A stretch of 64,000 nucleotides of DNA from Pseudomonas rhizosphaerae (GTDB lineage: Bacteria; Pseudomonadota; Gammaproteobacteria; Pseudomonadales; Pseudomonadaceae). The notes under the pieces are model-generated. The model was not told where the DNA came from and searched no databases. It worked only from the letters and a program-made list of their open reading frames with translations. Positions 1 to 64,000 of this stretch are shown here, piece after piece; the stretch's first letter is position 1, and the number at the start of each line of letters is the position of its first letter. Made by a program: the position numbers and the translations under genes. The DNA lies in contig NZ_CP009533.1 in the NCBI RefSeq assembly GCF_000761155.1, positions 1,426,001-1,490,000 of the forward strand. The letters run 5' to 3'.

Positions 1-75
1 CAAAGCGAACTCGACGCCAAACGCCTCGAGCTGGCCCAACACATCCAATGGATCGAATCCCTGAACCCCCTGTAG
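1..75 (+). CDS. 3' end of an unidentified gene (partial)
   Basis: The first frame of the window is open from base 1 and ends at a TAG stop at 73-75, leaving a 24-residue C-terminus ending in HIQWIESLNPL. The residues are charged and helix-prone. The stop codon lies inside the first REP palindrome, which is usual for REPs placed directly behind genes. Too little remains to assign a family. Confidence 0.5.
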   Translation, partial: QSELDAKRLELAQHIQWIESLNPL

Positions 76-262
76 CAGCGGCGCAAGCCGCGTCATTGCG
101 CATGCGTTGGGTCAGTTGCCCTGCAGAGCCCCCGGACGCGGCTCGCGCCGCTGCTACAGGGGGAGCGCAATGTTCTGTAGCAGCGGCGCAAGCCGCGTCA
201 CTGCGCATGCGGTGGGTCAGTTGCCCTGCAGAGCCCCCGGACGCGGCTCGCGCCGCTGCTAC
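71..262. repeat. Tandemly duplicated REP pair (two convergent palindrome pairs)
   Basis: Each unit starts with GTAGCAGCGGCGCAAGCCGC, continues through a spacer of about 35 bases, and ends with the inverted copy GCGGCTCGCGCCGCTGCTAC. Unit 1 is about 71-158 and unit 2 about 176-262; the spacers are almost identical, so the entire pair was duplicated. This is the layout of Pseudomonas REP doublets. Spurious long frames on the plus strand cross this block only because the unit is repeated. Confidence 0.9.
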
Positions 263-279
263 AAGGGAATGCGGCGGGT

Positions 280-1050
280 TCACCAGGGTATGGCTTGGCC
301 ATCCCAGGCCCAGAAGCTGCCGGTTTGCGCCGGTCCGTGCTCGCCGATCAGTTCAAGCAGGCAACGCGCTGCGAAATCGGGGTCGAACAATTTTCCTGCC
401 GGGACATTGCCCTGGAAGGGCTGCGAGAGTCGGGTGTCGGTGGTGCCTGGGTGCAAGGCCAACACCGTGGCCGCAGGATTCAAACGCTTGAGTTCGATGC
501 TGGCCGTGCGCAACAGCTGGTTGAGCGCCGCCTTGCTGGCGCGATAGCTGTACCAGCCCCCCAAGCGGTTGTCGCCGATCGAACCGACCCTGGCCGACAG
601 CGCGGCGAAGGTAGCGGGCTGTTTGCGCAACAAGGGCAACAGATGCTTGAGCAGCAGCACCGGGGCGAAGGCATTAGTGGCGAAGCTCGCCTGCAGACTG
701 CTCAGATCCAGCTGGGCCAGCCCTTTTTCCGGCCGTGCGCCGTCCTGATGCAGAATGCCCAGCGTGCTGATCACCAGATGCAGATGAGCGCAATCGGCCG
801 CCACCGCACCGGCCAGCCGCTGCAGGGCCTGTTCATCGCGCGCATCGCAATCGAGTCTGACCAGACGAGGCCCATGGCGCTCAGCCAACGCCGCCAGCTC
901 GGCACTGGTCGTGGCTTGCCGGGAAACCGCAAACACCTGGGCGACATCCTCACGCTGCAACAACTGCTCGCACAACGCCAGGCCTATGCCTTGGCTGGCG
1001 CCACAGATCAGCGCAGACGCACTGCCGGATAGATCGGGTATCAACGCCAT
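280..1050 (-). CDS. SDR-family oxidoreductase (C-factor/CsgA-like)
   Basis: A 256-residue classical short-chain dehydrogenase. The N-terminal Rossmann motif GASQGIG is at about residues 17-23, the NNAG-like turn is replaced by ISTLGIL, and the active site is the Ser in ARVGS followed by YRASK (Tyr-x3-Lys). The pattern is that of the C-factor-like group of SDRs annotated as cell-cell signalling proteins; the substrate is unknown and the signalling label is only by resemblance. It is a single gene convergent with the REP block and divergent from the Nudix gene. Confidence 0.88.
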   Translation of the reverse strand: MALIPDLSGSASALICGASQGIGLALCEQLLQREDVAQVFAVSRQATTSAELAALAERHGPRLVRLDCDARDEQALQRLAGAVAADCAHLHLVISTLGILHQDGARPEKGLAQLDLSSLQASFATNAFAPVLLLKHLLPLLRKQPATFAALSARVGSIGDNRLGGWYSYRASKAALNQLLRTASIELKRLNPAATVLALHPGTTDTRLSQPFQGNVPAGKLFDPDFAARCLLELIGEHGPAQTGSFWAWDGQAIPW

Positions 1051-1175
1051 GCTCCACCGCCCTGCCAGAAGATCGTACCGATAGGACCGAGAACCACCCC
1101 CAAACGTTCTCCAGTGGCAATTGCCAGCTCATGCACGGCGTGCCATGGTGCCCACCTTTTTTCAGGAGAGACGCC

Positions 1176-1571
1176 ATGGCCGCCACCATCCACATCGCTG
1201 CCGCACTGCTGCTCAACGAGCAAGGGCAAACGCTGCTGGTGCGCAAGCGCGGCACGCGCGCCTTCATGCAGCCAGGCGGCAAGATCGAATCGGGCGAGCA
1301 GCCTGCCCAGGCACTGGTTCGTGAGTTGGAGGAGGAGTTGGGCATCGCGGTGGATCCCGCCGAAGCCCGATTCCTGGGCACCTACACCGCCGTCGCGGCC
1401 AACGAGCCCGGCCATGAAGTGCATTGCGAGCTGTTTCAGATACGCACCCAGGCCCAGGTCAACCCCGCCGCAGAAATCGAAGAAGCGCTGTGGGTCGATG
1501 CCACAACGGTCGGCGAACTCGAATTGGCACCGCTGACCCGCGACCAGATACTGCCGCTGCATTTTCTTTGA
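1176..1571 (+). CDS. Nudix hydrolase
   Basis: A 131-residue protein carrying a full Nudix box (G-x5-E-x7-REUxEExGU), read as GGKIESGEQPAQALV followed by RELEEELGI, which binds Mg2+ and hydrolyses nucleoside-diphosphate-linked substrates. The actual substrate cannot be told from sequence. The ATG at 1176 is chosen because CAGGAGAG lies just upstream; an in-frame ATG at 1131 would add residues without family similarity. Confidence 0.9.
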   Translation: MAATIHIAAALLLNEQGQTLLVRKRGTRAFMQPGGKIESGEQPAQALVRELEEELGIAVDPAEARFLGTYTAVAANEPGHEVHCELFQIRTQAQVNPAAEIEEALWVDATTVGELELAPLTRDQILPLHFL

Positions 1572-1590
1572 GTCGCAGTTGCGATCCGCT

Positions 1591-1752
1591 TCAGTCCTGA
1601 TCGACAGCGGCGCTCGCAGTATCGGCCTCGAGCGCCAGTCGCGCCCGGTCAGCCTTGCTGATGTAACGGTCCTTGCTCTGCGGCGCCAGCTTGGCGCTGG
1701 CTTTCTTGGCGTGTGCTTGCAACAGCTGTTTGATCTTCTTGCGGCGATTCAT
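1591..1752 (-). CDS. Small basic DUF2986-type protein
   Basis: A 53-residue frame beginning MNRRKKIKQLLQAHAKKASA and containing a YISKADRARLALE segment. This Lys/Arg-rich N-terminus followed by the RYISKADRA core matches what I recall of DUF2986, a small protein family of unknown function common in pseudomonads. It lies between the Nudix gene and the TonB receptor, and is convergent with the former. Confidence 0.7.
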   Translation of the reverse strand: MNRRKKIKQLLQAHAKKASAKLAPQSKDRYISKADRARLALEADTASAAVDQD

Positions 1753-1820
1753 GGCATGGCCCAGGCGGAAAGTGGGTCGATGATACCAGTACGGCTCATC
1801 GACCCGCGCGCGGCTGCCGA

Positions 1821-3998
1821 TCAGAAGCTGTACTTGGCCGTCAGCATCAGGTTGCGCGGATCGCCATAGCTGTCGCCGCCATAACTCGCCGAGTTGGCGA
1901 TGGAGTTATAGTACTTGCGGTCGAACACGTTGTTGGCGTTGACCTGCAGGTCCAGGTTGCGGTTGACCTGATAGCCGGCCATCAAGTCGGTCACGGCATA
2001 GCCGCCCTGTTCCAGGCGGTAGCGGCTGCCATCGGTCAGGTCGATGTCGTTGTACAGGCGGCTCTGCCAGGAAAAGGTGCCGCCCACGCGCAGCTTCTCC
2101 AGCGGGCCCTGGAAGCGGTAGGTGGTGGTGACCTTGAACAGGTGCTCGGGAATGTCGGTGTCGAAGCGCTGGTTCTCGTTCTGCGGGTTGGCGCTGTCCT
2201 TGAGCGTGTGCACCCGTGCGTAGGTGTAGCCACCGCCCACCTGCCAATTCTCGGTCAAAGCCCCCTGCAGCTCGAAATCGATGCCCTGGCTGCGCACTTC
2301 ACCGGACGCTTCGTAGCAGCTGAGCTGCGGGCAGTTCTCGACGAAGATCTGCACGGCGCGGTTTTCCTGATCGACCCGGAACAGCGCCAGGCTGGCATTC
2401 AGCGCGCCATCGAAGTACTCGCCCTTGATGCCGATCTCGTAGTTCTTGCCCTGGATCGGCCTGACTGGCGTGCCGCTGGTGTCCTGGGCACTCTGCGGGG
2501 TGAAGATGTCGCTGTAGCTGGCGTACAGCGAATGGTGGTCGTCCAGATCAAAGATCAGCCCGGCGTAACGGGTGACATTGCGCGTGACCTTGTAATCGCC
2601 TTCGCCATCGCGGTTGTCATAGTCGTACCAGTCCAGGCGGCCACCGAGAATCAGCTTCAGCGGATCGGCCAGGCTCAAGCGCGTGGTCATGTACACGCCA
2701 TCCTGGGTGGTGACTTCGCGGTCGTTGTCGGTGTGGGTGAAGTTCGGCTTGCCGGCGTTGATCGGCCAGTTGGTGTCGTAGGGATCGTAGTTGTGCGTGG
2801 TCATGTCGTAGATGCGCCTGCTGGCGCCGACCACCAGTTCGTGAGTACGTCCCAACGCCTGGAACGGCCCGCTGACGAAGGCATCAAGGCCAGCCTGGTT
2901 TTCATCGTGTGCCGACTGGTACACGGTACGTGCCAGGGTATTTTCGAACCAGCGCGATTGATAAGAGCCCGAGAACAAGCCGTTCTGCTCGGCATAGTTG
3001 GCGTTGACCTGCAGGTTCCAGTCGTTGGCCAGGCGCTGGCGTACTTCCGCGAACACGGTGTTGATTTCCTGGTCCTTGTTCTCCCATTTGGTGCCCGGGT
3101 TGTACGAGCGGGGCAGGTCCAGGTGATGACCGTCCTGGCCGATCATCGATGAACCCCAGAAGTAATTGGTCTTGTCCTTCTGGTGAGAAAAACCCACGGT
3201 CAGCAGGGTGTCTTCGCTCAGGTCCGCTTCGGTCACCGCGTAGAACAGGCCATGGTCCTCTTCCACGCCATCGATGAAGCTGTTGGCATCGCGGTAGGAC
3301 GCCACTACCCGGCCGCGCAGGGTACCCGCCGGGTTGAGCGGGCTGGAAGCGTCGATCTCGCCACGGTAGTCGTCGTGGCTGCCGGCGGCGCCGGTGAGGG
3401 TGACCTTCTGCTCGGCGAGCGGGCGTTTGCGCACCAGGTTGATGGCCGCCGAGGGGTTGCCGGCACCGGTGACCAGGCCCGTCGCACCACGCACGACTTC
3501 GACCCGATCGAACATCGCCAGGTTGGGCTGGGCGCCGATGGTGACGCCCGAGTAGCCGCTGGGGATACCGTCGTACATCAGGTTGTCGATGTCGAAACCG
3601 CGTGCCGTATAGGCCTGGCGACCGGGGCCGTTGGCATAGCTGAGGAACAGGCCAGGGGTGGCGCGCACCGCATCGTTGATGCTGGTCATGGCCTGGTCGT
3701 CCATGCGCTGGCGGGTGATCACGGTCACTGCCTGGGGCGTTTCGCGCAGGCTCAGTGGCAGCTTGGTGGCCGTTGCCATGCTGCCGGTGGTGTAGGACTG
3801 GGAGCCCTCGGTGTAGCTGCCCAACTGGAATGCGTTCGAGGTGATCTCGCTGGCACCCAGTTCGATGACCCCAGGCACCTGGCCCTGGGTTGGGGTGCTG
3901 TCGGCGGCCAGGGCTGGGGCCATCGTGGCCATGCAAATGGCCAGGGCCAACAGGTTTTGCGGAGAGTTGGGGAACTGCGAACGGGAAGGGCGGGACAT
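1821..3998 (-). CDS. TonB-dependent siderophore receptor
   Basis: A 725-residue outer-membrane receptor. A signal peptide occupies about residues 1-31 (cleavage after APALA). The plug domain follows, with the conserved SLRETPQAVTVITRQRMDD segment and RVEVVRGATGLVTGAGNPSA. The rest is a beta-barrel ending in the expected terminal Phe (LMLTAKYSF). There is no extra N-terminal signalling domain, and no sigma/anti-sigma pair adjoins it, so control is probably directly by Fur (see the candidate box at 4028-4042). Family members import ferric siderophores using TonB energy. The ligand is unknown; no biosynthesis gene is adjacent, so a xenosiderophore is plausible. Confidence 0.93.
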   Translation of the reverse strand: MSRPSRSQFPNSPQNLLALAICMATMAPALAADSTPTQGQVPGVIELGASEITSNAFQLGSYTEGSQSYTTGSMATATKLPLSLRETPQAVTVITRQRMDDQAMTSINDAVRATPGLFLSYANGPGRQAYTARGFDIDNLMYDGIPSGYSGVTIGAQPNLAMFDRVEVVRGATGLVTGAGNPSAAINLVRKRPLAEQKVTLTGAAGSHDDYRGEIDASSPLNPAGTLRGRVVASYRDANSFIDGVEEDHGLFYAVTEADLSEDTLLTVGFSHQKDKTNYFWGSSMIGQDGHHLDLPRSYNPGTKWENKDQEINTVFAEVRQRLANDWNLQVNANYAEQNGLFSGSYQSRWFENTLARTVYQSAHDENQAGLDAFVSGPFQALGRTHELVVGASRRIYDMTTHNYDPYDTNWPINAGKPNFTHTDNDREVTTQDGVYMTTRLSLADPLKLILGGRLDWYDYDNRDGEGDYKVTRNVTRYAGLIFDLDDHHSLYASYSDIFTPQSAQDTSGTPVRPIQGKNYEIGIKGEYFDGALNASLALFRVDQENRAVQIFVENCPQLSCYEASGEVRSQGIDFELQGALTENWQVGGGYTYARVHTLKDSANPQNENQRFDTDIPEHLFKVTTTYRFQGPLEKLRVGGTFSWQSRLYNDIDLTDGSRYRLEQGGYAVTDLMAGYQVNRNLDLQVNANNVFDRKYYNSIANSASYGGDSYGDPRNLMLTAKYSF

Positions 3999-4027
3999 GA
4001 AAAGCTTCCTGGCTAGACAAAGGCAAT

Positions 4028-4042
4028 GCGAATCGTTAGCAC
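4028..4042 (-). promoter_or_regulatory. Candidate Fur box of the TonB receptor
   Basis: The bases TGCGAATCGTTAGCA match the 7-1-7 Fur consensus TGATAATGATTATCA at 10 of 15 positions, including both outer TG/CA ends and the central AAT/TTA parts. It lies about 30 bases upstream of the receptor start. Function is inferred from position and from known iron control of such receptors. Confidence 0.55.
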
Positions 4043-4140
4043 TATTGTCTCAGAAATTTCCTACGCACGTCGCCCATGACGGCAAAAAATGTCCTGTTGC
4101 CGCGTCACGCTTGAGCGGCGCGTCAATCCTTTCGCGACGT

Positions 4141-4190
4141 TCCCGGACGCGGCTCGCAAGCCTCTGTAGCAGCGGCGCAAGCCGCGTCAG
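4141..4190. repeat. REP pair
   Basis: A GGACGCGGCTCGCAAGCC segment is followed by GTAGCAGCGGCGCAAGCCGC. It is the same REP family as at 71-262, with one arm degenerate, located between the divergent TonB receptor and Na/Pi transporter genes. Confidence 0.75.
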
Positions 4191-4325
4191 CTGCACTCGG
4201 CCACTACACCGGTGGTCGCGGCAATGGGGGATAGCGACGGTGCGTCACCCATATGTCACATTTCATGTCTAGCTTCGACCCTCACACCCCGGGCGCCGCC
4301 ATCCTCCCTACCGCACAGAGCCGCC

Positions 4326-6014
4326 ATGGAAATCGATATCTTCAAAGATCTGCTGGTCCCCGTCATCGGCGGCCTGGGCATCTTCATGCTCGGTCTGGAG
4401 TTCATGTCCGATGGCATCAACAACCTCGCCGCCAACCGCATGCGGGCCTGGCTTGCGAAGCTGGCAGGTACGCCGGCGAAAGGGCTGGCCGCCGGGACCG
4501 TCATCACCGGCGTGCTGCAATCCAGCACGGCGATGACCGTCATGGTGGTCGGACTGGTCAACGCCGGGGTGGTGGGTCTGCGACCCGCGATCAGCGTGAT
4601 CATGGGCGCCAACATCGGCACCACCCTGGGCAACGGCTTGATCGCCATGCCGCTGGGTCCGCTGGGGCTGATCTTTGCCGGGCTGTTCGCCCTGGTCTAT
4701 GTCTTCAGCAAAAACGAAAAGACCCGCCATCTGGCCATTGCCATCATCGGTTTCTCGCTGATCTTCTATGGCCTGAACCTGTTGACCGGCGGGCTCAAGC
4801 CCCTGCGCGAACTGCCGGAAGTGATGTCGGTCATCTCCGGATTGCGCGCCGACAGCTACACCGGCCTGGCCATCTGCGTACTGACCGCCGCCGGCATCAC
4901 CGCCATGATCCACTCTTCATCCGCGACGATCGGCATCGTCATGGGCCTGGGGGCGGCTGGCATTCTGGACTGGCAAACCGCCGTGGCGTTCTCCCTAGGC
5001 GCCGACCTGGGCACCACCGTTACCTCATGGCTGGCCTCGCTCAACCTGTCGAAGAACGCCAAGCGCGCGGCCTATGCTCACATCGCCTTCAACTTCATCG
5101 GCGTTGCCGTGATGTTTCCGCTGTTCTTCTTGTCCATGGACATCCTGCAAGGCGCCATGGGCCTGTTCGGCATGGACGTGGCCCGCTCGGAAACCGTCGA
5201 CGGCAAGGAAAGCTTCCCACTGGTGCCCGTGGCGGTGGGGCTTTATTCCATCGGCTTCAACATCTTCAACACGGCGTTGATGTTCCCCTTCATCGGCGTG
5301 TTCGACCGCGTGCTTTCGCGTATCGGCGCCAGCCGCAGCGACGAGGAAGACTACGCCGTGCCGCGCCATCTCGACCGCGCTGCACTGGCCAACGTCAACA
5401 CCGGCGTGGCCGCCGTCAGCCAGGAACTGACCCGCTACAGCCAGGGCATGGGCCTGCTGCTGCACGCGGCGCGTGGGCAGTCCCAGGCGCTGAAGAACGC
5501 CGTGGAACACGAGCACGCGCTGGACACCCTGAGCCAGGAGATTCGCGGCTACACCGCGCAGATGTTCAAGAACGATGTCACGGCGCGGCAGACCAACCTG
5601 CTCGCCAGCCTCATCGAGGAAGAGGACTTCAGCGCGAGCCTGACCCGGACCCTGTCGCAGATCGCACGCCGCATCGAGCGTCAGGTGTTCTGCGCCAATG
5701 CCCGCAAGATCGTCGACGCCATTCTCGATATCGTCGAGCCGGCCGTGCGCAACGGGCCGCAGGGTACGTACCTGCCGAACGCCCATGCCAAGGATCTGCT
5801 GGCCCTGCGCGAACGCTGCCTGCAAAGCGAGCAAAAGCTGGGCTGGGACGAACGTGGCGCGATCCTGGCGTTGCTGGGCAGTGCCGAGCGCGCGCTGAAT
5901 CTGGTTCAGCGCATCGCCGAGGAACGTCTTTCGGTGTCACGCGAGCTGGACCAGGGCGACCCAGCCTCGGCGGCCGACCACGCCCCGTCAGGGGTGTTGG
6001 CCAAACCGTTGTAG
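4326..6014 (+). CDS. Na+/phosphate cotransporter-like protein with C-terminal PhoU domain
   Basis: A 562-residue protein. The N-terminal half is hydrophobic, with two inverted Na/Pi repeats carrying the diagnostic motifs GVLQSSTAMTVMVVG and MIHSSSATIGIVMG. The C-terminal 200 or so residues are soluble and helical, with the PhoU-like pattern (ALDTLSQEIRGYTAQMF, QIARRIERQVFCANARKI). This architecture is that of the NptA/YjbB group, which moves phosphate across the inner membrane, possibly outward in the YjbB type. The start at 4326 is set by the MEIDIFKDLLVPVIGGLG beginning typical of the family; the longer upstream reading has no similarity and no better ribosome site. Confidence 0.87.
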   Translation: MEIDIFKDLLVPVIGGLGIFMLGLEFMSDGINNLAANRMRAWLAKLAGTPAKGLAAGTVITGVLQSSTAMTVMVVGLVNAGVVGLRPAISVIMGANIGTTLGNGLIAMPLGPLGLIFAGLFALVYVFSKNEKTRHLAIAIIGFSLIFYGLNLLTGGLKPLRELPEVMSVISGLRADSYTGLAICVLTAAGITAMIHSSSATIGIVMGLGAAGILDWQTAVAFSLGADLGTTVTSWLASLNLSKNAKRAAYAHIAFNFIGVAVMFPLFFLSMDILQGAMGLFGMDVARSETVDGKESFPLVPVAVGLYSIGFNIFNTALMFPFIGVFDRVLSRIGASRSDEEDYAVPRHLDRAALANVNTGVAAVSQELTRYSQGMGLLLHAARGQSQALKNAVEHEHALDTLSQEIRGYTAQMFKNDVTARQTNLLASLIEEEDFSASLTRTLSQIARRIERQVFCANARKIVDAILDIVEPAVRNGPQGTYLPNAHAKDLLALRERCLQSEQKLGWDERGAILALLGSAERALNLVQRIAEERLSVSRELDQGDPASAADHAPSGVLAKPL

Positions 6015-6026
6015 CTTGAGTCGGCG

Positions 6027-7208
6027 CTAGCGGGCGGCGGCGGCCGGGGCCGTGGCGTTGTACCAGGGCCGCAGCAGACTGAGCAGGCCCAGCAGCGCCA
6101 TGCCGGCGCCCAGCCACAACGGGGCGCGCAACCCCAGGCCGGCATCGATCACTGCACCACCGGCCCAACTGCCCACCGCCAGGCCGGCGGTGATCACCGA
6201 GGTGTGCAGGGTGTTGACCAGCGCGCCGGGCTCGGCGGCCTTCATCACCCGCGCGACCATGGCCGGATTCAGCGCCACCCCGGTCAGGCCAACGGTGAGG
6301 AAACAGGCCAGGTTCAGCCAGAATATCTGGCCGGCGAGGGCGAATCCGCCCAGGGCCAGCACCAGCAGGGCCAGACCCCAACCGAGGGCGGCGAAGGTAT
6401 GCCGATCGGCGATTCGGCCCACCACCATGTTGCCCAGCACGTTGGCCACGCCGTACAGCGCCAGCAGCGGCGCGACCTGGGCGGGAGCCACACCGACTTC
6501 CTCGATCAGGATCGGCGTGCAGTAGCTGAACGCAGCGAAGGTTGCGCCGATAATCAGGCCGCTGGTGATGTAGGCGCCCCAGAGGCTGCGATTCTTCAGG
6601 CTGATCCACTGGCTGCCCAGCGAGGGCTCGTCCCCGGCCTCGGCGCGCGGCAGGCGCGTGGCGACCAGCACCGTGCACAGCGAGGCCAGGGCCACCACCA
6701 GCCAGGCACTGGCCCGCCAGCCATAGTGATGTTCGACCCAGGCGGTCGCCGGCACGCCGGCCACGGGCGACAGCATCAGCCCGGCCAGCACCACCGAAAT
6801 GGCCCGGCCACGGTCCTGCAGGCTCACCAGCCCCGCGCACAGGGTCATGCACAGGCCGATACAGGCGGCGCTGGACACGCCCATGACGATGCGTGCCACG
6901 GCCAGCACCGTATAGGTCGGCGCCGCGGCGGCCAGCGCGCCGGCCAGCACGTACACCGCCAGCAGCCCGACCAGCGCCCGCTGATTGCTGATCCCACGCG
7001 ACAGCAGCAGCACCGTGACCGGTGGCCCGCCCAGGGCCATGCCCAGCGCATACAGGGCAATCAGGTTGCCGACCTGGGCCAGGCTCACGGAAAACGCGGC
7101 GGCCAGCGCCGGCATCATCCCGGCCACCATGAACTCGGCGGTCACCAGCGAGAAAATCGTCAAACCGAGCAGGTAGACGGTCGGCGGAAGCTTGGAACGG
7201 GTGGTCAT
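6027..7208 (-). CDS. MFS exporter, DHA1 drug/sugar efflux type
   Basis: About 393 residues with twelve predicted membrane helices. The N-terminal TAEFMVAGMMPALA and the loop motif containing GRAISVVLAGLMLSPVAGVP resemble the AraJ/YdhP-like efflux branch of the major facilitator superfamily. The start is taken at the ATG at 7208 (MTTRSKLPP); two ATG/TTG codons just upstream are possible. It is divergent from the class V PLP enzyme gene, with about 160 bases between them, so the two may share control and substrate. The cargo is unknown. Confidence 0.85.
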   Translation of the reverse strand: MTTRSKLPPTVYLLGLTIFSLVTAEFMVAGMMPALAAAFSVSLAQVGNLIALYALGMALGGPPVTVLLLSRGISNQRALVGLLAVYVLAGALAAAAPTYTVLAVARIVMGVSSAACIGLCMTLCAGLVSLQDRGRAISVVLAGLMLSPVAGVPATAWVEHHYGWRASAWLVVALASLCTVLVATRLPRAEAGDEPSLGSQWISLKNRSLWGAYITSGLIIGATFAAFSYCTPILIEEVGVAPAQVAPLLALYGVANVLGNMVVGRIADRHTFAALGWGLALLVLALGGFALAGQIFWLNLACFLTVGLTGVALNPAMVARVMKAAEPGALVNTLHTSVITAGLAVGSWAGGAVIDAGLGLRAPLWLGAGMALLGLLSLLRPWYNATAPAAAAR

Positions 7209-7371
7209 GAGCATCTCGGACAAAAATGAAGCTGGCTACCCTAGGGATTGTTGAACGAATGGTCAAATAACCGAGGGCGCTCTGTTCATGTCAGCGACGA
7301 CCGGCGCTGCCCCTTGCATCCCACCTCCGGCAAAGCGATGCTCAGTGCCTTCCCCTCAAGAGCGTGCTGTC

Positions 7372-8568
7372 ATGCCCTGCGTAACGCAAAGCCCCGCCGA
7401 ATTGGCCATGGATGAAACCTTCTGGACGGACGTTGCTGCACGCTACCCACGCGACGACGGACCGATCAATCTCGACGGCGGCTATTTCGGTCGCATGAGC
7501 CAAGGCGTGGTAAGCGCCTATGAAGACGCGATCCGTCAGGTCAACCGCAGCAACTCGGTGCACGTGCGCCAGCACTTCGACAAGCATGAGGCCGATGCCA
7601 TCCGCCAGCAGCTCGCCGAGCTGATGGGCGTGCCCGCAGGCGAACTGACCTTCGCCCGCAGCGCGTCCGAAGCCTTGTACTCCCTCATACGCAACTACAA
7701 GCACCTGCAGCCTGGCGATCAAGTGTTGATCAGCGACCTGGACTACGGCTCGGTGCAGGGTGCCTTCGACTGGCTGCAGCAGGCACGCGGTGTCGAGCTG
7801 GTGCGTCTGGTCCACGAGCACCCTGCCAGCTATGAGGGTTTGCTGCAGACCTACCGCCGGGCCTTCGCCACTCATCCGCGGCTCAAGCTCATGGCCTTGA
7901 CCCACGTCACCCACCGTACCGGGCTGGTCATGCCGATCAAGGTCATTGCTGCCGAGGCCCGTGCCCACGGCATCGACGTGATTCTGGACGGCGCCCATTC
8001 GCTAGGTCAGATGGAGGTCGATCTGGACGACCTGGGCATCGAGCTGGCCGGTTTCAACCTGCAGAAGTGGATCGGCGCGCCGCTCAGCCTGGGGGTCATC
8101 CACGTTCGCCGCGAGCGCCTCGCCGATTTCTCGCCGGACATGGGCAACCCCAGCTACCCGGCCGACGACATCCGCTGCCTGACGCCCTATGGCACGCCCA
8201 ACGTGCCAGCGCTGATGAGCCTGCCCACGGTGTTTGCCGAGCACCAGGCGCTGGGCGGCTGGCCAGTGAAAGGCGCACGCCTGCGTTACCTGCGCGACCT
8301 GTGGCTGACGCCTGCACGAACGTTGCCGGGTATCGAAGTGCTCACGCCCGACGATCCGCGGCTGTCCTGCTGCATTGCGTCGTTCCGCTTTCGTGGCGTA
8401 GAGGACCAGCAAGGCAAGATCGACCAGCTGCTTGCCCAGTTCGATATTTTCACGGTGGCCCGCGACGGCTCGGCCTGCGGGCCGTGCATTCGGGTGACAC
8501 CAGGAATCAACACCACGCCCGCCGACATGCATGCCCTGGTCGAGGCCTTGACGGTGATGAGTCGCTAA
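7372..8568 (+). CDS. Class V aminotransferase-fold PLP enzyme
   Basis: A 398-residue PLP enzyme. The cofactor Asp is in VILDGAHSLGQ and the Schiff-base Lys in NLQKWIGAP; a C-terminal RVTPGINTTPADM segment closes the active site. The overall similarity is to isopenicillin-N-epimerase-like and cysteine-desulfurase-like class V enzymes, whose substrates vary widely, so none is proposed. The ATG at 7372 has only a weak ribosome site; an ATG at 7408 is an alternative. Its divergent neighbour is an MFS exporter. Confidence 0.82.
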   Translation: MPCVTQSPAELAMDETFWTDVAARYPRDDGPINLDGGYFGRMSQGVVSAYEDAIRQVNRSNSVHVRQHFDKHEADAIRQQLAELMGVPAGELTFARSASEALYSLIRNYKHLQPGDQVLISDLDYGSVQGAFDWLQQARGVELVRLVHEHPASYEGLLQTYRRAFATHPRLKLMALTHVTHRTGLVMPIKVIAAEARAHGIDVILDGAHSLGQMEVDLDDLGIELAGFNLQKWIGAPLSLGVIHVRRERLADFSPDMGNPSYPADDIRCLTPYGTPNVPALMSLPTVFAEHQALGGWPVKGARLRYLRDLWLTPARTLPGIEVLTPDDPRLSCCIASFRFRGVEDQQGKIDQLLAQFDIFTVARDGSACGPCIRVTPGINTTPADMHALVEALTVMSR

Positions 8569-8655
8569 CGGGGAGGGGTGGTTGCAACAGAGAACCGGCG
8601 CGCTGGACGCACGCCGGTGGGTAGCACCTCGGGGCAGGGCGCCCCAAGGCCAGCC

Positions 8656-9948
8656 TCAACGGCTGGGGGTGACCCGCCAGATGGTGTTGGCCAGGTCGTC
8701 GGCGATGATCAGCGCGCCGCGCGGATCGACCGTCACGCCTACTGGACGACCACGGGTCTTGCCATCGTCGCCGCGGAAACCGGTGGCAAAATCGATCGGC
8801 TCGCCGGCAGGCTTGTCCCCGGCGAACGGCACGAAAATCACCTTGTAGCCCACGGGGTTGTCGCGGTTCCAGCTGCCGTGCTCACCGACGAATGCACCCT
8901 GGGCAAATTTCTCACCCATGGCCGGGATCGAGAAGTCCACGCCCAGTGCGGCGACGTGCGACCCCAGGCTGTAATCAGGCTTGACCGCAGCAGCGACCTT
9001 GGCCGGATTCTGCGGCTGCGCCCGTGGGTCGACGTTCTGGCCCCAGTAGCTGTACGGCCAGCCATAGAACTGTCCTTCTCGGACCGAACTCAGGTAATCG
9101 GGCACCAGGTCCGGACCCAGCTCGTCACGTTCGTTGACCACGGCCCACAGCTGGCCGGTACCCGGTTGGATGGTCAGCGCCGTTGGGTTGCGGATACCCG
9201 TTGCATAGGGCTTGTGCGCACCGGTCTGGGCATCGATCTGCCAGACCATGGCGCGGTCGATTTCGACCTCCATGCCACGTTCGGTGACGTTGCTGTTGGA
9301 GCCGATGCCTACGTACAGGTAGCGGCCGTCGTCGCTGATGGCCAGCGACTTGGTCCAGTGGTGGTTGATCGCCGAGGGCAGGTCGGCCAGTTTGGTCGGT
9401 GCCGCGCTGGCCTTGGTCTGCCCGTCGGTGTAGTCGAAGCGCACCAGGGCATCCTGGTTGGCCACGTACAGCTTGCCGTCGGCATAGGCCAGGCCGTAGG
9501 GCGCGTTGAGGTTTTCCGCGAACACCGTCTTTAGCTCGTAGGTGCCATCGCCGTCGGCGTCGCGCAACAGGGTCAGACGGTTGCCGCCCTTGACCTGGGT
9601 ATTGCCCTTGGCCTTGATATAGCTGGCGATCACGTCCTTGGGCTTGAGCTTGGCAGCGCTGCCGCCACGGCCTTCGGCGACGATGATGTCGCCGTTGGGC
9701 AAGACCAGGGTCTGGCGCGGAATTGCCAGGCCAGTGGCAATCGCGCTGATGGTATAGCCCTGCGGGACGGTAGGCTTGCTGTCACCCCAAGCCACCGGCT
9801 CGGCGATTTTCATGCTCGGCAGCAGGCCGCGCTGCGCTTCCGGCAACTTGGGATCGGGCCCGCGGGCCTGGGTGCTGTCGGCTTCGCTGCCGCAACCGGC
9901 GAGCAGCAACGCAACGCTGATGGCCGTCAAGGCGCCTGAATAGTTCAT
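8656..9948 (-). CDS. L-sorbosone/PQQ-glucose dehydrogenase-like lipoprotein
   Basis: A 430-residue protein starting MNYSGALTAISVALLLAGC, where LLAGC is a lipobox, so the mature protein is probably anchored in the periplasm. The rest is a six-bladed beta-propeller of the soluble-aldose/sorbosone dehydrogenase type, with NHHWTKSLAISDDGRYLYVG, NERDELGPDLVPDY and GEHGSWNRDNPVGYKV. Family members oxidise sugars or aldehydes with PQQ, but the substrate here is unknown. GGAGGTGTT precedes the ATG at 9948. The gene overlaps the end of the DUF2231 gene by four bases, indicating translational coupling. A paralogue lies at 47992-49305. Confidence 0.87.
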   Translation of the reverse strand: MNYSGALTAISVALLLAGCGSEADSTQARGPDPKLPEAQRGLLPSMKIAEPVAWGDSKPTVPQGYTISAIATGLAIPRQTLVLPNGDIIVAEGRGGSAAKLKPKDVIASYIKAKGNTQVKGGNRLTLLRDADGDGTYELKTVFAENLNAPYGLAYADGKLYVANQDALVRFDYTDGQTKASAAPTKLADLPSAINHHWTKSLAISDDGRYLYVGIGSNSNVTERGMEVEIDRAMVWQIDAQTGAHKPYATGIRNPTALTIQPGTGQLWAVVNERDELGPDLVPDYLSSVREGQFYGWPYSYWGQNVDPRAQPQNPAKVAAAVKPDYSLGSHVAALGVDFSIPAMGEKFAQGAFVGEHGSWNRDNPVGYKVIFVPFAGDKPAGEPIDFATGFRGDDGKTRGRPVGVTVDPRGALIIADDLANTIWRVTPSR

Positions 9949-10373
9949 CGAACACCTCCGGAACGCAGATTGGTCAAGCCTACCCATGCCGCGATCAGCG
10001 ACAGTACCGTCACGATCACTGACAGGATCAGGCCTGAGGGCATGACCGCCCAGGCATCCTTGGCATGCTCGAAGGCATTGACCAGCCCCAGTACCCAGGT
10101 CACCAGCAACAGCAGGAAATACAGGACCGGACGGCCGCCCTTGTGTTCGGCACGGACCAGGTTGATCACCGCGCACAGCAGCGCCAGGCCGCAGAACACC
10201 AAGGCACCGGCGATCAACCAGGCGGCGAAGTTGGCCCACTGGATCTGGTAGCTCTGGGCATAGGCAATATCGCTCAGAAGTCCGCCCAGAAACAGCGGCA
10301 CGGTGCCGGCCAGGAAGATCGCATGCAGCGGGCCTGGCCTGTGTCGATAGGCAAGTTGAGTAGAAGTGGTCAC
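9945..10373 (-). CDS. DUF2231-type four-helix membrane protein
   Basis: A 142-residue protein with four hydrophobic segments (about residues 17-37, 50-70, 82-100 and 112-132) and the HAIFLAGTVPLFLGGLLSD beginning typical of DUF2231. The start is GTG with AGGA a few bases upstream. It is the first gene of a two-gene unit with the sorbosone-dehydrogenase-like lipoprotein. A membrane partner for periplasmic electron transfer would fit, but this is inference; no haem-ligand motif is obvious. Confidence 0.8.
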   Translation of the reverse strand: MTTSTQLAYRHRPGPLHAIFLAGTVPLFLGGLLSDIAYAQSYQIQWANFAAWLIAGALVFCGLALLCAVINLVRAEHKGGRPVLYFLLLLVTWVLGLVNAFEHAKDAWAVMPSGLILSVIVTVLSLIAAWVGLTNLRSGGVR

Positions 10374-10548
10374 GACAATTCCTCATCAAAGGACAACATC
10401 GGCACGGGTGCACCGGCTGGTCAGACGCGCACGTTGCGCATAGGAGAGGATTGCCCGTGATGACCGTTAGTTCACAAACCTTCGTGTCGAAATATTATCG
10501 AGTGCCAACCAGTCGTCGACGCGCGCGGTCGACGAACCTGGTTTGCGT

Positions 10549-10576
10549 TCAAGCAACCCATGATCAAGGCCGATAC
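10549..10576 (+). promoter_or_regulatory. Weak FliA (sigma-28)-like promoter
   Basis: TCAA followed after 16 bases by GCCGATAC resembles the flagellar sigma-28 consensus (TAAA-N15-GCCGATAA), with one mismatch in each box and one extra spacer base. It lies 45 bases upstream of a chemoreceptor gene, which makes it credible but not strong. Confidence 0.4.
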
Positions 10577-10620
10577 AGCATTAGCCCGTGCGTTCGCAGG
10601 GCCTAATCGCGAGGTCTTTC

Positions 10621-12246
10621 ATGTTCAAAACGTCTCTGCGCGCCCAGGTGCTGGCCTTGCTGGCCGGCGGGTTGCTCATCCTGCTGCTGATTGCCTTGGG
10701 CAGCTTCAAATTCCTCGCAGAAAGCCTGGATGACTACACCCACCTGGTGGCCGGCCCGTTGCGGGCCACTGAACTGGTCGATCGTGCCAACGTTCAGTTC
10801 AAGACCCAGGTGCAGGAATGGAAAAACGTACTGCTGCGCGGAAAGGATGCCAAGGCCGCAGACAAATACTGGGCACAGTTCCAGGAGCAGGAGCGTGCGG
10901 TAACGGCCACCTTGCAGGCCCTGGTCGAGCTGCCTGGCGTGCCCGCCAGCGTCAGCCAGAACGCCCAACGCCTGCGCGCCGAACACACCGCACTGGGTGC
11001 GGCGTATCGCCAGGGTCGCGACGCCTTTCTGGCCAGTGGCGCCGACGCTGCCATCGGTGACAAGGCCGTGGCAGGCGTGGACCGTGCCACCAGCGAGCAG
11101 ATGAATGCCCTGGTCACCGAACTGCGCGGTTTCGCCGACGCGCAGTCGCAATCGATCAACGAGCAGGGCCACCAGGCGATCATCTGGGGGATCGGCATCA
11201 TGCTGTTGTCCGGCCTGTTGATCACCGCTCTGAGTTTGTGGCTGGTCAACCGCAATCTGGTGACGCCGGTGCGCGACCTGATCGCCTACGTGGCGCGCCT
11301 GAGCCAGGGTCATCTGGCCGAGCGTGTGGTCAACCATCGCCGCGATGAGCTGGGCAACCTGGCCGTGGCGGCGAACACCCTGCGTGACTTTCTTGCCGAT
11401 ACCTTTACCCGCCTGCAACGCAGCACAGCCAATCTGGACCAGGCCAGCGGCGAGTTGAACACCATTGCCGCAGTGATGCTGCAGGGCACCAACGAGCAGT
11501 TCGAGCGCACCGATCAAGTGGCCACGGCGATGCAGGAAATGTCTGCCACCGCGCAGGAAGTCGCCCGCCATGCCGCCGGCGCGGCCACCGCCGCCGCCGA
11601 TGCCGACCGCGAGGCGCAGAGTGGTGAGCAGTCCATGCAGGCGACCATCCACACCATCACCCGCATGCGCGGCGAAATTGCCCTGACCGGCGATGTGATT
11701 CGCCAGTTGCGCGACGACAGCGGACGCATCGGCAAGGTGCTGGAAGTGATCCGCGGCATTGCCGACCAGACCAACTTGCTGGCGCTCAATGCGGCCATCG
11801 AGGCGGCGCGGGCAGGGGATGCCGGCCGTGGTTTTGCCGTGGTCGCCGACGAGGTGCGCACCCTGGCACAACGTACCGCCGCCTCGACCCTGGAAATCCA
11901 CCAGATCATCGACACCGTGCAGACCGGGGCGGTGAACGCCGTGCAGGCTATCGAAAATGGCCAGCAGCGCAGCGATCAGGGCGTCGAGCAGGTGGTGGAA
12001 GCCGGGCAGACACTAACGCGCATCACCCAGTCCATCGAGGCCATCAGGGACATGAACCGGCAGATCGCGACGGCCGCCGAAGAGCAGAACGCGGTGGTCG
12101 ACGACATCGCCCAGAACCTGGTGGAAATCACTGCGATCGCGACCACCAACCAAGCCAACGTCGATCGGACCCAGAGCGCCAGCAATCATCTGCATCAGTT
12201 GTCGGCGGAGCTGGGCCAGGTCACTGCGCGCATCAAGGCAGCCTGA
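10621..12246 (+). CDS. Methyl-accepting chemotaxis protein
   Basis: A 541-residue transmembrane chemoreceptor. TM1 is about residues 10-31, followed by a periplasmic helical-bundle ligand domain of about 150 residues, TM2 at about 186-208 and HAMP to about 262. A long cytoplasmic coiled coil carries the invariant signalling tip ([35 protein letters not shown]). There is no C-terminal NWETF-like tether for CheR/CheB. The ligand cannot be predicted. GAGGT sits five bases before the ATG at 10621. Confidence 0.92.
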   Translation: MFKTSLRAQVLALLAGGLLILLLIALGSFKFLAESLDDYTHLVAGPLRATELVDRANVQFKTQVQEWKNVLLRGKDAKAADKYWAQFQEQERAVTATLQALVELPGVPASVSQNAQRLRAEHTALGAAYRQGRDAFLASGADAAIGDKAVAGVDRATSEQMNALVTELRGFADAQSQSINEQGHQAIIWGIGIMLLSGLLITALSLWLVNRNLVTPVRDLIAYVARLSQGHLAERVVNHRRDELGNLAVAANTLRDFLADTFTRLQRSTANLDQASGELNTIAAVMLQGTNEQFERTDQVATAMQEMSATAQEVARHAAGAATAAADADREAQSGEQSMQATIHTITRMRGEIALTGDVIRQLRDDSGRIGKVLEVIRGIADQTNLLALNAAIEAARAGDAGRGFAVVADEVRTLAQRTAASTLEIHQIIDTVQTGAVNAVQAIENGQQRSDQGVEQVVEAGQTLTRITQSIEAIRDMNRQIATAAEEQNAVVDDIAQNLVEITAIATTNQANVDRTQSASNHLHQLSAELGQVTARIKAA

Positions 12247-12251
12247 CCTGA

Positions 12252-12276
12252 TCGCCGCGCTGCAATGGCGCGGCGA
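12252..12276. terminator. Hairpin between convergent genes
   Basis: TCGCCGCGC, a seven-base loop, then GCGCGGCGA forms a perfect nine-pair stem just behind the chemoreceptor stop and ahead of the convergent CHAD gene end. There is no T tract, so it may be a weak terminator or only an RNA-stabilising hairpin. Confidence 0.4.
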
Positions 12277-12285
12277 CCTTCAACA

Positions 12286-13053
12286 TCACTTGCGCTTGGG
12301 CAGCAGGCGCGCCAGCCTGCGCAGCTCGACCTCGGCTTTTTTCAGCTCGGCGGCCGAGTCCTGCGCCCAGACCTTCGCCAGCGGTTGCAGGTCGGCTTCA
12401 ACCTCCGCCTTGAGGCACCACTGATGGTGGTCGTGCCATGAACCCAGCGCCGATTGCACGGCCTTGAGCGATTTTTCCGCCTTGGCCGACAACGGCGACA
12501 ATTGGGCGAACGCCTGAGTGAGGTAACGCGTGCGTTTGACGAGGATGCGCAGTTCGTGCCGATCGAACTTGGCATCCTTGAGCGCGCGGCGCAGCTTGTC
12601 GACGTGCTTGTTCAACGTCTTTACCACGGTGCGCTTGAAGTGCGCCGAGTCCATGCCGGGCTCGCTGGCACGGAACGCGGCTGGCCAGGCATCGAGGGCC
12701 GTGAACAAGGCCTGCAGGGTAGGGTGCTCGACGATCAGCCGGTGCTCTATTTCAAGCCGTGCGCGACGGCTGTCGGCGGCGCCGTCCATGCCACGCTTTT
12801 GCAGCTCCTGGGCCATCACTTCCAGGTCGCGCGTGGGCGTGGTGAGTTGCCCCACGGCCTTCGCCGCCTTCAGCAGCGGACCCATGGCCGGCACCGATCG
12901 CACCGGAATCAACAGGCTGCGAATGCGTCGCACGGCAATGCGCAGATCGTGCAACGCTTCGGCATCCGCCGCGGTTTCCAGGCGAGCCCGCGCATGAAAG
13001 AGCGCCACCTCCAGCGCGATGATCTCCTTCACGTACATGTCGACGAATGCCAT
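12286..13053 (-). CDS. CHAD domain protein
   Basis: A 255-residue helical protein with the conserved histidines and basic residues of the CHAD family: LHDLRIAVRRIRSLL near residue 40, and FDRHELRILVKRTRYLTQAF with LGSWHDHHQWCL in the second half. CHAD domains bind inorganic polyphosphate granules in the cases studied; no catalytic domain is fused here. GGAGGATCC precedes the ATG at 13053, ruling out the longer upstream frame. It is divergent from the BetT-like gene. Confidence 0.87.
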   Translation of the reverse strand: MAFVDMYVKEIIALEVALFHARARLETAADAEALHDLRIAVRRIRSLLIPVRSVPAMGPLLKAAKAVGQLTTPTRDLEVMAQELQKRGMDGAADSRRARLEIEHRLIVEHPTLQALFTALDAWPAAFRASEPGMDSAHFKRTVVKTLNKHVDKLRRALKDAKFDRHELRILVKRTRYLTQAFAQLSPLSAKAEKSLKAVQSALGSWHDHHQWCLKAEVEADLQPLAKVWAQDSAAELKKAEVELRRLARLLPKRK

Positions 13054-13296
13054 GGATCCTCCTGTTGATAATCGAGTGCGATGATCGAGCGGGGCGTCGC
13101 TGCGACGCAGAGTCATCGATAGACAGAACGCCGCGCGCAATGGTGCCCACCCTGTCGGACGAATATGTTTGCAAATACATCTGCCGCTGATCCACAGCCG
13201 TACTGCCCGCTTCGGTAAACCTCGAGCGCCACCTGCGGTCACACCTACTCATCCCATTGCACGCACGCGCTGCACCGCCCCATCAGGAGCTTTTCA

Positions 13297-15267
13297 ATGA
13301 CTGTGAAGTCAGACCCCGTCGAGACCTCGACACTCAACCCGCCGGTCTTCTGGATTTCGGCCATTCTGCTGCTCTTGCTGGTGCTGTTCGCCAGCCTGAT
13401 GCCACAGCAGGCGCAAACGCTGTTCGCCCACGTGCAGGACTGGATCTTCACCAACGTCAGCTGGTTCTACATTCTCGCCGTCGCGGTGATTCTGGGCACC
13501 GTGGTGTTCCTGGGCGTCAGCCGCTACGGCGACATCAAGCTGGGCCCGGACCACAGCACCCCCGACTACAGCAGCATGACCTGGTTCGCCATGCTCTTCT
13601 CGGCGGGCATGGGTATCGGCCTGATGTTCTTCGGCGTCGCCGAGCCGGTCATGCACTTCCTCAACCCGCCCTACGGCGAAGGAGCCACGGTTGCCGCCGC
13701 GGGCGAGGCGATGAAGATCACCTTCTTCCACTGGGGGCTGCATGCCTGGGCGATCTACGCCATCGTCGCACTGATCCTGGCCTATTTCAGCTTCCGCCAC
13801 GGCCTGCCGCTGACCCTGCGTTCGGCGCTCTATCCCCTGATAGGCGAGCGCATCTACGGTCCCATCGGGCATGCCGTGGACATCTTCGCCATCATCGGCA
13901 CGGTACTGGGCGTAGCCACCTCGCTGGGCTTCGGTGTGGCGCAGATCAACACCGGTCTCAACGCGCTGTTCGGCGTACCGGTGTCGATCCCGATCCAGAT
14001 CGCCTTGATCATCGGCACCACTGCACTGGCCACCCTGTCGGTGGTGTCGGGGCTGGACAAGGGCATCCGTCGCTTGTCCGAACTCAACCTGGGCCTGGCG
14101 GTGTTGCTCATGGCCATGGTCATGATCCTCGGCCCCACCGTGCTGATCCTGCAGACCTTCGTGCAGAACACGGGCGGCTACTTGAGCGAGATCGTCAGCC
14201 GAACCCTCAACCTCAATGCCTACCAGCCCACCGACTGGATCGGCGGCTGGACCCTGTTCTACTGGGGCTGGTGGCTGGCCTGGTCACCGTTCGTGGGGCT
14301 GTTCATCGCGCGCATCTCGCGCGGTCGCACTATCCGTGAGTTCGTCACCGGGGTGCTGCTGGTGCCTACCGCGTTCACCCTGCTGTGGATGACCGTGTTT
14401 GGCAACACCGCGATTCACATGATTCTCGAACAGGGCATGACCGACCTGGGCATGGCCGTGGACAAGGACACCTCGCTGGCGCTGTTCGCGTTTCTCCAGC
14501 ACTTTCCGTTCTCTGGCGTGATCAGCGCCCTGGCGATCATCATGGTGGTGGTGTTTTTCGTTACCTCGGCCGACTCCGGCGCGATGGTGGTGGACATGCT
14601 CGCCTCCGGTGGGTCGGAAAACACCCCGGTGCGCCAGCGCATCTTCTGGGCCTCGAGCATGGGCCTGGTGGCCATCGCATTGCTGTTGGCCGATGGTCTC
14701 AAGGCGCTGCAAACCGCAACCATCGCCAGCGCATTGCCGTTCACCCTGGCGCTGTTGCTGAGCATGCGCGGCCTGCTCAAGGCGCTCAAGCTGGACGCCA
14801 CCAAGCGCGGTCTGCGCCATCAGGCCCTGGCCATTTCCCCAAGCACGCCACGGGCTGGCGGTAACTGGCAGCGCCGTCTGCGTACCCTGGCGATGTTCCC
14901 GCGACGTGCCCACGTGGTCCGCTTCATCGAAGAAGTGGCCCGCCCGGCTTGCCTCAGCGTCGCCGAGGAATGGCGCCTGCAGGGTTACGACTGCACCGTG
15001 GAAGATGGCGAGGAGGGCGGTGTGCGCCTGAGTGTCGGCCCGACCGACGATGCCTTCATCTATGAAATCCGGCCCCATGCCTACGCCACGCCCAGCTTCG
15101 TCATGAGCGGGCCGACCGGCGAGGAACGCAAGTATTTCCGCGCCGAAGTGCACCTGCGCGAGGGTGGCCAGGACCACGACGTCATGGGCTGGTCGCGCGA
15201 TGAGGTCATCGGCGACATTCTCGACCACTACGAACGCCACATGCACTTCCTGCACCTGGTGGGCTGA
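13297..15267 (+). CDS. betT: BCCT-family betaine/choline transporter (BetT-like)
   Basis: A 656-residue carrier with twelve membrane helices (about residues 15-500), the BCCT signature region (GMGIGLMFFGVAEPVMHF; TDWIGGWTLFYWGWWLAWSP) and a long C-terminal cytoplasmic domain of about 150 residues. That tail is typical of the BetT group, which imports choline with protons and senses osmolarity through the tail. The family is certain. The substrate is less so, because the next genes (RidA, amidase) suggest a catabolic rather than purely osmotic role. Confidence 0.85.
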   Translation: MTVKSDPVETSTLNPPVFWISAILLLLLVLFASLMPQQAQTLFAHVQDWIFTNVSWFYILAVAVILGTVVFLGVSRYGDIKLGPDHSTPDYSSMTWFAMLFSAGMGIGLMFFGVAEPVMHFLNPPYGEGATVAAAGEAMKITFFHWGLHAWAIYAIVALILAYFSFRHGLPLTLRSALYPLIGERIYGPIGHAVDIFAIIGTVLGVATSLGFGVAQINTGLNALFGVPVSIPIQIALIIGTTALATLSVVSGLDKGIRRLSELNLGLAVLLMAMVMILGPTVLILQTFVQNTGGYLSEIVSRTLNLNAYQPTDWIGGWTLFYWGWWLAWSPFVGLFIARISRGRTIREFVTGVLLVPTAFTLLWMTVFGNTAIHMILEQGMTDLGMAVDKDTSLALFAFLQHFPFSGVISALAIIMVVVFFVTSADSGAMVVDMLASGGSENTPVRQRIFWASSMGLVAIALLLADGLKALQTATIASALPFTLALLLSMRGLLKALKLDATKRGLRHQALAISPSTPRAGGNWQRRLRTLAMFPRRAHVVRFIEEVARPACLSVAEEWRLQGYDCTVEDGEEGGVRLSVGPTDDAFIYEIRPHAYATPSFVMSGPTGEERKYFRAEVHLREGGQDHDVMGWSRDEVIGDILDHYERHMHFLHLVG

Positions 15268-15287
15268 CCGGCTCGCCGTTTCAATTT

Positions 15288-15320
15288 GCAATGGCGGGGC
15301 TGTAACATGCCCGCCATTGC
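15288..15320. promoter_or_regulatory. Long inverted repeat ahead of ridA
   Basis: GCAATGGCGGG and its exact complement CCCGCCATTGC are separated by 11 bases, in the 78-base gap between the BetT-like gene and the RidA gene. No T tract follows. It could be an operator for the RidA-amidase pair, or an attenuating or stabilising hairpin in a BetT-RidA transcript. Confidence 0.55.
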
Positions 15321-15345
15321 CTCTCATTGACCTCAGGAGCCTCCC

Positions 15346-15726
15346 ATGGCCCATTCAGACATCACGTTTCTGCCGGACCCCGACCCCGAGTCGATTTCCT
15401 CCGACGTCGCCGGCTTCGGCGGTCTGCTGGTAACCACCCAGATTCCAACCCGCGCCGACGGCAGCCTGGAACTGGGCAGCATCACCGAGCAGAGCGAATG
15501 CACGCTGCAGGCGCTGAAGGTTGCGCTGGAAGCGGCCGGCAGCTCGCTGGATCGCGTCCTGCACCTGACCATCTACCTGACCGACATGGCTGACCGCCCG
15601 GCCTTCAACGAGGTCTACCAGCGCTTTTTCAGCAAGCCCTGGCCGGTGCGCGCAGCCGTGGGTATCACCGCGCTCGCCGCCGCTGGCATGCGTGTGGAAG
15701 TGACCGCCATGGCCGCCAAGGGCTGA
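15346..15726 (+). CDS. RidA/YjgF family protein
   Basis: A 126-residue protein of the RidA superfamily. The C-terminal half has LDRVLHLTIYLTDM, FFSKPWPVRAAVGITALAA and GMRVEVTAMAA, including the Arg that anchors the carboxylate in imine deaminases and the late Glu. RidA enzymes hydrolyse reactive enamines/imines, while many paralogues serve particular catabolic operons. CAGGAG lies upstream of the ATG. It sits 17 bases before an amidase gene, suggesting a shared pathway. Confidence 0.88.
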   Translation: MAHSDITFLPDPDPESISSDVAGFGGLLVTTQIPTRADGSLELGSITEQSECTLQALKVALEAAGSSLDRVLHLTIYLTDMADRPAFNEVYQRFFSKPWPVRAAVGITALAAAGMRVEVTAMAAKG

Positions 15727-15743
15727 TCGTGCAGGAGAACAGC

Positions 15744-17450
15744 ATGATCGAAGTCACCGAGGTTTCCATCGCCGAACTGCGCGCGGCTCTGGAGAGCGGC
15801 CAGACCACGGCGGTCGAACTGGTCCGGGCCTACCTGGAGCGCATTGCGGCCTATGACGGCGCCGACACCGCCACTGCGCTGAACGCGCTGGTGGTGCCCA
15901 ACCCCTCGGCCTTGGCCGAGGCTGCGGCGGCCGATGCCCGACGCGCCAGCGGCCAGACCCTGGGGCCGCTCGATGGCATTCCGTACACGGCCAAGGACAG
16001 CTACCTGGTCAAGGGCCTGACCGCGGCGTCAGGCAGTCCGGCCTTCGCCGGGCTGGTCGCCCAGCGCGATGCCTTCACCGTCGAGCGCCTGCGCGCCGCC
16101 GGAGCGATCTGCCTGGGCAAGACCAACATGCCGCCCATGGCCAACGGCGGCATGCAGCGCGGTGTCTACGGCCGAGCGGAAAGCCCGTACAACGCCGAGT
16201 TCCTCACCGCGCCGTTTGCCTCCGGCTCGTCCAATGGTGCTGGCACGGCGACCGCAGCCAGCTTCGCCGCGTTCGGCCTGGCCGAAGAAACCTGGTCGAG
16301 CGGACGCGGCCCGGCGTCCAACAACGGCCTGTGTGCCTATACGCCCTCGCGCGGGATCATCTCGGTGCGCGGTAACTGGCCGCTGACGCCGACCATGGAC
16401 GTGGTCGTGCCGTTTGCGCGGACCATGGCCGATCTGCTGGAAATCCTCGACGTGGTGGTCGCCGACGACCCCGACACCCGTGGCGACCTGTGGCGCCTGC
16501 AACCCTGGGTGCCGATACCCAAGGTCGCCAGCGTGCGTCCGGCGTCCTACCGGGAACTGGCCACCACACCTGCAGCGCTTGCGGGCAAGCGCTTCGGCGT
16601 GCCTCGTATGTACATCAATGCCGACCCGCTGGCCGGCACGGCCGAGCAGCCAGGCATCGGCGGCCCGACCGGGCAGCGCATCCACACACGCGCCGCGGTG
16701 ATCGACCTGTGGCAACAGGCACGGGTCGCCCTCGAAGCGGCTGGTGCGGAAGTCGTCGAAGTGGACTTTCCCTTGGTGTCCAACTGCGAAGGTGATCGCC
16801 CCGGAGCGCCGACCGTGTTCAACCGCGGCATCGTCGACCCGGCATTCCTTCATCATGAGCTCTGGGACCTGACGGCGTGGGCCTTCGACGATTTTCTGCG
16901 CGCGAACGGCGATCCAGCCCTCAACCGCTTGGTGGACGTCGACGGGCCGCTCATCTTCCCCCATGACCCCGGCACGCTGCCCAACCGCGAAGGCGACCTG
17001 GCCGCCGGCATGGACGAATACGTGAAGATGGCCGAGCGTGGCATCACCCCCTGGGACCAGATCAACACCCTGGCCGACGGTCTGCGTGCGTTGGAGCACA
17101 CTCGCAAGATCGACCTGGAAGAGTGGATGCAGGCGTTGCAACTCGACGCAGTGGTGTTCCCCACCGTGGCCGACGTGGCCCCGGCGAATGCCGACGTTGA
17201 CCCGGCGGCAGCAGACATCGCCTGGAGCAATGGCGTGTGGGTGGCCAACGGCAATCTGGCGATCCGTCACCTGGGCGTGCCGACTGTGACCGTGCCGATG
17301 GGCTTGATGGCCGACATCGGCATGCCGGTGGGGCTGACCTTTGCTGGCCGTGCCTACGACGACACGCAACTGTTGCGCCTGGCCGCCGCTTTCGAAGCCA
17401 CCGGCGATCGCCGCACGATCCCGCCACGCACACCGCCGCTGCAGCGCTGA
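15744..17450 (+). CDS. Amidase signature family hydrolase
   Basis: A 568-residue amidase. The Ser-cisSer-Lys triad is visible as Lys in IPYTAKDSYLVKGL, cis-Ser in ASGSSNGAGTA, and the nucleophile Ser in TWSSGRGPAS, where the usual DTGGSIRxPA motif is altered to ETWSSGRGPA. The protein is longer than the minimal family core, with a large insert near residues 250-380. GCAGGAGAA precedes the ATG at 15744. Substrate unknown; the cluster with RidA and a BCCT carrier suggests breakdown of an imported amide or cyclic imide. Confidence 0.87.
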   Translation: MIEVTEVSIAELRAALESGQTTAVELVRAYLERIAAYDGADTATALNALVVPNPSALAEAAAADARRASGQTLGPLDGIPYTAKDSYLVKGLTAASGSPAFAGLVAQRDAFTVERLRAAGAICLGKTNMPPMANGGMQRGVYGRAESPYNAEFLTAPFASGSSNGAGTATAASFAAFGLAEETWSSGRGPASNNGLCAYTPSRGIISVRGNWPLTPTMDVVVPFARTMADLLEILDVVVADDPDTRGDLWRLQPWVPIPKVASVRPASYRELATTPAALAGKRFGVPRMYINADPLAGTAEQPGIGGPTGQRIHTRAAVIDLWQQARVALEAAGAEVVEVDFPLVSNCEGDRPGAPTVFNRGIVDPAFLHHELWDLTAWAFDDFLRANGDPALNRLVDVDGPLIFPHDPGTLPNREGDLAAGMDEYVKMAERGITPWDQINTLADGLRALEHTRKIDLEEWMQALQLDAVVFPTVADVAPANADVDPAAADIAWSNGVWVANGNLAIRHLGVPTVTVPMGLMADIGMPVGLTFAGRAYDDTQLLRLAAAFEATGDRRTIPPRTPPLQR

Positions 17451-17489
17451 GCATCCTGCCGACCCCGTGGCGTCCATGGTCCTACGGGG

Positions 17490-18416
17490 TCAGCCACCGC
17501 GCTGGCCGTCGGTGCGGTCCATGAGCTCATTCCAGATGTACATGACTGCGTAGGCGCGCCACGGCCGCCAGTCCTCGCTGCGCAGCCGTTGATGCCCCAG
17601 TTTCAGCAGCTCAGGGTGCTCGCGGATGATCTCCTGCATGATCACCAGATCGCTGCCCGGCCAGGCATCGGTATCCCGCCAGGCGCGCATGGCCACGTAT
17701 TCGACCGTCCATGGGCCAATGCCCGGCAGGGCCAGCAACCCTTGGCGCAGGGGCCCCAGGTCGGTCCGCGTCCGTTCATCAGGGAACGCCTCGATCTGCA
17801 CCTGGTTGTGGGCCACTGCGGCGGCGAAGTTCTGCAGTGCTGCGACTCGCTTGCCGGGCATGCCGATCCGTTCGAGGTCGACTTCGGCCAGGGCAATGGG
17901 GGTAGGGAACTGCCACGCCACCTGTGGATGCTGTGGCTGGCTTACAGGCTGCCCGGCACGTTCGGCCAGGCGACCAGCGATGGTTGTCGCCGCCTTGACG
18001 CTGACCTGTTGGCCGACGATGGTGCGCACGATCAGCTCGAAGGTCGACCAGGTGCCCGGCACGCGCAGCCCGGGTGTTTGCAGCAGCAGGCGGCCCAGCC
18101 AAGGGTCGCCGTCGAGTGCGGCATGCAGCTTTTGCGGGTCCAGATCCAGATCGAACATGCGCCGCAGACGCGGCACCAGCGCAGGCAGGTGAGCACTGGC
18201 CGGCCCATCGACGCGTGCGATCAGGCAGTCACGGCTCGCGTCCTGCCGGACACTGAGCAAGCCTTCGTCGCCCAGCCATTCGACGGTGCGCAGGTACACG
18301 CCGTCGATGACCGTTTCGACCAACGCACTGGAGCGCCCGCCGTAAAACCTGAGCAGGCGTTGCCAGTCGAAGGGCGGTTTATAGAACAATTCGATGTCGG
18401 TATGGCGTGAGGGCAT
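17490..18416 (-). CDS. alkA: DNA-3-methyladenine glycosylase II
   Basis: A 308-residue AlkA. The N-terminal domain starts with FYKPPFDWQRLLRFYGGR, as in E. coli AlkA. The helix-hairpin-helix reads LPGIGPWTVEYVAMRAW and the catalytic Asp is in AWPGSDLVI. The enzyme removes alkylated bases from DNA in base-excision repair. No Ada domain is fused and no ada or ogt gene is adjacent. Confidence 0.92.
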   Translation of the reverse strand: MPSRHTDIELFYKPPFDWQRLLRFYGGRSSALVETVIDGVYLRTVEWLGDEGLLSVRQDASRDCLIARVDGPASAHLPALVPRLRRMFDLDLDPQKLHAALDGDPWLGRLLLQTPGLRVPGTWSTFELIVRTIVGQQVSVKAATTIAGRLAERAGQPVSQPQHPQVAWQFPTPIALAEVDLERIGMPGKRVAALQNFAAAVAHNQVQIEAFPDERTRTDLGPLRQGLLALPGIGPWTVEYVAMRAWRDTDAWPGSDLVIMQEIIREHPELLKLGHQRLRSEDWRPWRAYAVMYIWNELMDRTDGQRGG

Positions 18417-18473
18417 GGCGAAAAACTCCTTGCTGGTTCAGACCATGCCTCCCCTCACTTTGCTCCATCCACC

Positions 18474-18703
18474 GCCGACGCGGCTCGCGCCGCTGCTACA
18501 GACACATCGCCGTACCCACCGACACCGCGATCTTTGTAGCAGCGGCGCAAGTCGCGTCCGGCCTCACCGCGTTCATCCAGACACTCTGCGTTGCCCGCCG
18601 ACACGGCTCGCGCCGCTGCTACAGACACATCGCCGTACCCACCGACACCGCGATCCTTGTAGCAGCGGCGCAAGCCGCGTCCGGCCTCACCGCGTTTATC
18701 CAG
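18474..18703. repeat. Second tandemly duplicated REP pair
   Basis: Two copies of a unit of about 108 bases (18474-18581 and 18597-18704, offset 123 bases) differ at only about five positions. Each contains GCGGCTCGCGCCGCTGCTAC, a spacer with CACATCGCCGTACCCACC, and the inverted GTAGCAGCGGCGCAAG element. The long spacers are conserved with the palindromes, so the pair plus its flank was duplicated. A half copy of the other REP type follows at about 18719-18752. Confidence 0.9.
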
Positions 18704-18767
18704 GCGCATCGCGGTGCCCAGTTCGCGGCCGAAGACCGCTCCCACAAGAGATTTGCGGAGAGCGCAA

Positions 18768-19970
18768 TTACTTCGCGGTGGCCGGGCGCTTGATCATCAG
18801 CAGTGCCACGATCAATGCCAGAACTGCCACACCGGTGGCCAGCAGACCCAGCGACTCCAGGCCGAACTGTCGAATGCCCAGGCCACCGAAAATCGCGCCC
18901 AGACCAATACCCGCATTGGCCGCCGAGATGTTCAGCGAAGCTGCCAGGGCCTGGGCTTTGGCGCCGGCCTGCATGACTCGCACCTGGCAAATCGGAAACA
19001 GCGCGGTGTAGGCGATACCCCAGGCGATCAGCGAAGCGATCAACCAGGCTCGCTGCTCGGCGAACGCCACGGCGGCGGTCATACCGGCGCCCAGCACCAC
19101 CAGAAACACCACCATGGCACCCAGCGGACGCTTGTCCACCATGCTGCCACCCAGGTGATTACCCAGCATGCCAACCGCGCCGAAGCCCATCAACCACCAG
19201 CCCACCTGACCCGCTGGCACGCCACCCAGGCGTTCGAGGATATCGGCCAGATACGTGTAGGCCGTAAACATGGCGGTAAAGGCCAGCACCGACAGCAGCA
19301 CGTGAGCCAGAAAGCGCGGCTGACGCAGGATGGCCGTCTGCTTCTCGCCAGCGGCAGCGACCGGCGAGCCCGGCAACTTCGGCATCACCAGGTGCATCAG
19401 CACGCCGATCAGCAACGATACCCCGGCCAGCACCCAGAAGCTGCCGCGCCAGCCGATCAGGTCGGCGGCCACGGTGCCCAGCGGCACCCCGAACACCAGG
19501 GCTGCGGAAATGCCCAGATAGACCTTGGCCACCGCCTTGCCCGATTGCCCAGGCGCAGCCAGTTGCCCTGCGGTTTCACTGGCAGTGCCCCAGAACACTG
19601 GCAGCGCTAGGGCCGGGATGAAACGCGCGATGGCCAGCACCCAGATATTGGTGGACACTGCTGCCAGCACGTTGGACGCCGCGAACACCAGCAGAATCAG
19701 GGTAAACAGCTTCTTGCGCTCGACATGGGCCAGCCGCGCCGTGAGGTAGGGGCCGAACAGCATCACGGTGAAGGCGAACAGGGTCACCACCTGGCCCGCC
19801 AAGGCGATGGAAATGTCCAAGTCGCGCGCCAGGCTGGGCAACAGACCGACGATGAGAAACTCGGTGGTCACGATAATAAAGGCCGCCACGGCCATGATCA
19901 GGATCTGTATGCCCGAGGCGGTGTTGCCAGAAGCCGAGGGTACGGCTCCGGCGGTATTGGAAGTAGGCAT
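18768..19970 (-). CDS. MFS transporter, DHA1 efflux type
   Basis: A 400-residue, twelve-helix major facilitator protein with TTEFLIVGLLPSLARDLD near the first helix and GVPLGTVAADLIGWRGSFWVL in the middle, as in arabinose/purine-ribonucleoside-type efflux pumps. It is divergent from a LysR regulator with a palindrome between the two genes, the usual arrangement in which the regulator senses the exported compound. The cargo is unknown. Confidence 0.88.
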   Translation of the reverse strand: MPTSNTAGAVPSASGNTASGIQILIMAVAAFIIVTTEFLIVGLLPSLARDLDISIALAGQVVTLFAFTVMLFGPYLTARLAHVERKKLFTLILLVFAASNVLAAVSTNIWVLAIARFIPALALPVFWGTASETAGQLAAPGQSGKAVAKVYLGISAALVFGVPLGTVAADLIGWRGSFWVLAGVSLLIGVLMHLVMPKLPGSPVAAAGEKQTAILRQPRFLAHVLLSVLAFTAMFTAYTYLADILERLGGVPAGQVGWWLMGFGAVGMLGNHLGGSMVDKRPLGAMVVFLVVLGAGMTAAVAFAEQRAWLIASLIAWGIAYTALFPICQVRVMQAGAKAQALAASLNISAANAGIGLGAIFGGLGIRQFGLESLGLLATGVAVLALIVALLMIKRPATAK

Positions 19971-20044
19971 CGAATGTAACTCCGGAAAGATTTTGCAATA
20001 GTCTATTGAAGAATCTCCGGCATATTCCGGTCATCTGGTACCTT

Positions 20045-20064
20045 GTGAATTGAATTGAATTCAC
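20045..20064. promoter_or_regulatory. Candidate LysR operator palindrome
   Basis: GTGAATT and AATTCAC arms face each other with six bases between them, in the 108-base gap shared by the divergent MFS and LysR genes and only 14 bases before the lysR start. It contains a T-N11-A-type core and is the likely autoregulatory site; this is inferred from position and symmetry. Confidence 0.5.
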
Positions 20065-20078
20065 CAATCGGAGCTGCA

Positions 20079-21002
20079 ATGTTTTCGTCCGAGCGCCTCA
20101 AAGGCATCGATGTCTTCGTCAGCGTCGCCGACCTGGGCAGTTTCACCGCCGCCGCCGAACGCTTGAACCTCAGCAACTCGGCGGTCAGCAAAGGCGTGGC
20201 CCGCCTGGAAGCGCGGCTCGGCGTGCGGCTGTTCCAGCGCACCACACGGCGGCTGGCGTTGACCGAAGCGGGGCAGACCTTCTACCGCACCTGCACCGGC
20301 GTGCTCGCCGACCTGGAGGAGGTCGAGCTGGCGATGAGCGCCGAACAGCGCGAACCCCATGGCCGCCTGCGCATCGACCTGCCGGCGTCCTACGGGCGGC
20401 TGCACGTGCTGCCGCTGATCCTCGAGTTCACCGCCCAGTATCCTCGGCTGCAACCCCACATATCGTTCTCGGACCGTTTCGTCGACCCCGCCCAGGAAGG
20501 CATCGACATCGTCGTGCGCATCGGTGGCTCGGACGCTTGGCCAAGCAATGTCGGGCGACGCTTCTTCGGTCGCCAGCGCCTGGTGTTCTGCGCCGCGCCG
20601 GCCTACCTGCGCGATCACGGCACCCCGCAGGGCGAGCGGGATCTGGAGCAGCATCGCTGCGTGGGTTATGGACAGACCGATGGTTCGGTCTATCCCTGGT
20701 ACTTCCAGGGCCGACAGGCCGGCGACATGGAACGGCGGATCATCCATCCCCACGTTGCAGTCGGCGATGGCGAAGGGCAGGTCATGGCGGTGCTGGCCGG
20801 GCACGGCATCGCCCAGCTGCCCACCTGGCTGATCCAGCGGCACCTGGACAGCGGCGCCCTGGTCGAGGTCCTGGCGCCCCTGGCCACCGATGGCCTGGCG
20901 ATGAACCTGGTGTGGCTGAAAAGCCGCGAAGGCCTGCCCAAGGTGCATGCCCTGCTGGAGTTCCTCACCGCCCGGCTGACCCCGGCAGGCACGGTTGGGT
21001 GA
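20079..21002 (+). CDS. LysR-family transcriptional regulator
   Basis: A 307-residue regulator. The winged-helix N-terminus (residues 1-62) reads LKGIDVFVSVADLGSFTAAA, then SNSAVSKGVARLEARLG, followed by a periplasmic-binding-like effector domain. It belongs to the CrgA/YafC-like subgroup whose domain often ends with WLKSREGLPKVHALLEFL. It is divergent from an MFS exporter, its most probable target. The ATG at 20079 follows CGGAGC. Confidence 0.92.
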   Translation: MFSSERLKGIDVFVSVADLGSFTAAAERLNLSNSAVSKGVARLEARLGVRLFQRTTRRLALTEAGQTFYRTCTGVLADLEEVELAMSAEQREPHGRLRIDLPASYGRLHVLPLILEFTAQYPRLQPHISFSDRFVDPAQEGIDIVVRIGGSDAWPSNVGRRFFGRQRLVFCAAPAYLRDHGTPQGERDLEQHRCVGYGQTDGSVYPWYFQGRQAGDMERRIIHPHVAVGDGEGQVMAVLAGHGIAQLPTWLIQRHLDSGALVEVLAPLATDGLAMNLVWLKSREGLPKVHALLEFLTARLTPAGTVG

Positions 21003-21074
21003 AGGGCCGCCGGGATTTCCCTTTACGCACCCGGCACAGCGTTTAAAATGCCAGCATCCATTGGAGGCTTCCGC

Positions 21075-21335
21075 ATGTCGTCATTCGCCCACATGATCGA
21101 AAACATCACCCCTGATATTTACGAAAGCCTGAAGCTGGCGGTCGAGATCGGCAAATGGTCCGACGGCCGCAAGCTGACCGCCGAGCAAAAGGAACTGACC
21201 CTGCAGGCGATCATCGCCTGGGAAGCCAAGAACCTGCCCGAAGACCAGCGCACCGGCTACATGGGCCCGCAGGAATGCGCCTCGAAGTCCGCGCCGATCG
21301 AGAACATCCTGTTCAAGTCGGACTCGATCCATTGA
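21075..21335 (+). CDS. YeaC-like DUF1315 protein
   Basis: An 86-residue protein matching the DUF1315/YeaC family: FAHMIENITPDIYESLKLAV, a GKWSDGRKLTAEQKE segment, and a C-terminal GYMGPQECASK. Function unknown. GGAGG lies upstream of the ATG at 21075. The stop overlaps the proposed TTG start of the next gene, so the two are probably translated together. Confidence 0.85.
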   Translation: MSSFAHMIENITPDIYESLKLAVEIGKWSDGRKLTAEQKELTLQAIIAWEAKNLPEDQRTGYMGPQECASKSAPIENILFKSDSIH

Positions 21336-22192
21336 CCAGCGATCTCTTCACGCAAGACACCCTGCAAGAGCTTGGCCGTGGTTCGGCCAGCAAGATGTCC
21401 GCGCGCCTCGAAGCGCCGGTGGTGCAATACCAGCTGCGTCTGGGCGAAACCCAGATAGCCGCCAACCCCCTGATCGGCACACGGATACGCCTGGAATTTC
21501 TCGGTGCCATCCACTGCGTCCATTGCGGTCGCAAGACCAAGACCAGTTTCAGCCAGGGCTACTGCTACCCGTGCATGACCAAGCTGGCGCAGTGCGACGT
21601 GTGCATCATGGCCCCGGAAAAATGCCACTACGACGCCGGCACCTGCCGCGATCCGGCCTGGGGCGAGCAGTTCTGCATGACCGATCATGTGGTCTATCTG
21701 GCCAACTCTTCGGGGGTCAAGGTCGGTATCACCCGGGCCAGCCAACTGCCCACCCGCTGGCTCGACCAAGGCGCGAGCCAGGCACTGCCCATCATGCGCG
21801 TGGCGACCCGTCAGCAATCGGGCCTGGTCGAAGACCTGTTCCGCTCCCAGGTGGCGGACCGCACCAACTGGCGCGCGCTGCTCAAGGGCGACGCGCCGGC
21901 GGTGGATCTGGTGGCGATACGCGAACAGCTGTTCGACAGCTGCGCAGCCGGCATCCATATGCTGCAGGAGCGCTTCGGTCTGCAGGCGATCCAGGCACTG
22001 AACGATGTCGAGCCGATCGACATCCGCTATCCGGTGCACACATACCCGAGCAAGATCGCCAGCTTCAACCTGGACAAGAACCCCGTCGCCGAAGGCACGT
22101 TGCTGGGCATCAAGGGTCAATACCTGATATTCGATTCCGGCGTCATCAATATTCGCAAGTACACGGCTTACCAACTGGCCGTGCATCAGTAG
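21332..22192 (+). CDS. DUF2797 zinc-ribbon protein
   Basis: A 286-residue protein with a cysteine-rich region (HCVHCGRKTKTSFSQGYCYP followed by CMTKLAQCDVC and EKCHYDAGTC), then a GIY-YIG-like stretch starting DHVVYLANSSGVKVGITR. This matches DUF2797. No experimental role is known to me. The TTG at 21332 overlaps the previous stop (TTGA) and gives a plausible coupled start; the first in-frame ATG is at 21395 and is the alternative. It sits 12 bases before pepN. Confidence 0.78.
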   Translation: MTSDLFTQDTLQELGRGSASKMSARLEAPVVQYQLRLGETQIAANPLIGTRIRLEFLGAIHCVHCGRKTKTSFSQGYCYPCMTKLAQCDVCIMAPEKCHYDAGTCRDPAWGEQFCMTDHVVYLANSSGVKVGITRASQLPTRWLDQGASQALPIMRVATRQQSGLVEDLFRSQVADRTNWRALLKGDAPAVDLVAIREQLFDSCAAGIHMLQERFGLQAIQALNDVEPIDIRYPVHTYPSKIASFNLDKNPVAEGTLLGIKGQYLIFDSGVINIRKYTAYQLAVHQ

Positions 22193-22204
22193 AAGGGTTT
22201 TCGC

Positions 22205-24862
22205 ATGCGTACCGAACAACCGAAAATGATCTACCTGAAAGACTATCAGGCGCCCGATTATCTGATCGACGAGACCCACCTGACCTTCGAGTTGTTCGAC
22301 GATCACAGCCTGGTCCATGCGCAATTGGTCATGCGTCGCAACCCTGAGCGGGGGGCGGGCCTGCCGCCGCTGGTGCTCGACGGCGAGTTGATGGAGTTGC
22401 TCAGCGTCAAGCTCGACGACACCGACCTGACGGCGGATCAGTACCAGCTGGCCGCAGACAGTCTGACCCTGCAACCGCGCAGCGATGCCTTCACCGTCGA
22501 CACCAGCGTGCGCATCCACCCCGAAACCAACACCGCGCTGGAGGGCCTGTACAAGTCCACCGGCATGTTCTGCACCCAATGCGAAGCCGAAGGCTTCCGC
22601 AAGATCACCTACTACCTCGACCGCCCCGACGTGATGAGCCGCTTCACCACCACGTTGATCGCCGACCAGCAGCAGTACCCGATCCTGCTCTCCAACGGCA
22701 ACCCGGTCGGCAATGGCCCCCAGGAAGACGGCCGGCATTGGGCCACCTGGGAAGACCCGTTCATGAAACCGGCGTACCTGTTCGCCCTGGTGGCGGGCGA
22801 TCTGTGGTGCGTCGAAGACAGCTTCACCACCCTGAGCGGCCGCGACGTCGCGCTGCGCATCTATGTCGAGCCGGAAAACATCGACAAGTGCGCCCACGCC
22901 ATGACCAGCCTGAAGAAGTCCATGCGCTGGGACGAAGAGGCCTACGGTCGCGAGTACGACCTGGACATCTTCATGATCGTCGCGGTCAACGACTTCAATA
23001 TGGGCGCCATGGAAAACAAGGGCCTGAACATCTTCAACTCCAGCGCCGTGCTGGCTCGCGCCGAAACCGCCACCGATGCCGCCCACCAGCGCGTCGAGGC
23101 GATCGTCGCCCACGAGTATTTCCACAACTGGTCGGGCAACCGCGTGACCTGCCGCGACTGGTTCCAGCTGTCGCTCAAGGAAGGCTTCACCGTCTACCGC
23201 GATGCAGGCTTCAGCGCCGACATGCACTCGCCGACGGTCAAGCGCATCCAGGACGTTGCCTACCTGCGCACCCACCAGTTCGCCGAAGATGCAGGCCCCA
23301 TGGCCCATGCCGTGCGGCCAGACAGCTTCATCGAAATCTCCAACTTCTACACCCTGACCGTGTACGAAAAGGGCTCGGAAGTGGTCGGCATGCTGCACAC
23401 CCTGCTGGGCGCCGAAGGCTTCCGCAAGGGCAGCGACCTGTACTTCGAGCGTCACGACGGCCAGGCCGTGACCTGCGACGATTTCATCCGCGCCATGGAA
23501 GACGCCAACGGTGTCGAGCTGGGCCAGTTCAAACGCTGGTACAGCCAGGCAGGCACGCCGCGCCTGCAGGTCAGCGAGCAGTTCGATGCCCAGGCGCGCA
23601 CCTATAGCCTGACCCTGCGCCAGAGCTGCCCCGCAACGCCGGACAAGGTCGAGAAACTGCCGTTCGTGATCCCGGTGGCGCTGGGCCTGCTTGGCGCCAA
23701 CGGCCAGGAGCTGCCCTTGCGCCTGGCCGACGAGGCGTCGGCGGTCGGCACCAGCCGAGTGCTGGCGGTGACCGAGGCCGAACAGACCTTCACCTTCGTC
23801 GATATCCCCGAGCAACCGCTGCCCTCGCTGCTGCGCGGCTTCAGCGCGCCGGTCAAGCTGAGCTTTCCGTACAGCCGCGACCAGCTGATGTTCCTCATGC
23901 AGCACGATACTGACGGCTTCAACCGTTGGGATGCGGGCCAGCAGCTGTCGGTGCAGGTGCTGCAGGAAATGATCGGGCAGTATCAGCGCGGCGAGTCGCT
24001 GGCGATGGACTCGCGTCTGTCGACGGCCTTGGCCAGTGTGCTGGACAACACCGAGCTGGACCCGGCGATGGTCGCCGAGATGCTCTCGCTGCCCAGCGAG
24101 GCGTACCTGGCCGAAATCAGCGAGGTCGCCGACGTCGATGCGATCCACGCCGCTCGCGAATTCGCCCGCAAGCAGTTGGCCGATGGCTTGTTCGATGCAC
24201 TGTGGGCCCGCTACCAGACCCACCGCGAGGTCTCCAAGGCGACCGCTTATGTGGCCGAGAAGGAGCATTTCGCCCGTCGCGCGCTGCAGAATATCGCGCT
24301 GTCGTACCTGATGCTCAGCGGTCGCCCGGAAGTCCTGGCTGCCACCTTGGAACAGTACGATGCCTGCGACAACATGACCGAGCGCCTGACGGCACTGGCG
24401 GTGTTGGTCAACTCGCCGTTCGAGGCAGAAAAGGCCCGTGCGTTGCAAGCATTCGCCGAGCACTTCAAGGACAACCCGCTGGTCATGGACCAATGGTTCA
24501 GCGTCCAGGCGGCCAGTGGTTTGCCGGGTGGGCTTGAACGCGTCAAGGCGCTGATGCAGCACCCTGCGTTCACCCTGAAGAATCCGAACAAGGTCCGTGC
24601 ATTGATCGGCGCATTCGCCGGTCAGAACCTGATCAACTTCCACGCCGCCGATGGCTCGGGCTACCGTTTCCTCGCCGACCTGGTGATCGAGCTCAACGCC
24701 CTCAACCCGCAGATCGCCTCGCGCCAGCTGTCGCCGCTGACCCGCTGGAGAAAGTACGACAGCAAGCGTCAGGCCTTGATGAAAGCCGAGTTGGAACGAA
24801 TCCTGGCCTCAGGCCCACTGTCCAGCGACGTCTACGAGGTGGTCAGCAAAAGCCTGGCTTGA
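22205..24862 (+). CDS. pepN: Aminopeptidase N (M1 family)
   Basis: An 885-residue M1 metallopeptidase. The exopeptidase motif is GAMENKGLN (about residues 264-272) and the zinc site is HEYFHNWSGNRVTCRDWFQ, with the third ligand Glu in LKEGFTVYRD. A C-terminal helical domain of about 450 residues completes the E. coli PepN architecture at the usual length. It removes N-terminal residues from peptides in the cytoplasm. It follows the DUF1315 and DUF2797 genes closely, probably in one transcript. Confidence 0.95.
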   Translation: MRTEQPKMIYLKDYQAPDYLIDETHLTFELFDDHSLVHAQLVMRRNPERGAGLPPLVLDGELMELLSVKLDDTDLTADQYQLAADSLTLQPRSDAFTVDTSVRIHPETNTALEGLYKSTGMFCTQCEAEGFRKITYYLDRPDVMSRFTTTLIADQQQYPILLSNGNPVGNGPQEDGRHWATWEDPFMKPAYLFALVAGDLWCVEDSFTTLSGRDVALRIYVEPENIDKCAHAMTSLKKSMRWDEEAYGREYDLDIFMIVAVNDFNMGAMENKGLNIFNSSAVLARAETATDAAHQRVEAIVAHEYFHNWSGNRVTCRDWFQLSLKEGFTVYRDAGFSADMHSPTVKRIQDVAYLRTHQFAEDAGPMAHAVRPDSFIEISNFYTLTVYEKGSEVVGMLHTLLGAEGFRKGSDLYFERHDGQAVTCDDFIRAMEDANGVELGQFKRWYSQAGTPRLQVSEQFDAQARTYSLTLRQSCPATPDKVEKLPFVIPVALGLLGANGQELPLRLADEASAVGTSRVLAVTEAEQTFTFVDIPEQPLPSLLRGFSAPVKLSFPYSRDQLMFLMQHDTDGFNRWDAGQQLSVQVLQEMIGQYQRGESLAMDSRLSTALASVLDNTELDPAMVAEMLSLPSEAYLAEISEVADVDAIHAAREFARKQLADGLFDALWARYQTHREVSKATAYVAEKEHFARRALQNIALSYLMLSGRPEVLAATLEQYDACDNMTERLTALAVLVNSPFEAEKARALQAFAEHFKDNPLVMDQWFSVQAASGLPGGLERVKALMQHPAFTLKNPNKVRALIGAFAGQNLINFHAADGSGYRFLADLVIELNALNPQIASRQLSPLTRWRKYDSKRQALMKAELERILASGPLSSDVYEVVSKSLA

Positions 24863-25156
24863 TGGGTTGATCCGTAGGGCCTCTTCGCGGGCAGAGGGCT
24901 CGCCGCCCGCCCCGCTCCCACAATGAAGCGGTGTACATGCATTCATTGTGGGGGAGGACATTGTGGGGGGCTTTGTAATAGCAGGCTCTGTGGAAGCAGA
25001 TCCTGTGGGAGCGGGCTCTGCCCGCGAATAGGCCCCGGCGGCGTTGTCATATCCCGTGGGAGCGGTCAGTGGCCGCGAACAGGGCGCTGCGGATTGTCTG
25101 ATGCACCGCAGTGTCAGGTTCGCGGCCGACGACCGCTCCTACAGAAGAGCCCAGGC
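24863..25156. repeat. Cluster of type-B REP palindromes
   Basis: This 294-base gap holds no gene. It carries several copies of the second REP family: an inverted copy at about 24884-24921, a clean CTGTGGGAGCGGGCTCTGCC copy at 25003-25028, and a variant pair at 25055-25078 and 25119-25142 built on GTGGGAGCGG and GACCGCTCC. They lie between the convergent pepN and gdx genes. Confidence 0.75.
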
Positions 25157-25471
25157 TCAGGTACTGACCTTCAACCCCACCAACCCCAGGATGATCAGAC
25201 CCACACTGATCATCCGCATCAGCGCCATCGACTCGCCGAACAGCACGATCCCGGCGATCACCGTCCCCACTGCACCGACACCGGTCCAGATGGCATAGGC
25301 CGTACCCAATGGCAGCTCGCGCATGGCCAGGCCAAGCAGGCCAAGGCTCGCCGCCATGGCAGCCACGGTCAATACGGTAGGAAGGGGGCGGGTGAAGCCG
25401 TCGGTGTACTTCAGGCCAATGGCCCAGCACACTTCGAAAAGACCGGCGAAGAACAACAATAACCAGGACAT
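25157..25471 (-). CDS. gdx: SMR-family guanidinium exporter (Gdx/SugE)
   Basis: A 104-residue small multidrug resistance protein with four membrane helices, the membrane Glu in [20 protein letters not shown], and [18 protein letters not shown]. The KYTDGFT and WTG signatures place it in the SugE/Gdx branch, known to export guanidinium with protons, rather than the EmrE branch. The guanidine-II riboswitch directly upstream is strong independent support for this role. Confidence 0.93.
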
Positions 25472-25478
25472 GGGAAAA

Positions 25479-25540
25479 CCTCATCGAAGATGGGGTCGTC
25501 CCCGTTTGCAGGAAAAGTGGCGCCGGGTCGTCCCGGCGCC
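25479..25540 (-). promoter_or_regulatory. Guanidine-II (mini-ykkC) riboswitch
   Basis: On the minus strand the leader holds two hairpins with ACGA loops. The first (25519-25540) is GGCGCCGGG-ACGA-CCCGGCGCC and the second (25492-25503) is GGGG-ACGA-CCCC. Two hairpins with ACGR loops in front of a SugE gene are the defining features of this class. CCCCATC just after the second loop (25489-25495) can instead pair with GATGAGG (25479-25485), which contains the Shine-Dalgarno. So the second ligand-binding hairpin and the anti-SD hairpin exclude each other. That gives a translational on-switch when guanidine binds. Confidence 0.9.
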
Positions 25541-25586
25541 GAACACCATGTTGCCCATCCTTGAGCGATGGATCAAGTGCAGCGGA

Positions 25587-26543
25587 TCAAGGGTCGGTCT
25601 TCAATCCACCGGGCTCGGTCCCTTCCATGCGGCGGAAATAGGTCGAGAGCAGTGCGCCGGAAATGTTGTGCCAGACACTGAACAAGGCACTGGGCACTGC
25701 CGCCAGCGGGGAGAAATGCGCGCTGGCCAGCGCCGCACCCAAACCCGAATTTTGCATGCCCACTTCCAGCGCCAGCGACTTGCGCTGCGCCAGAGGCAAC
25801 TTGAACACCTTGCCAGTGAAGTAGCCCAGCAGAAAGCCGAAGCTGTTGTGCAGAATCACCACCGCCATGATCAGCAATCCCGACTCGGCGATGCGCGCCT
25901 GGCTGGCCGCGACCACGGCGCAGACGATCAGCACGATGCTGACCACCGACACCAGCGGTAGCACATCGACGGCCACCTGTACCCGTGCGCCCAGCAGTTT
26001 CTGCGCGAGCACGCCGAGCACGATCGGCAGCATCACCAGTTGCAGGATCGACCAGAACATTTCCATGAACGAGACCGGCAACCAGGCCGAGGCCAGCAGC
26101 CAGATCAGTGCCGGGGTGAGCAACGGAGCGAGCAGGGTGGTTACCGCCGCAATCGCCACCGACAGGGCCAGGTCGCCCTTGGCCAGCCAGGTCATCACGT
26201 TGGACGACGTGCCGCTTGGGCAGCAGCCGACCAGGATTACCCCGACAGCGATTTCCGGCGGCAGGTGAAACGCCTGACACAGCAGCCAGGCGACCCCCGG
26301 CATGATCACGAAATGCGCCACCACACCCAGGGCCACGCGCCATGGATGACGCCCGACCTCGGCGAAATCGTCAAGCTTGAGGGTCAGGCCCATGCCGAAC
26401 ATCACCAGGCCCAGCAACGGCACGATCAACGGCTTGAGGCCGATGAACCATTCAGGCGCCAGAAACGCCAGTACGGCGAACAACAACACCCAATAGGCAA
26501 AGGTATTGCCGACAAAGCGACTCAAAGCAGCGAGCGCACGCAT
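25587..26543 (-). CDS. Bile acid:sodium symporter family transporter (BASS)
   Basis: A 318-residue membrane protein with about ten helices and the BASS motifs GLTLKLDDFAEV, VGCCPSGTSSNVMTWLAKGD and LEVGMQNSGLGAALA. Bacterial members transport organic acids such as pantoate or similar anions with sodium; the substrate here is unknown. It is on the same strand as gdx and upstream of it, but the riboswitch lies between the two, so gdx probably has its own control. Confidence 0.88.
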   Translation of the reverse strand: MRALAALSRFVGNTFAYWVLLFAVLAFLAPEWFIGLKPLIVPLLGLVMFGMGLTLKLDDFAEVGRHPWRVALGVVAHFVIMPGVAWLLCQAFHLPPEIAVGVILVGCCPSGTSSNVMTWLAKGDLALSVAIAAVTTLLAPLLTPALIWLLASAWLPVSFMEMFWSILQLVMLPIVLGVLAQKLLGARVQVAVDVLPLVSVVSIVLIVCAVVAASQARIAESGLLIMAVVILHNSFGFLLGYFTGKVFKLPLAQRKSLALEVGMQNSGLGAALASAHFSPLAAVPSALFSVWHNISGALLSTYFRRMEGTEPGGLKTDP

Positions 26544-26617
26544 GGGGTAGTTCCTTCTTATAGAAAATCATCATGTCATGGCCGAAGACCATTCTTGCAA
26601 GCGGCCCGCGAACCCTA

Positions 26618-26757
26618 TTGCAGATCCCGGATGCAGAACCCTGATGCAGAACCCTGATGCAGATCCCTGTGGGAGCGGGCTCTGCCCGAGAAAGCCACCC
26701 CGCGATCTGCCTCAAACACCGCGGCGCCCGGTTCGCGGCCCAAGACCGCTCCCACAC
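26618..26757. repeat. Short tandem repeat and type-B REP pair
   Basis: A 13-base unit ATGCAGAACCCTG is repeated almost perfectly about three times at 26618-26669. It leads directly into a type-B REP (CTGTGGGAGCGGGCTCTGCC, 26667-26692) and its inverted partner (26731-26757). The block fills the gap between the BASS gene and rdgC and holds no gene. Confidence 0.7.
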
Positions 26758-26783
26758 ATGAGGTGCAAAGCAGGTACTACCGA

Positions 26784-27704
26784 TCAAATCCCCTGTGGCA
26801 ACTCTTCGCCACCCAAGGCCTCGAACAGCACCGGCAGGAATTCGCCAAAGGTCAGCATCATCAGTGTGAAGCTGGCATCCAACTGACCCAATGCTTCCTC
26901 GCCACCGTCCTCTTCGGCCTGGTCCTGCAGCAGTTCCTCGAACTTCAAACGCTTGACCACCATCTTGTCATCCAGCACGAACGACAACTTGTCCTGCCAG
27001 GCCAACGACAGCTGGGTGACCTGCTTGCCGGTGCTCAAGTGCAGCTGGATTTCCTCGCTGGTCAGGTCCTGACGCTTGCAGCGCACAATGCCGCCGTCTT
27101 CATGGGTATCGCGCAGCTCGCATTCATCCAGCACATAAAAGTCGTCGGCGGCTTTCTGGGTCTTGACCCATTCGGTCATGGTCGCGGTCGGAGCAACCTT
27201 GACGGTCAATGGACGCACCGGCAGCGAGCCGATCACTTCGCGCAGGGTCGACAACAGGTCTTCGGCACGCTTGGGGCTGGCCGAGTTGACCAGGATCAGC
27301 CCTTGCTTGGGCGCAATGGCCGCAAAGGTCGACGAGCGACGGATGAAGGCGCGCGGCAGGAAGGCCTGGATGATCTCGTCCTTGATCTGGTCGCGTTCCT
27401 TTTTATAGACCTTGCGCATCTGCTCGGCTTCGATCTCTTCGACCTTCTCCTTGACCGCATCACGCACAACGCTGCCCGGCAGAATGCGTTCTTCCTTGCG
27501 TGCGGCGATCAGCATGAAGTCCTGGCTGACATGCACGAACGGCGCATCTTCGCCCTTGCCGAACGGCGCGACGAAACCGTAGGTGGTCAGTTCCTGGCTG
27601 GCACAGGGGCGCGCCGGTTTACTTGCCAGTGCGGTTTCCAAAGCCTCGGCGTCGAAAGGGATATCCTGGGTAAGACGATAGACAAGCAGGTTTTTGAACC
27701 ACAT
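26784..27704 (-). CDS. rdgC: Recombination-associated protein RdgC
   Basis: A 306-residue protein starting [20 protein letters not shown], the standard RdgC beginning, and close to the 303 residues of the E. coli protein. Central segments [26 protein letters not shown] and [12 protein letters not shown] are conserved. RdgC forms a ring-shaped dimer on DNA and limits RecA loading. The start at 27704 is preferred over an ATG twelve bases upstream. It is divergent from the tRNA pair. Confidence 0.94.
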
Positions 27705-27814
27705 GGGGTGAAGCACTCCTCAACATTAGGAGGGCATTATTCTCCGTGTGCGGAGCTGACGCCATCCCTGTGCTAAGTGTTTGGAAGCGCTCGAAAATTT
27801 TTTTAAAAAAGTGC

Positions 27815-27843
27815 TTGCCAGAGTTAGGGTCGCTCCGTAGAAT
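27815..27843 (+). promoter_or_regulatory. Sigma-70 promoter of the tRNA operon
   Basis: TTGCCA (27815-27820) and TAGAAT (27838-27843) are spaced by 17 bases and followed by a GC-rich discriminator GCGCGCC. This is the expected structure for a stable-RNA promoter under stringent control. The first tRNA begins 23 bases after the -10 box. Confidence 0.8.
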
Positions 27844-27865
27844 GCGCGCCACACCGAGAGACAAA

Positions 27866-27941
27866 GGGTGATTAGCTCAGCCGGGAGAGCATCTGCCTTA
27901 CAAGCAGAGGGTCGGCGGTTCGATCCCGTCATCACCCACCA
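27866..27941 (+). tRNA. tRNA-Val (UAC)
   Basis: The 76-base cloverleaf has acceptor arms GGGTGAT and ATCACCC, discriminator A, and encoded CCA. The anticodon loop CTTACAA gives anticodon TAC at 27899-27901 between stems TCTGC and GCAGA. The T arm contains GTTCGATCC. Confidence 0.97.
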
Positions 27942-27960
27942 ATCTCTCTCAGTGTTACGC

Positions 27961-28037
27961 GCAGCGGTAGTTCAGTCGGTTAGAATACCGGCCTGTCACG
28001 CCGGGGGTCGCGGGTTCGAGTCCCGTCCGCTGCGCCA
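27961..28037 (+). tRNA. tRNA-Asp (GUC)
   Basis: A 77-base tRNA with acceptor GCAGCGG/CCGCTGC, discriminator G, and encoded CCA. The anticodon stem CCGGC/GCCGG encloses loop CTGTCAC, giving GTC at 27995-27997. It is 19 bases after tRNA-Val and shares its promoter and terminator. Confidence 0.97.
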
Positions 28038-28080
28038 TTAATTCCGCTTCAGAGCCCTTGAACTCTCTGAAGCACAAAAG

Positions 28081-28107
28081 AAGCGACCTTCGGGTCGCTT
28101 TTTTTGT
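28081..28107 (+). terminator. Rho-independent terminator of the tRNA operon
   Basis: AAGCGACC-TTCG-GGTCGCTT forms an eight-pair stem with a stable UUCG-type loop and is followed by a T run. Confidence 0.9.
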
Positions 28108-28118
28108 GCCTGCGATTC

Positions 28119-28296
28119 CTGTAGCCGCGGCGCAAGCCCCATGCACAGATGACGCGGCTCGCGCCCCTGCTACAGGGCCATGCAGATGAATCGATGACGC
28201 GGCTCGCGATGCTTGTAGCAGCGGCGCAAGCCGCGTCCGGAATCATCGCAATTGCCTGCGCGACCACACCCTGTGGGAGCGGGCTCTGCCCGCGAA
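28119..28296. repeat. Mixed REP block (both types)
   Basis: Two type-A pairs (about 28119-28175, degenerate, and 28194-28240) are followed by a type-B element CTGTGGGAGCGGGCTCTGCC at 28271-28296. The block sits between the tRNA terminator and the CBS gene and contains no gene. Confidence 0.8.
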
Positions 28297-28333
28297 GCAG
28301 TCGCTGCGGTGCATCAGCCTGGCCTCGGTCGGC

Positions 28334-28774
28334 TCACTCGCCTCTGATGTACTGCTGCAACTGCTCGATCAGGCGAGCCTGCTCGGCAATCGCTTCCTTG
28401 ACCAGGTCCCCGATGGAGAGCAGGCCCAGCAACTGTCCGTTGTCGACCACGGGCAAATGCCGCAGGCGACCTTCGGTCATCAAGGCCATGCAGTGATCGA
28501 TGTTCTGCTGGGGCGTCACTGTGATGACATGGGCACTCATGATTTCGCTGACCGGTGTGCCGATGGACGAGCGCCCCAGCAACACCATCTTGCGCGCGTA
28601 GTCGCGCTCGCTGACGATGCCCACCACGCGCCCGTCGAGCACCACGGGGAGGGCGCCAACGTTCATCTGCGCCATGAGCTTGAGGGCGTCCAGCACCATC
28701 TGCTGCGGCTCGATGGTATGAACCTGCTGGCTGTGCTGGACTTTACTCTTCAACAGTTCCGCGACGGTTTTCAT
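28334..28774 (-). CDS. CBS domain-pair protein
   Basis: A 146-residue stand-alone Bateman module. CBS1 is about residues 15-70 (QMNVGALPVVLDGRVVGIVS) and CBS2 about 78-133 (MTEGRLRHLPVVDNGQLLGL). Such proteins bind adenine nucleotides and act as sensors, but the partner is unknown. The C-terminal 20 residues form a charged helix. Confidence 0.9.
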   Translation of the reverse strand: MKTVAELLKSKVQHSQQVHTIEPQQMVLDALKLMAQMNVGALPVVLDGRVVGIVSERDYARKMVLLGRSSIGTPVSEIMSAHVITVTPQQNIDHCMALMTEGRLRHLPVVDNGQLLGLLSIGDLVKEAIAEQARLIEQLQQYIRGE

Positions 28775-28928
28775 GGGCGATGGCTCCAGAGAAAGCGAAA
28801 GTGGCGACAGCGCCCTCGTGGTCCGTGGCGCCAGGCCAATTAGTTCACGTTCGACACTGTCCGCTGTATCCCCAGAACGAACACCGCATGCCCAACCGCG
28901 TTATGCGGCCTTGCCATGCTCGATCGCC

Positions 28929-29360
28929 TCAGGCGACCTGGCACTGGCGGCAAACATGCTTGCCATCACGGTTGGCCCAGCCCAGTTCGGCAATGCGCGC
29001 TTCCGCGGCTGGCTTCTGTGCCTTGGTGCCAAGCTTGGCGTCTACCGCAAACTCGAAGTCCAGGACCTTGCCACAGCTGTCGCAATTGACTTTCCACTGG
29101 TGGATCGCCAGTTCCCCGAACACCGGACCAGTGGCGACCGCCACCCATTGGCCAGGCGGGTTGATCAGATGGCGGACCTTTTCCACCACCAGGCGCATGG
29201 ACAAGTCCTTGCTGCCCTTGAGGGTGACCAGCAAGGTGTCGCCGTTGTGGATCGAGCCGCCGTTGCCGGTGACCTGATAACGGCCAGGCATCAGCGCGCG
29301 GCACTCGATCAGGGTGTGCTGGGGGTTGAGCAAGCTGAAGCGGAAATCGTGTTCGACCAT
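28929..29360 (-). CDS. Conserved protein with C-terminal zinc-ribbon cysteines
   Basis: A 143-residue protein with a beta-rich first half and a Cys pair in VNCDSCGKVLDFEF matched by CRQC near the C-terminus, a possible zinc site. I do not recognise a named family. GGAGGACCC precedes the ATG at 29360. It lies immediately downstream of gacS on the same strand with only about 50 bases between them, so it may be cotranscribed. Confidence 0.65.
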   Translation of the reverse strand: MVEHDFRFSLLNPQHTLIECRALMPGRYQVTGNGGSIHNGDTLLVTLKGSKDLSMRLVVEKVRHLINPPGQWVAVATGPVFGELAIHQWKVNCDSCGKVLDFEFAVDAKLGTKAQKPAAEARIAELGWANRDGKHVCRQCQVA

Positions 29361-29410
29361 GGGTCCTCCAAATAGACCCGACATGCTAGCACGCCAGCCG
29401 TGGCCGGGCC

Positions 29411-32163
29411 TCAGGCCATCGCCCGGGCCTGCTCCTCGAGCCTGAGGATCGCTTCGTCCAGTTCGTCCAGTGCCGCCAGTGCGGCCGGGTCGTTCTGCTT
29501 GAGCAGGGTTTCACTGCGCAGGCACGCGGCGCGCAGCTGCGGTACGCCGCAATAGCGGGTGGCGCCGTGCAAGCGATGCACTCGTTCGATCATGGCGTTC
29601 TGGTCAGCGGTGATCCGTGCCAGCTGGATAGCTTCGCGGTCGGCCTGCAGCGAGGCCAGCAGCATCGCCAGCATGTCGGCAGCCAGGTCGGCCTTGCCAG
29701 CGGCCAGGCGTAGCCCCTCTGCGGCATCCAGTACCTGCAGGCTGTTGCTTTCCAGCGGCAGCTCCGCCGTCTTGTCCAGCCCTTGCGGGGCCAGGCCAGG
29801 CCTGTCCATTTCAGCACCACTTGCGCCAGCTGGCGTTCGCTGATGGGCTTGGTCAGGTAGTCGTCCATGCCGCTTTGCAGCAAGGCGCGCTTTTCATTGG
29901 CCATGGCGTGGGCGGTCAGCGCCACGATGGGCAGCGCAGCGCCAGTCTGGGCGCTTTCCCAGACGCGGATGCGCTCGGTGGTTTCACGGCCGTCCATCTC
30001 CGGCATTTGCACATCCATCAGCACCAGGTCCAGGCCACCTTCCTGCACCGCCTTGATCGCCGCCGCACCGTTGTCCACCGCGCGCACCTCGGCGCCCAGG
30101 TCTTCGAGCAGGGTCTGCACCAGCAGCAGGTTGGCCGGATTGTCGTCCACGCACAGCACCCGCGGCGCACGTTCGGCACTGCCCTCGGGGCTTTCGTAGC
30201 GCAACTGCTTGGGGTTGATCAGGTCGGCCAGGGCGCGGCGCAGCCGGCGTGTGCAGCTGGGCTTGGCCTGCAACTGCCGGTCGGCATTGGGTACGGCGGC
30301 ATGGAACAGTGCTTGCTCGGTGGTTGGGCACAGCACCAGCACCTGGCAGCCGCTCTGCTCGATCTCGCGAATCTGCACGGCCAGGCGTTCGGGCGATATC
30401 TCGTGGGCAGTAATGCCAAGCACTGCCAGGTCCAGCGGCTGGCCCGCCTGACGCGCGGCGTGTGTCGCCAGCACCAGCTTGTCCAGGGATTTGAAGTCGG
30501 TCACCTCCAGGCCGCAGTCTTCGAGCTGATGCTGCAGGGCTTGTCGGGCCAGTTCATGGCCGTCGACGATTGCGATGCGACGGCCCAGCAGGGGCGCCGA
30601 CGGCAGGTCCTCGGCATCGTCGCGCGCCTTGGGCAGGTTGAGGCTGATCCAGAATTCCGAACCCTCGCCCGGCGTGCTGTCGACGCCGATCTCGCCACCC
30701 ATCTGCTCGACCAGTCGCTTGGAGATCACCAGCCCCAGCCCCGTGCCACCGGGCTGGCGCGACAGCGAATTGTCGGCCTGGCTGAACGCCTGGAACAGTG
30801 CCCGCACGTCCTGGCTCGACAGGCCGATGCCGGTGTCCTGCACACTGATGCGCAGTTGCACGCTGTCTTCGCTTTCGTCTTCCATCATGGCGCGGGCAAC
30901 GATGGTGCCCTCGCGGGTGAACTTGATGGCGTTGCTGACCAGGTTGGTCAGGATCTGCTTGAGCCGCAGCGGGTCGCCGATCAGTGACAAGGGCGTATCG
31001 CGGTACACCAGGCTGACCAGCTCGAGCTGCTTGGCATGGGCGGCCGGCGCAAGAATGGTCAGGGTGTCCTGCAGCAGGTCACGCAGGTTGAACGGAATGT
31101 TGTCGAGCACCAGCTTGCCGGCTTCGATCTTAGAAAAGTCGAGAATCTCATTGATGATGCCCAGCAGGCTGTCCGCGGATTTTTCGATGGTGCCCAGGTA
31201 ATCCAGTTGGCGCGGGGTGAGCTCGCTTTTCTGCAGCAGATGGGTGAAACCGAGTATGCCGTTGAGCGGCGTCCTGATCTCGTGGCTCATGTTGGCGAGA
31301 AATTCGGACTTGATCCGGCTCGCTTCCAACGCTTCCTTGCGCGCCAGGTCCAGCTCGATGTTCTGGATCTCGATGGTCTCCAGGTTCTGCCGGACGTCTT
31401 CGGTGGCCTGGTCGATGCTGTGCTGCAGTTCTTCCTGGGCGTCTTGCAGGGTTTCGGCCATGCGATTGATGCCGGCCGCCAGGGCGTCCATTTCGTGGCT
31501 GCCCATGGCCGGGACGCGGCTTTCCAGGTTGCCGTCCTTGATCTGCGTGACCGTGTCCTTGATCTGCCGAATCGGCGCACTGATGCTGCGGCTCATGTGC
31601 GCCGCCAGCAGCGCGGTAATGCTCAGCCCGGTGAGAATCAGCAGCAGGCTGGCGAACAGGCTGCGGTAGCCGCGCAGCAACGTACCATCGTGGGACAGTT
31701 CCAGCTCGACCCAGCCCAGCAGGTGGTCGGCCTCCTCGGGCACCTCGTCGCTGGCCAGGTCGCGGTGGCGGCCGAACACCGGCATCAGGTAGCGGGTTGC
31801 GTCGAAGCCGCTGCGTTGCAGCGAATGGGTGCTGTTGCCGATGGGCACTGCGTTGAGCATCATCGGCCCGGCATGGGCGAGCAGGGTCCGGTCCGCGCCC
31901 AGGAAGGTCACCGAGCGCACGTCGGTCAGCTCCAGGGATTGCGCGGCGATGCGCTCCAGGCGCTCGCGGTCCTTGGCCACCAGTGCAGGTGCCGCCAACG
32001 GCGCCAGCTGTTCGGAGATCATGTCGCCACGCTGCAATAACTGTCGCTGCAGGTCGGACTGCTGCATCCAGGTGAAATAGCCACCCAGGATCAGCGCCAT
32101 GCAGGTGGCCGGGGTGAGCGCGAGTAACAACACGCGGCTCTTGATACCGAGTTTCTTCAACAC
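29411..32163 (-). pseudogene. gacS: gacS, hybrid sensor kinase, frameshifted before the Hpt domain
   Basis: The reading starts at GTG 32163 (VLKKLGIKSRVLLLAL). TM1 is about residues 11-31, the periplasmic part 32-168, TM2 169-190, HAMP to about 245, HisKA with H294 (NMSHEIRTPLNG), then the ATPase (NLVSNAIKF, DTGIGL, GGTGLGL). A degenerate receiver follows and then a receiver with D717 (LVLMDVQMPEMDG). After residue 789 (VVLKWTGL) the frame is lost and about 68 unrelated residues follow to a stop at 29590. The Hpt domain continues in another frame (LAPQGLDKTAELP to 29411), with the phosphorylated His in ERVHRLHGATRYCG. Adding one base near 29797 gives 917 residues and H863, matching family numbering as I recall it. 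GacS activates GacA and the Rsm small RNAs. Confidence 0.9.
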
Positions 32164-32342
32164 GCCGCAGGCGCCTTTCTGACTGAGCAATGCTGGGAAA
32201 ATACAGCGGGGCGGGACAATGCGCCAGTCGTATGCAAGCGCTTATGCTTTCGCGCTATAAGGTGCGCACTTTGCGTGATATGGGTATGCCGCGTTTGCCG
32301 GTATGATAGTCCACCCCCCGCAGTCTGGATTGCGAATACGCC

Positions 32343-33245
32343 ATGACCCCGCAGTACCTAACGATCGCCGACTGCGTCGGCAATACACCGCTGGTGCGCC
32401 TGCAGCGCCTGGCTGGCGAGACCAGCAACACCTTGCTGCTCAAGCTGGAAGGCAATAACCCGGCCGGTTCCGTGAAGGACCGCCCGGCGCTGTCGATGAT
32501 CGCGCGCGCCGAAGCGCGTGGCCAGATCCAGCCCGGCGATACCCTGATCGAAGCGACCTCCGGCAATACCGGCATCGCCCTGGCCATGGCGGCGGCGATC
32601 AAGGGCTACAAGATGATCCTGATCATGCCCGACAACTCCACCGCCGAACGCAAGGCGGCCATGGCCGCCTACGGCGCCGAGCTGATCCTGGTCAGCCGCG
32701 AGCAGGGCATGGAAGGCGCGCGGGACCTGGCCGAGCGCATGCAGAGCGAAGGGCGCGGCAAGCTCCTGGACCAGTTCGCCAATGGCGACAACCCCGAGGC
32801 GCACTACCGCAGCACCGGTCCCGAGATCTGGCAGCAGACCGCTGGCACCATCACTCATTTCGTCAGTTCCATGGGCACCACCGGCACCATCATGGGTACC
32901 TCGCGCTTCCTCAAGGAGCAGAACCCGGCAGTGCAGATCGTCGGCCTGCAACCCATGGAAGGCGCCTCCATTCCCGGCATTCGCCGCTGGCCAGAACAGT
33001 ACCTGCCGCGCATCTACCAGGCCGACCGGGTCGACCGGATCATCGACATGGCCCAGCACGAAGCCGAGGGCATGACTCGCCGGCTGGCACGTGAAGAAGG
33101 CATCTTCTGCGGCGTGTCTTCCGGTGGTGCGGTGGCGGGCATGCTGCGCCTGTCCCAGGAAGTGAGCCATGCGGTCATCGTCGCGATCATCTGCGACCGG
33201 GGCGACCGCTACCTGTCCAGCGGCATCTTCGACGCGCCCAACTGA
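32343..33245 (+). CDS. cysM: Cysteine synthase B
   Basis: A 300-residue PLP-dependent O-acetylserine sulfhydrylase. The PLP Lys is in [12 protein letters not shown], the substrate loop is [14 protein letters not shown], and phosphate binding is at [11 protein letters not shown]. Its length and the [11 protein letters not shown] context indicate the CysM rather than CysK type, which can also use thiosulfate. It is divergent from gacS, the classic pseudomonad arrangement, and its stop overlaps the rlmD start (TGATG). Confidence 0.94.
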
Positions 33246-34636
33246 TGGCCAGAACCAAGCCTGGCCTGCGCTTCCAGCCGACAGGCGGCACCCGTGCGCC
33301 GCAGGTGCCGACCGGCAAGAAACAGCGCTTGCCGATCGAACGCCTGGCCAGCGACGGACGCGGCATCGCTTTCTTCGAAGGCCGTACCTGGTTCGTCAGT
33401 GGTGCCCTGGCCGGTGAGCAGGTCGAAGCCCGCGTGCTCAATGCCCACGGCAAGATCGTCGAAGCGCGCTGCGAACGCGTGCTGGTCGCCAGCGAGCTGC
33501 GTCGCCCGGCACCGTGTCCGCATTTCGGCATCTGTGGCGGCTGCAGTATTCAGCATCTGCCCCACGACCAGCAGTTGGCGCTCAAGCAGCGCTTGCTGGC
33601 CGAGCAGTTTTCCCGCGTGGCCGGCATCGAGCCGCAGGAATGGGCAGCTCCGTTGAGCGGTCCCGAACTGGGCTATCGCCGTCGGGCCCGCCTGGCCGTG
33701 CGCTGGGACCCCAAGGCGCGGCACCTGGCCGTGGGCTTTCGTGCCGCAGCCAGCCAGGACATCGTCGACATTACCCAGTGCCAGGTGCTGGTGCCTGCGC
33801 TGCAACCGGTCGTCGAACAGCTGCCGGCGCTGCTGCGCAGCTTTGCCAAACCGCAGGTGCTGGGCCATGTCGAGCTGTACGCCGGTACCGCACTGGCGTT
33901 GCTGGTTCGCCACACCGCCGCACTGGCCGATACTGACCTGGACGCGCTGCTGGCTTTTTGCGCAGGCTTGCACATGCAGCTGTGGCTGCACGGTGAAGAC
34001 GAGCCCGCACCCGTGCACGCCGGTGAATCGCTGGGGTTCGTCCTGGCGCCTTGGCATCTGCAGCTGGCCTACCGGCCTGGCGACTTCGTCCAGGTCAATG
34101 CGGCGGTCAACGACGCCATGATCGCGCAGGCGCTGGAATGGCTGGCGCCCAAGCCCGATGAACGGGTTCTGGACCTGTTCTGCGGGCTTGGCAACTTCGC
34201 CCTGCCGCTGGCCCAGCGCTCGCGCGAAGTGGTCGCGGTCGAGGGCGTCGCGGCCATGGTGCAGCGCGCCGCCGATAACGCTGCTGGTAACAATTTGCAT
34301 AACACTGGCTTTTTCCAGAGCGACCTGTCGCAGCCTCTGGACGCCGCCGAGTGGGCCCGCGAAGGTTTTTCTGCGGTACTCTTGGACCCACCTCGGGACG
34401 GCGCATTCGAGGTGGTGCGCACGATCCGCGCACTGGGTGCGCAGCGCTTGGTATATGTCTCCTGTAACCCGGCAACTTTGGCCCGCGACACGGTCGAATT
34501 GTTGAGGCAAGGCTACAGGCTAAAACGAGCCGGGATCCTCGACATGTTTCCGCAGACCGCGCATGTCGAGGCCATGGCGTTATTTGAAGCGGGCCAGGAT
34601 GGCCCGTCCAATCCGACTGGCGTGCGAAATGCCTGA
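33245..34636 (+). CDS. rlmD: 23S rRNA (uracil-1939-C5)-methyltransferase
   Basis: A 463-residue RlmD (formerly RumA). The N-terminal TRAM domain is followed by the iron-sulfur cysteines [15 protein letters not shown] with the fourth Cys in TQCQVLVPA. The SAM site is [16 protein letters not shown] and the catalytic Cys is in [12 protein letters not shown]. It methylates U1939 of 23S rRNA. It overlaps cysM by one base. Confidence 0.95.
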
Positions 34637-34712
34637 TCGATGCCGGCCCAGCATCGGTCATAGCCAGCGACTGTTGATGCGCTTCGGCGTGTTGTAGGGA
34701 AAGGTAAGCAAC

Positions 34713-36956
34713 ATGGTACAGGTGAGAGCACACCAGCCGATCAATACGGACGGCAGTATCAATCTCGACGCGTGGCTGGATCATATCGTCAGCGTCGATC
34801 TGGTACTGGATCGAGGGGCCCTGAAGGAGGCCTGCGAGTTTGCCCAGGCCGCCGAGCTGCAGGGCAACCCGGCCCAGCATTCCTGGGCCGATGGCACTTC
34901 CTGTTTCCAGGCGGGCCTGGAAATCGCCGAAATCCTCGCCGACCTCAAGCTCGACCAGGATTCACTGATGGCCGCGGTTATGTACCGGGCCGTCCGCGAG
35001 GGCAAGGCCAGCCTGGAAGAGGTGGGCCGGCGCTTCGGCAGTACCGTGTCCAAGCTCATCGACGGCGTGCTGCGCATGGCCGCCATCAGCGCCAGTCTCA
35101 GCCCGCGCCAGTCCATGGTGCTGGGCTCCCAGGTGCAGGTCGAGAACCTGCGCAAGATGCTCGTGGCCATGGTCGACGATGTTCGCGTCGCATTGATCAA
35201 GCTGGCCGAGCGCACTTGTGCGATCCGCGCGGTGAAAAGTGCCGACGACGAAAAACGCAACCGCGTTGCTCGCGAGGTGTTCGACATCTACGCGCCGCTG
35301 GCGCATCGGCTGGGCATCGGCCACATCAAGTGGGAACTCGAAGACCTCTCGTTTCGCTACCTGGAACCCGATCAATACAAGCAGATCGCCAAGCTGCTGC
35401 ACGAACGCCGGCTGGACCGCGAGCGTTTCATCACCGAGGTGATGAGCCAGCTGCACAACGAGCTGCTCGAGACCGGGGTCAAGGCCGACATCAGCGGGCG
35501 GGCGAAACACATTTATTCCATCTGGCGCAAGATGCAGCGCAAGGGCCTGGAATTCAGCCAGATCTACGACGTGCGCGCGGTGCGCGTGCTGGTCCCGGAA
35601 ATGCGCGATTGCTACACCGCGCTGGGTATCGTCCACACGTTGTGGCGGCACATTCCCAAGGAGTTCGACGACTACATCGCCAACCCCAAGGAAAACGGCT
35701 ATCGCTCGCTGCACACGGCGGTGATCGGTCCGGAGGGCAAGGTGCTGGAAGTGCAGATCCGCACCCACGCCATGCACGAGGAAGCCGAGCTGGGCGTTTG
35801 CGCGCATTGGCGTTACAAGGGCACCGACGTCAAGTCCACTTCCAACCAGTACGAAGAAAAGATCTCCTGGCTGCGCCAGGTGCTGGAATGGCATGAGGAA
35901 CTGGGCGATATCGGCGGCCTGGCCGACCAGTTGCGGGTCGACATCGAGCCCGACCGGGTCTACGTGTTCACCCCCGACGGCCACGCCATCGACCTGCCCA
36001 AGGGCGCAACCCCGCTGGACTTCGCCTACCGCGTGCACACCGAGATCGGCCACAACTGCCGCGGCGCGAAGATCAACGGCCGTATCGTCCCGCTCAACTA
36101 CAGCCTGAACACCGGCGAGCAGGTCGAGATCATCACCAGCAAGCACGGCACGCCCAGCCGCGACTGGCTCAACTCCAACCTCGGCTACGTCACCACCTCC
36201 CGGGCGCGGGCAAAGATCGTCCACTGGTTCAAACTGCAGGCGCGCGACCAGAACGTTGCGGCCGGTAAGTCGCTGCTCGAGCGCGAGCTCAGCCGCCTGG
36301 GACTGCCGCAGGTCGATTTCGACCAGCTCGCCGAAAAAGCCAACCACAAGGGCGCCGAAGACATGTTCGCCGCCCTGGGCGCAGGCGATCTGCGCCTGGC
36401 GCACCTGGTCAACTCGGCGCAGCAACTGGTCGAGCCCGAGCGCGGCAACGAGCCGGTGGAGCTGGTCACGCGCAAGGCCACCGGCTACAAGCCCGGCAAG
36501 CGCGGCGATATCCAGATCCAGGGCGTGGGCAACCTGATGACGCAGATGGCCGGCTGCTGCCAGCCGCTGCCGGGCGACGCCATCGTCGGCTACATCACTC
36601 AAGGGCGCGGGGTGAGCATTCACCGCCAGGACTGCGCGTCGGTGCTGCAGCTTGGCGGTCGCGAGCCGGAACGCATCATCCAGGTCAGCTGGGGGCCGGT
36701 GCCGGTGCTGACCTATCCGGTCGACATCATCATCCGTGCCTACGACCGCTCGGGCCTGCTGCGCGACGTCTCGCAGATCTTGCTCAACGAGCGGATCAAC
36801 GTGCTGGCGGTCAATACCCGCTCGAACAAGGAAGACAACACCGCGCTGATGTCGCTGACCATTGAGATCCCTGGCCTGGATGCCCTTGGGCGTCTGCTGG
36901 GCAGGATTTCGCAGTTGCCGAACATCATCGAGACACGGCGTAACCGCACGCCGTGA
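34713..36956 (+). CDS. relA: (p)ppGpp synthetase RelA
   Basis: A 747-residue RelA. The N-terminal HD-like domain lacks the intact HD pair, consistent with loss of hydrolase activity. The synthetase domain (about residues 240-365) carries KEFDDYIANPKENGYRSLHT, where EFDD is the acidic motif of monofunctional RelA. TGS is at about 410-470 (RVYVFTPDGHAIDLPKG), then a helical/zinc-finger region with MAGCCQPLPGD, and ACT at the end. It makes the stringent-response alarmone on starved ribosomes. AGGGAAAGG precedes the ATG. Confidence 0.95.
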   Translation: MVQVRAHQPINTDGSINLDAWLDHIVSVDLVLDRGALKEACEFAQAAELQGNPAQHSWADGTSCFQAGLEIAEILADLKLDQDSLMAAVMYRAVREGKASLEEVGRRFGSTVSKLIDGVLRMAAISASLSPRQSMVLGSQVQVENLRKMLVAMVDDVRVALIKLAERTCAIRAVKSADDEKRNRVAREVFDIYAPLAHRLGIGHIKWELEDLSFRYLEPDQYKQIAKLLHERRLDRERFITEVMSQLHNELLETGVKADISGRAKHIYSIWRKMQRKGLEFSQIYDVRAVRVLVPEMRDCYTALGIVHTLWRHIPKEFDDYIANPKENGYRSLHTAVIGPEGKVLEVQIRTHAMHEEAELGVCAHWRYKGTDVKSTSNQYEEKISWLRQVLEWHEELGDIGGLADQLRVDIEPDRVYVFTPDGHAIDLPKGATPLDFAYRVHTEIGHNCRGAKINGRIVPLNYSLNTGEQVEIITSKHGTPSRDWLNSNLGYVTTSRARAKIVHWFKLQARDQNVAAGKSLLERELSRLGLPQVDFDQLAEKANHKGAEDMFAALGAGDLRLAHLVNSAQQLVEPERGNEPVELVTRKATGYKPGKRGDIQIQGVGNLMTQMAGCCQPLPGDAIVGYITQGRGVSIHRQDCASVLQLGGREPERIIQVSWGPVPVLTYPVDIIIRAYDRSGLLRDVSQILLNERINVLAVNTRSNKEDNTALMSLTIEIPGLDALGRLLGRISQLPNIIETRRNRTP

Positions 36957-36993
36957 GTTCGCGGATCCCGACACTTCTGCAAAGAGCCTGAGC

Positions 36994-37827
36994 ATGTACA
37001 CACTGCAAGACCTGCTCAACCTCATGGCCCGGCTGCGTGACCCGCAGCACGGCTGTCCGTGGGATGTGAAGCAAACCTATGCCAGCATCGTCCCGTTCAC
37101 GCTGGAAGAAGCCTATGAGGTGGCCGATGCCATCGAACGCGAAGACTTCGAGCACCTCCAGGGCGAGCTGGGCGATCTATTGTTCCAGGTGGTCTACTAC
37201 AGCCAACTGGCGCGCGAGGAAGGTCGCTTCGAGTTCGATGGCGTGGTCGATGGCATCACCCGCAAGCTGATTCGACGCCACCCCCACGTATTTCCCACTG
37301 GCGACCTGTACGCCGCACTCGACACGCCACGCCTTGACGAGCACCAGGTCAAGCAGCGTTGGGAAGAGATCAAGGCCCAGGAACGTGCCGAGAAGGGCGG
37401 GGTGGGGGAGCAGCTGTCGTTGCTCGACGACGTACCTGCCGCGCTGCCTGCCCTGGCGCGGGCGGCGAAGCTGCAGAAGCGTGCTGCCGTGGTCGGCTTC
37501 GATTGGCCCGGCCCTCTGCCGGTACTGGACAAGGTGCGCGAAGAATTGGACGAAGTGCTTCAGGCCATGGCTGAGGACGATGCACCGGCAGTGGCCGAAG
37601 AAGTCGGTGACCTGCTGTTCAGCGTGGTCAACCTGGCTCGCCACCTCAAGGTAGACCCGGAAAATGCCCTGCGCGGCGCCAACCTCAAGTTCGACCGGCG
37701 CTTTCGCTTCATCGAGCAGGCATTGCGCGACACCCACCGCAACATCGAAGATTGCACCCTGGAAGACATGGACGCCCTGTGGGGCGAGGCCAAACGTCAG
37801 GAACAGAATCTGCCCAGCTGTGGCTGA
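36994..37827 (+). CDS. mazG: Nucleoside triphosphate pyrophosphohydrolase
   Basis: A 277-residue protein with two MazG repeats. The first has EEAYEVADAIERED and GELGDLLFQVVYYS; the second has EELDEVLQAMAEDD and EEVGDLLFSVVNLA, with the EExxE/ExxD metal ligands in both. It hydrolyses NTPs to NMP and PPi as a house-cleaning enzyme. It follows relA, as in many gammaproteobacteria, where MazG is linked to ppGpp levels. Confidence 0.94.
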   Translation: MYTLQDLLNLMARLRDPQHGCPWDVKQTYASIVPFTLEEAYEVADAIEREDFEHLQGELGDLLFQVVYYSQLAREEGRFEFDGVVDGITRKLIRRHPHVFPTGDLYAALDTPRLDEHQVKQRWEEIKAQERAEKGGVGEQLSLLDDVPAALPALARAAKLQKRAAVVGFDWPGPLPVLDKVREELDEVLQAMAEDDAPAVAEEVGDLLFSVVNLARHLKVDPENALRGANLKFDRRFRFIEQALRDTHRNIEDCTLEDMDALWGEAKRQEQNLPSCG

Positions 37828-37853
37828 GCCGTTTTATAAGTGAGCAGAACACC

Positions 37854-38396
37854 ATGAGCCTTTCCCTCCGCGACCAATTGTTGAAAGCTGGACTGGTCAA
37901 CCAGAAGCAGGTCAAGCAAGTCAGCAAGGACAAGCAGAAACAGAAGCGCCTGGAGAACAAGGGCCAAGTCGAGGTGGACGATACGCAGCAGCGCATTGCC
38001 CAGGAGGCCATGGCCGAGAAGGCCCGTCGCGACCAGGAGCTCAATCGCCAGCAGCAGGAAAAGGTCGAGCAAAAGGCCCGTGCCGCCCAGGTCAAGCAGT
38101 TGATCGAGGCCACTCGCCTGCCCAAGTTGACCACCGAGGACTACTACAACTTCGTCGACGACAAGAAGGTCAAGCGGCTGTCGGTCAACAACCTGATGCG
38201 CAGCAAGTTGAGCAACGGTTCGCTGGCCATCGTCCAGCACGGGGGTGGCTACGAGGTCATTCCGCGCGAGGCCGCGCTGAAGGTTCAGGAGCGCGCGCCG
38301 CAGCGCATCGTGATGCTCAACGTGGCGACCGAGGAAGTCGAGTCGGCGGAAGATCCATACGCCGCCTACAAGATCCCGGACGACCTGATGTGGTAA
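37854..38396 (+). CDS. DUF2058 nucleoid-like basic protein (YaiL type)
   Basis: A 180-residue protein starting MSLSLRDQLLKAGLVNQKQV, followed by a long Lys/Gln-rich coiled region to about residue 85, then a compact domain with YYNFVDDKKVKRLSVN. This matches DUF2058/YaiL. Function is not established. It is probably the last gene of the relA-mazG transcript, being followed by a strong terminator. Confidence 0.85.
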   Translation: MSLSLRDQLLKAGLVNQKQVKQVSKDKQKQKRLENKGQVEVDDTQQRIAQEAMAEKARRDQELNRQQQEKVEQKARAAQVKQLIEATRLPKLTTEDYYNFVDDKKVKRLSVNNLMRSKLSNGSLAIVQHGGGYEVIPREAALKVQERAPQRIVMLNVATEEVESAEDPYAAYKIPDDLMW

Positions 38397-38422
38397 CCCG
38401 CCTGGCCACCCGCTGAAACGAC

Positions 38423-38447
38423 AAACCCCGCCTTGGCGGGGTTTTTC
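38423..38447. terminator. Rho-independent terminator after the DUF2058 gene
   Basis: AAACCCCGCC-TT-GGCGGGGTTTTT: a compact GC-rich stem with A and T tails, usable in both directions; it also ends the small minus-strand gene at 38463-38645. Confidence 0.9.
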
Positions 38448-38462
38448 TTGCGCGGCGAACGG

Positions 38463-38645
38463 TCAATTCGAAGCGCGTTGGCTTTCGAGGGTTTCCAGTT
38501 CGTTCTTGTAGCTCTGAGCGTCAGTCTCGTTGTGGAACATCCCCACCAACAGGTCCTGTTGGTAGACATCCCAGATCTGGATGCCTGCCGCCACACCTTC
38601 GTGGGACATGTGGGCTTCGTCGCGTTCGGTCACTTTTACGGTCAT
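38463..38645 (-). CDS. Small acidic protein of unknown function
   Basis: A 60-residue frame starting MTVKVTERDEAHMSHEG and ending YKNELETLESQRASN. CAGGAG lies upstream of the ATG at 38645 and a terminator follows directly, so it looks like a real short gene. No motif or membrane segment is visible and I do not recognise the family. Confidence 0.6.
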   Translation of the reverse strand: MTVKVTERDEAHMSHEGVAAGIQIWDVYQQDLLVGMFHNETDAQSYKNELETLESQRASN

Positions 38646-38855
38646 GGGAAAGCTCCTGTCTCGAATAGCTGCCTCGAATATCTGCACGTGGCGTGTGCAG
38701 GCCTTTGTTATAGAGTTGGGTAGCTTGCTAAGTAAACAGGCGGATTCCGTAACAGTTTTTTACAGAAAGTGACGCAATCGGCTAACCCGTACAGGCCGGG
38801 CGATGCGGCGGATTGTCGCAGTGGGTTCCGGGCGGTGAAACAAATTTCATCCAAT

Positions 38856-38883
38856 AAAAAACCCATCCGAAGATGGGTTTTTT
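38856..38883 (-). terminator. Terminator of dctA
   Basis: AAAAAACCCATC-CGAA-GATGGGTTTTTT: a stem with a long T run on the minus strand, 16 bases beyond the dctA stop. Confidence 0.9.
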
Positions 38884-38898
38884 CAGTGCGGCGTCAGA

Positions 38899-40257
38899 TC
38901 AGCGCGGGGTAGTGCCCTGAGGGGTAGTGTCTGGAGCCGGATCACGGCCTTCGGCAACACCCAAGTCATCTTCCGGACGACCATCGACGATGGCGCGGCC
39001 ACCGGAGGCCAGTTCGGTCTGCAAGACTTTTTCGTCCAGCTCGCCGACCCACTTGGCAACCACCAGGGTGGCCACTGCGTTACCGACCAGGTTGGTCAGT
39101 GCGCGGGCTTCGGACATGAAACGGTCGATACCCAGGATCAGCGCAAGGCCTGCAACAGGCAGTTGGCCTACGGCCGACAAGGTAGCGGCCAGCACGATGA
39201 AGCCCGAACCGGTCACACCGGCTGCGCCCTTGGAGGACAGCAGCAGTACCAGCAGCAGGGTGATCTGGTGCGTCAGGTCCATGGTGGTGTCGGTCGCCTG
39301 GGCGATGAACACGGCGGCCATGGTCAGGTAGATCGAGGTACCGTCCAGGTTGAACGAGTAGCCAGTCGGAATGACCAGGCCCACCACCGACTTCTGTGCG
39401 CCCAGGCGTTCCATCTTGATCAGCATGCGAGGCAGTGCCGATTCCGAGGAGGAAGTGCCCAGAACGATCAGCAGTTCTTCACGGATGTAGCGGATGACCT
39501 TGATCACGCTGAAGCCGTGTGCGCGGCAGATGGCGCCCAGCACCAGCAGCACGAACAGTACGCAGGTGACGTAGAAGCAGATCATCAACTGGCCCAGTTG
39601 CACCAGCGAACCCACGCCGTAAGCGCCGATGGTGAAGGCCATGGCACCGAATGCACCCAGTGGCGCCAGCTTCATGATCATGTTGATGATGTTGAACATG
39701 GCGTGCGCGAAGCGATCGATCAGGTCCAGCAATGGCTTGCCGTAGGCACCCAGGCGGTGCAGAGCGAAGCCGAAGATCACCGAGAACATCAACACCTGAA
39801 GGATGTCGCCGTTGGCGAAGGCACCGACGATGGTGTTCGGAATCACGTTGAGGATGAAGCCGACGATGCTCTGGTCAGCGCCTGCCGAGACGTAGCTGGC
39901 GATCTTGCTGGCGTCCAGGGTCGATACGTCGACGTGCATGCCAGCGCCGGGCTGGACCACGTTGACCACGACCAGACCGATGATCAGTGCCAGGGTCGAG
40001 ACGATTTCGAAGTACAACAGGGCGTAGCCACCGGTCTTGCCGACCGATTTCATGCTCTGCATACCGGCGATGCCGCTGACCACTGTACAGAAGATGATGG
40101 GGGCGATGACCATCTTGATCAGCTTGATGAAGCCGTCGCCGAAAGGCTTGAGCTTGACCGCGAACTGAGGATAGAAGTGGCCGATCAGAATACCGATGAT
40201 GATCGCGACGATCACCTGGAAATACAGCGATTTGTACAGCGGCTGACGAGTCGTCAT
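38899..40257 (-). CDS. dctA: C4-dicarboxylate transporter DctA
   Basis: A 452-residue member of the dicarboxylate/amino acid:cation symporter family. It begins [20 protein letters not shown], carries the serine-rich hairpin [15 protein letters not shown] and the substrate motif [16 protein letters not shown]. These match DctA, which imports succinate, fumarate and malate with protons. GAGGAACTT precedes the ATG at 40257; the longer upstream frame is not used. Control by a sigma-54 promoter and DctBD-type activator is supported by the sites at 40387-40402 and beyond. Confidence 0.93.
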
Positions 40258-40386
40258 TGCAAGTTCCTCAAGTGTATCGCCTGGCACCCATTCCGGAGTG
40301 GTCGCGACACCTAAAGCACGAACCCTCCTGTCTGGAGGGATTTGTTGTGGGCGAGTTGCGCATTGGCAGGCCTCTGCCGACTGTAT

Positions 40387-40402
40387 TGCAGGGGTCGTGC
40401 CA
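40387..40402 (-). promoter_or_regulatory. Sigma-54 promoter of dctA
   Basis: On the minus strand the bases TGGCACGACCCCTGCA fit the -24/-12 consensus TGGCACG-N4-TTGCA with one mismatch, and the GG and GC dinucleotides are exactly ten bases apart. Transcription would start about 115-120 bases before the dctA ATG. RpoN control of dctA is established in rhizobia and pseudomonads. Confidence 0.85.
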
Positions 40403-40481
40403 TAGTTGCGTAATGATGGCGACAACGCCGGTGGCTGCGGCCTAGGCAGGGGTATGGTTGTCGTCACATAGCTGTACAAGT

Positions 40482-40495
40482 GGCGGGAATCCGCC
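40482..40495. promoter_or_regulatory. Upstream activator site 1 (GGCGG-N4-CCGCC)
   Basis: An inverted repeat GGCGGGAATCCGCC about 80 bases upstream of the sigma-54 promoter, in the place expected for binding of an enhancer-type activator such as DctD. The assignment to DctD is inferred. Confidence 0.55.
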
Positions 40496-40522
40496 CCAGT
40501 CGTCCCTGAGGGGCTTGTGCAT

Positions 40523-40536
40523 GGCGGATATCCGCC
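40523..40536. promoter_or_regulatory. Upstream activator site 2 (GGCGG-N4-CCGCC)
   Basis: GGCGGATATCCGCC is a perfect 14-base palindrome, 41 bases (about four helical turns) from site 1 and thus on the same DNA face. Paired sites like this are usual for oligomeric sigma-54 activators. Confidence 0.55.
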
Positions 40537-40539
40537 CAC

Positions 40540-40566
40540 AAAAAAGGGCCCCGCAGGGCCCTTTCG
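40540..40566 (-). terminator. Terminator of the purM-purN-DUF3108 operon
   Basis: On the minus strand AAAGGGCCC-TGCGG-GGCCCTTTTTT forms a nine-pair stem with a T run, about 20 bases after the DUF3108 stop. It also insulates the dctA control region. Confidence 0.85.
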
Positions 40567-40587
40567 GTTTCAATACGGTGCAGCAGC

Positions 40588-41298
40588 TCAGCTGCCCTTC
40601 ACCGACTTGCCATCCACCGAGCCGTCTTGAAGCATGATGTTGTATTCCTTGCCATCGGTCTCGACCTGTTGCAGGCGTACCAGCAGGTAGTCCCAGTCCT
40701 TGGCGAACCACAACACGGTGATGCGCTTGCTTTGCGTTGGATCGCGTACGCGCTCGACCTTGATCGCGTCGACCTGGCCCGCTTTGGTTTCGACTTTCTC
40801 GGTGCCCAGCACGCGGAAATCGTAGGTGTCGATCTCGTCGCCATCGACCACCTGGTAGCTCATGCTTTTCTTGCCTGCGGCTACATCGTGCTGCAAGGCC
40901 AACTGGTAAGTGGACTTGTCCAGGACGCCGGTGTTGAGCGGCAGGTTGATCGCATCGCCACGGTCGGTGCCGGTGACTTTCTTGGCCGCCCAGTCGAAGT
41001 CCAGGTTGACCTTGCGAGCCTTGCCCAGTCCGCCACGTTCGAACATGTAGGTCTCGGGCAGCATCGTTTCCTTGTCGACACGCAGGGTGCTGACCTCGGT
41101 CAGGCTGGCGATCATCATCGAAGCCTTGAAAGCCAGGGTCCAATCGCCATTGGCGCCCTTGCTCAGGCTGCGCTCGGCGGTGCCGCTCATGGGCAGCTGT
41201 TTCCAGTCGGCGGTGTAGCTGGCGGAAAAGGGCTTGAGGTCTGCGGCATGAACCGGAAGGGCCAGCAGGGCAACGGCGAAGAGCAGGGCGCGACGCAT
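40588..41298 (-). CDS. DUF3108 periplasmic protein
   Basis: A 236-residue protein with a signal peptide (MRRALLFAVALLALPVHA, residues 1-18) and a beta-rich body with LKPFSASYTADW and STYQLALQHDVAAGKKSMSY, as in DUF3108. The function is unknown; the fold of related proteins suggests a lipid- or envelope-associated role. CTAGGAG lies before the ATG at 41298. It starts only eight bases after purN, so it is cotranscribed with purine genes. Confidence 0.82.
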   Translation of the reverse strand: MRRALLFAVALLALPVHAADLKPFSASYTADWKQLPMSGTAERSLSKGANGDWTLAFKASMMIASLTEVSTLRVDKETMLPETYMFERGGLGKARKVNLDFDWAAKKVTGTDRGDAINLPLNTGVLDKSTYQLALQHDVAAGKKSMSYQVVDGDEIDTYDFRVLGTEKVETKAGQVDAIKVERVRDPTQSKRITVLWFAKDWDYLLVRLQQVETDGKEYNIMLQDGSVDGKSVKGS

Positions 41299-41306
41299 AT
41301 AAACTC

Positions 41307-41954
41307 CTAGGGTCGAATCAAATGGCCACAAGCCGGCAGCGGCTGGCCATCGAGCAGTGCACCGTGGTCGCCGAGGCACACACGGCCTTCGGCAAACCAG
41401 CGCACTGCCAGCGGGTAGATCTGGTGTTCCTGGGCATGCACTCGGTGCGCCAGGGTGTCTGGCGTATCGCTCGACTGTACCGGAATCACTGCCTGTACGA
41501 CCAGTGGTCCGCCATCGAGTTCCTCGGTGACGAAGTGCACGCTGCAGCCGTGTTCGGCATCGCCCGCTTCGAGTGCGCGGCGGTGGGTGTGCAGGCCTTT
41601 GTAGCGGGGCAGCAAGGACGGATGGATGTTGAGCAGGCGGCCATGGTAGTGGCGAACGAAGGACGGGCTGAGGATGCGCATGAAGCCTGCCAGGACCACC
41701 AGGTGCGGGTGGTACTGGTCGATCAGGTCGGTCAGGGCGGCATCGAAGGCTTCGCGGCCGGCGAAACCTTGATGTTCCAGCACCCGAGCTTCGATACCTG
41801 CATCGCGGGCGCGCTGCAGGCCGAGGGCATCGGCGCGGTTGGAAATCACCGCGACGATACGAACGGGGTTGTCTGCCTGCAGGCTGTCGAGCAAGGCCTG
41901 CAGGTTACTGCCGGTGCCCGAAAGCAACACCACCACGTTGCAAGTCGAAGGCAT
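41307..41954 (-). CDS. purN: Phosphoribosylglycinamide formyltransferase
   Basis: A 215-residue PurN with the GTGSNLQALL phosphate loop, the catalytic Asn-His-Asp set in NIHPSLLPRYKGLHTH and VHFVTEELDGGP. It transfers a formyl group from 10-formyl-THF to GAR in purine synthesis. The start overlaps the purM stop by one base (TGATG). Confidence 0.95.
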   Translation of the reverse strand: MPSTCNVVVLLSGTGSNLQALLDSLQADNPVRIVAVISNRADALGLQRARDAGIEARVLEHQGFAGREAFDAALTDLIDQYHPHLVVLAGFMRILSPSFVRHYHGRLLNIHPSLLPRYKGLHTHRRALEAGDAEHGCSVHFVTEELDGGPLVVQAVIPVQSSDTPDTLAHRVHAQEHQIYPLAVRWFAEGRVCLGDHGALLDGQPLPACGHLIRP

Positions 41955-43012
41955 CAGTGAGCCTTGAGGTTCTTCAGTTCGACCTGAGCGGCGCCTTCGG
42001 CGGCGTCGGTGATGTCGCCGATGACCCACGGTTGCTCGCCGGCTGCGCGCAGGGAGGCCAGGGTTTTTTCGACGTCGGCCTGGGCCACGCAGATGACCAT
42101 GCCAACGCCGCAGTTCAGCACGCGGTGCATTTCGTGCTCATCGACGTTGCCCTGCTGCTGCAGCCAGTCGAACACCGCAGGACGCTGCCAGCTGGCGACG
42201 TCGACCACGGCCTGGGCACCCTTGGGCAGAACGCGCGGGATGTTGTCGAGCAGGCCGCCACCGGTGATGTGGGCCATGGCCTTGACCGCACCGGTGTCCT
42301 TGATCAGTTGCAGCAGCGGCTTGACGTAGATGCGCGTCGGCGCCATGAGCAGGTCGGTCAACGGCTTGCCGTCGAGCTGGACGTTCTCGATGTCGGCACC
42401 GGCGACTTCGATGATCTTGCGGATCAGCGAGTAGCCGTTCGAGTGCGGGCCCGAGGAGGGCAGGGCGATCAGCGCATCGCCGTTGGCGACCTTGCTGCCG
42501 TCGATGATGTCGGCCTTCTCGACCACACCGACACAGAAGCCGGCCAGGTCGTAGTCTTCGCCTTCGTACATGCCGGGCATCTCGGCGGTCTCGCCACCCA
42601 CCAGCGAGCAGCCGGCCAGTTCGCAGCCGGCGCCGATGCCGGTGACCACGGTGGCGGCGGTGTCGACGTTGAGCTTGCCGGTGGCGTAGTAGTCGAGGAA
42701 GAACAGCGGCTCGGCGCCACACACCACCAGGTCGTTGACGCACATGGCGACCAGGTCGATGCCGATGCTTTCATGGCGATTGAGGTTCAGCGCCAGGCGC
42801 AGCTTGGTGCCCACGCCGTCGGTGCCCGACACCAGCACGGGCTGCTTGTAGCCGGCCGGGATTTCGCACAAGGCACCAAAACCGCCCAGGCCGCCCATGA
42901 CCTCGGGGCGCGCGGTACGCTTGGCAACGCCTTTGATGCGTTCGACCAATGCTTCACCGGCGTCGATGTCTACACCGGCGTCCTTGTAGCTCACGGAGGG
43001 TTTATTGCTCAT
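41954..43012 (-). CDS. purM: Phosphoribosylformylglycinamidine cyclo-ligase
   Basis: A 352-residue AIR synthetase starting [20 protein letters not shown], with [14 protein letters not shown], the catalytic-loop region [11 protein letters not shown] and a C-terminal [13 protein letters not shown]. It performs the fifth step of purine synthesis. It is the first gene of the purM-purN-DUF3108 operon and divergent from the DUF2066 gene. Confidence 0.96.
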
Positions 43013-43272
43013 GATCCAGGCCTTTAAAGGAGGGAGTCGGGGGAGTCGACCGTCGTCGATCCACGAAGGCGCGCGATTTTATCAGGCTTGCCCGACCGTC
43101 ACCAGCGCGGTTCGATGGTTGTCCGCATACCGGCGCTAGGTCGGCCGCACCCAAGGGATGCGTGGGCATGCTACATTGTGTGCCGATATATTGTGCGCCG
43201 AGATTGACCACTGAGCTTTTTGCCGATTGTACGGTCACAGCCTCAATCCGCTATCACCGTCGGGAAACGTCC

Positions 43273-44328
43273 ATGCGTCTGCGCCACTACCTGCTAGCCA
43301 CCTGCATCACCTTGTCGAGCGTGCCGCTTCACGCCGAAACCATCAGCAACCTGTATCAGGTGCGCGAGCCCGTGGCCAGCCAGACGCCCGAGGAACGTAC
43401 CCAGGCCACCCAGCGTGCGCTGGAGACCCTGGTGCTGCGCCTGACCGGCGATGCCAAGGCGATTGCCAACCCTGGTCTGGCCAGCGTGCGCCAGGATCCG
43501 CAGCAGATCATCAGTCAGTACGGCTACGATGCCGGCCCACCGGAGTCGCTGCAGGTCGATTTCGACATTGCCAGTACCGACAATGCATTGCGTTCGGCCG
43601 GCCTGCCGACCTGGGGCAGCAACCGCCCCTCGATCCTGGGCTGGTGGTTGAGCGACAGCGTCGAGGGTAGCAGCCTGGTCGGCGACGGGCAGTCCGCCGC
43701 CGAGCCGCTGCGCCGCGCGGCCCAGCATCGCGGCCTGCCGTTGCGTCTACCCCTGGCCGACCTTGGCGAGCAGGGCGTCGGCACTGCACAGAACATCGAA
43801 GCCAGCGACCCGGCAGCGCTGCGTGGCGCATCCGAGCGCTATGGCGCCGACGCCCTGTTGGCCGTGCATGCCCGCGAAGAAGAGGGCAAGTGGTCGGGCA
43901 CCTGGCGCCTGTGGCTGGGCAGCCAGCGCGAACAGGGCAAGGCCGAGGGCGCCGATCAGGCCGCCCTGGCCGACGCCGTGTTGCTGGCTGTCAGCCAGCG
44001 CCTGGCCACGCGTTTCGTCGCCAAGCCTGGCGCCAGTACGGAAATGACCCTCGCGGTGGAAGGCATGAACCTGGAGCGTTACGCACAGATGGGCCGCCTG
44101 CTTGAATCCTACGGTGCGCGCGTGCGGACCGTGTACGGCGACAAGGTGGTCTATCGCGTGACTGGCAGTGCCGAGCAGCTGCGCGCCCAACTGGGTCTGG
44201 CCAAGCTTCAGGAAGTGCCGTACCAGGCGCCCGCTGTGCCGGTCGATGCCCAGGCCATTCCTGGGGCACCGGCGCCCGCGCCGCAGCCAGCCCCTCAGCC
44301 AGCGCCGGACCTGAGCTTTCGCTGGTAG
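43273..44328 (+). CDS. DUF2066 secreted protein
   Basis: A 351-residue protein with a signal peptide (cleavage near VPLHA, residue 19), then NLYQVREPVASQTPEERTQA typical of DUF2066. The C-terminal tail is a Pro/Ala-rich run (APAPAPQPAPQPAPD) ending LSFRW. The function is unknown. The ATG at 43273 is the only start that keeps a good signal peptide. It is followed by an AI-2E-family permease gene on the same strand after 87 bases, and hda after that. Confidence 0.85.
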   Translation: MRLRHYLLATCITLSSVPLHAETISNLYQVREPVASQTPEERTQATQRALETLVLRLTGDAKAIANPGLASVRQDPQQIISQYGYDAGPPESLQVDFDIASTDNALRSAGLPTWGSNRPSILGWWLSDSVEGSSLVGDGQSAAEPLRRAAQHRGLPLRLPLADLGEQGVGTAQNIEASDPAALRGASERYGADALLAVHAREEEGKWSGTWRLWLGSQREQGKAEGADQAALADAVLLAVSQRLATRFVAKPGASTEMTLAVEGMNLERYAQMGRLLESYGARVRTVYGDKVVYRVTGSAEQLRAQLGLAKLQEVPYQAPAVPVDAQAIPGAPAPAPQPAPQPAPDLSFRW

Positions 44329-44415
44329 TTTTTTCAGGGCTGCACCGTCCAAGCGGACGCGCAGCCCGAGTTCCCAACTTCGTTTTGTCTTCTCTATATA
44401 TAGCTGAGCTGCCTG

Positions 44416-45489
44416 ATGACTGATATGCGCCGTTGGTTCTGGCTGGGGGCCGTGCTGCTGCTCTGCGTCTTCCTCTATGTGCTGCATCCGATTCTCTCGC
44501 CATTCCTGGTGGGTATCCTGCTGGCCTACCTGGCCGATCCCCTGGTCGACAAGCTGGAAAAATGGAAGCTGTCGCGCACCTGGGGTGTGGTGGTGGTGTT
44601 CGCCCTGTTCACGTTGCTGTTGGTGCTGGCGTTGCTGGTGCTGATTCCCATGCTCGCCAAGCAGTTGGTCAGCCTCTACCAGATGGCCCCGCAGATGCTC
44701 GACTGGCTGCAGCACACGGCGCTGCCTTGGGTGCAGACCCGGCTGGGCCTGGCCGAAGGGTTCTGGAAATTCGACCAGATCAAGGCTGCGATCAGCAGCC
44801 ACATGGGGCAGACCACCGATGTGGTCGGTGTGATCCTGTCCCAGGCCACCGCGTCGGGCCTGGCGTTGATGGCCTGGCTGGCCAACTTCGTGTTGATCCC
44901 GGTGGTGGCGTTCTATCTGCTGCGCGACTGGGACCTGATGATGGCGAAGATCCGCAGCCTGCTGCCGCGCCAGCGTGAAGGGCAGATCGTGCGACTGGCC
45001 GGCGAATGTCACGAAGTGCTGGGCGCCTTCGTGCGCGGGCAATTGCTGGTGATGCTGGCCCTGGGGGTCATCTATGCCACCGGGTTGATGCTGGTAGGCC
45101 TGCAGTTGGGCCTGCTGATCGGCGTCGTGGCGGGGCTGGCGGCCATCGTGCCGTACATGGGCTTCGTCATCGGCATCGGTTCGGCGATCATCGCCGGACT
45201 GTTCCAGTTCGGCCTGGACCCTTTCCACCTGATCGCCATCGTCGCCGTATTCATGATCGGTCAGGCGCTGGAGGGGATGGTCCTAACGCCCCTGCTGGTC
45301 GGCGACCGCATCGGCCTGCATCCGGTGGCGGTGATCTTCGCCATCCTCGCCGGCGGCGAGCTGTTCGGTTTCACCGGCGTGCTGTTGGCGCTGCCGGTAG
45401 CGGCAGTGATCATGGTGTTGGTACGGCACATGCACGACCTGTACAAGGACTCGAACATCTATGCCGGGTCCGAGGATCCGGACCTGTGA
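44416..45489 (+). CDS. AI-2E family transporter (PerM-like)
   Basis: A 357-residue membrane protein with about eight helices and the family pattern PFLVGILLAYLADPLVDKLE in the first quarter and GFVIGIGSAIIAGLFQFG and GQALEGMVLTPLLVGDRIGLH in the last third. Members include TqsA and PerM; the substrate varies and is often not AI-2. It lies between DUF2066 and hda, the same context in which this perM-like gene is commonly found in gammaproteobacteria. Confidence 0.9.
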   Translation: MTDMRRWFWLGAVLLLCVFLYVLHPILSPFLVGILLAYLADPLVDKLEKWKLSRTWGVVVVFALFTLLLVLALLVLIPMLAKQLVSLYQMAPQMLDWLQHTALPWVQTRLGLAEGFWKFDQIKAAISSHMGQTTDVVGVILSQATASGLALMAWLANFVLIPVVAFYLLRDWDLMMAKIRSLLPRQREGQIVRLAGECHEVLGAFVRGQLLVMLALGVIYATGLMLVGLQLGLLIGVVAGLAAIVPYMGFVIGIGSAIIAGLFQFGLDPFHLIAIVAVFMIGQALEGMVLTPLLVGDRIGLHPVAVIFAILAGGELFGFTGVLLALPVAAVIMVLVRHMHDLYKDSNIYAGSEDPDL

Positions 45490-45645
45490 TCGCGACGGAC
45501 TTGGTCAGGCTTGCTCGAAGACAATGGGTAAACCTTTGATTTTCCAAGCAGTGTTGCGCATTGTGCGCCTGCGTGGGCAGGTATAGACTTTGCACACTTC
45601 ACATTGAGGTCCGTTGCAGCTCGATCCCTGGGCTGTTCAGCCAGC

Positions 45646-46350
45646 ATGAAACCGATTCAGCTGCCCCTTGGTGTGCGTCTGCGGGATGACGCCACCTTCA
45701 TCAATTACTATCCAGGCGCCAATGCCGCGGCACTCGGCTACGTCGAGCGTCTGTGCGAAGCCGACGCTGGCTGGACCGAAAGCCTCATCTACCTGTGGGG
45801 CAAGCATGGGGTAGGGCGCACCCATTTGTTGCACGCCGCCTGTCTGCGCTTCGAGCAGTTGGGCGAACCGGCGGTCTACCTGCCGCTGGCCGAGTTGCTC
45901 GACCGCGGCGTCGGCATTCTCGATGATCTGGCCCAGTATGAGTTGGTATGCCTGGACGACTTGCAGGTGGTGGCCGGCAAGCCGGAGTGGGAAGAAGCCC
46001 TGTTTCACTTGTTCAATCGCCTGCGCGACAGCGGTCGCCGCCTGCTGATCGCCGCCTCCCATTCGCCACGCGAACTGCCGGTGAAACTGGCCGATCTGAA
46101 GTCTCGCCTGACCCTGGCCCTGATCTTCCAGATGCGACCGCTGTCCGACGAGGACAAGCTGCGCGCCCTGCAATTGCGTGCATCGCGTCGCGGCCTGCAC
46201 CTGACCGACGAAGTCGGGCATTTCATCCTCACCCGCGGGACACGCAGCATGAGTGCGCTCTTCGAGCTGCTCGAACGCCTCGATCAAGCCTCGCTGCAGG
46301 CGCAGCGCAAGCTGACCATCCCCTTCCTCAAGGAAACGCTGGGCTGGTAA
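45646..46350 (+). CDS. hda: DnaA regulatory inactivator Hda
   Basis: A 234-residue AAA+ DnaA homologue without the DNA-binding domain. The N-terminal clamp-binding motif is QLPLGV at residues 5-10. The P-loop region is degenerate (LWGKHGVGRTHLLHAA), with Walker B in YELVCLDDLQVV and sensor regions further on. With the beta clamp, Hda stimulates ATP hydrolysis by DnaA and blocks re-initiation. A TATAGA box 60 bases upstream may be its promoter. Confidence 0.93.
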   Translation: MKPIQLPLGVRLRDDATFINYYPGANAAALGYVERLCEADAGWTESLIYLWGKHGVGRTHLLHAACLRFEQLGEPAVYLPLAELLDRGVGILDDLAQYELVCLDDLQVVAGKPEWEEALFHLFNRLRDSGRRLLIAASHSPRELPVKLADLKSRLTLALIFQMRPLSDEDKLRALQLRASRRGLHLTDEVGHFILTRGTRSMSALFELLERLDQASLQAQRKLTIPFLKETLGW

Positions 46351-46662
46351 ACGAGCAGGTCGATTCAGTCGCTCTATGACCTGTTTCACCGGTGTTCCAT
46401 TCTGATCTAAGCCTGCTCTGTCACGCCATTTATCTGTATAGGCGTCCAGTTCCGATGGTGGCATTGTGCGATTATTTATTAGCCAATGAATCCGGGGGTA
46501 TGGCCTCTTTATCGTGCATTGACCTTGCGGTAGGGCCGCAAAACGGGGCGTTAGATGTCACCGTAATTCTCCGGAGTCACATTTCGTTCGATTGAATTTG
46601 CAAATAATCGTGAGACAGGTATAGTCGCCACTTCTCAACCATTCCCCGTCACGGTCGTGCCC
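46351..46662 (+). promoter_or_regulatory. 312-base non-coding gap with a candidate promoter
   Basis: This stretch is AT-richer than its surroundings and holds no convincing gene. The best signal is TTGCAA (46598-46603) and TATAGT (46620-46625) separated by 16 bases, about 38 bases before the first NlpC/P60 start. The frame at 46392-46595 has no ribosome site or family resemblance. Confidence 0.5.
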
Positions 46663-47298
46663 ATGCTCAATCGCTTAGCACCCCTCGTGCCCATCGCACT
46701 GTTGACCTTGCTGGTCGGTTGCGCGGCGCAAGCGCCGGTCTCCCAGCAGCAGGTTCTGGACCCGGTTACCGCAGTCCAGCCGCATCAATCCCCCTCGAAA
46801 GCCTCGCTGGTTTTCGAAGATGAAATCGCCACCGAAGACGAACTCGCCCAGTTCGACGGCAGCAAGGCCTACAGCCTGCCGATCCTGGCCGACAGCATTC
46901 TGGAACGTGGCAAATCCCTGATCGGCACCCGCTACCGTTTCGGTGGTACCGACAAGGTTTCCGGTTTCGATTGCAGCGGTTTCATCGGTTATCTGTTTCG
47001 CGAAGAGGCCGGCATGAACCTGCCGCGTTCCACTCGTGAGATGATCAACGTCAAGGCGCCTCTGGTCGCTCGCAACAAGCTCAAGCCCGGTGACCTGCTG
47101 TTCTTCAGCACCAATGGTCGCGGTCGCGTCAGCCATGCGGGTATCTACCTGGGCGACGACCAGTTCATCCACTCCAGCAGCCGCCGCAGCGGTGGCGTGC
47201 GTGTCGACAGCCTGGGCGACAGCTACTGGAGCAAGACCTTCATCGAGGCCAAGCGGGCCTTGGCCATGGCGCCCGCCACGATGATCTCGAGCAAATAG
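46663..47298 (+). CDS. NlpC/P60 family lipoprotein, first of a tandem pair
   Basis: A 211-residue lipoprotein (lipobox LLVGC at about residue 20). A linker is followed by an NlpC/P60 cysteine-peptidase domain with catalytic Cys in FDCSGFIGYLF, His in VSHAGIYLGDD and the third polar site at HSSS. These enzymes cut peptidoglycan stem peptides. The start is ATG 46663; a GTG two codons upstream is possible. A terminator-like hairpin separates it from the second copy. Confidence 0.9.
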   Translation: MLNRLAPLVPIALLTLLVGCAAQAPVSQQQVLDPVTAVQPHQSPSKASLVFEDEIATEDELAQFDGSKAYSLPILADSILERGKSLIGTRYRFGGTDKVSGFDCSGFIGYLFREEAGMNLPRSTREMINVKAPLVARNKLKPGDLLFFSTNGRGRVSHAGIYLGDDQFIHSSSRRSGGVRVDSLGDSYWSKTFIEAKRALAMAPATMISSK

Positions 47299-47317
47299 CA
47301 GACGCAGCGCAACGAAG

Positions 47318-47355
47318 CGGCGGTGAGGTGAAAACCTCAGCGCCGTTTGTGTTTT
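47318..47355 (+). terminator. Hairpin between the two NlpC/P60 genes
   Basis: CGGCG-G-TGAGGT, loop GAAA, ACCTCA-G-CGCCG: eleven pairs with one G/G mismatch, then TTTGTGTTTT. A GNRA-capped stem with an imperfect T tract, likely a terminator or partial one. Confidence 0.75.
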
Positions 47356-47406
47356 CGGGTAATGAATCTAGTCTATTACGGCAGTCGGCTCAGGATGGTT
47401 CGGTAC

Positions 47407-47952
47407 ATGTCTACCCAGGCACGCGTTCTCGCTTCAATCGCAATGGCCGTCTTTCTTGCCGGCTGCGCCAGTGCGCCTCCCGCCAAGGTGGTGAGACCCA
47501 AGGTCATCAACCCAATCGTCATGAACCCCAACAACGACATGGTCGGCGCTGCCGATGACGTGCTGTTCCGGGCGCTGGGGTTGGTGGGTACACCGTACCG
47601 CTGGGGCGGCAATACGCCCGACTCGGGTTTCGACTGCAGTGGCTTGATCAGCTTCGTCTACCGTGACGCCGCCGGCATTGCCTTGCCCCGCTCGACGCGG
47701 GAAATGATCGTCATGCGTTCGCCCGATGTCGACCAGTCGCACCTGCAATCGGGCGATCTGGTGTTTTTCGCCACCAGCGGCGGCTCCCAGGTCAGCCATG
47801 CGGGGATCTATGTGGGTGAGGGACGTTTCGTGCACGCGCCGTCGAGTGGCGGTACGGTCAAGCTTGATTACCTGAACAAGCCCTATTGGCAGAAAGCTTA
47901 TCTGAACGCCAAGCGGGTGCTGCAACCTGGCCAATTGGCCCGCAACCCGTGA
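47407..47952 (+). CDS. NlpC/P60 family lipoprotein, second of a tandem pair
   Basis: A 181-residue lipoprotein (lipobox FLAGC). The NlpC/P60 domain has Cys in FDCSGLISFVY, His in VSHAGIYVGEG and a further His in FVHAPSS. It is clearly related to the preceding gene (LPRSTREMI and VSHAGIY occur in both), so the two arose by duplication. The start at 47407 is preferred; an ATG four codons upstream is an alternative. It probably trims peptidoglycan at the outer membrane. Confidence 0.9.
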   Translation: MSTQARVLASIAMAVFLAGCASAPPAKVVRPKVINPIVMNPNNDMVGAADDVLFRALGLVGTPYRWGGNTPDSGFDCSGLISFVYRDAAGIALPRSTREMIVMRSPDVDQSHLQSGDLVFFATSGGSQVSHAGIYVGEGRFVHAPSSGGTVKLDYLNKPYWQKAYLNAKRVLQPGQLARNP

Positions 47953-47956
47953 CTGC

Positions 47957-47982
47957 AACAGGGCGAGTTTCCTCGCCCTGTT
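47957..47982. terminator. Bidirectional terminator
   Basis: AACAGGGCGAG-TTTC-CTCGCCCTGTT gives a perfect eleven-pair stem between the convergent NlpC/P60 and sorbosone-dehydrogenase-like genes. Confidence 0.8.
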
Positions 47983-47991
47983 CAAGCCCCA

Positions 47992-49305
47992 TTACTTGGC
48001 GGCAGTGACTCGCCAGATCTTGTTGCCCACATCGTCCGCGACCAAGACGCCACCCTTGTGGTCGGGCAACACCGCTACCGGGCGACCCATGGCTTTCTCG
48101 TCGGCATTGAGGAAGCCGCTGAGCAAGTCGACGGGCTGCCCGCTTGGCTTGCCGTCCACGAACGGCACGAATACCACCTTGTAGCCGCTGTGCGGTTTGC
48201 GATTCCAGGATCCGTGCTGGCCAATCAACGCGCCTGTGGTGAACGGCGCAGGCAGCCCGCTACCGTCGGCAAAGCTCAGGCCCAGTGAAGCGGTGTGCGG
48301 GCCTACCGCGTAATCGGGTGCAATGGCTTTTGCCACCAGTTCGGGATTCTGCGGTTCGACGCGCACGTCCACGTGTTGGCCGTAATAGCTGTAGGGCCAG
48401 CCATAGAAGCCGCCATCCTTGACCGAGGTGATGTAGTCGGGCACCAGGTCGCTGCCGATTTCGTCACGCTCGTTGACCGCCGTCCACAGCTTCCCCGTCT
48501 TGGGTTCCCAGGCCATGCCGTTGGGGTTGCGCAGGCCCGAAGCGAAGATGCGATGCTGCCCGGTCGCCGCGTCCACTTCCCAGATCGCCGCACGGCCTTG
48601 CTCCTGGTCCATGCCGTTCTCGCCGACGTTGCTGTTCGAGCCAACAGTGACGTACAGCTTTTTGCCGTCGGGGCTGGCGATGACGTTTTTGGTCCAGTGA
48701 TGATTAAGCGTGCCGCCCGGCAAATCCACAACCTTTTCGCCTGCGCCGCTAATCGAGGTGGCACCGTCTGCGTACTTGAAACGCAGCAGCTTGTCGGTGT
48801 CGGCCACGTAGAAATCGTTGCCCACCAGGGTCATGCCGAAGGGCGAATTGAGATTGGCGATGAACACGCTGCGAGTCTCGGCCACGCCGTCGCCGTCCTT
48901 GTCGCGCAACAGGGTGATGCGATTGGCGCTGGGCACGCCGGCGCCGGCCCGGCTCATGACCTTCTCCATGACGAAACCGCGCAGGCCCTTGCTGTCGTCC
49001 GGCTTGGCCGGCGAATTGGTTTCCGCCACCAGCACGTCGCCGTTGGGCAGCACGTAGAGCCAGCGTGGATGGTCCAGGTCCGCGGCGAAGGCTGCAACCT
49101 GGGTGCCTGGGGCCGCCGTTGGCTTGCCGCCTTCGGCCCAACCCACGGCCGGTGCGATGTTGACGGTGGGGATGAGGGTCTTGTTAGGCTCGGGCAGCTT
49201 GGGCGAGGGGCCGGTCCCGTCGCTGACCTGCAGCGACGACGTTTCGCCACAGGCGGCGAGGCCGGCAGCCAGCAGGATCAGGGTAGCGAGGCGGGTCTTG
49301 TGCAT
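47992..49305 (-). CDS. L-sorbosone/PQQ-glucose dehydrogenase-like lipoprotein (paralogue)
   Basis: A 437-residue paralogue of the protein at 8656-9948, sharing the arrangement [15 protein letters not shown] after the lipobox (AAGLAACG), [37 protein letters not shown] and [18 protein letters not shown]. It has an extra loop ([20 protein letters not shown]) near residue 105. A beta-propeller oxidoreductase anchored in the envelope is expected; the substrate is unknown. Unlike its paralogue it has no DUF2231 partner. It is divergent from the cobalamin riboswitch. Confidence 0.85.
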
Positions 49306-49440
49306 GGTCTGGCTCTCTGAGGTTTTGTTCACACAGGGTAGAGGCGCCGGGCGCGGGCAAGGTTCAACCGCGTTCCCGGTCGCCGAGTGCGGGGGATCAA
49401 TTGACGCTCCAGGCGCAACCCTCTAACCTGCGCGGCTGTT

Positions 49441-49636
49441 CCAGGTGCTCGGCGATCAGGCGATTGGCGCGAGTGAAACAGGGAAGCCGGTGCGCAGCGT
49501 TTACGCGCCATGCCGGCGCTGCCCCCGCAACGGTAGACGAGTCAAGGCTGCACAGGATGCCACTGAAGCGATTCGGGAAGGCGTGTGGCCCGGGTGTACA
49601 AACCCCGCTCGTGAGCCCGGAGACCGGCCTGGTGCA
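49441..49636 (+). promoter_or_regulatory. Cobalamin riboswitch
   Basis: The conserved parts occur in order: AACAGGGAAGCCGGTG (core start), GCCGGCGCTGCCCCCGCAAC with GGTA, and the B12 box GAGCCCGGAGACCGGCCTG at 49613-49631. This is the standard aptamer for adenosylcobalamin-type effectors. It is followed by about 175 non-coding bases and then cobO, so B12 sufficiency should shut off the whole cob operon. The expression platform is not obvious; no clear T-tract terminator is seen before cobO. Confidence 0.93.
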
Positions 49637-49810
49637 CTTTTTATGGCTCGTTGCAGAACCTGCGCTCATCCCACCGATGGCGTGGGCCTGTGTCGTGCCC
49701 TGATCCATGTTCTGTCGCGCGGGGAGAGCGGCATTGACGTTCACTGCCTGGCCCACCGGCCGCGGTGTCGCGTCGATGCTGCCTGCGCGCAGGTGTAGCG
49801 GAGAGCCACC

Positions 49811-50422
49811 ATGAACGAAACAGCCGAGCGCGACGCCCGTCATCTGGCGCGCATGTTGCGCAAGAAAGCCGTCATCGACGAGCGCATCGCCAATTCCCCC
49901 AATCAATGTGGCTTGCTGCTGGTGCTCAGCGGCAACGGCAAGGGCAAGAGCAGCTCGGCCTTCGGCATGCTTGCGCGGGCCATGGGGCATGACCTGCAAT
50001 GCGGCGTGGTGCAGTTCATCAAGGGACGCAACAGAACCGGCGAGGAGCTGTTCTTCCGACGCTTCCCCGAGCAGGTGCGCTACCACGTGATGGGCGAAGG
50101 CTTCACCTGGGAAACCCAGGACCGCCAGCGTGACATCGTGGCCGCCGAAGCGGCCTGGGAAGTGTCCAGGCAGATGCTGCGCGATCCGACCATCGGCCTG
50201 GTGGTGCTCGACGAGCTCAATATCGCCCTCAAGCATGGTTATCTCGACCTGGACACGGTGCTGGGCGATCTGCAGGCGCGTCCACCCATGCAGCATGTGA
50301 TCGTCACCGGTCGCGGCGCCAAGCCCGAGCTGATCGAGCTGGCCGACACGGTGACCGAAATGGGCATGATCAAGCATGCGTTCCAGGCCGGCATCCGTGC
50401 CCAGAAGGGCATCGAGCTATGA
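49811..50422 (+). CDS. cobO: Cob(I)yrinic acid a,c-diamide adenosyltransferase
   Basis: A 203-residue CobA/CobO-type ATP:corrinoid adenosyltransferase. The P-loop is SGNGKGKSSSAFGM at about residues 40-53, with QFIKGRNRTGEE and VVLDELNIALKHGYL. It adds the upper adenosyl ligand. It is the first gene of the operon, behind the riboswitch. The ATG at 49811 follows CGGAGAG, and the stop overlaps cobB by four bases (ATGA). Confidence 0.95.
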   Translation: MNETAERDARHLARMLRKKAVIDERIANSPNQCGLLLVLSGNGKGKSSSAFGMLARAMGHDLQCGVVQFIKGRNRTGEELFFRRFPEQVRYHVMGEGFTWETQDRQRDIVAAEAAWEVSRQMLRDPTIGLVVLDELNIALKHGYLDLDTVLGDLQARPPMQHVIVTGRGAKPELIELADTVTEMGMIKHAFQAGIRAQKGIEL

Positions 50423-51756
50423 CCGAACCGCGCCAGTGCCCGGCGGTGCTGATTGCCGCGCCGGCCTCCGGGCAGGGCAAGACCACCGTCACCGCCGCCC
50501 TGGCGCGCCTGCATCGCAACCAGGGCCGGCGCGTGCGGGTCTTCAAATGCGGGCCGGACTTTCTCGATCCGATGATCCTGGCCAGGGCCAGCGGCGCCCC
50601 GGTCTATCAACTGGACATGTGGATGGTCGGCGAGCAGGACAGTCGACGGCTGCTGTGGGAAGCGGCGCAGGAAGCCGACATCATCCTCATCGAAGGGGTC
50701 ATGGGCCTGTTCGACGGCACGCCGTCGAGCGCTGACCTGGCGCGTCATTTCGGCGTTCCGGTGCTAGCGGTGATCGACGGCACGGCCATGGCGCAAACCT
50801 TTGGCGCGCTGGCGTTGGGGTTGGCCTGTTACCAGCCCGACCTGCCGTTCGCCGGGGTGCTGGCCAACCGGGTCGGTACGGTACGCCATGCGCAGTTGCT
50901 CGAAGGTAGCCTGACCCAGGGTCTGCGCTGGTACGGCGCTTTGTCCCGGGAAACCGGGATCGAATTGCCGAGCCGCCACCTGGGCCTGGTGCAAGCCAGT
51001 GAGCTCAACGACCTGGACACCCGGCTGGATGCCGCCGCCGCGGCCCTGGCGCAGACCTGTGAAGTGGCGTTGCCACCGGCGGTCACCTTTGCCGCACCGG
51101 TCGAGCACAGGGTCGCGCGCCTGCTCGACGGCGTGCGCATCGCCGTGGCGCGCGACGCTGCCTTTGCATTCGTCTATGACGCCAGCCTGGACGTGCTTCG
51201 CAACATGGGCGCCGAGCTGGTGTTCTTCTCGCCGCTGCACGATGCGCACCTGCCTGCGTGCGACAGCCTTTACCTACCTGGCGGCTATCCGGAGCTGCAT
51301 CATCTGGCGCTCGCCGCCAATGAATCGATGCTTGCCGACATTCGCGCCCATCATGCGGCCGACAAACCCTTGCTGGCCGAATGTGGCGGCATGCTCTACC
51401 TGCTCGATGCGCTGACCGATGTCGACGGCGCGCGTGCCGAGTTACTGGGGTTGCTGCCGGGCGAGGCGGTGATGCAGAAGCGCCTGGCCGCCCTGGCGTT
51501 GCAGGCGGTGGAGCTGCCGGAAGGCGTCTTGCGTGGGCACACCTACCATCACTCGCTGACCAGCACCCAACTGCAGCCGATCGCTCGCGGCGTGAGCCCC
51601 AATGGCGGGCGTGGTGCCGAGGCGGTATACCGCCAGGGGCGAATGACGGCTTCCTACGTGCATTTCTATTTTCCTTCAAATCCTGCGGCAGTGGCGGCGC
51701 TGTTCGCGCCCGATCTTCACCTCGACGCACAGGCGAACGAGCCGACTGATGAGTGA
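50419..51756 (+). CDS. cobB: Cobyrinate a,c-diamide synthase
   Basis: A 445-residue glutamine-dependent amidotransferase. The N-terminal ATPase part has ASGQGKTTVTAAL, with FKCGPDFLDPMIL. The C-terminal class I glutaminase has its Cys in LAECGGMLYLLDAL and a His in RGHTYHHSL. It amidates side chains a and c of the corrin ring. It overlaps bluB by eight bases. Confidence 0.95.
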   Translation: MTEPRQCPAVLIAAPASGQGKTTVTAALARLHRNQGRRVRVFKCGPDFLDPMILARASGAPVYQLDMWMVGEQDSRRLLWEAAQEADIILIEGVMGLFDGTPSSADLARHFGVPVLAVIDGTAMAQTFGALALGLACYQPDLPFAGVLANRVGTVRHAQLLEGSLTQGLRWYGALSRETGIELPSRHLGLVQASELNDLDTRLDAAAAALAQTCEVALPPAVTFAAPVEHRVARLLDGVRIAVARDAAFAFVYDASLDVLRNMGAELVFFSPLHDAHLPACDSLYLPGGYPELHHLALAANESMLADIRAHHAADKPLLAECGGMLYLLDALTDVDGARAELLGLLPGEAVMQKRLAALALQAVELPEGVLRGHTYHHSLTSTQLQPIARGVSPNGGRGAEAVYRQGRMTASYVHFYFPSNPAAVAALFAPDLHLDAQANEPTDE

Positions 51757-52396
51757 GCCCTACAGCGACAGCGAGCGCGCCGCGATCTACCGGGTGATCG
51801 CCGAGCGCCGCGACATGCGCCATTTCATCGGCGGCGACGTGCCCCCGGCGCTGCTCGCGCGGCTGCTGGCGGCTGCCCACCAAGGGCCCAGTGTCGGCCT
51901 GATGCAACCGTGGCGCTTCGTCCGCATCAGCGACCGGGCGTTGCGCAGCCGTATCCAGGCGTTGGTCGAAGATGAGCGACTGCGCACCGCGCAGGCCATG
52001 GGCGAGCGCTCGGACCAATTCATGCAGCTCAAGGTCGAGGGCATCAACGACTGTGCCGAGGTGCTGGTGGCCGCGCTGATGGACGATCGCGAGCGCCATG
52101 TCTTTGGCCGCCGCACGCTGCCGGAAATGGACCTGGCCTCGGTTTCCTGCGCCATCCAGAACCTGTGGCTGGCCGCTCGCGCCGAGGGTCTGGGCATGGG
52201 CTGGGTGTCGCTGTTCGATCCGCAGGCCCTGGCCGCGGTACTGGGCATGCCCGCCGGTGCCAAGCCGGTGGCGGTGCTGTGCCTGGGGCCGGTCGAGCAG
52301 TTCTACGAAGCGCCCATGCTGGAATTGCAGGGTTGGGCAGCAGGCCAGCCACTCGAACAGATGCTGTATGAAAACCAGTGGGGACAGTCGTTGTGA
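51749..52396 (+). CDS. bluB: 5,6-dimethylbenzimidazole synthase
   Basis: A 215-residue nitroreductase-fold enzyme with the BluB features [29 protein letters not shown] and [15 protein letters not shown]. BluB cleaves FMN with oxygen to make the DMB lower ligand of B12. Its presence inside the cob operon shows that the organism makes true cobalamin aerobically. Its stop overlaps the next GTG start (GTGA). Confidence 0.94.
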
Positions 52397-53301
52397 GTAT
52401 TGCGTTGATGACAGTGGCCGGGGTCGCCCTCGATGCCCTGTTGGGCGAGCCGCGTAAGCACCATCCGCTGGTTGCCTTTGGCCGTCTGGCCAATCGCATC
52501 GAAGCGCGCTTCAACCGCGCCGGGCGCGGCTGGCGCAGCCACGGAGTCACTGCCTGGTTTGTGGCCGTGGTGCCCTTGACCCTGCTGGCGACCGTGCTGT
52601 CCTGGCTGCCGCTGGTGGGCTGGCTGGTCGAGATTTTCGCGCTGTACCTGGCGCTGGGCATGCGCAGCCTGGGTGAGCACGTGATGCCCGTGGCCCAGGC
52701 GCTGCGCAGCGACGACCTGGACGCTGCGCGTCAGCGCGTCGGCTACCTGGTCAGTCGCCAGACCGAAGAGCTCGACGCCGAAGCGGTAGCCCGCGCCGGC
52801 ACTGAGTCGGTACTCGAAAACGGCAGTGACGCGGTGTTCGCAGCTATCTTCTGGTTCGTCGTGGCTGGCGCACCCGGTGTCGTCCTCTATCGATTGAGCA
52901 ATACCCTGGACGCCATGTGGGGCTACCGCAACGAGCGCTTCGAGCGATTCGGCTGGGCTGCGGCGCGCATCGACGACATGCTCAACTACATTCCGGCGCG
53001 TTTGGTTGCGCTGACCTACGCGGTCTTGGGCAAGACCCGTCTGGCCGTGCGCTGCTGGCGCAAACAGGCCCCGCTGTGGGACAGCCCCAACGCCGGCCCG
53101 GTGATGGCGGCGGGCGCCGGCGCGCTCGGTGTGCAGCTGGGTGGCCCGGCGATCTATCACGGCGAACTGCATGAGCGCGCCGTGCTGGGCGAAGGCGCGC
53201 CCGCCGACGCCGACGCCATCGAGCGCGGTTGGCAGCTGGTCCAGCACGGTGTGTGGCTGTGGCTGTTGGTACTGTGCCTGGGAGGCTTGATCGATGCTTG
53301 A
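52393..53301 (+). CDS. cobD: Adenosylcobinamide-phosphate synthase
   Basis: A 302-residue inner-membrane protein (CbiB/CobD) with about five helices. It has [20 protein letters not shown] at the start, [20 protein letters not shown] and [14 protein letters not shown], all typical. It attaches the aminopropanol arm to cobyric acid. The GTG start at 52393 is chosen because it overlaps the bluB stop in the GTGA pattern used throughout the operon; the longer reading from 52378 is less likely. Confidence 0.92.
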
Positions 53302-54286
53302 GCATGGAGGGCGTTTGCGCCAGGCAGTGGTCGAATACGGCATTGCCGAAGCGGACTGGGTCGACCTGTCTACCGGCATCGCACCTTGGCCTTTTCCCAT
53401 ACCCGACATCCCGACCCGCGCCTGGGCGCGGCTGCCGGAAAACGAAGACGGTCTGGAAGAGGCTGCGCGCGGCTATTACGGTTTCGAGCAGGTGTTGCCG
53501 GTGCCGGGTTCGCAAGCCGCGATCCAGACTCTGCCGCGCCTGCGCCGCAGTGGTCGGGTAGGGGTGCTGTCGCCGTGCTACGCCGAACACGCCGAAGGCT
53601 GGCGCCAGGCCGGGCATCTGGTTCGGGAAATCAACGAAGAGGAGGTCGAGCATTTCATCGACAGCCTCGATGTGCTTGTCGTCGTCAACCCGAACAACCC
53701 CACTGGCCGGTTGCTGCCGGCCGAACGCCTGCTGGCCTGGAATGCGCGCCTCAACTGTCGCGGCGGCTGGCTGGTGGTCGATGAAGCGTTCATGGACAAC
53801 ACACCACAGGCCAGTCTGGCACGGCACGGAACCCAGCCCGGACTGATCGTGCTGCGCTCGTTCGGCAAGTTCTTCGGCCTGGCGGGTGTGCGCTTGGGCT
53901 TCGTCCTGGGCGAGGCGCGCCTGCTGCGTGCGCTGGCCGACCTCATCGGGCCCTGGGCGGTAAGCGGGCCGACGCGCCGGCTGGGCCAGGAGTGCCTGCT
54001 CGATCAAGCGGCGCAGCAGGCACAGATCACTCGCTGTGCACTGGCCAGCGAGCGCCTCGCACAGTGCCTGCGACGCTACGACCTGGCACCCCAGGGTGGC
54101 TGCGCACTGTTCCAGTCGGTTTCCTGCGAGCAGGCCGAGCAACTGCAAGCGTTTCTGGCTCGCCGCGGCATACTGGTGCGGCTGTTCAAGCAGGACAGCC
54201 GCCTGCGTTTCGGCCTGCCGGCAGGCGAAAGCGATTGGGCGCGCTTCGAAGCGGCCCTGAGCGAATATCGGGAGCAAACGCCATGA
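53294..54286 (+). CDS. cobC: Threonine-phosphate decarboxylase
   Basis: A 330-residue class I PLP enzyme. [12 protein letters not shown] is the family N-terminus, [14 protein letters not shown] and [12 protein letters not shown] lie in the active site, and the PLP Lys is in [16 protein letters not shown]. It makes aminopropanol-phosphate for the nucleotide loop. The name follows the aerobic-pathway convention (CobC of P. denitrificans, CobD of Salmonella). It overlaps cobQ by four bases. Confidence 0.93.
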
Positions 54287-55749
54287 GCACATTGATGGTC
54301 CAGGGCACGACGTCCGATGCTGGCAAAAGCACCCTGGTCACCGCGCTGTGCCGCTGGCTGACCCGCCAGGGCGTGGCGGTGGTGCCGTTCAAGCCGCAGA
54401 ACATGGCGCTCAACAGCGCGGTCACCGCCGACGGCGGCGAGATAGGTCGCGCCCAGGCCGTGCAGGCCCAGGCCGCCTACCTGCAACCGCACACCGACAT
54501 GAATCCGGTGCTGCTCAAGCCCAACAGCGACACCGGTGCCCAGGTGATCATTCACGGTCGCGCCGTGACCAGCATGAACGCGGTCGCCTATCACGACTAC
54601 AAGGCCATCGCCATGCAGGCGGTAATGGCCTCACACCAGCGTCTGAGTGGCAATTACGCAGTGGTGATGGTCGAGGGCGCCGGCTCGCCAGCGGAAATCA
54701 ACCTGCGTGCCGGCGACATCGCCAACATGGGCTTTGCCGAGGCGGTCGACTGCCCGGTGCTGCTGATCGCCGACATCAACCGCGGCGGTGTGTTCGCCCA
54801 CCTGGTCGGCACGCTGGAATTGCTCTCGCCCAGTGAGCAGGCCCGGGTCCAGGGCTTCATCATCAACCGCTTTCGCGGTGACATCGCCTTGCTCCAGCCA
54901 GGTCTGGATTGGCTGGAAGCGCGTACCGGCAAACCGGTGATCGGCGTGCTGCCCTATGTGATGGACCTGCACCTGGAAGCCGAAGACGGCCTGGATCGAC
55001 GTCAGTCAGACAAGGCCGACAGAGTGCTCAAGGTCATCGTGCCCGTGCTGCCACGCATCAGCAACCACACCGATTTCGACCCGTTGCGCCTGCACCCACA
55101 GGTCGACCTGCAATTCATCGGCGTGGGCGATGACATCCCGCCAGCTGACCTGATCATCCTGCCTGGTTCCAAAAGCGTGCGCGCCGACTTGGCTCACCTG
55201 AGGGCCCAGGGCTGGGAAGAGGCGATCACTCGCCACCTGCGTTATGGCGGCAAAGTGCTGGGGATCTGCGGCGGACTGCAGATGCTCGGTACTCGCATCG
55301 ACGATCCGCTGGGGCTCGAAGGCGCCGCTGGTTCCAGCGCCGGCCTGGGCCTGCTTGAGTTCACCACTCAACTGCATGCGGAAAAACAACTGCGCAACGT
55401 GACCGGCCAACTGACCCTCGAGGACGCTGCCGTCAGCGGCTACGAGATTCACGCTGGCGTCACCGTGGGCACTGCACTCGAGCGCCCGGCCGTCCACCTG
55501 AGCGATGGTCGTAGCGACGGTGCGATCAGCGCGGACGGGCAGATCCTCGGCACCTACCTGCACGGCCTGTTCGAAGCACCGCAGTCATCGGTGGCATTGC
55601 TGCGCTGGGCGGGGCTTGCCGATGTGCAATCGGTGGATTACCACGCCTTGCGCGAAGCCGACATCGAGCGTCTGGCCGATCTGGTCGAACAGCACCTGGA
55701 CACCACCCGGCTGCGCGAGCTGTGTGGCCTTACCGGCGGGAGTGACTGA
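54283..55749 (+). CDS. cobQ: Cobyric acid synthase
   Basis: A 488-residue amidotransferase. The N-terminus is [20 protein letters not shown], then [14 protein letters not shown]. The glutaminase Cys is in [14 protein letters not shown] and the late His in [11 protein letters not shown]. It amidates side chains b, d, e and g. The start at 54283 overlaps the cobC stop. Confidence 0.95.
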
Positions 55750-55750
55750 A

Positions 55751-56272
55751 ATGCTGCAACTGATTCTCGGCGGCGCCCGCTCCGGCAAGAGCCGCCTGGC
55801 CGAACGACTGGCTGCCGACAGCCAGCTTGACGTGATCTACATCGCTACGAGCCAACCGCTGGACGGCGAGCTCAACCAGCGTGTGGCCCTGCACCGCGAG
55901 CGCCGTCCCGAGCACTGGGGGCTGGTGGAAGAGCCCTTGGCCCTGGCCAGCGTGCTGCGTGCGCAGGCACGCACCGATCGCTGCCTGCTGGTCGATTGCC
56001 TGACCCTGTGGCTGACCAATCTGCTCATGCTCGACGATGCGCAGCGGTTAAATGCCGAGCGCGAGGCACTGCTCGAAACCCTGTCCAGCCTGCCGGGTGA
56101 AATCCTCTTCGTCAGCAACGAAACCGGCCTGGGCGTAGTGCCCATGGGCGAGCTGACCCGGCGCTTCGTCGACGAGGCCGGCCTGCTGCACCAGGCCCTG
56201 GCCGAACGCTGCGAGCGGGTGGTGTTCACCGTTGCCGGCCTCCCCATGATCTTGAAAGGACCTGCGTTATGA
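55751..56272 (+). CDS. cobP: Adenosylcobinamide kinase / guanylyltransferase
   Basis: A 173-residue CobP/CobU. The P-loop is [16 protein letters not shown] and the GMP-accepting His is in [28 protein letters not shown] is Walker-B-like. It phosphorylates and then guanylylates adenosylcobinamide. ATG 55751 comes one base after the cobQ stop; the longer frame upstream is inside cobQ. Confidence 0.94.
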
Positions 56273-57324
56273 ATTCAGCCTGGTGGCTGCAACCTGCTCG
56301 TGCAGCCGATGCCCACATTCATCGCGAAGCGCTGGAGCGCCAGCAGCAATTGACCAAGCCGGCCGGCTCGCTGGGCACTCTCGAACAAGCGGCGGTGCAG
56401 CTGGCTGCCCTGCAAGGCCGGCTCAAGCCCTCGGTGGAGCAGGTCTGGATCGCAGTGTTCGCGGCCGATCACGGCATCGTCGCCGAGGGTGTCTCGCCCT
56501 ATCCCCAGGAAGTCACCGGGCAAATGGTGCACAACTTCGTCAACGGCGGGGCGGCCATCAGTGTGTTGGCCCGTCGACTGCAGGCACGCCTGGAAGTGGT
56601 GGACCTGGGCACCGTCACGCCCTTGGGCGATCTGCCCGGCGTGCAACACGTGCGCATCGCCGCTGGTACGCGCAACTTCATCGACACTGCGGCAATGACC
56701 GTCGAGCAGGGCGTTCAGGCGTTGCAAGCCGGTCGCGACAGCGTGCTGCGCGCCAAGGCTGCGGGTACCGAGCTGTTCATCGGCGGTGAGATGGGCATCG
56801 GCAATACCACCTCGGCCACCGCCCTGGCCTGCGCCTCGCTGGCCTGCGCCGTGGCCGACCTCACAGGGCCGGGCACCGGCCTGGACGCTGCCGGTGTGGC
56901 GCACAAGGTGCAGGTCATCGAGCAGGCCCTCAGGGCCCACGCGGACCTGCCCGACGAACCGTTGCAACGCTTGTTCTGCTTCGGCGGCTTCGAAGTCGCC
57001 GCCCTGGTCGGCGCCTACCTGGCGTGTGCCCAGGAAGGCATTGCGGTCCTGGTCGACGGCTTCATCTGCAGTGTCGCGGCGCTGGTCGCGGTGCAACTGA
57101 ACCCCTCCATTCGGCCCTGGTTGCTGTTCGGTCACAATGGCGCCGAACCGGGTCATCGTCATGTCCTCGCCGCCCTCGATGGGCAGCCGCTGCTGCAACT
57201 CGGTTTACGCCTGGGTGAAGGCAGCGGCGCGGCATTGGCCGTGCCGTTGTTGCGCCTGGCCTGCGATCTGCACGGGCAGATGGCGACCTTCGCCGAAGCG
57301 GCCGTCGCGGACCGTCCGGCATGA
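56269..57324 (+). CDS. cobT: Nicotinate-nucleotide--dimethylbenzimidazole phosphoribosyltransferase
   Basis: A 351-residue CobT with [19 protein letters not shown] near the start, [34 protein letters not shown], and the catalytic Glu in [15 protein letters not shown]. It converts DMB to alpha-ribazole phosphate, using the product of bluB in the same operon. Start and stop both overlap the neighbours by four bases. Confidence 0.95.
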
Positions 57325-57893
57325 CCCTGCACCTGGATCTGCTGCGCCATGGAGAAACCGAGATCGGCGGCTTTCGCGGCAGCCTTGATGACGCCCTGAC
57401 CGAGCGCGGTTGGGCCCAGTTGCAGGCTGCGGTCGCCGAGCGATCCGGCTGGGATCGCATCGTCAGCTCGCCGCTGCAGCGCTGCGCACGCTTTGCCCAG
57501 GTCCTGGCCGAACAGCGTGGGCTGTCGCTCAGTCTCGACGCCGACCTGCAGGAGCTGCATTTCGGCGCCTGGGAAGGCTTGAGCGCGGCGCAATTGATGC
57601 AGACCGATGAAGCCGGCCTGGGCCTGTTCTGGAACGATCCCTACGCGTTCACGCCGCCCGACGGCGAGCCCATGCTGGATTTCTCCGCGCGCATCCATGC
57701 CGCGTTGCGCAGGCTGCACCTGCAATATCCAGGCGAGCGGTTGCTGCTGGTGGTGCACGGCGGGGTCATGCGCCTGTTGCTGGCCGAAGCACGCGGCCTG
57801 CCACGCGAACAGCTGCTTCACGTCGAGGTCGCACACGCTGCCTTGTTCAGTGTGGTGGTGGCAGCCGACGGCAGCCTGAGCGAGCCGTCCTGA
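57321..57893 (+). CDS. cobC: Histidine phosphatase, probable alpha-ribazole phosphatase
   Basis: A 190-residue histidine phosphatase with RHGE at residues 9-12, [28 protein letters not shown] and the second His in [14 protein letters not shown]. Its place between cobT and cobV indicates the Salmonella CobC role, dephosphorylating alpha-ribazole phosphate or cobalamin phosphate. The symbol coincides with that of the decarboxylase upstream because two naming systems are in use. Confidence 0.85.
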
Positions 57894-57895
57894 GC

Positions 57896-58615
57896 ATGCT
57901 GCCCTTCTGGATCGCCTTGCAGTTTCTCAGCAGCTTGCCGGTGCGCCTGCCAGGCATGCCCAGCCCGGAGGCTTTAGGTCGCTCGTTGTTGTTCTATCCG
58001 GCCGTGGGGCTGCTGTTCGGCGTGCTCCTGTGGGTCGCCAATGCGCTGCTCGCCGGAACGCCATTGCTCCTGCACGCAGCGCTGTTGCTGGCGCTATGGG
58101 TGGTGCTCAGCGGTGGCCTGCACCTGGACGGTCTGGCCGACAGCGCCGATGCTTGGCTGGGTGGCTTCGGCGATCGTGAACGCACCCTGCTGATCATGAA
58201 AGACCCGCGCAGCGGACCCATGGCCGTGGTGACGCTGGTGCTGGTGCTGCTGCTCAAGTTCTGCGCGCTGCTGGCCTTGCTCGAGCAGGGCCAGCAGGCA
58301 GCGCTGCTCATGGCCCCGGTGTTGGCACGGGCAGCCATGCTCGGCCTGTTCATGGGCACGCCCTACGTGCGTGCCGGTGGGCTGGGCCAGGCCTTGGCCG
58401 ACCATTTGCCGCGTGGCGCCGGAAGCTGGGTTTTGGCCGCGGTTGCGTTCGCCAGTCTCGGGTTCTGCGGGTTCTGGATCAGCCTCTCGGTGCTGGTGGG
58501 CTTCATGGCGTTGCGGCGGCAGATGATCCGGCGCCTGGGTGGCACCACCGGCGACACCGCCGGTGCCATGCTCGAGTTGCTTGAATTACTGGTCCTGCTC
58601 GCCGCTGCACTGTAG
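57896..58615 (+). CDS. cobV: Adenosylcobinamide-GDP ribazoletransferase
   Basis: A 239-residue polytopic membrane protein (CobV/CobS). It carries LQFLSSLPVRLPG, the key acidic motif LHLDGLADSADAWLGGFGD, and GTPYVRAGGLG. It joins AdoCbi-GDP and alpha-ribazole to finish cobalamin. The start lies two bases after the previous stop. Confidence 0.93.
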   Translation: MLPFWIALQFLSSLPVRLPGMPSPEALGRSLLFYPAVGLLFGVLLWVANALLAGTPLLLHAALLLALWVVLSGGLHLDGLADSADAWLGGFGDRERTLLIMKDPRSGPMAVVTLVLVLLLKFCALLALLEQGQQAALLMAPVLARAAMLGLFMGTPYVRAGGLGQALADHLPRGAGSWVLAAVAFASLGFCGFWISLSVLVGFMALRRQMIRRLGGTTGDTAGAMLELLELLVLLAAAL

Positions 58616-58701
58616 ACAGTGCTTTGCAGAAGGCTGCCTGTGAGCCCGTGAACAGGCATACAATCGAGCGGCCTGTCCCCTCATGCCTGGAGCACACAAT
58701 A

Positions 58702-59910
58702 ATGACATCGGTATGGCGTACCAGCGGCTGGGTTCTGCTCGGCGCAGCCTTGATCCTCGCTCTGTCTCTGGGCATTCGCCACGGCTTCGGCCTGTTCCTG
58801 GCGCCCATGAGTGCGGAATTCGGCTGGGGCAGGGGCGTATTCGCCCTGGCCATCGCCCTGCAGAACCTGATCTGGGGTTTGGCCCAACCGTTTGCCGGTG
58901 CCCTGGCAGATCGTTTCGGCGCCGGCCGGGTCGTGGCGCTGGGTGGTGTGCTGTACGCGGTCGGCCTGGGCTGCATGGGCCTGGCCGACTCCGAGTTGAG
59001 CCTGAGCCTAAGCGCAGGCCTGTTGATCGGGTTGGGGCTTTCCGGTACATCCTTTTCGGTGATTCTTGGGGTGGTCGGACGAGCCTTGCCCGCCGAGCAC
59101 CGCAGCATGGGCATGGGGATCGCCAGCGCGGCCGGCTCCTTCGGCCAGTTCGCGATGCTGCCAGGCACCCTTGGCCTCATCAGCTGGCTGGGCTGGTCGA
59201 CGGCCCTGCTGGTGATGGGCGTGCTGGTGGCGTTCATCGTCCCCTTGGTGCGCATGCTCAAGGACCGGCCATTGCCACCTCAGGGCCAAGACCAGAGCCT
59301 GGGCCAGGCGCTGCGCGAAGCCTGCGGTCATTCAGGGTTCTGGCTGTTGGCACTGGGTTTTTTCGTGTGTGGTTTTCAGGTGGTGTTCATTGGCGTTCAC
59401 CTGCCTTCGTATCTGGTCGACCAGCATCTTCCCGCGAGTGTGGGTACCACGGTGCTGGCGTTGATCGGCCTGTTCAATATCTTCGGCACCTACACCGCCG
59501 GCTGGCTGGGCGGGCGCTTTTCCAAGCCGCGCCTGCTCACTGCGCTGTACCTGCTGCGGGCCGTGGTGATCGTGCTGTTCCTGTGGTTCCCAGTGACGAC
59601 CTTCAGTGCCTGCCTGTTTGGCATGGCAATGGGCTTGCTCTGGCTGTCCACGGTTCCCTTGACCAATGGCACGGTGGCGACCCTGTTCGGTGTGCGCAAT
59701 CTGTCGATGCTGGGTGGCATCGTGTTCCTCTTCCATCAGTTGGGCGCGTTTCTGGGCGGCTGGCTGGGTGGCCTGGTCTACGATCACACCGGCAGCTATG
59801 ACCTGGTCTGGCAGCTGTCGATCGCATTGAGCCTGCTCGCCGGGGTGCTCAACTGGCCGGTGCGAGAGCGGCCGGTTGCCAGGCTGCAGGCACAGGGAGT
59901 GATGTCGTGA
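58702..59910 (+). CDS. MFS transporter, monocarboxylate/oxalate-formate-like
   Basis: A 402-residue, twelve-helix carrier with SLGIRHGFGLFLAPMSAEFG, which resembles the MCT/OFA-like branch of the MFS, and LHQLGAFLGGWLGGL-type repeats (seen as FHQLGAFLGGWLGG) near the end. The ATG at 58702 is used; the longer frame upstream has no similarity. It is 86 bases after cobV and may be part of the same transcript; a link to corrinoid or precursor transport is speculative. Confidence 0.85.
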   Translation: MTSVWRTSGWVLLGAALILALSLGIRHGFGLFLAPMSAEFGWGRGVFALAIALQNLIWGLAQPFAGALADRFGAGRVVALGGVLYAVGLGCMGLADSELSLSLSAGLLIGLGLSGTSFSVILGVVGRALPAEHRSMGMGIASAAGSFGQFAMLPGTLGLISWLGWSTALLVMGVLVAFIVPLVRMLKDRPLPPQGQDQSLGQALREACGHSGFWLLALGFFVCGFQVVFIGVHLPSYLVDQHLPASVGTTVLALIGLFNIFGTYTAGWLGGRFSKPRLLTALYLLRAVVIVLFLWFPVTTFSACLFGMAMGLLWLSTVPLTNGTVATLFGVRNLSMLGGIVFLFHQLGAFLGGWLGGLVYDHTGSYDLVWQLSIALSLLAGVLNWPVRERPVARLQAQGVMS

Positions 59911-60032
59911 ACAGGCTTCAAACCCTGAAGCTGGCGGCGGTGGCCTTGCTTATGGCTTTACTGGGTGTAGCCTGGTGGGGCTGGCAGCAGGGCGGCCTGG
60001 CTCTGTTGCAGTTGAACATGAGCCTGTGCTGA
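59907..60032 (+). CDS. 41-residue membrane microprotein
   Basis: A short frame starting at GTG 59907, overlapping the MFS stop as GTGA, just as in the cob operon. The product MNRLQTLKLAAVALLMALLG continues VAWWGWQQGG and ends MNMSLC-like (LNMSLC). It has one strongly hydrophobic helix at about residues 8-27 with an aromatic belt. It is followed by a terminator 10 bases after the stop, so it sits exactly where a real coupled gene would. Function unknown. Confidence 0.65.
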   Translation: MNRLQTLKLAAVALLMALLGVAWWGWQQGGLALLQLNMSLC

Positions 60033-60042
60033 ACCTGACATG

Positions 60043-60070
60043 AAAAAGCCCCGAACCAGTCGGGGCTTTT
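60043..60070. terminator. Bidirectional terminator between the microprotein and fadL
   Basis: AAAAAGCCCCGA-ACCAG-TCGGGGCTTTT: a seven-to-ten-pair stem with A and T tails on each side, ending both convergent transcripts. Confidence 0.92.
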
Positions 60071-60086
60071 CGTGTTGGCCGATCGA

Positions 60087-61349
60087 TCAGAATCGATAGG
60101 TCACTGAAGTACCGAAGCCATGTGCACTGTTCTCGTACTTGGCCTGGTAGGCACCCTTGGTGGCGCTGACCAGATTGATCTTCGTGTCTTCTTCCTTCAG
60201 GTAGGAATAGGCGAAGTCGAAGGTCAGGTCGTCCGTCGGGCTCCAGCCAGCACCCAGGCTGAGGATGGCGCGGTCGCCCGTCGGGATGCGTGGCGAACGG
60301 TTGGTGTTGTTGGTCGGCGACTGGTCGACCGAAAAGCCCGTGCGCAGCGTCCACTGCTTGTTCAGCTTGTAGGCGGCGCCCACGGCATGGGACCAGGTGT
60401 CGTGCCAGTTCTGTTCTTCGGTAATGGTGCCGATCGAGGAGCGCAGCGCGGCAGGCACGCCGTCGTTTTCGACCGAAATTTCCTTCAGGCGGCTCCAACG
60501 GGTCCAGGTGCTGCCTGCGTACAGGGTCCAGTCCTGGTTGAGTTCGTGGGTGACCGAGAAGTCCACCGACTCAGGCGTGTCGATGTCCAGCGATGCATCG
60601 TACTTGCTGCCGTTGAACGGCCCGAACCCCGAACCTTCGACCTTGGTATGGCCGTCCAGCTTGTACTTGACCTTGGAGTGGTAGGTCAGGCCCACGCGGG
60701 TATCATCAGTGGCCTGAACGAGCACGCCGACGTTGAAGCCCACGGCGGTATCGTCGCCCTTGATCTTGACTTCGCCGTCGTTGCGGCCTGGCGTCGCGCG
60801 GTTCAGCGTGGCCGACGTCAGCTCGCCTTCAAGGCGGTTGAAGGTTGGACCGAAGCCGATCGATACACGCTCGTTGAAGGCATAGCTGACGGTAGGCTGC
60901 AGCGTGACGACGGCCACATGGCTCTTGTCGCCCCAGTAGCGTCCGGCAAAACCGCTTTCATAGTCGGTAACCAGACCGAAAGGCGCGTAGAGGCCGAAAC
61001 CGACGGTCCAGTTGTCATCCAGGGGTTTGACGTAGTAGCCCATCGGGACGCCGACGAACGGGACCATGTCGCCGTCGTTGCTGCCGCCGAAGGTTCCACG
61101 TCCGCTGATGTCGGTCTTGGCAACGATGGCTGCGGCGCCGACGCTCACTTGTTCGCGCTTGATGCGCGACATGCCGGCAGGGTTGCCATAGACGGTACTG
61201 GCGTCTTCGGCAGAGGACGAGCGACCGGCAAATCCGGTACCCATTCCGCTGACGCTTTGTTCGTTGAGCGCGAAACCGGCAGCGTAGAGTTGGCCGGTTG
61301 CCAAGGTGACAGCGAGGCCGAGAGTGGTCTTGAGCATTAGTCTTTTCAT
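60087..61349 (-). CDS. fadL: FadL-family outer membrane long-chain fatty acid transporter
   Basis: A 420-residue porin. The signal peptide ends near GQLYA (residue 23); the mature N-terminus AGFALNEQSVSGMGTGFAGR and EDASTVYGNPAGMSR are the FadL hatch signature, and the barrel ends in Phe (GTSVTYRF). It takes up long-chain fatty acids or other hydrophobic molecules; FadL homologues in pseudomonads vary in substrate. It is convergent with the MFS-microprotein pair. Confidence 0.93.
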   Translation of the reverse strand: MKRLMLKTTLGLAVTLATGQLYAAGFALNEQSVSGMGTGFAGRSSSAEDASTVYGNPAGMSRIKREQVSVGAAAIVAKTDISGRGTFGGSNDGDMVPFVGVPMGYYVKPLDDNWTVGFGLYAPFGLVTDYESGFAGRYWGDKSHVAVVTLQPTVSYAFNERVSIGFGPTFNRLEGELTSATLNRATPGRNDGEVKIKGDDTAVGFNVGVLVQATDDTRVGLTYHSKVKYKLDGHTKVEGSGFGPFNGSKYDASLDIDTPESVDFSVTHELNQDWTLYAGSTWTRWSRLKEISVENDGVPAALRSSIGTITEEQNWHDTWSHAVGAAYKLNKQWTLRTGFSVDQSPTNNTNRSPRIPTGDRAILSLGAGWSPTDDLTFDFAYSYLKEEDTKINLVSATKGAYQAKYENSAHGFGTSVTYRF

Positions 61350-61732
61350 TGTTTTAACTCTAGGGGGGCACTGAGGCGCAAGCTACCAACATTTTCACCG
61401 CAACGCTATAGCCTGAAACACTCCGGCTAGAGCGGTTTTGTAGGACAATCCGACGAGATTTCCTGTCGCTTTGAACAGTTCGCGAGTTCCGCTGTCGGCG
61501 TCCCCCTTGTGCCACGGGCGCGAGCTGGGATTGGACAGATCAGACCGAGCCGTCTAGACCGGCCTTCGAAGGGTGTTTTCAGACGAAAATAAATGACGTC
61601 AGTTTTTCGCCGTTGCGAACTCGGCACTCGGTAAAGGTTCAATCGCGCACTGTACGGCCTGTAACGTGTGTTTACAGTTGGCCGTCACGAATGGCTGCAA
61701 TGCCCTGTACGCCCAGTCGAATCCCAGACATG
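61350..61732. other. Non-coding gap upstream of fadL
   Basis: About 380 bases with lower GC than the genes around it and no credible coding frame. It presumably holds the fadL promoter. I see no clear PsrA/FadR-type GAAAC-GTTTC palindrome. Confidence 0.5.
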
Positions 61733-61760
61733 AAAAAGCCCCGAACGGTCGGGGCTTTTT
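61733..61760 (-). terminator. Terminator of the 73-residue gene
   Basis: AAAAAGCCCCGA-ACGG-TCGGGGCTTTTT, nearly identical to the terminator at 60043-60070, about 18 bases after the stop of the minus-strand small gene. Confidence 0.9.
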
Positions 61761-61777
61761 CGGTATCGCCGCAGCGA

Positions 61778-61999
61778 TCAGGCAACCAGTGCCTGACGCG
61801 TGCGATCGATCACGGCCTGCAGGGGTTCGGCACTGGAGTACTGTTCCGGGTACAGGCGTTCGCTGTGACGGGCGATGCCGTGTTCATTGACGACGGTGAA
61901 GCTGAAGCAGCCTTTGCGAGCGGCCATGATCAGGCAGTTCATCGGAGCGAAGGCATGGGTGAGGGTGCGGATAGCATCCTGAGTATGGATATGAGTCAT
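61778..61999 (-). CDS. Small protein of unknown function (73 residues)
   Basis: A 73-residue frame beginning MTHIHTQDAIRTLTHAF, with a central CLIMAARKGCFSFTVVNEHG and ending LQAVIDRTRQALVA. AGGA lies twelve bases before the ATG at 61999; a GTG at 62026 is an alternative start. A strong terminator follows, supporting a real gene. No domain recognised; the fold looks like a small alpha-beta protein. Confidence 0.6.
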   Translation of the reverse strand: MTHIHTQDAIRTLTHAFAPMNCLIMAARKGCFSFTVVNEHGIARHSERLYPEQYSSAEPLQAVIDRTRQALVA

Positions 62000-62628
62000 G
62001 TTGTTGTGTGTTCCTGCAATGGTCACGACTTGGAGCCGTGATCGATAAAAACGTTCCAGTAACGCGGGCCTTTTGGCCGGGCGAAGAACCTGTCTGGAAC
62101 AAGACAGCCAGTGAACAGCGCCTTATCGATTTGGCTGTTGGGCTGACTGGTAGGTACTTAGGAGGGCAGGCAACATTCCGGGCTAAGGTTCGGGGCCCTG
62201 GATGCAGATCCTGATCAATCGTAGGTTGGTCGGGGCAGAGTAATTCGCTTGATGCCGGACTTGTGCGCAAGTCGCGGGGCGTTACCTGGAGACCATCGTG
62301 TTGGTCGATCCCGTGTGAACAGGGGTGTCGACCTGAATTGACTTTCAGCTTGGTACTAACGGGTCGAAGACTATCGCAGTTCTTGTGGATCGCGCAAGCC
62401 TTATCGCAAAAGAATAGGTCGTCGCCGTAAAACCGATGCAAGTGCAGGCCTGGGTGGCAAGAGTGTAGAAAAAGATGTCTACAGGGCCCTGAGATCCAGC
62501 TGCCATCATGGCTACTCGTTATGACTGACTTAAGTCAATGAAAAAAAACGTCTTTTCGAGTTGGTGAAAAAATCGACAGTTTGACTTCAGGCCCCATTCC
62601 ATACGGGTTTGCGAGGGGCGGGGGGGTG

Positions 62629-62663
62629 TTGTCCACTGACTTATCCACAGCTTCTGTGGATTG
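62629..62663. promoter_or_regulatory. DnaA-box-like cluster
   Basis: TTATCCACA at 62641-62649 is a perfect DnaA box. It is flanked by TTGTCCACT (62629-62637, two mismatches) and, on the other strand, CAATCCACA (62655-62663, two mismatches). ATCCACAG-CTT-CTGTGGAT within it is a perfect inverted repeat. Function unknown. Confidence 0.45.
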
Positions 62664-62728
62664 TCCCAGCGGCGCGCTCTAGGACGGGGTTGGCTCGTTC
62701 GGGAACGACAACATTTGCGCTGAAGGCC

Positions 62729-62755
62729 TAAACCCCTTGCCGATACCGCCGATAA
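62729..62755 (+). promoter_or_regulatory. FliA (sigma-28) promoter
   Basis: TAAA (62729-62732), 15 bases, then GCCGATAA (62748-62755): an exact match to the flagellar/chemotaxis consensus, 29 bases before the start of a chemoreceptor gene. Confidence 0.85.
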
Positions 62756-62784
62756 CACGCACATGACCCTGATGCCGGTGCCCT

Positions 62785-64000
62785 ATGTTCAATAACAAAC
62801 TCAAGCAGCAACTCAGCGCCCAAGCCGACGAGCTGGTCGAACTGCGCCAATTGGTCGCCGGCATGACCCATGAGATGCTCAGCCTGGACATCGATACTTC
62901 CCTGCGCATCATTGCCTGCAACGAGCTGTTCGCCGCAACCCTGGGCTATACCGAAGCGCAACTGATGGGCAGGCTGATGACCGATCTGGTTCCCAGCTAC
63001 GTGACCAAACTGCCCTGCTACAACAATTTTCGCGCGGCGGTAGCGGCCGGCACGTCGGTGTCCGACAACTATCGTTACCTCAAGGCGGACGGCAGCCTGG
63101 TGTGGGTCAATGCACATTGGAAGCCGGTCAGGAACGCGGCAGGTGTGCTGATGCACATCAAGTGTTTTGCCACCGATGTCACCCAGAGCATGGAGAAAGC
63201 AGCAGAAAACGCCTCGTTCATCGACGCCTTGTTGCGCTCCACGGCTGTCATCGAGTTCGACTTGAAAGGCACCGTGCTGTCGGCCAACGACCAGTTCATG
63301 CGCGGGATGGGCTACACCCTGGCGCAGGTGCAAGGCAAACATCACCGCATGTTCTGCCACAGCGAGGAAGCCAATGCGCCGAGCTACAGCGAGTTCTGGG
63401 CTAACTTGAACCGCGGTGAATTCGTTGCCGGGCGTTTCAAACGACTCGACAGCATGGGCCGAACCATCTGGCTCGAGGCAACCTACAACCCGGTCTACGA
63501 CACCGAAGGCAAGCTCTACAAGGTGGTCAAGTTCGCCACTGTTGTCACCGAGCAGGTCGAGCGCGAAGCCGAAGTCAATCAGGCCGCGCAGACCGCCTAT
63601 GAGATTTCGCGCAGCACCGACATTAGTGCCCAGCGCGGTGCGGTGGTGGTGACCGATACCGTGCAGACCATGCGCAAGATCGCCGACGACATGCAGTCGG
63701 CGGCAAGCGGTGTGGAAGCGCTGGGCAAGCAATCGTTGCTGATCAGCTCGATCATTCAGACCATCAGCAGCATCGCGCAGCAGACCAACCTGCTGGCGCT
63801 GAACGCCGCCATCGAAGCGGCACGCGCTGGCGAGCAGGGCCGCGGATTCGCCGTGGTGGCCGACGAGGTCCGGCAATTGGCGGGCCGTACCAGCACCGCC
63901 ACCGACGAGATCGCCTCGGTGGTGCAGCAGAACCAGGCGCTGGTCGATGGAACCGTGCGCGACATGGCCAACAGCAGGTTGCAGGCCGAACAGGGCGTCG
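62785..64000 (+). CDS. Soluble PAS-PAS methyl-accepting chemotaxis protein (3' end outside window)
   Basis: Open from ATG 62785 to the window end (405 residues visible). There is no membrane helix. A short N-terminal coiled segment is followed by PAS1 (about 27-130; [20 protein letters not shown]) and PAS2 (about 150-250; [20 protein letters not shown] with [12 protein letters not shown]). The signalling module has the tip [18 protein letters not shown] and [16 protein letters not shown]. The layout is that of Aer/BdlA-like cytoplasmic redox sensors; the KHHRMFC motif in PAS2 is shared with BdlA, but this protein has a different N-terminus. It is under a FliA promoter, so it belongs to the flagellar regulon. 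Confidence 0.88.

What the first reader, a model, noticed from the sequence alone, without database searches (positions are those of the whole stretch)
29411..32163. gacS is split by a single missing base between receiver and Hpt domains
Read directly, the frame that begins at GTG 32163 stays in register through H294 and D717 to residue 789, then loses the Hpt domain, which continues in the next frame to 29411. Restoring one base near 29797 gives 917 residues with the Hpt His at 863, the numbering I recall for GacS of fluorescent pseudomonads. Everything else in the gene is intact. Loss of the Hpt domain should break the phosphorelay to GacA and silence the Rsm RNAs, changing biofilm, exoproduct and motility traits. 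Spontaneous gac mutants are well known in pseudomonads, but a sequencing error in the GGCCAGGCCAGG stretch is equally possible.
Basis: partly seen in the sequence, partly recalled or inferred. Interest (0 to 1): 0.75.

Follow-up and report, generated by a model that had tools for sequence, protein, structure and literature searches.

The report
Pseudomonas gacS gene broken near end
A well-known bacterial master-regulator gene is split in this genome so that its last relay domain is cut off; this looks like a recent spontaneous mutation or a leftover assembly error, and both are ordinary.

Summary
The minus-strand frame from GTG 32163 carries sensor, HAMP, H1 kinase (H294) and receiver (D717), then stops after 857 codons (29590) without the Hpt domain, which lies in another frame ending at 29411. 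The two closest genomes found (88% DNA identity) have one open frame, one base longer. The split is a private change, not a conserved architecture. gacA, rsmY, rsmZ and a LadS-like kinase are present. Both gacS pieces show strong purifying selection, so the break is recent or not real. Over 999,370 aligned bases this assembly shows two clear in-gene frame breaks, gacS being one; it is not riddled with indels, but one residual error cannot be excluded without reads. Broken gacS recurs: 4 of 384 assessable genomes, this one included, have a frame break, and one (G316) also detaches the Hpt. Separately, P. vranovensis DSM 16006 has a stop codon in the receiver. I slightly favour a spontaneous gac mutation (0.55) over assembly error (0.38). 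Leftover novelty: the detached Hpt has its own ATG and might act in trans.

The parts
29590..32163 (-). gacS, N-terminal piece as deposited: 857 codons from GTG, ending in about 60-70 out-of-frame codons; sensor, HAMP, H1 kinase (H294), receiver (D717)
   Evidence: best NCBIfam match BarA NF008318, 762.4 bits, below its cut-off of 890
29411..29809 (-). detached Hpt frame, 132 codons from an ATG at 29809, Hpt His at residue 81 of this piece
   Evidence: 160-codon stop-to-stop frame
29780..29810 (-). linker in which the frame changes; one base shorter than in both closest relatives; exact place ambiguous
   Evidence: runs of 4 and 3 identical bases lie within 15 bases, none longer

Best explanation
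This is an ordinary gacS gene with a recent loss-of-frame change between its receiver and Hpt domains, probably a spontaneous mutation in the sequenced culture or its recent ancestor. As deposited, the cell would make an 857-residue hybrid kinase that could still pass phosphate from H294 to D717 but lacks the H2 (Hpt) domain that hands it to GacA, so output through GacA to rsmY and rsmZ should be low. Shown: the frames, the domains, the private nature of the break among genomes examined, the open partner genes. Inferred: that the break exists in the cells, and its phenotype.
For: Both closest relatives have one open frame, one base longer, as does a 99% identical protein labelled P. coleopterorum. 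dN/dS of both pieces stays at 0.02-0.04, as expected if the break is young. gacA, RsmZ, RsmY and a LadS-like kinase are present. The assembly is otherwise clean: 2 clear in-gene breaks in 999,370 aligned bases; neither lies in a run of five or more identical bases. gac mutations arise readily: 8 of 10 mutualistic isolates of an evolved P. protegens had gacS/gacA mutations (PMC8219802, passages), and spontaneous gac mutants are reported for P. fluorescens F113 and P. brassicacearum NFM421 (PMC7695008, passages). Broken gacS recurs: 4 of 384 assessable genomes including this one.
Against: No reads were seen. Both clear breaks of this genome are one base short, which also fits missed bases in long-read assemblies. 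A second strain of the species was not available. The rate of broken gacS (about 1%) is not clearly above what the measured background of about 2 in-gene breaks per Mb (gacS itself included) predicts for a 2.75 kb gene (about 0.5%).
Confidence: 0.55

Rival explanations
1. Residual assembly or sequencing error: the cells carry an intact one-frame gacS and only the deposited letters are one base short.
For: Single one-base shortage; no relaxed selection in either piece; the second clear break of this genome is also one base short.
Against: Only two clear in-gene breaks in 999,370 aligned bases, against one in G064, and none in a run of five or more identical bases.
Confidence: 0.38
2. Working split relay: truncated GacS plus a stand-alone Hpt made from the ATG at 29809, acting in trans with LadS and perhaps GacS.
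For: The Hpt frame has an in-frame ATG and an intact Hpt His. An isolated GacS H2 domain sufficed for LadS to induce rsmY and rsmZ about 600- and 800-fold when LadS was overproduced in P. aeruginosa (PMC4866733 section 10). A LadS-like kinase is encoded. Purifying selection on the Hpt piece is unrelaxed.
Against: By eye no ribosome-binding site stands before the ATG. The same ATG starts a different frame in G064, so it fits here only by accident. Unrelaxed selection is equally explained by youth or error. No near-identical stand-alone Hpt was among the 120 hits listed of 192.
Confidence: 0.05
3. Programmed -1 ribosomal frameshift that joins the two frames.
For: The frames overlap from 29896 to 29590 in the -1 relation.
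Against: No X XXY YYZ heptamer in register in the overlap; relatives are fused in one frame, so there is no conserved programmed site.
Confidence: 0.01

Closest known systems
GacS (BarA family) unorthodox histidine kinase of pseudomonads
   Same: sCache_4, HAMP, HisKA, HATPase_c, receiver in the usual order, H294 and D717 in place; Hpt sequence present and 95-97% identical to relatives
   Different: Hpt is in another reading frame; the longest frame scores below the BarA model cut-off (762.4 of 890 bits)
Spontaneous gac mutants of pseudomonads
   Same: a single small change in an otherwise intact gacS with gacA and the Rsm RNAs in place
   Different: no phenotype or read data here, so membership is not shown
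Other genomes with GacS cut before or at the Hpt (G316; P. vranovensis DSM 16006, locus L061)
   Same: the GacS frame stops or is left before the Hpt is read
   Different: L061 has a stop codon inside the receiver; G316 leaves the frame near the start of the Hpt, in a draft assembly of about 80 contigs

Membership tests
GacS/BarA unorthodox kinase | sensor-HAMP-H1-HATPase-receiver in one frame | tested here: met
GacS/BarA unorthodox kinase | Hpt (H2) domain in the same polypeptide | tested here: not met
   Hpt in a different frame as deposited
GacS/BarA unorthodox kinase | score over the NCBIfam BarA cut-off | tested here: not met
   762.4 of 890 bits for the 857-codon frame; 70.9 bits for the Hpt piece
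Spontaneous gac mutant | break present in the DNA of the cells | not testable with these tools
   needs reads or re-sequencing
Spontaneous gac mutant | intact gene in the closest relatives | tested here: met
   G064 and G270 in one frame; P0001
Spontaneous gac mutant | loss of rsmY/rsmZ expression | not testable with these tools
   needs RNA measurement
Programmed frameshift gene | slippery heptamer X XXY YYZ in the overlap of the frames | tested here: not met
   none in register

The most novel reading that the evidence does not exclude
The break turned GacS into a two-protein relay: a truncated GacS plus a stand-alone Hpt made from the ATG at 29809, which still lets LadS (and perhaps GacS) reach GacA. 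It would be a natural split of an unorthodox kinase in one mutational step.
Probability: 0.05. Interest if true: 0.55.

Novelty: new member of a known kind. Interest (0 to 1): 0.22.

Why it matters
If real, the sequenced culture of this species is probably Gac-defective, and traits reported from it (exoproducts, biofilm, motility) may not represent the species. If an error, the record needs a correction. The survey (4 of 384 assessable genomes with a frame-broken gacS) is a reminder for anyone predicting traits from species-level Pseudomonas genomes.

Tried and rejected
Conserved split architecture: rejected. Of 139 loci (L009-L147), 135 carried both parts and 131 (5 of them duplicates of another locus) had receiver and Hpt in one open frame; this test covers the last 100 codons of the kinase match through the Hpt, less its last 12 codons. 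The four that did not are L009 and L118 (both this genome), L061 and L141. The four loci without an Hpt match (L111, L115, L116, L117) are not Pseudomonas.

ORF-based frame-split screen: too noisy, because long antisense ORFs in high-GC DNA gave many false splits (16 and 18 in this genome against ORFs of G064 and G270; 11 and 16 between those two). Replaced by a test of the codon phase of mismatches on both sides of each indel. Of 7 flagged, I kept three after inspection by eye and dropped four (G000 positions 1309737, 1271024, 1417088 and 1080757) as lying at or near gene boundaries or a gene start.

Programmed frameshift: no slippery heptamer.

Imported Hpt end: synonymous divergence from the two relatives is higher in the Hpt (dS 0.65-0.73) than in H1-D1 (0.38-0.44), while between the relatives it is alike (0.25 and 0.23). 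Identity falls a little over the Hpt end and stays lower into the downstream genes, without a sharp edge, so I do not claim recombination.

L011 (G031) first looked interrupted, which stops 12 codons short of the end of the match, finds it open, so its stop is at the very end. Twelve other genomes flagged with one stop inside have open frames of 918 codons or more; I took their stops as terminal without reading the sequence.

Full report
What is there. On the minus strand the frame from GTG 32163 is open for 857 codons, with its stop at 29590-29592. The Hpt domain is not in that frame. It lies in a second frame that ends at 29411, open for 132 codons from an ATG at 29809, and scores 45.1 bits against Pfam Hpt (cut-off 24.6). 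The two frames are in a -1 relation and are both open from 29896 to 29590, so the break must lie there. Alignment with the two closest genomes puts it near 29795, in a linker of variable sequence.

Relatives. The window lies in a single contig of 4.685 Mb. In a draw of 398 genomes of the genus the closest were G270 and G064, both 88% identical over the 790-base end of the gene and both 791 bases long there, with the Hpt inside frames of 983 and 962 codons. A natural protein labelled P. coleopterorum (P0001, 926 aa, cluster of 78 members) is 99% identical over 92% of the query and includes its Hpt. Over 139 gacS-like loci 135 have both parts, and 131 of these (5 duplicates) have receiver and Hpt in one open frame. 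Among those 139 loci only this genome's own two copies of the locus have the Hpt moved out of frame.

Age. Measured piece by piece against G064 and G270, dN/dS is 0.022 and 0.023 for H1-D1 and 0.043 and 0.029 for the Hpt; between the two relatives it is 0.035 and 0.046. Neither piece shows relaxed selection. This fits a very recent break, or no break at all in the cells. Synonymous divergence is higher at the Hpt end (dS 0.65-0.73 against 0.38-0.44), without a sharp edge.

Mutation or error. I aligned 1.244 Mb of this genome with 1.2 Mb of G064 (999,370 bases aligned, 87.6% identity) and asked, for each indel not a multiple of three, in which genome the codon phase of mismatches changes. Of 434 such indel clusters 56 were testable and 7 were flagged, 5 in this genome and 2 in G064. 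On inspection two are clear in-gene breaks in this genome: gacS, and one at G000 position 2036115 that splits a frame of 1259 codons in G064 into 552 and 712. One is clear in G064. The remaining four lie at or near gene boundaries or a gene start. Against 240 kb of G270, 1 of 17 testable clusters was flagged in this genome, again gacS; between G064 and G270, 1 of 4 testable was flagged, in G064. The assembly is thus not full of indels. Both clear breaks are one base short, and neither lies within a run of five or more identical bases. This leans slightly to a real mutation but cannot exclude one residual error.

How common is a broken gacS. With P0001 as query I examined 389 genomes, this one included (149, 80 each). 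Two had no match at E 1e-100 (G337, 78% complete; G406, 96% complete). Three more are not assessable: G088 ends at a contig edge, G244 begins at one, G307 is spread over two contigs. Of the other 384, four have a frame break: this genome; G149 (near residue 219); G398 (a middle stretch in another frame); and G316, whose match leaves the frame at residue 833 of P0001 and whose Hpt lies in a separate 149-codon frame. Outside this set, P. vranovensis DSM 16006 (L061) has a stop codon inside the receiver where this genome has Lys. The search with the Hpt piece also listed a few stand-alone GacS-like Hpt proteins on long contigs, such as P0142 (129 aa, contig of 5.39 Mb) and P0176 (151 aa, 6.61 Mb), among many from short contigs; these were not followed up. 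At about 2 in-gene breaks per Mb (gacS itself included), chance alone would break a gene of 2.75 kb in about 0.5% of genomes, so about 1% is not a clear excess.

Mechanism. In an unorthodox kinase the phosphate passes from H1 to D1 to H2 (Hpt) and then to the response regulator (PMC4866733 and PMC7695008, passages). As deposited, GacS ends without H2. GacA is open beside uvrC and exceeds its NCBIfam cut-off (313.8 against 280 bits); RsmZ and RsmY exceed their Rfam gathering scores. A GacA-box-like palindrome (consensus recalled) with one mismatch lies upstream of RsmY and one with three mismatches upstream of RsmZ (chance not computed). The expected result is low Rsm RNA and a Gac-negative phenotype. 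One escape is known: in P. aeruginosa an isolated GacS H2 domain was enough for LadS to induce rsmY and rsmZ about 600- and 800-fold when LadS was overproduced (PMC4866733, section 10 read). This genome encodes a 7TMR-DISM kinase with one receiver that I read as LadS from its domains. So if the detached Hpt were made, part of the relay could survive. Against this, I see no ribosome-binding site before its ATG, and in G064 the matching ATG starts another frame.

Novelty. Spontaneous gac mutants are well known. A search for gacS with Pseudomonas rhizosphaerae, my guess at the species, listed one paper, not read. I file this as a new member of a known kind, with low interest.

Noticed in passing
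L061:5272-5760 (P. vranovensis DSM 16006): gacS of this type strain has a stop codon inside the receiver domain, at the place of a Lys in this genome, with the Hpt open in the same frame behind it.
   Followed up: partly
G316:C25:134713-137470: A second species-level genome in which the gacS Hpt lies in a different frame from the kinase and receiver.
   Followed up: partly
G149:C1 near 1938034 (locus L283) and G398:C25:80754-83510 (loci L141, L285): Two further gacS genes with frame changes: G149 near residue 219, G398 with a middle stretch in another frame.
   Followed up: partly
G000:C1:2036115 (outside the window): Second clear in-gene frame break of this genome: a frame of 1259 codons in G064 is split into 552 and 712 codons here.
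   Followed up: partly
window 13722 (G000:C1:1439722): A 656-codon frame intact in this genome is broken in its relative G064.
   Followed up: partly
P0142, P0176, P0163, P0179: Stand-alone GacS-like Hpt proteins of 115-171 aa predicted on long contigs, perhaps further detached Hpt domains.
   Followed up: no
window 25491-25539 and 49426-49646: Guanidine-II riboswitch (minus strand) and cobalamin riboswitch (plus strand), both over Rfam gathering scores.
   Followed up: no
NZ_CP131792.1:663843-667708: A P. aeruginosa record of 846,886 bases in the plasmid collection carries gacS at 74% identity; it may be a chromosome piece.
   Followed up: no
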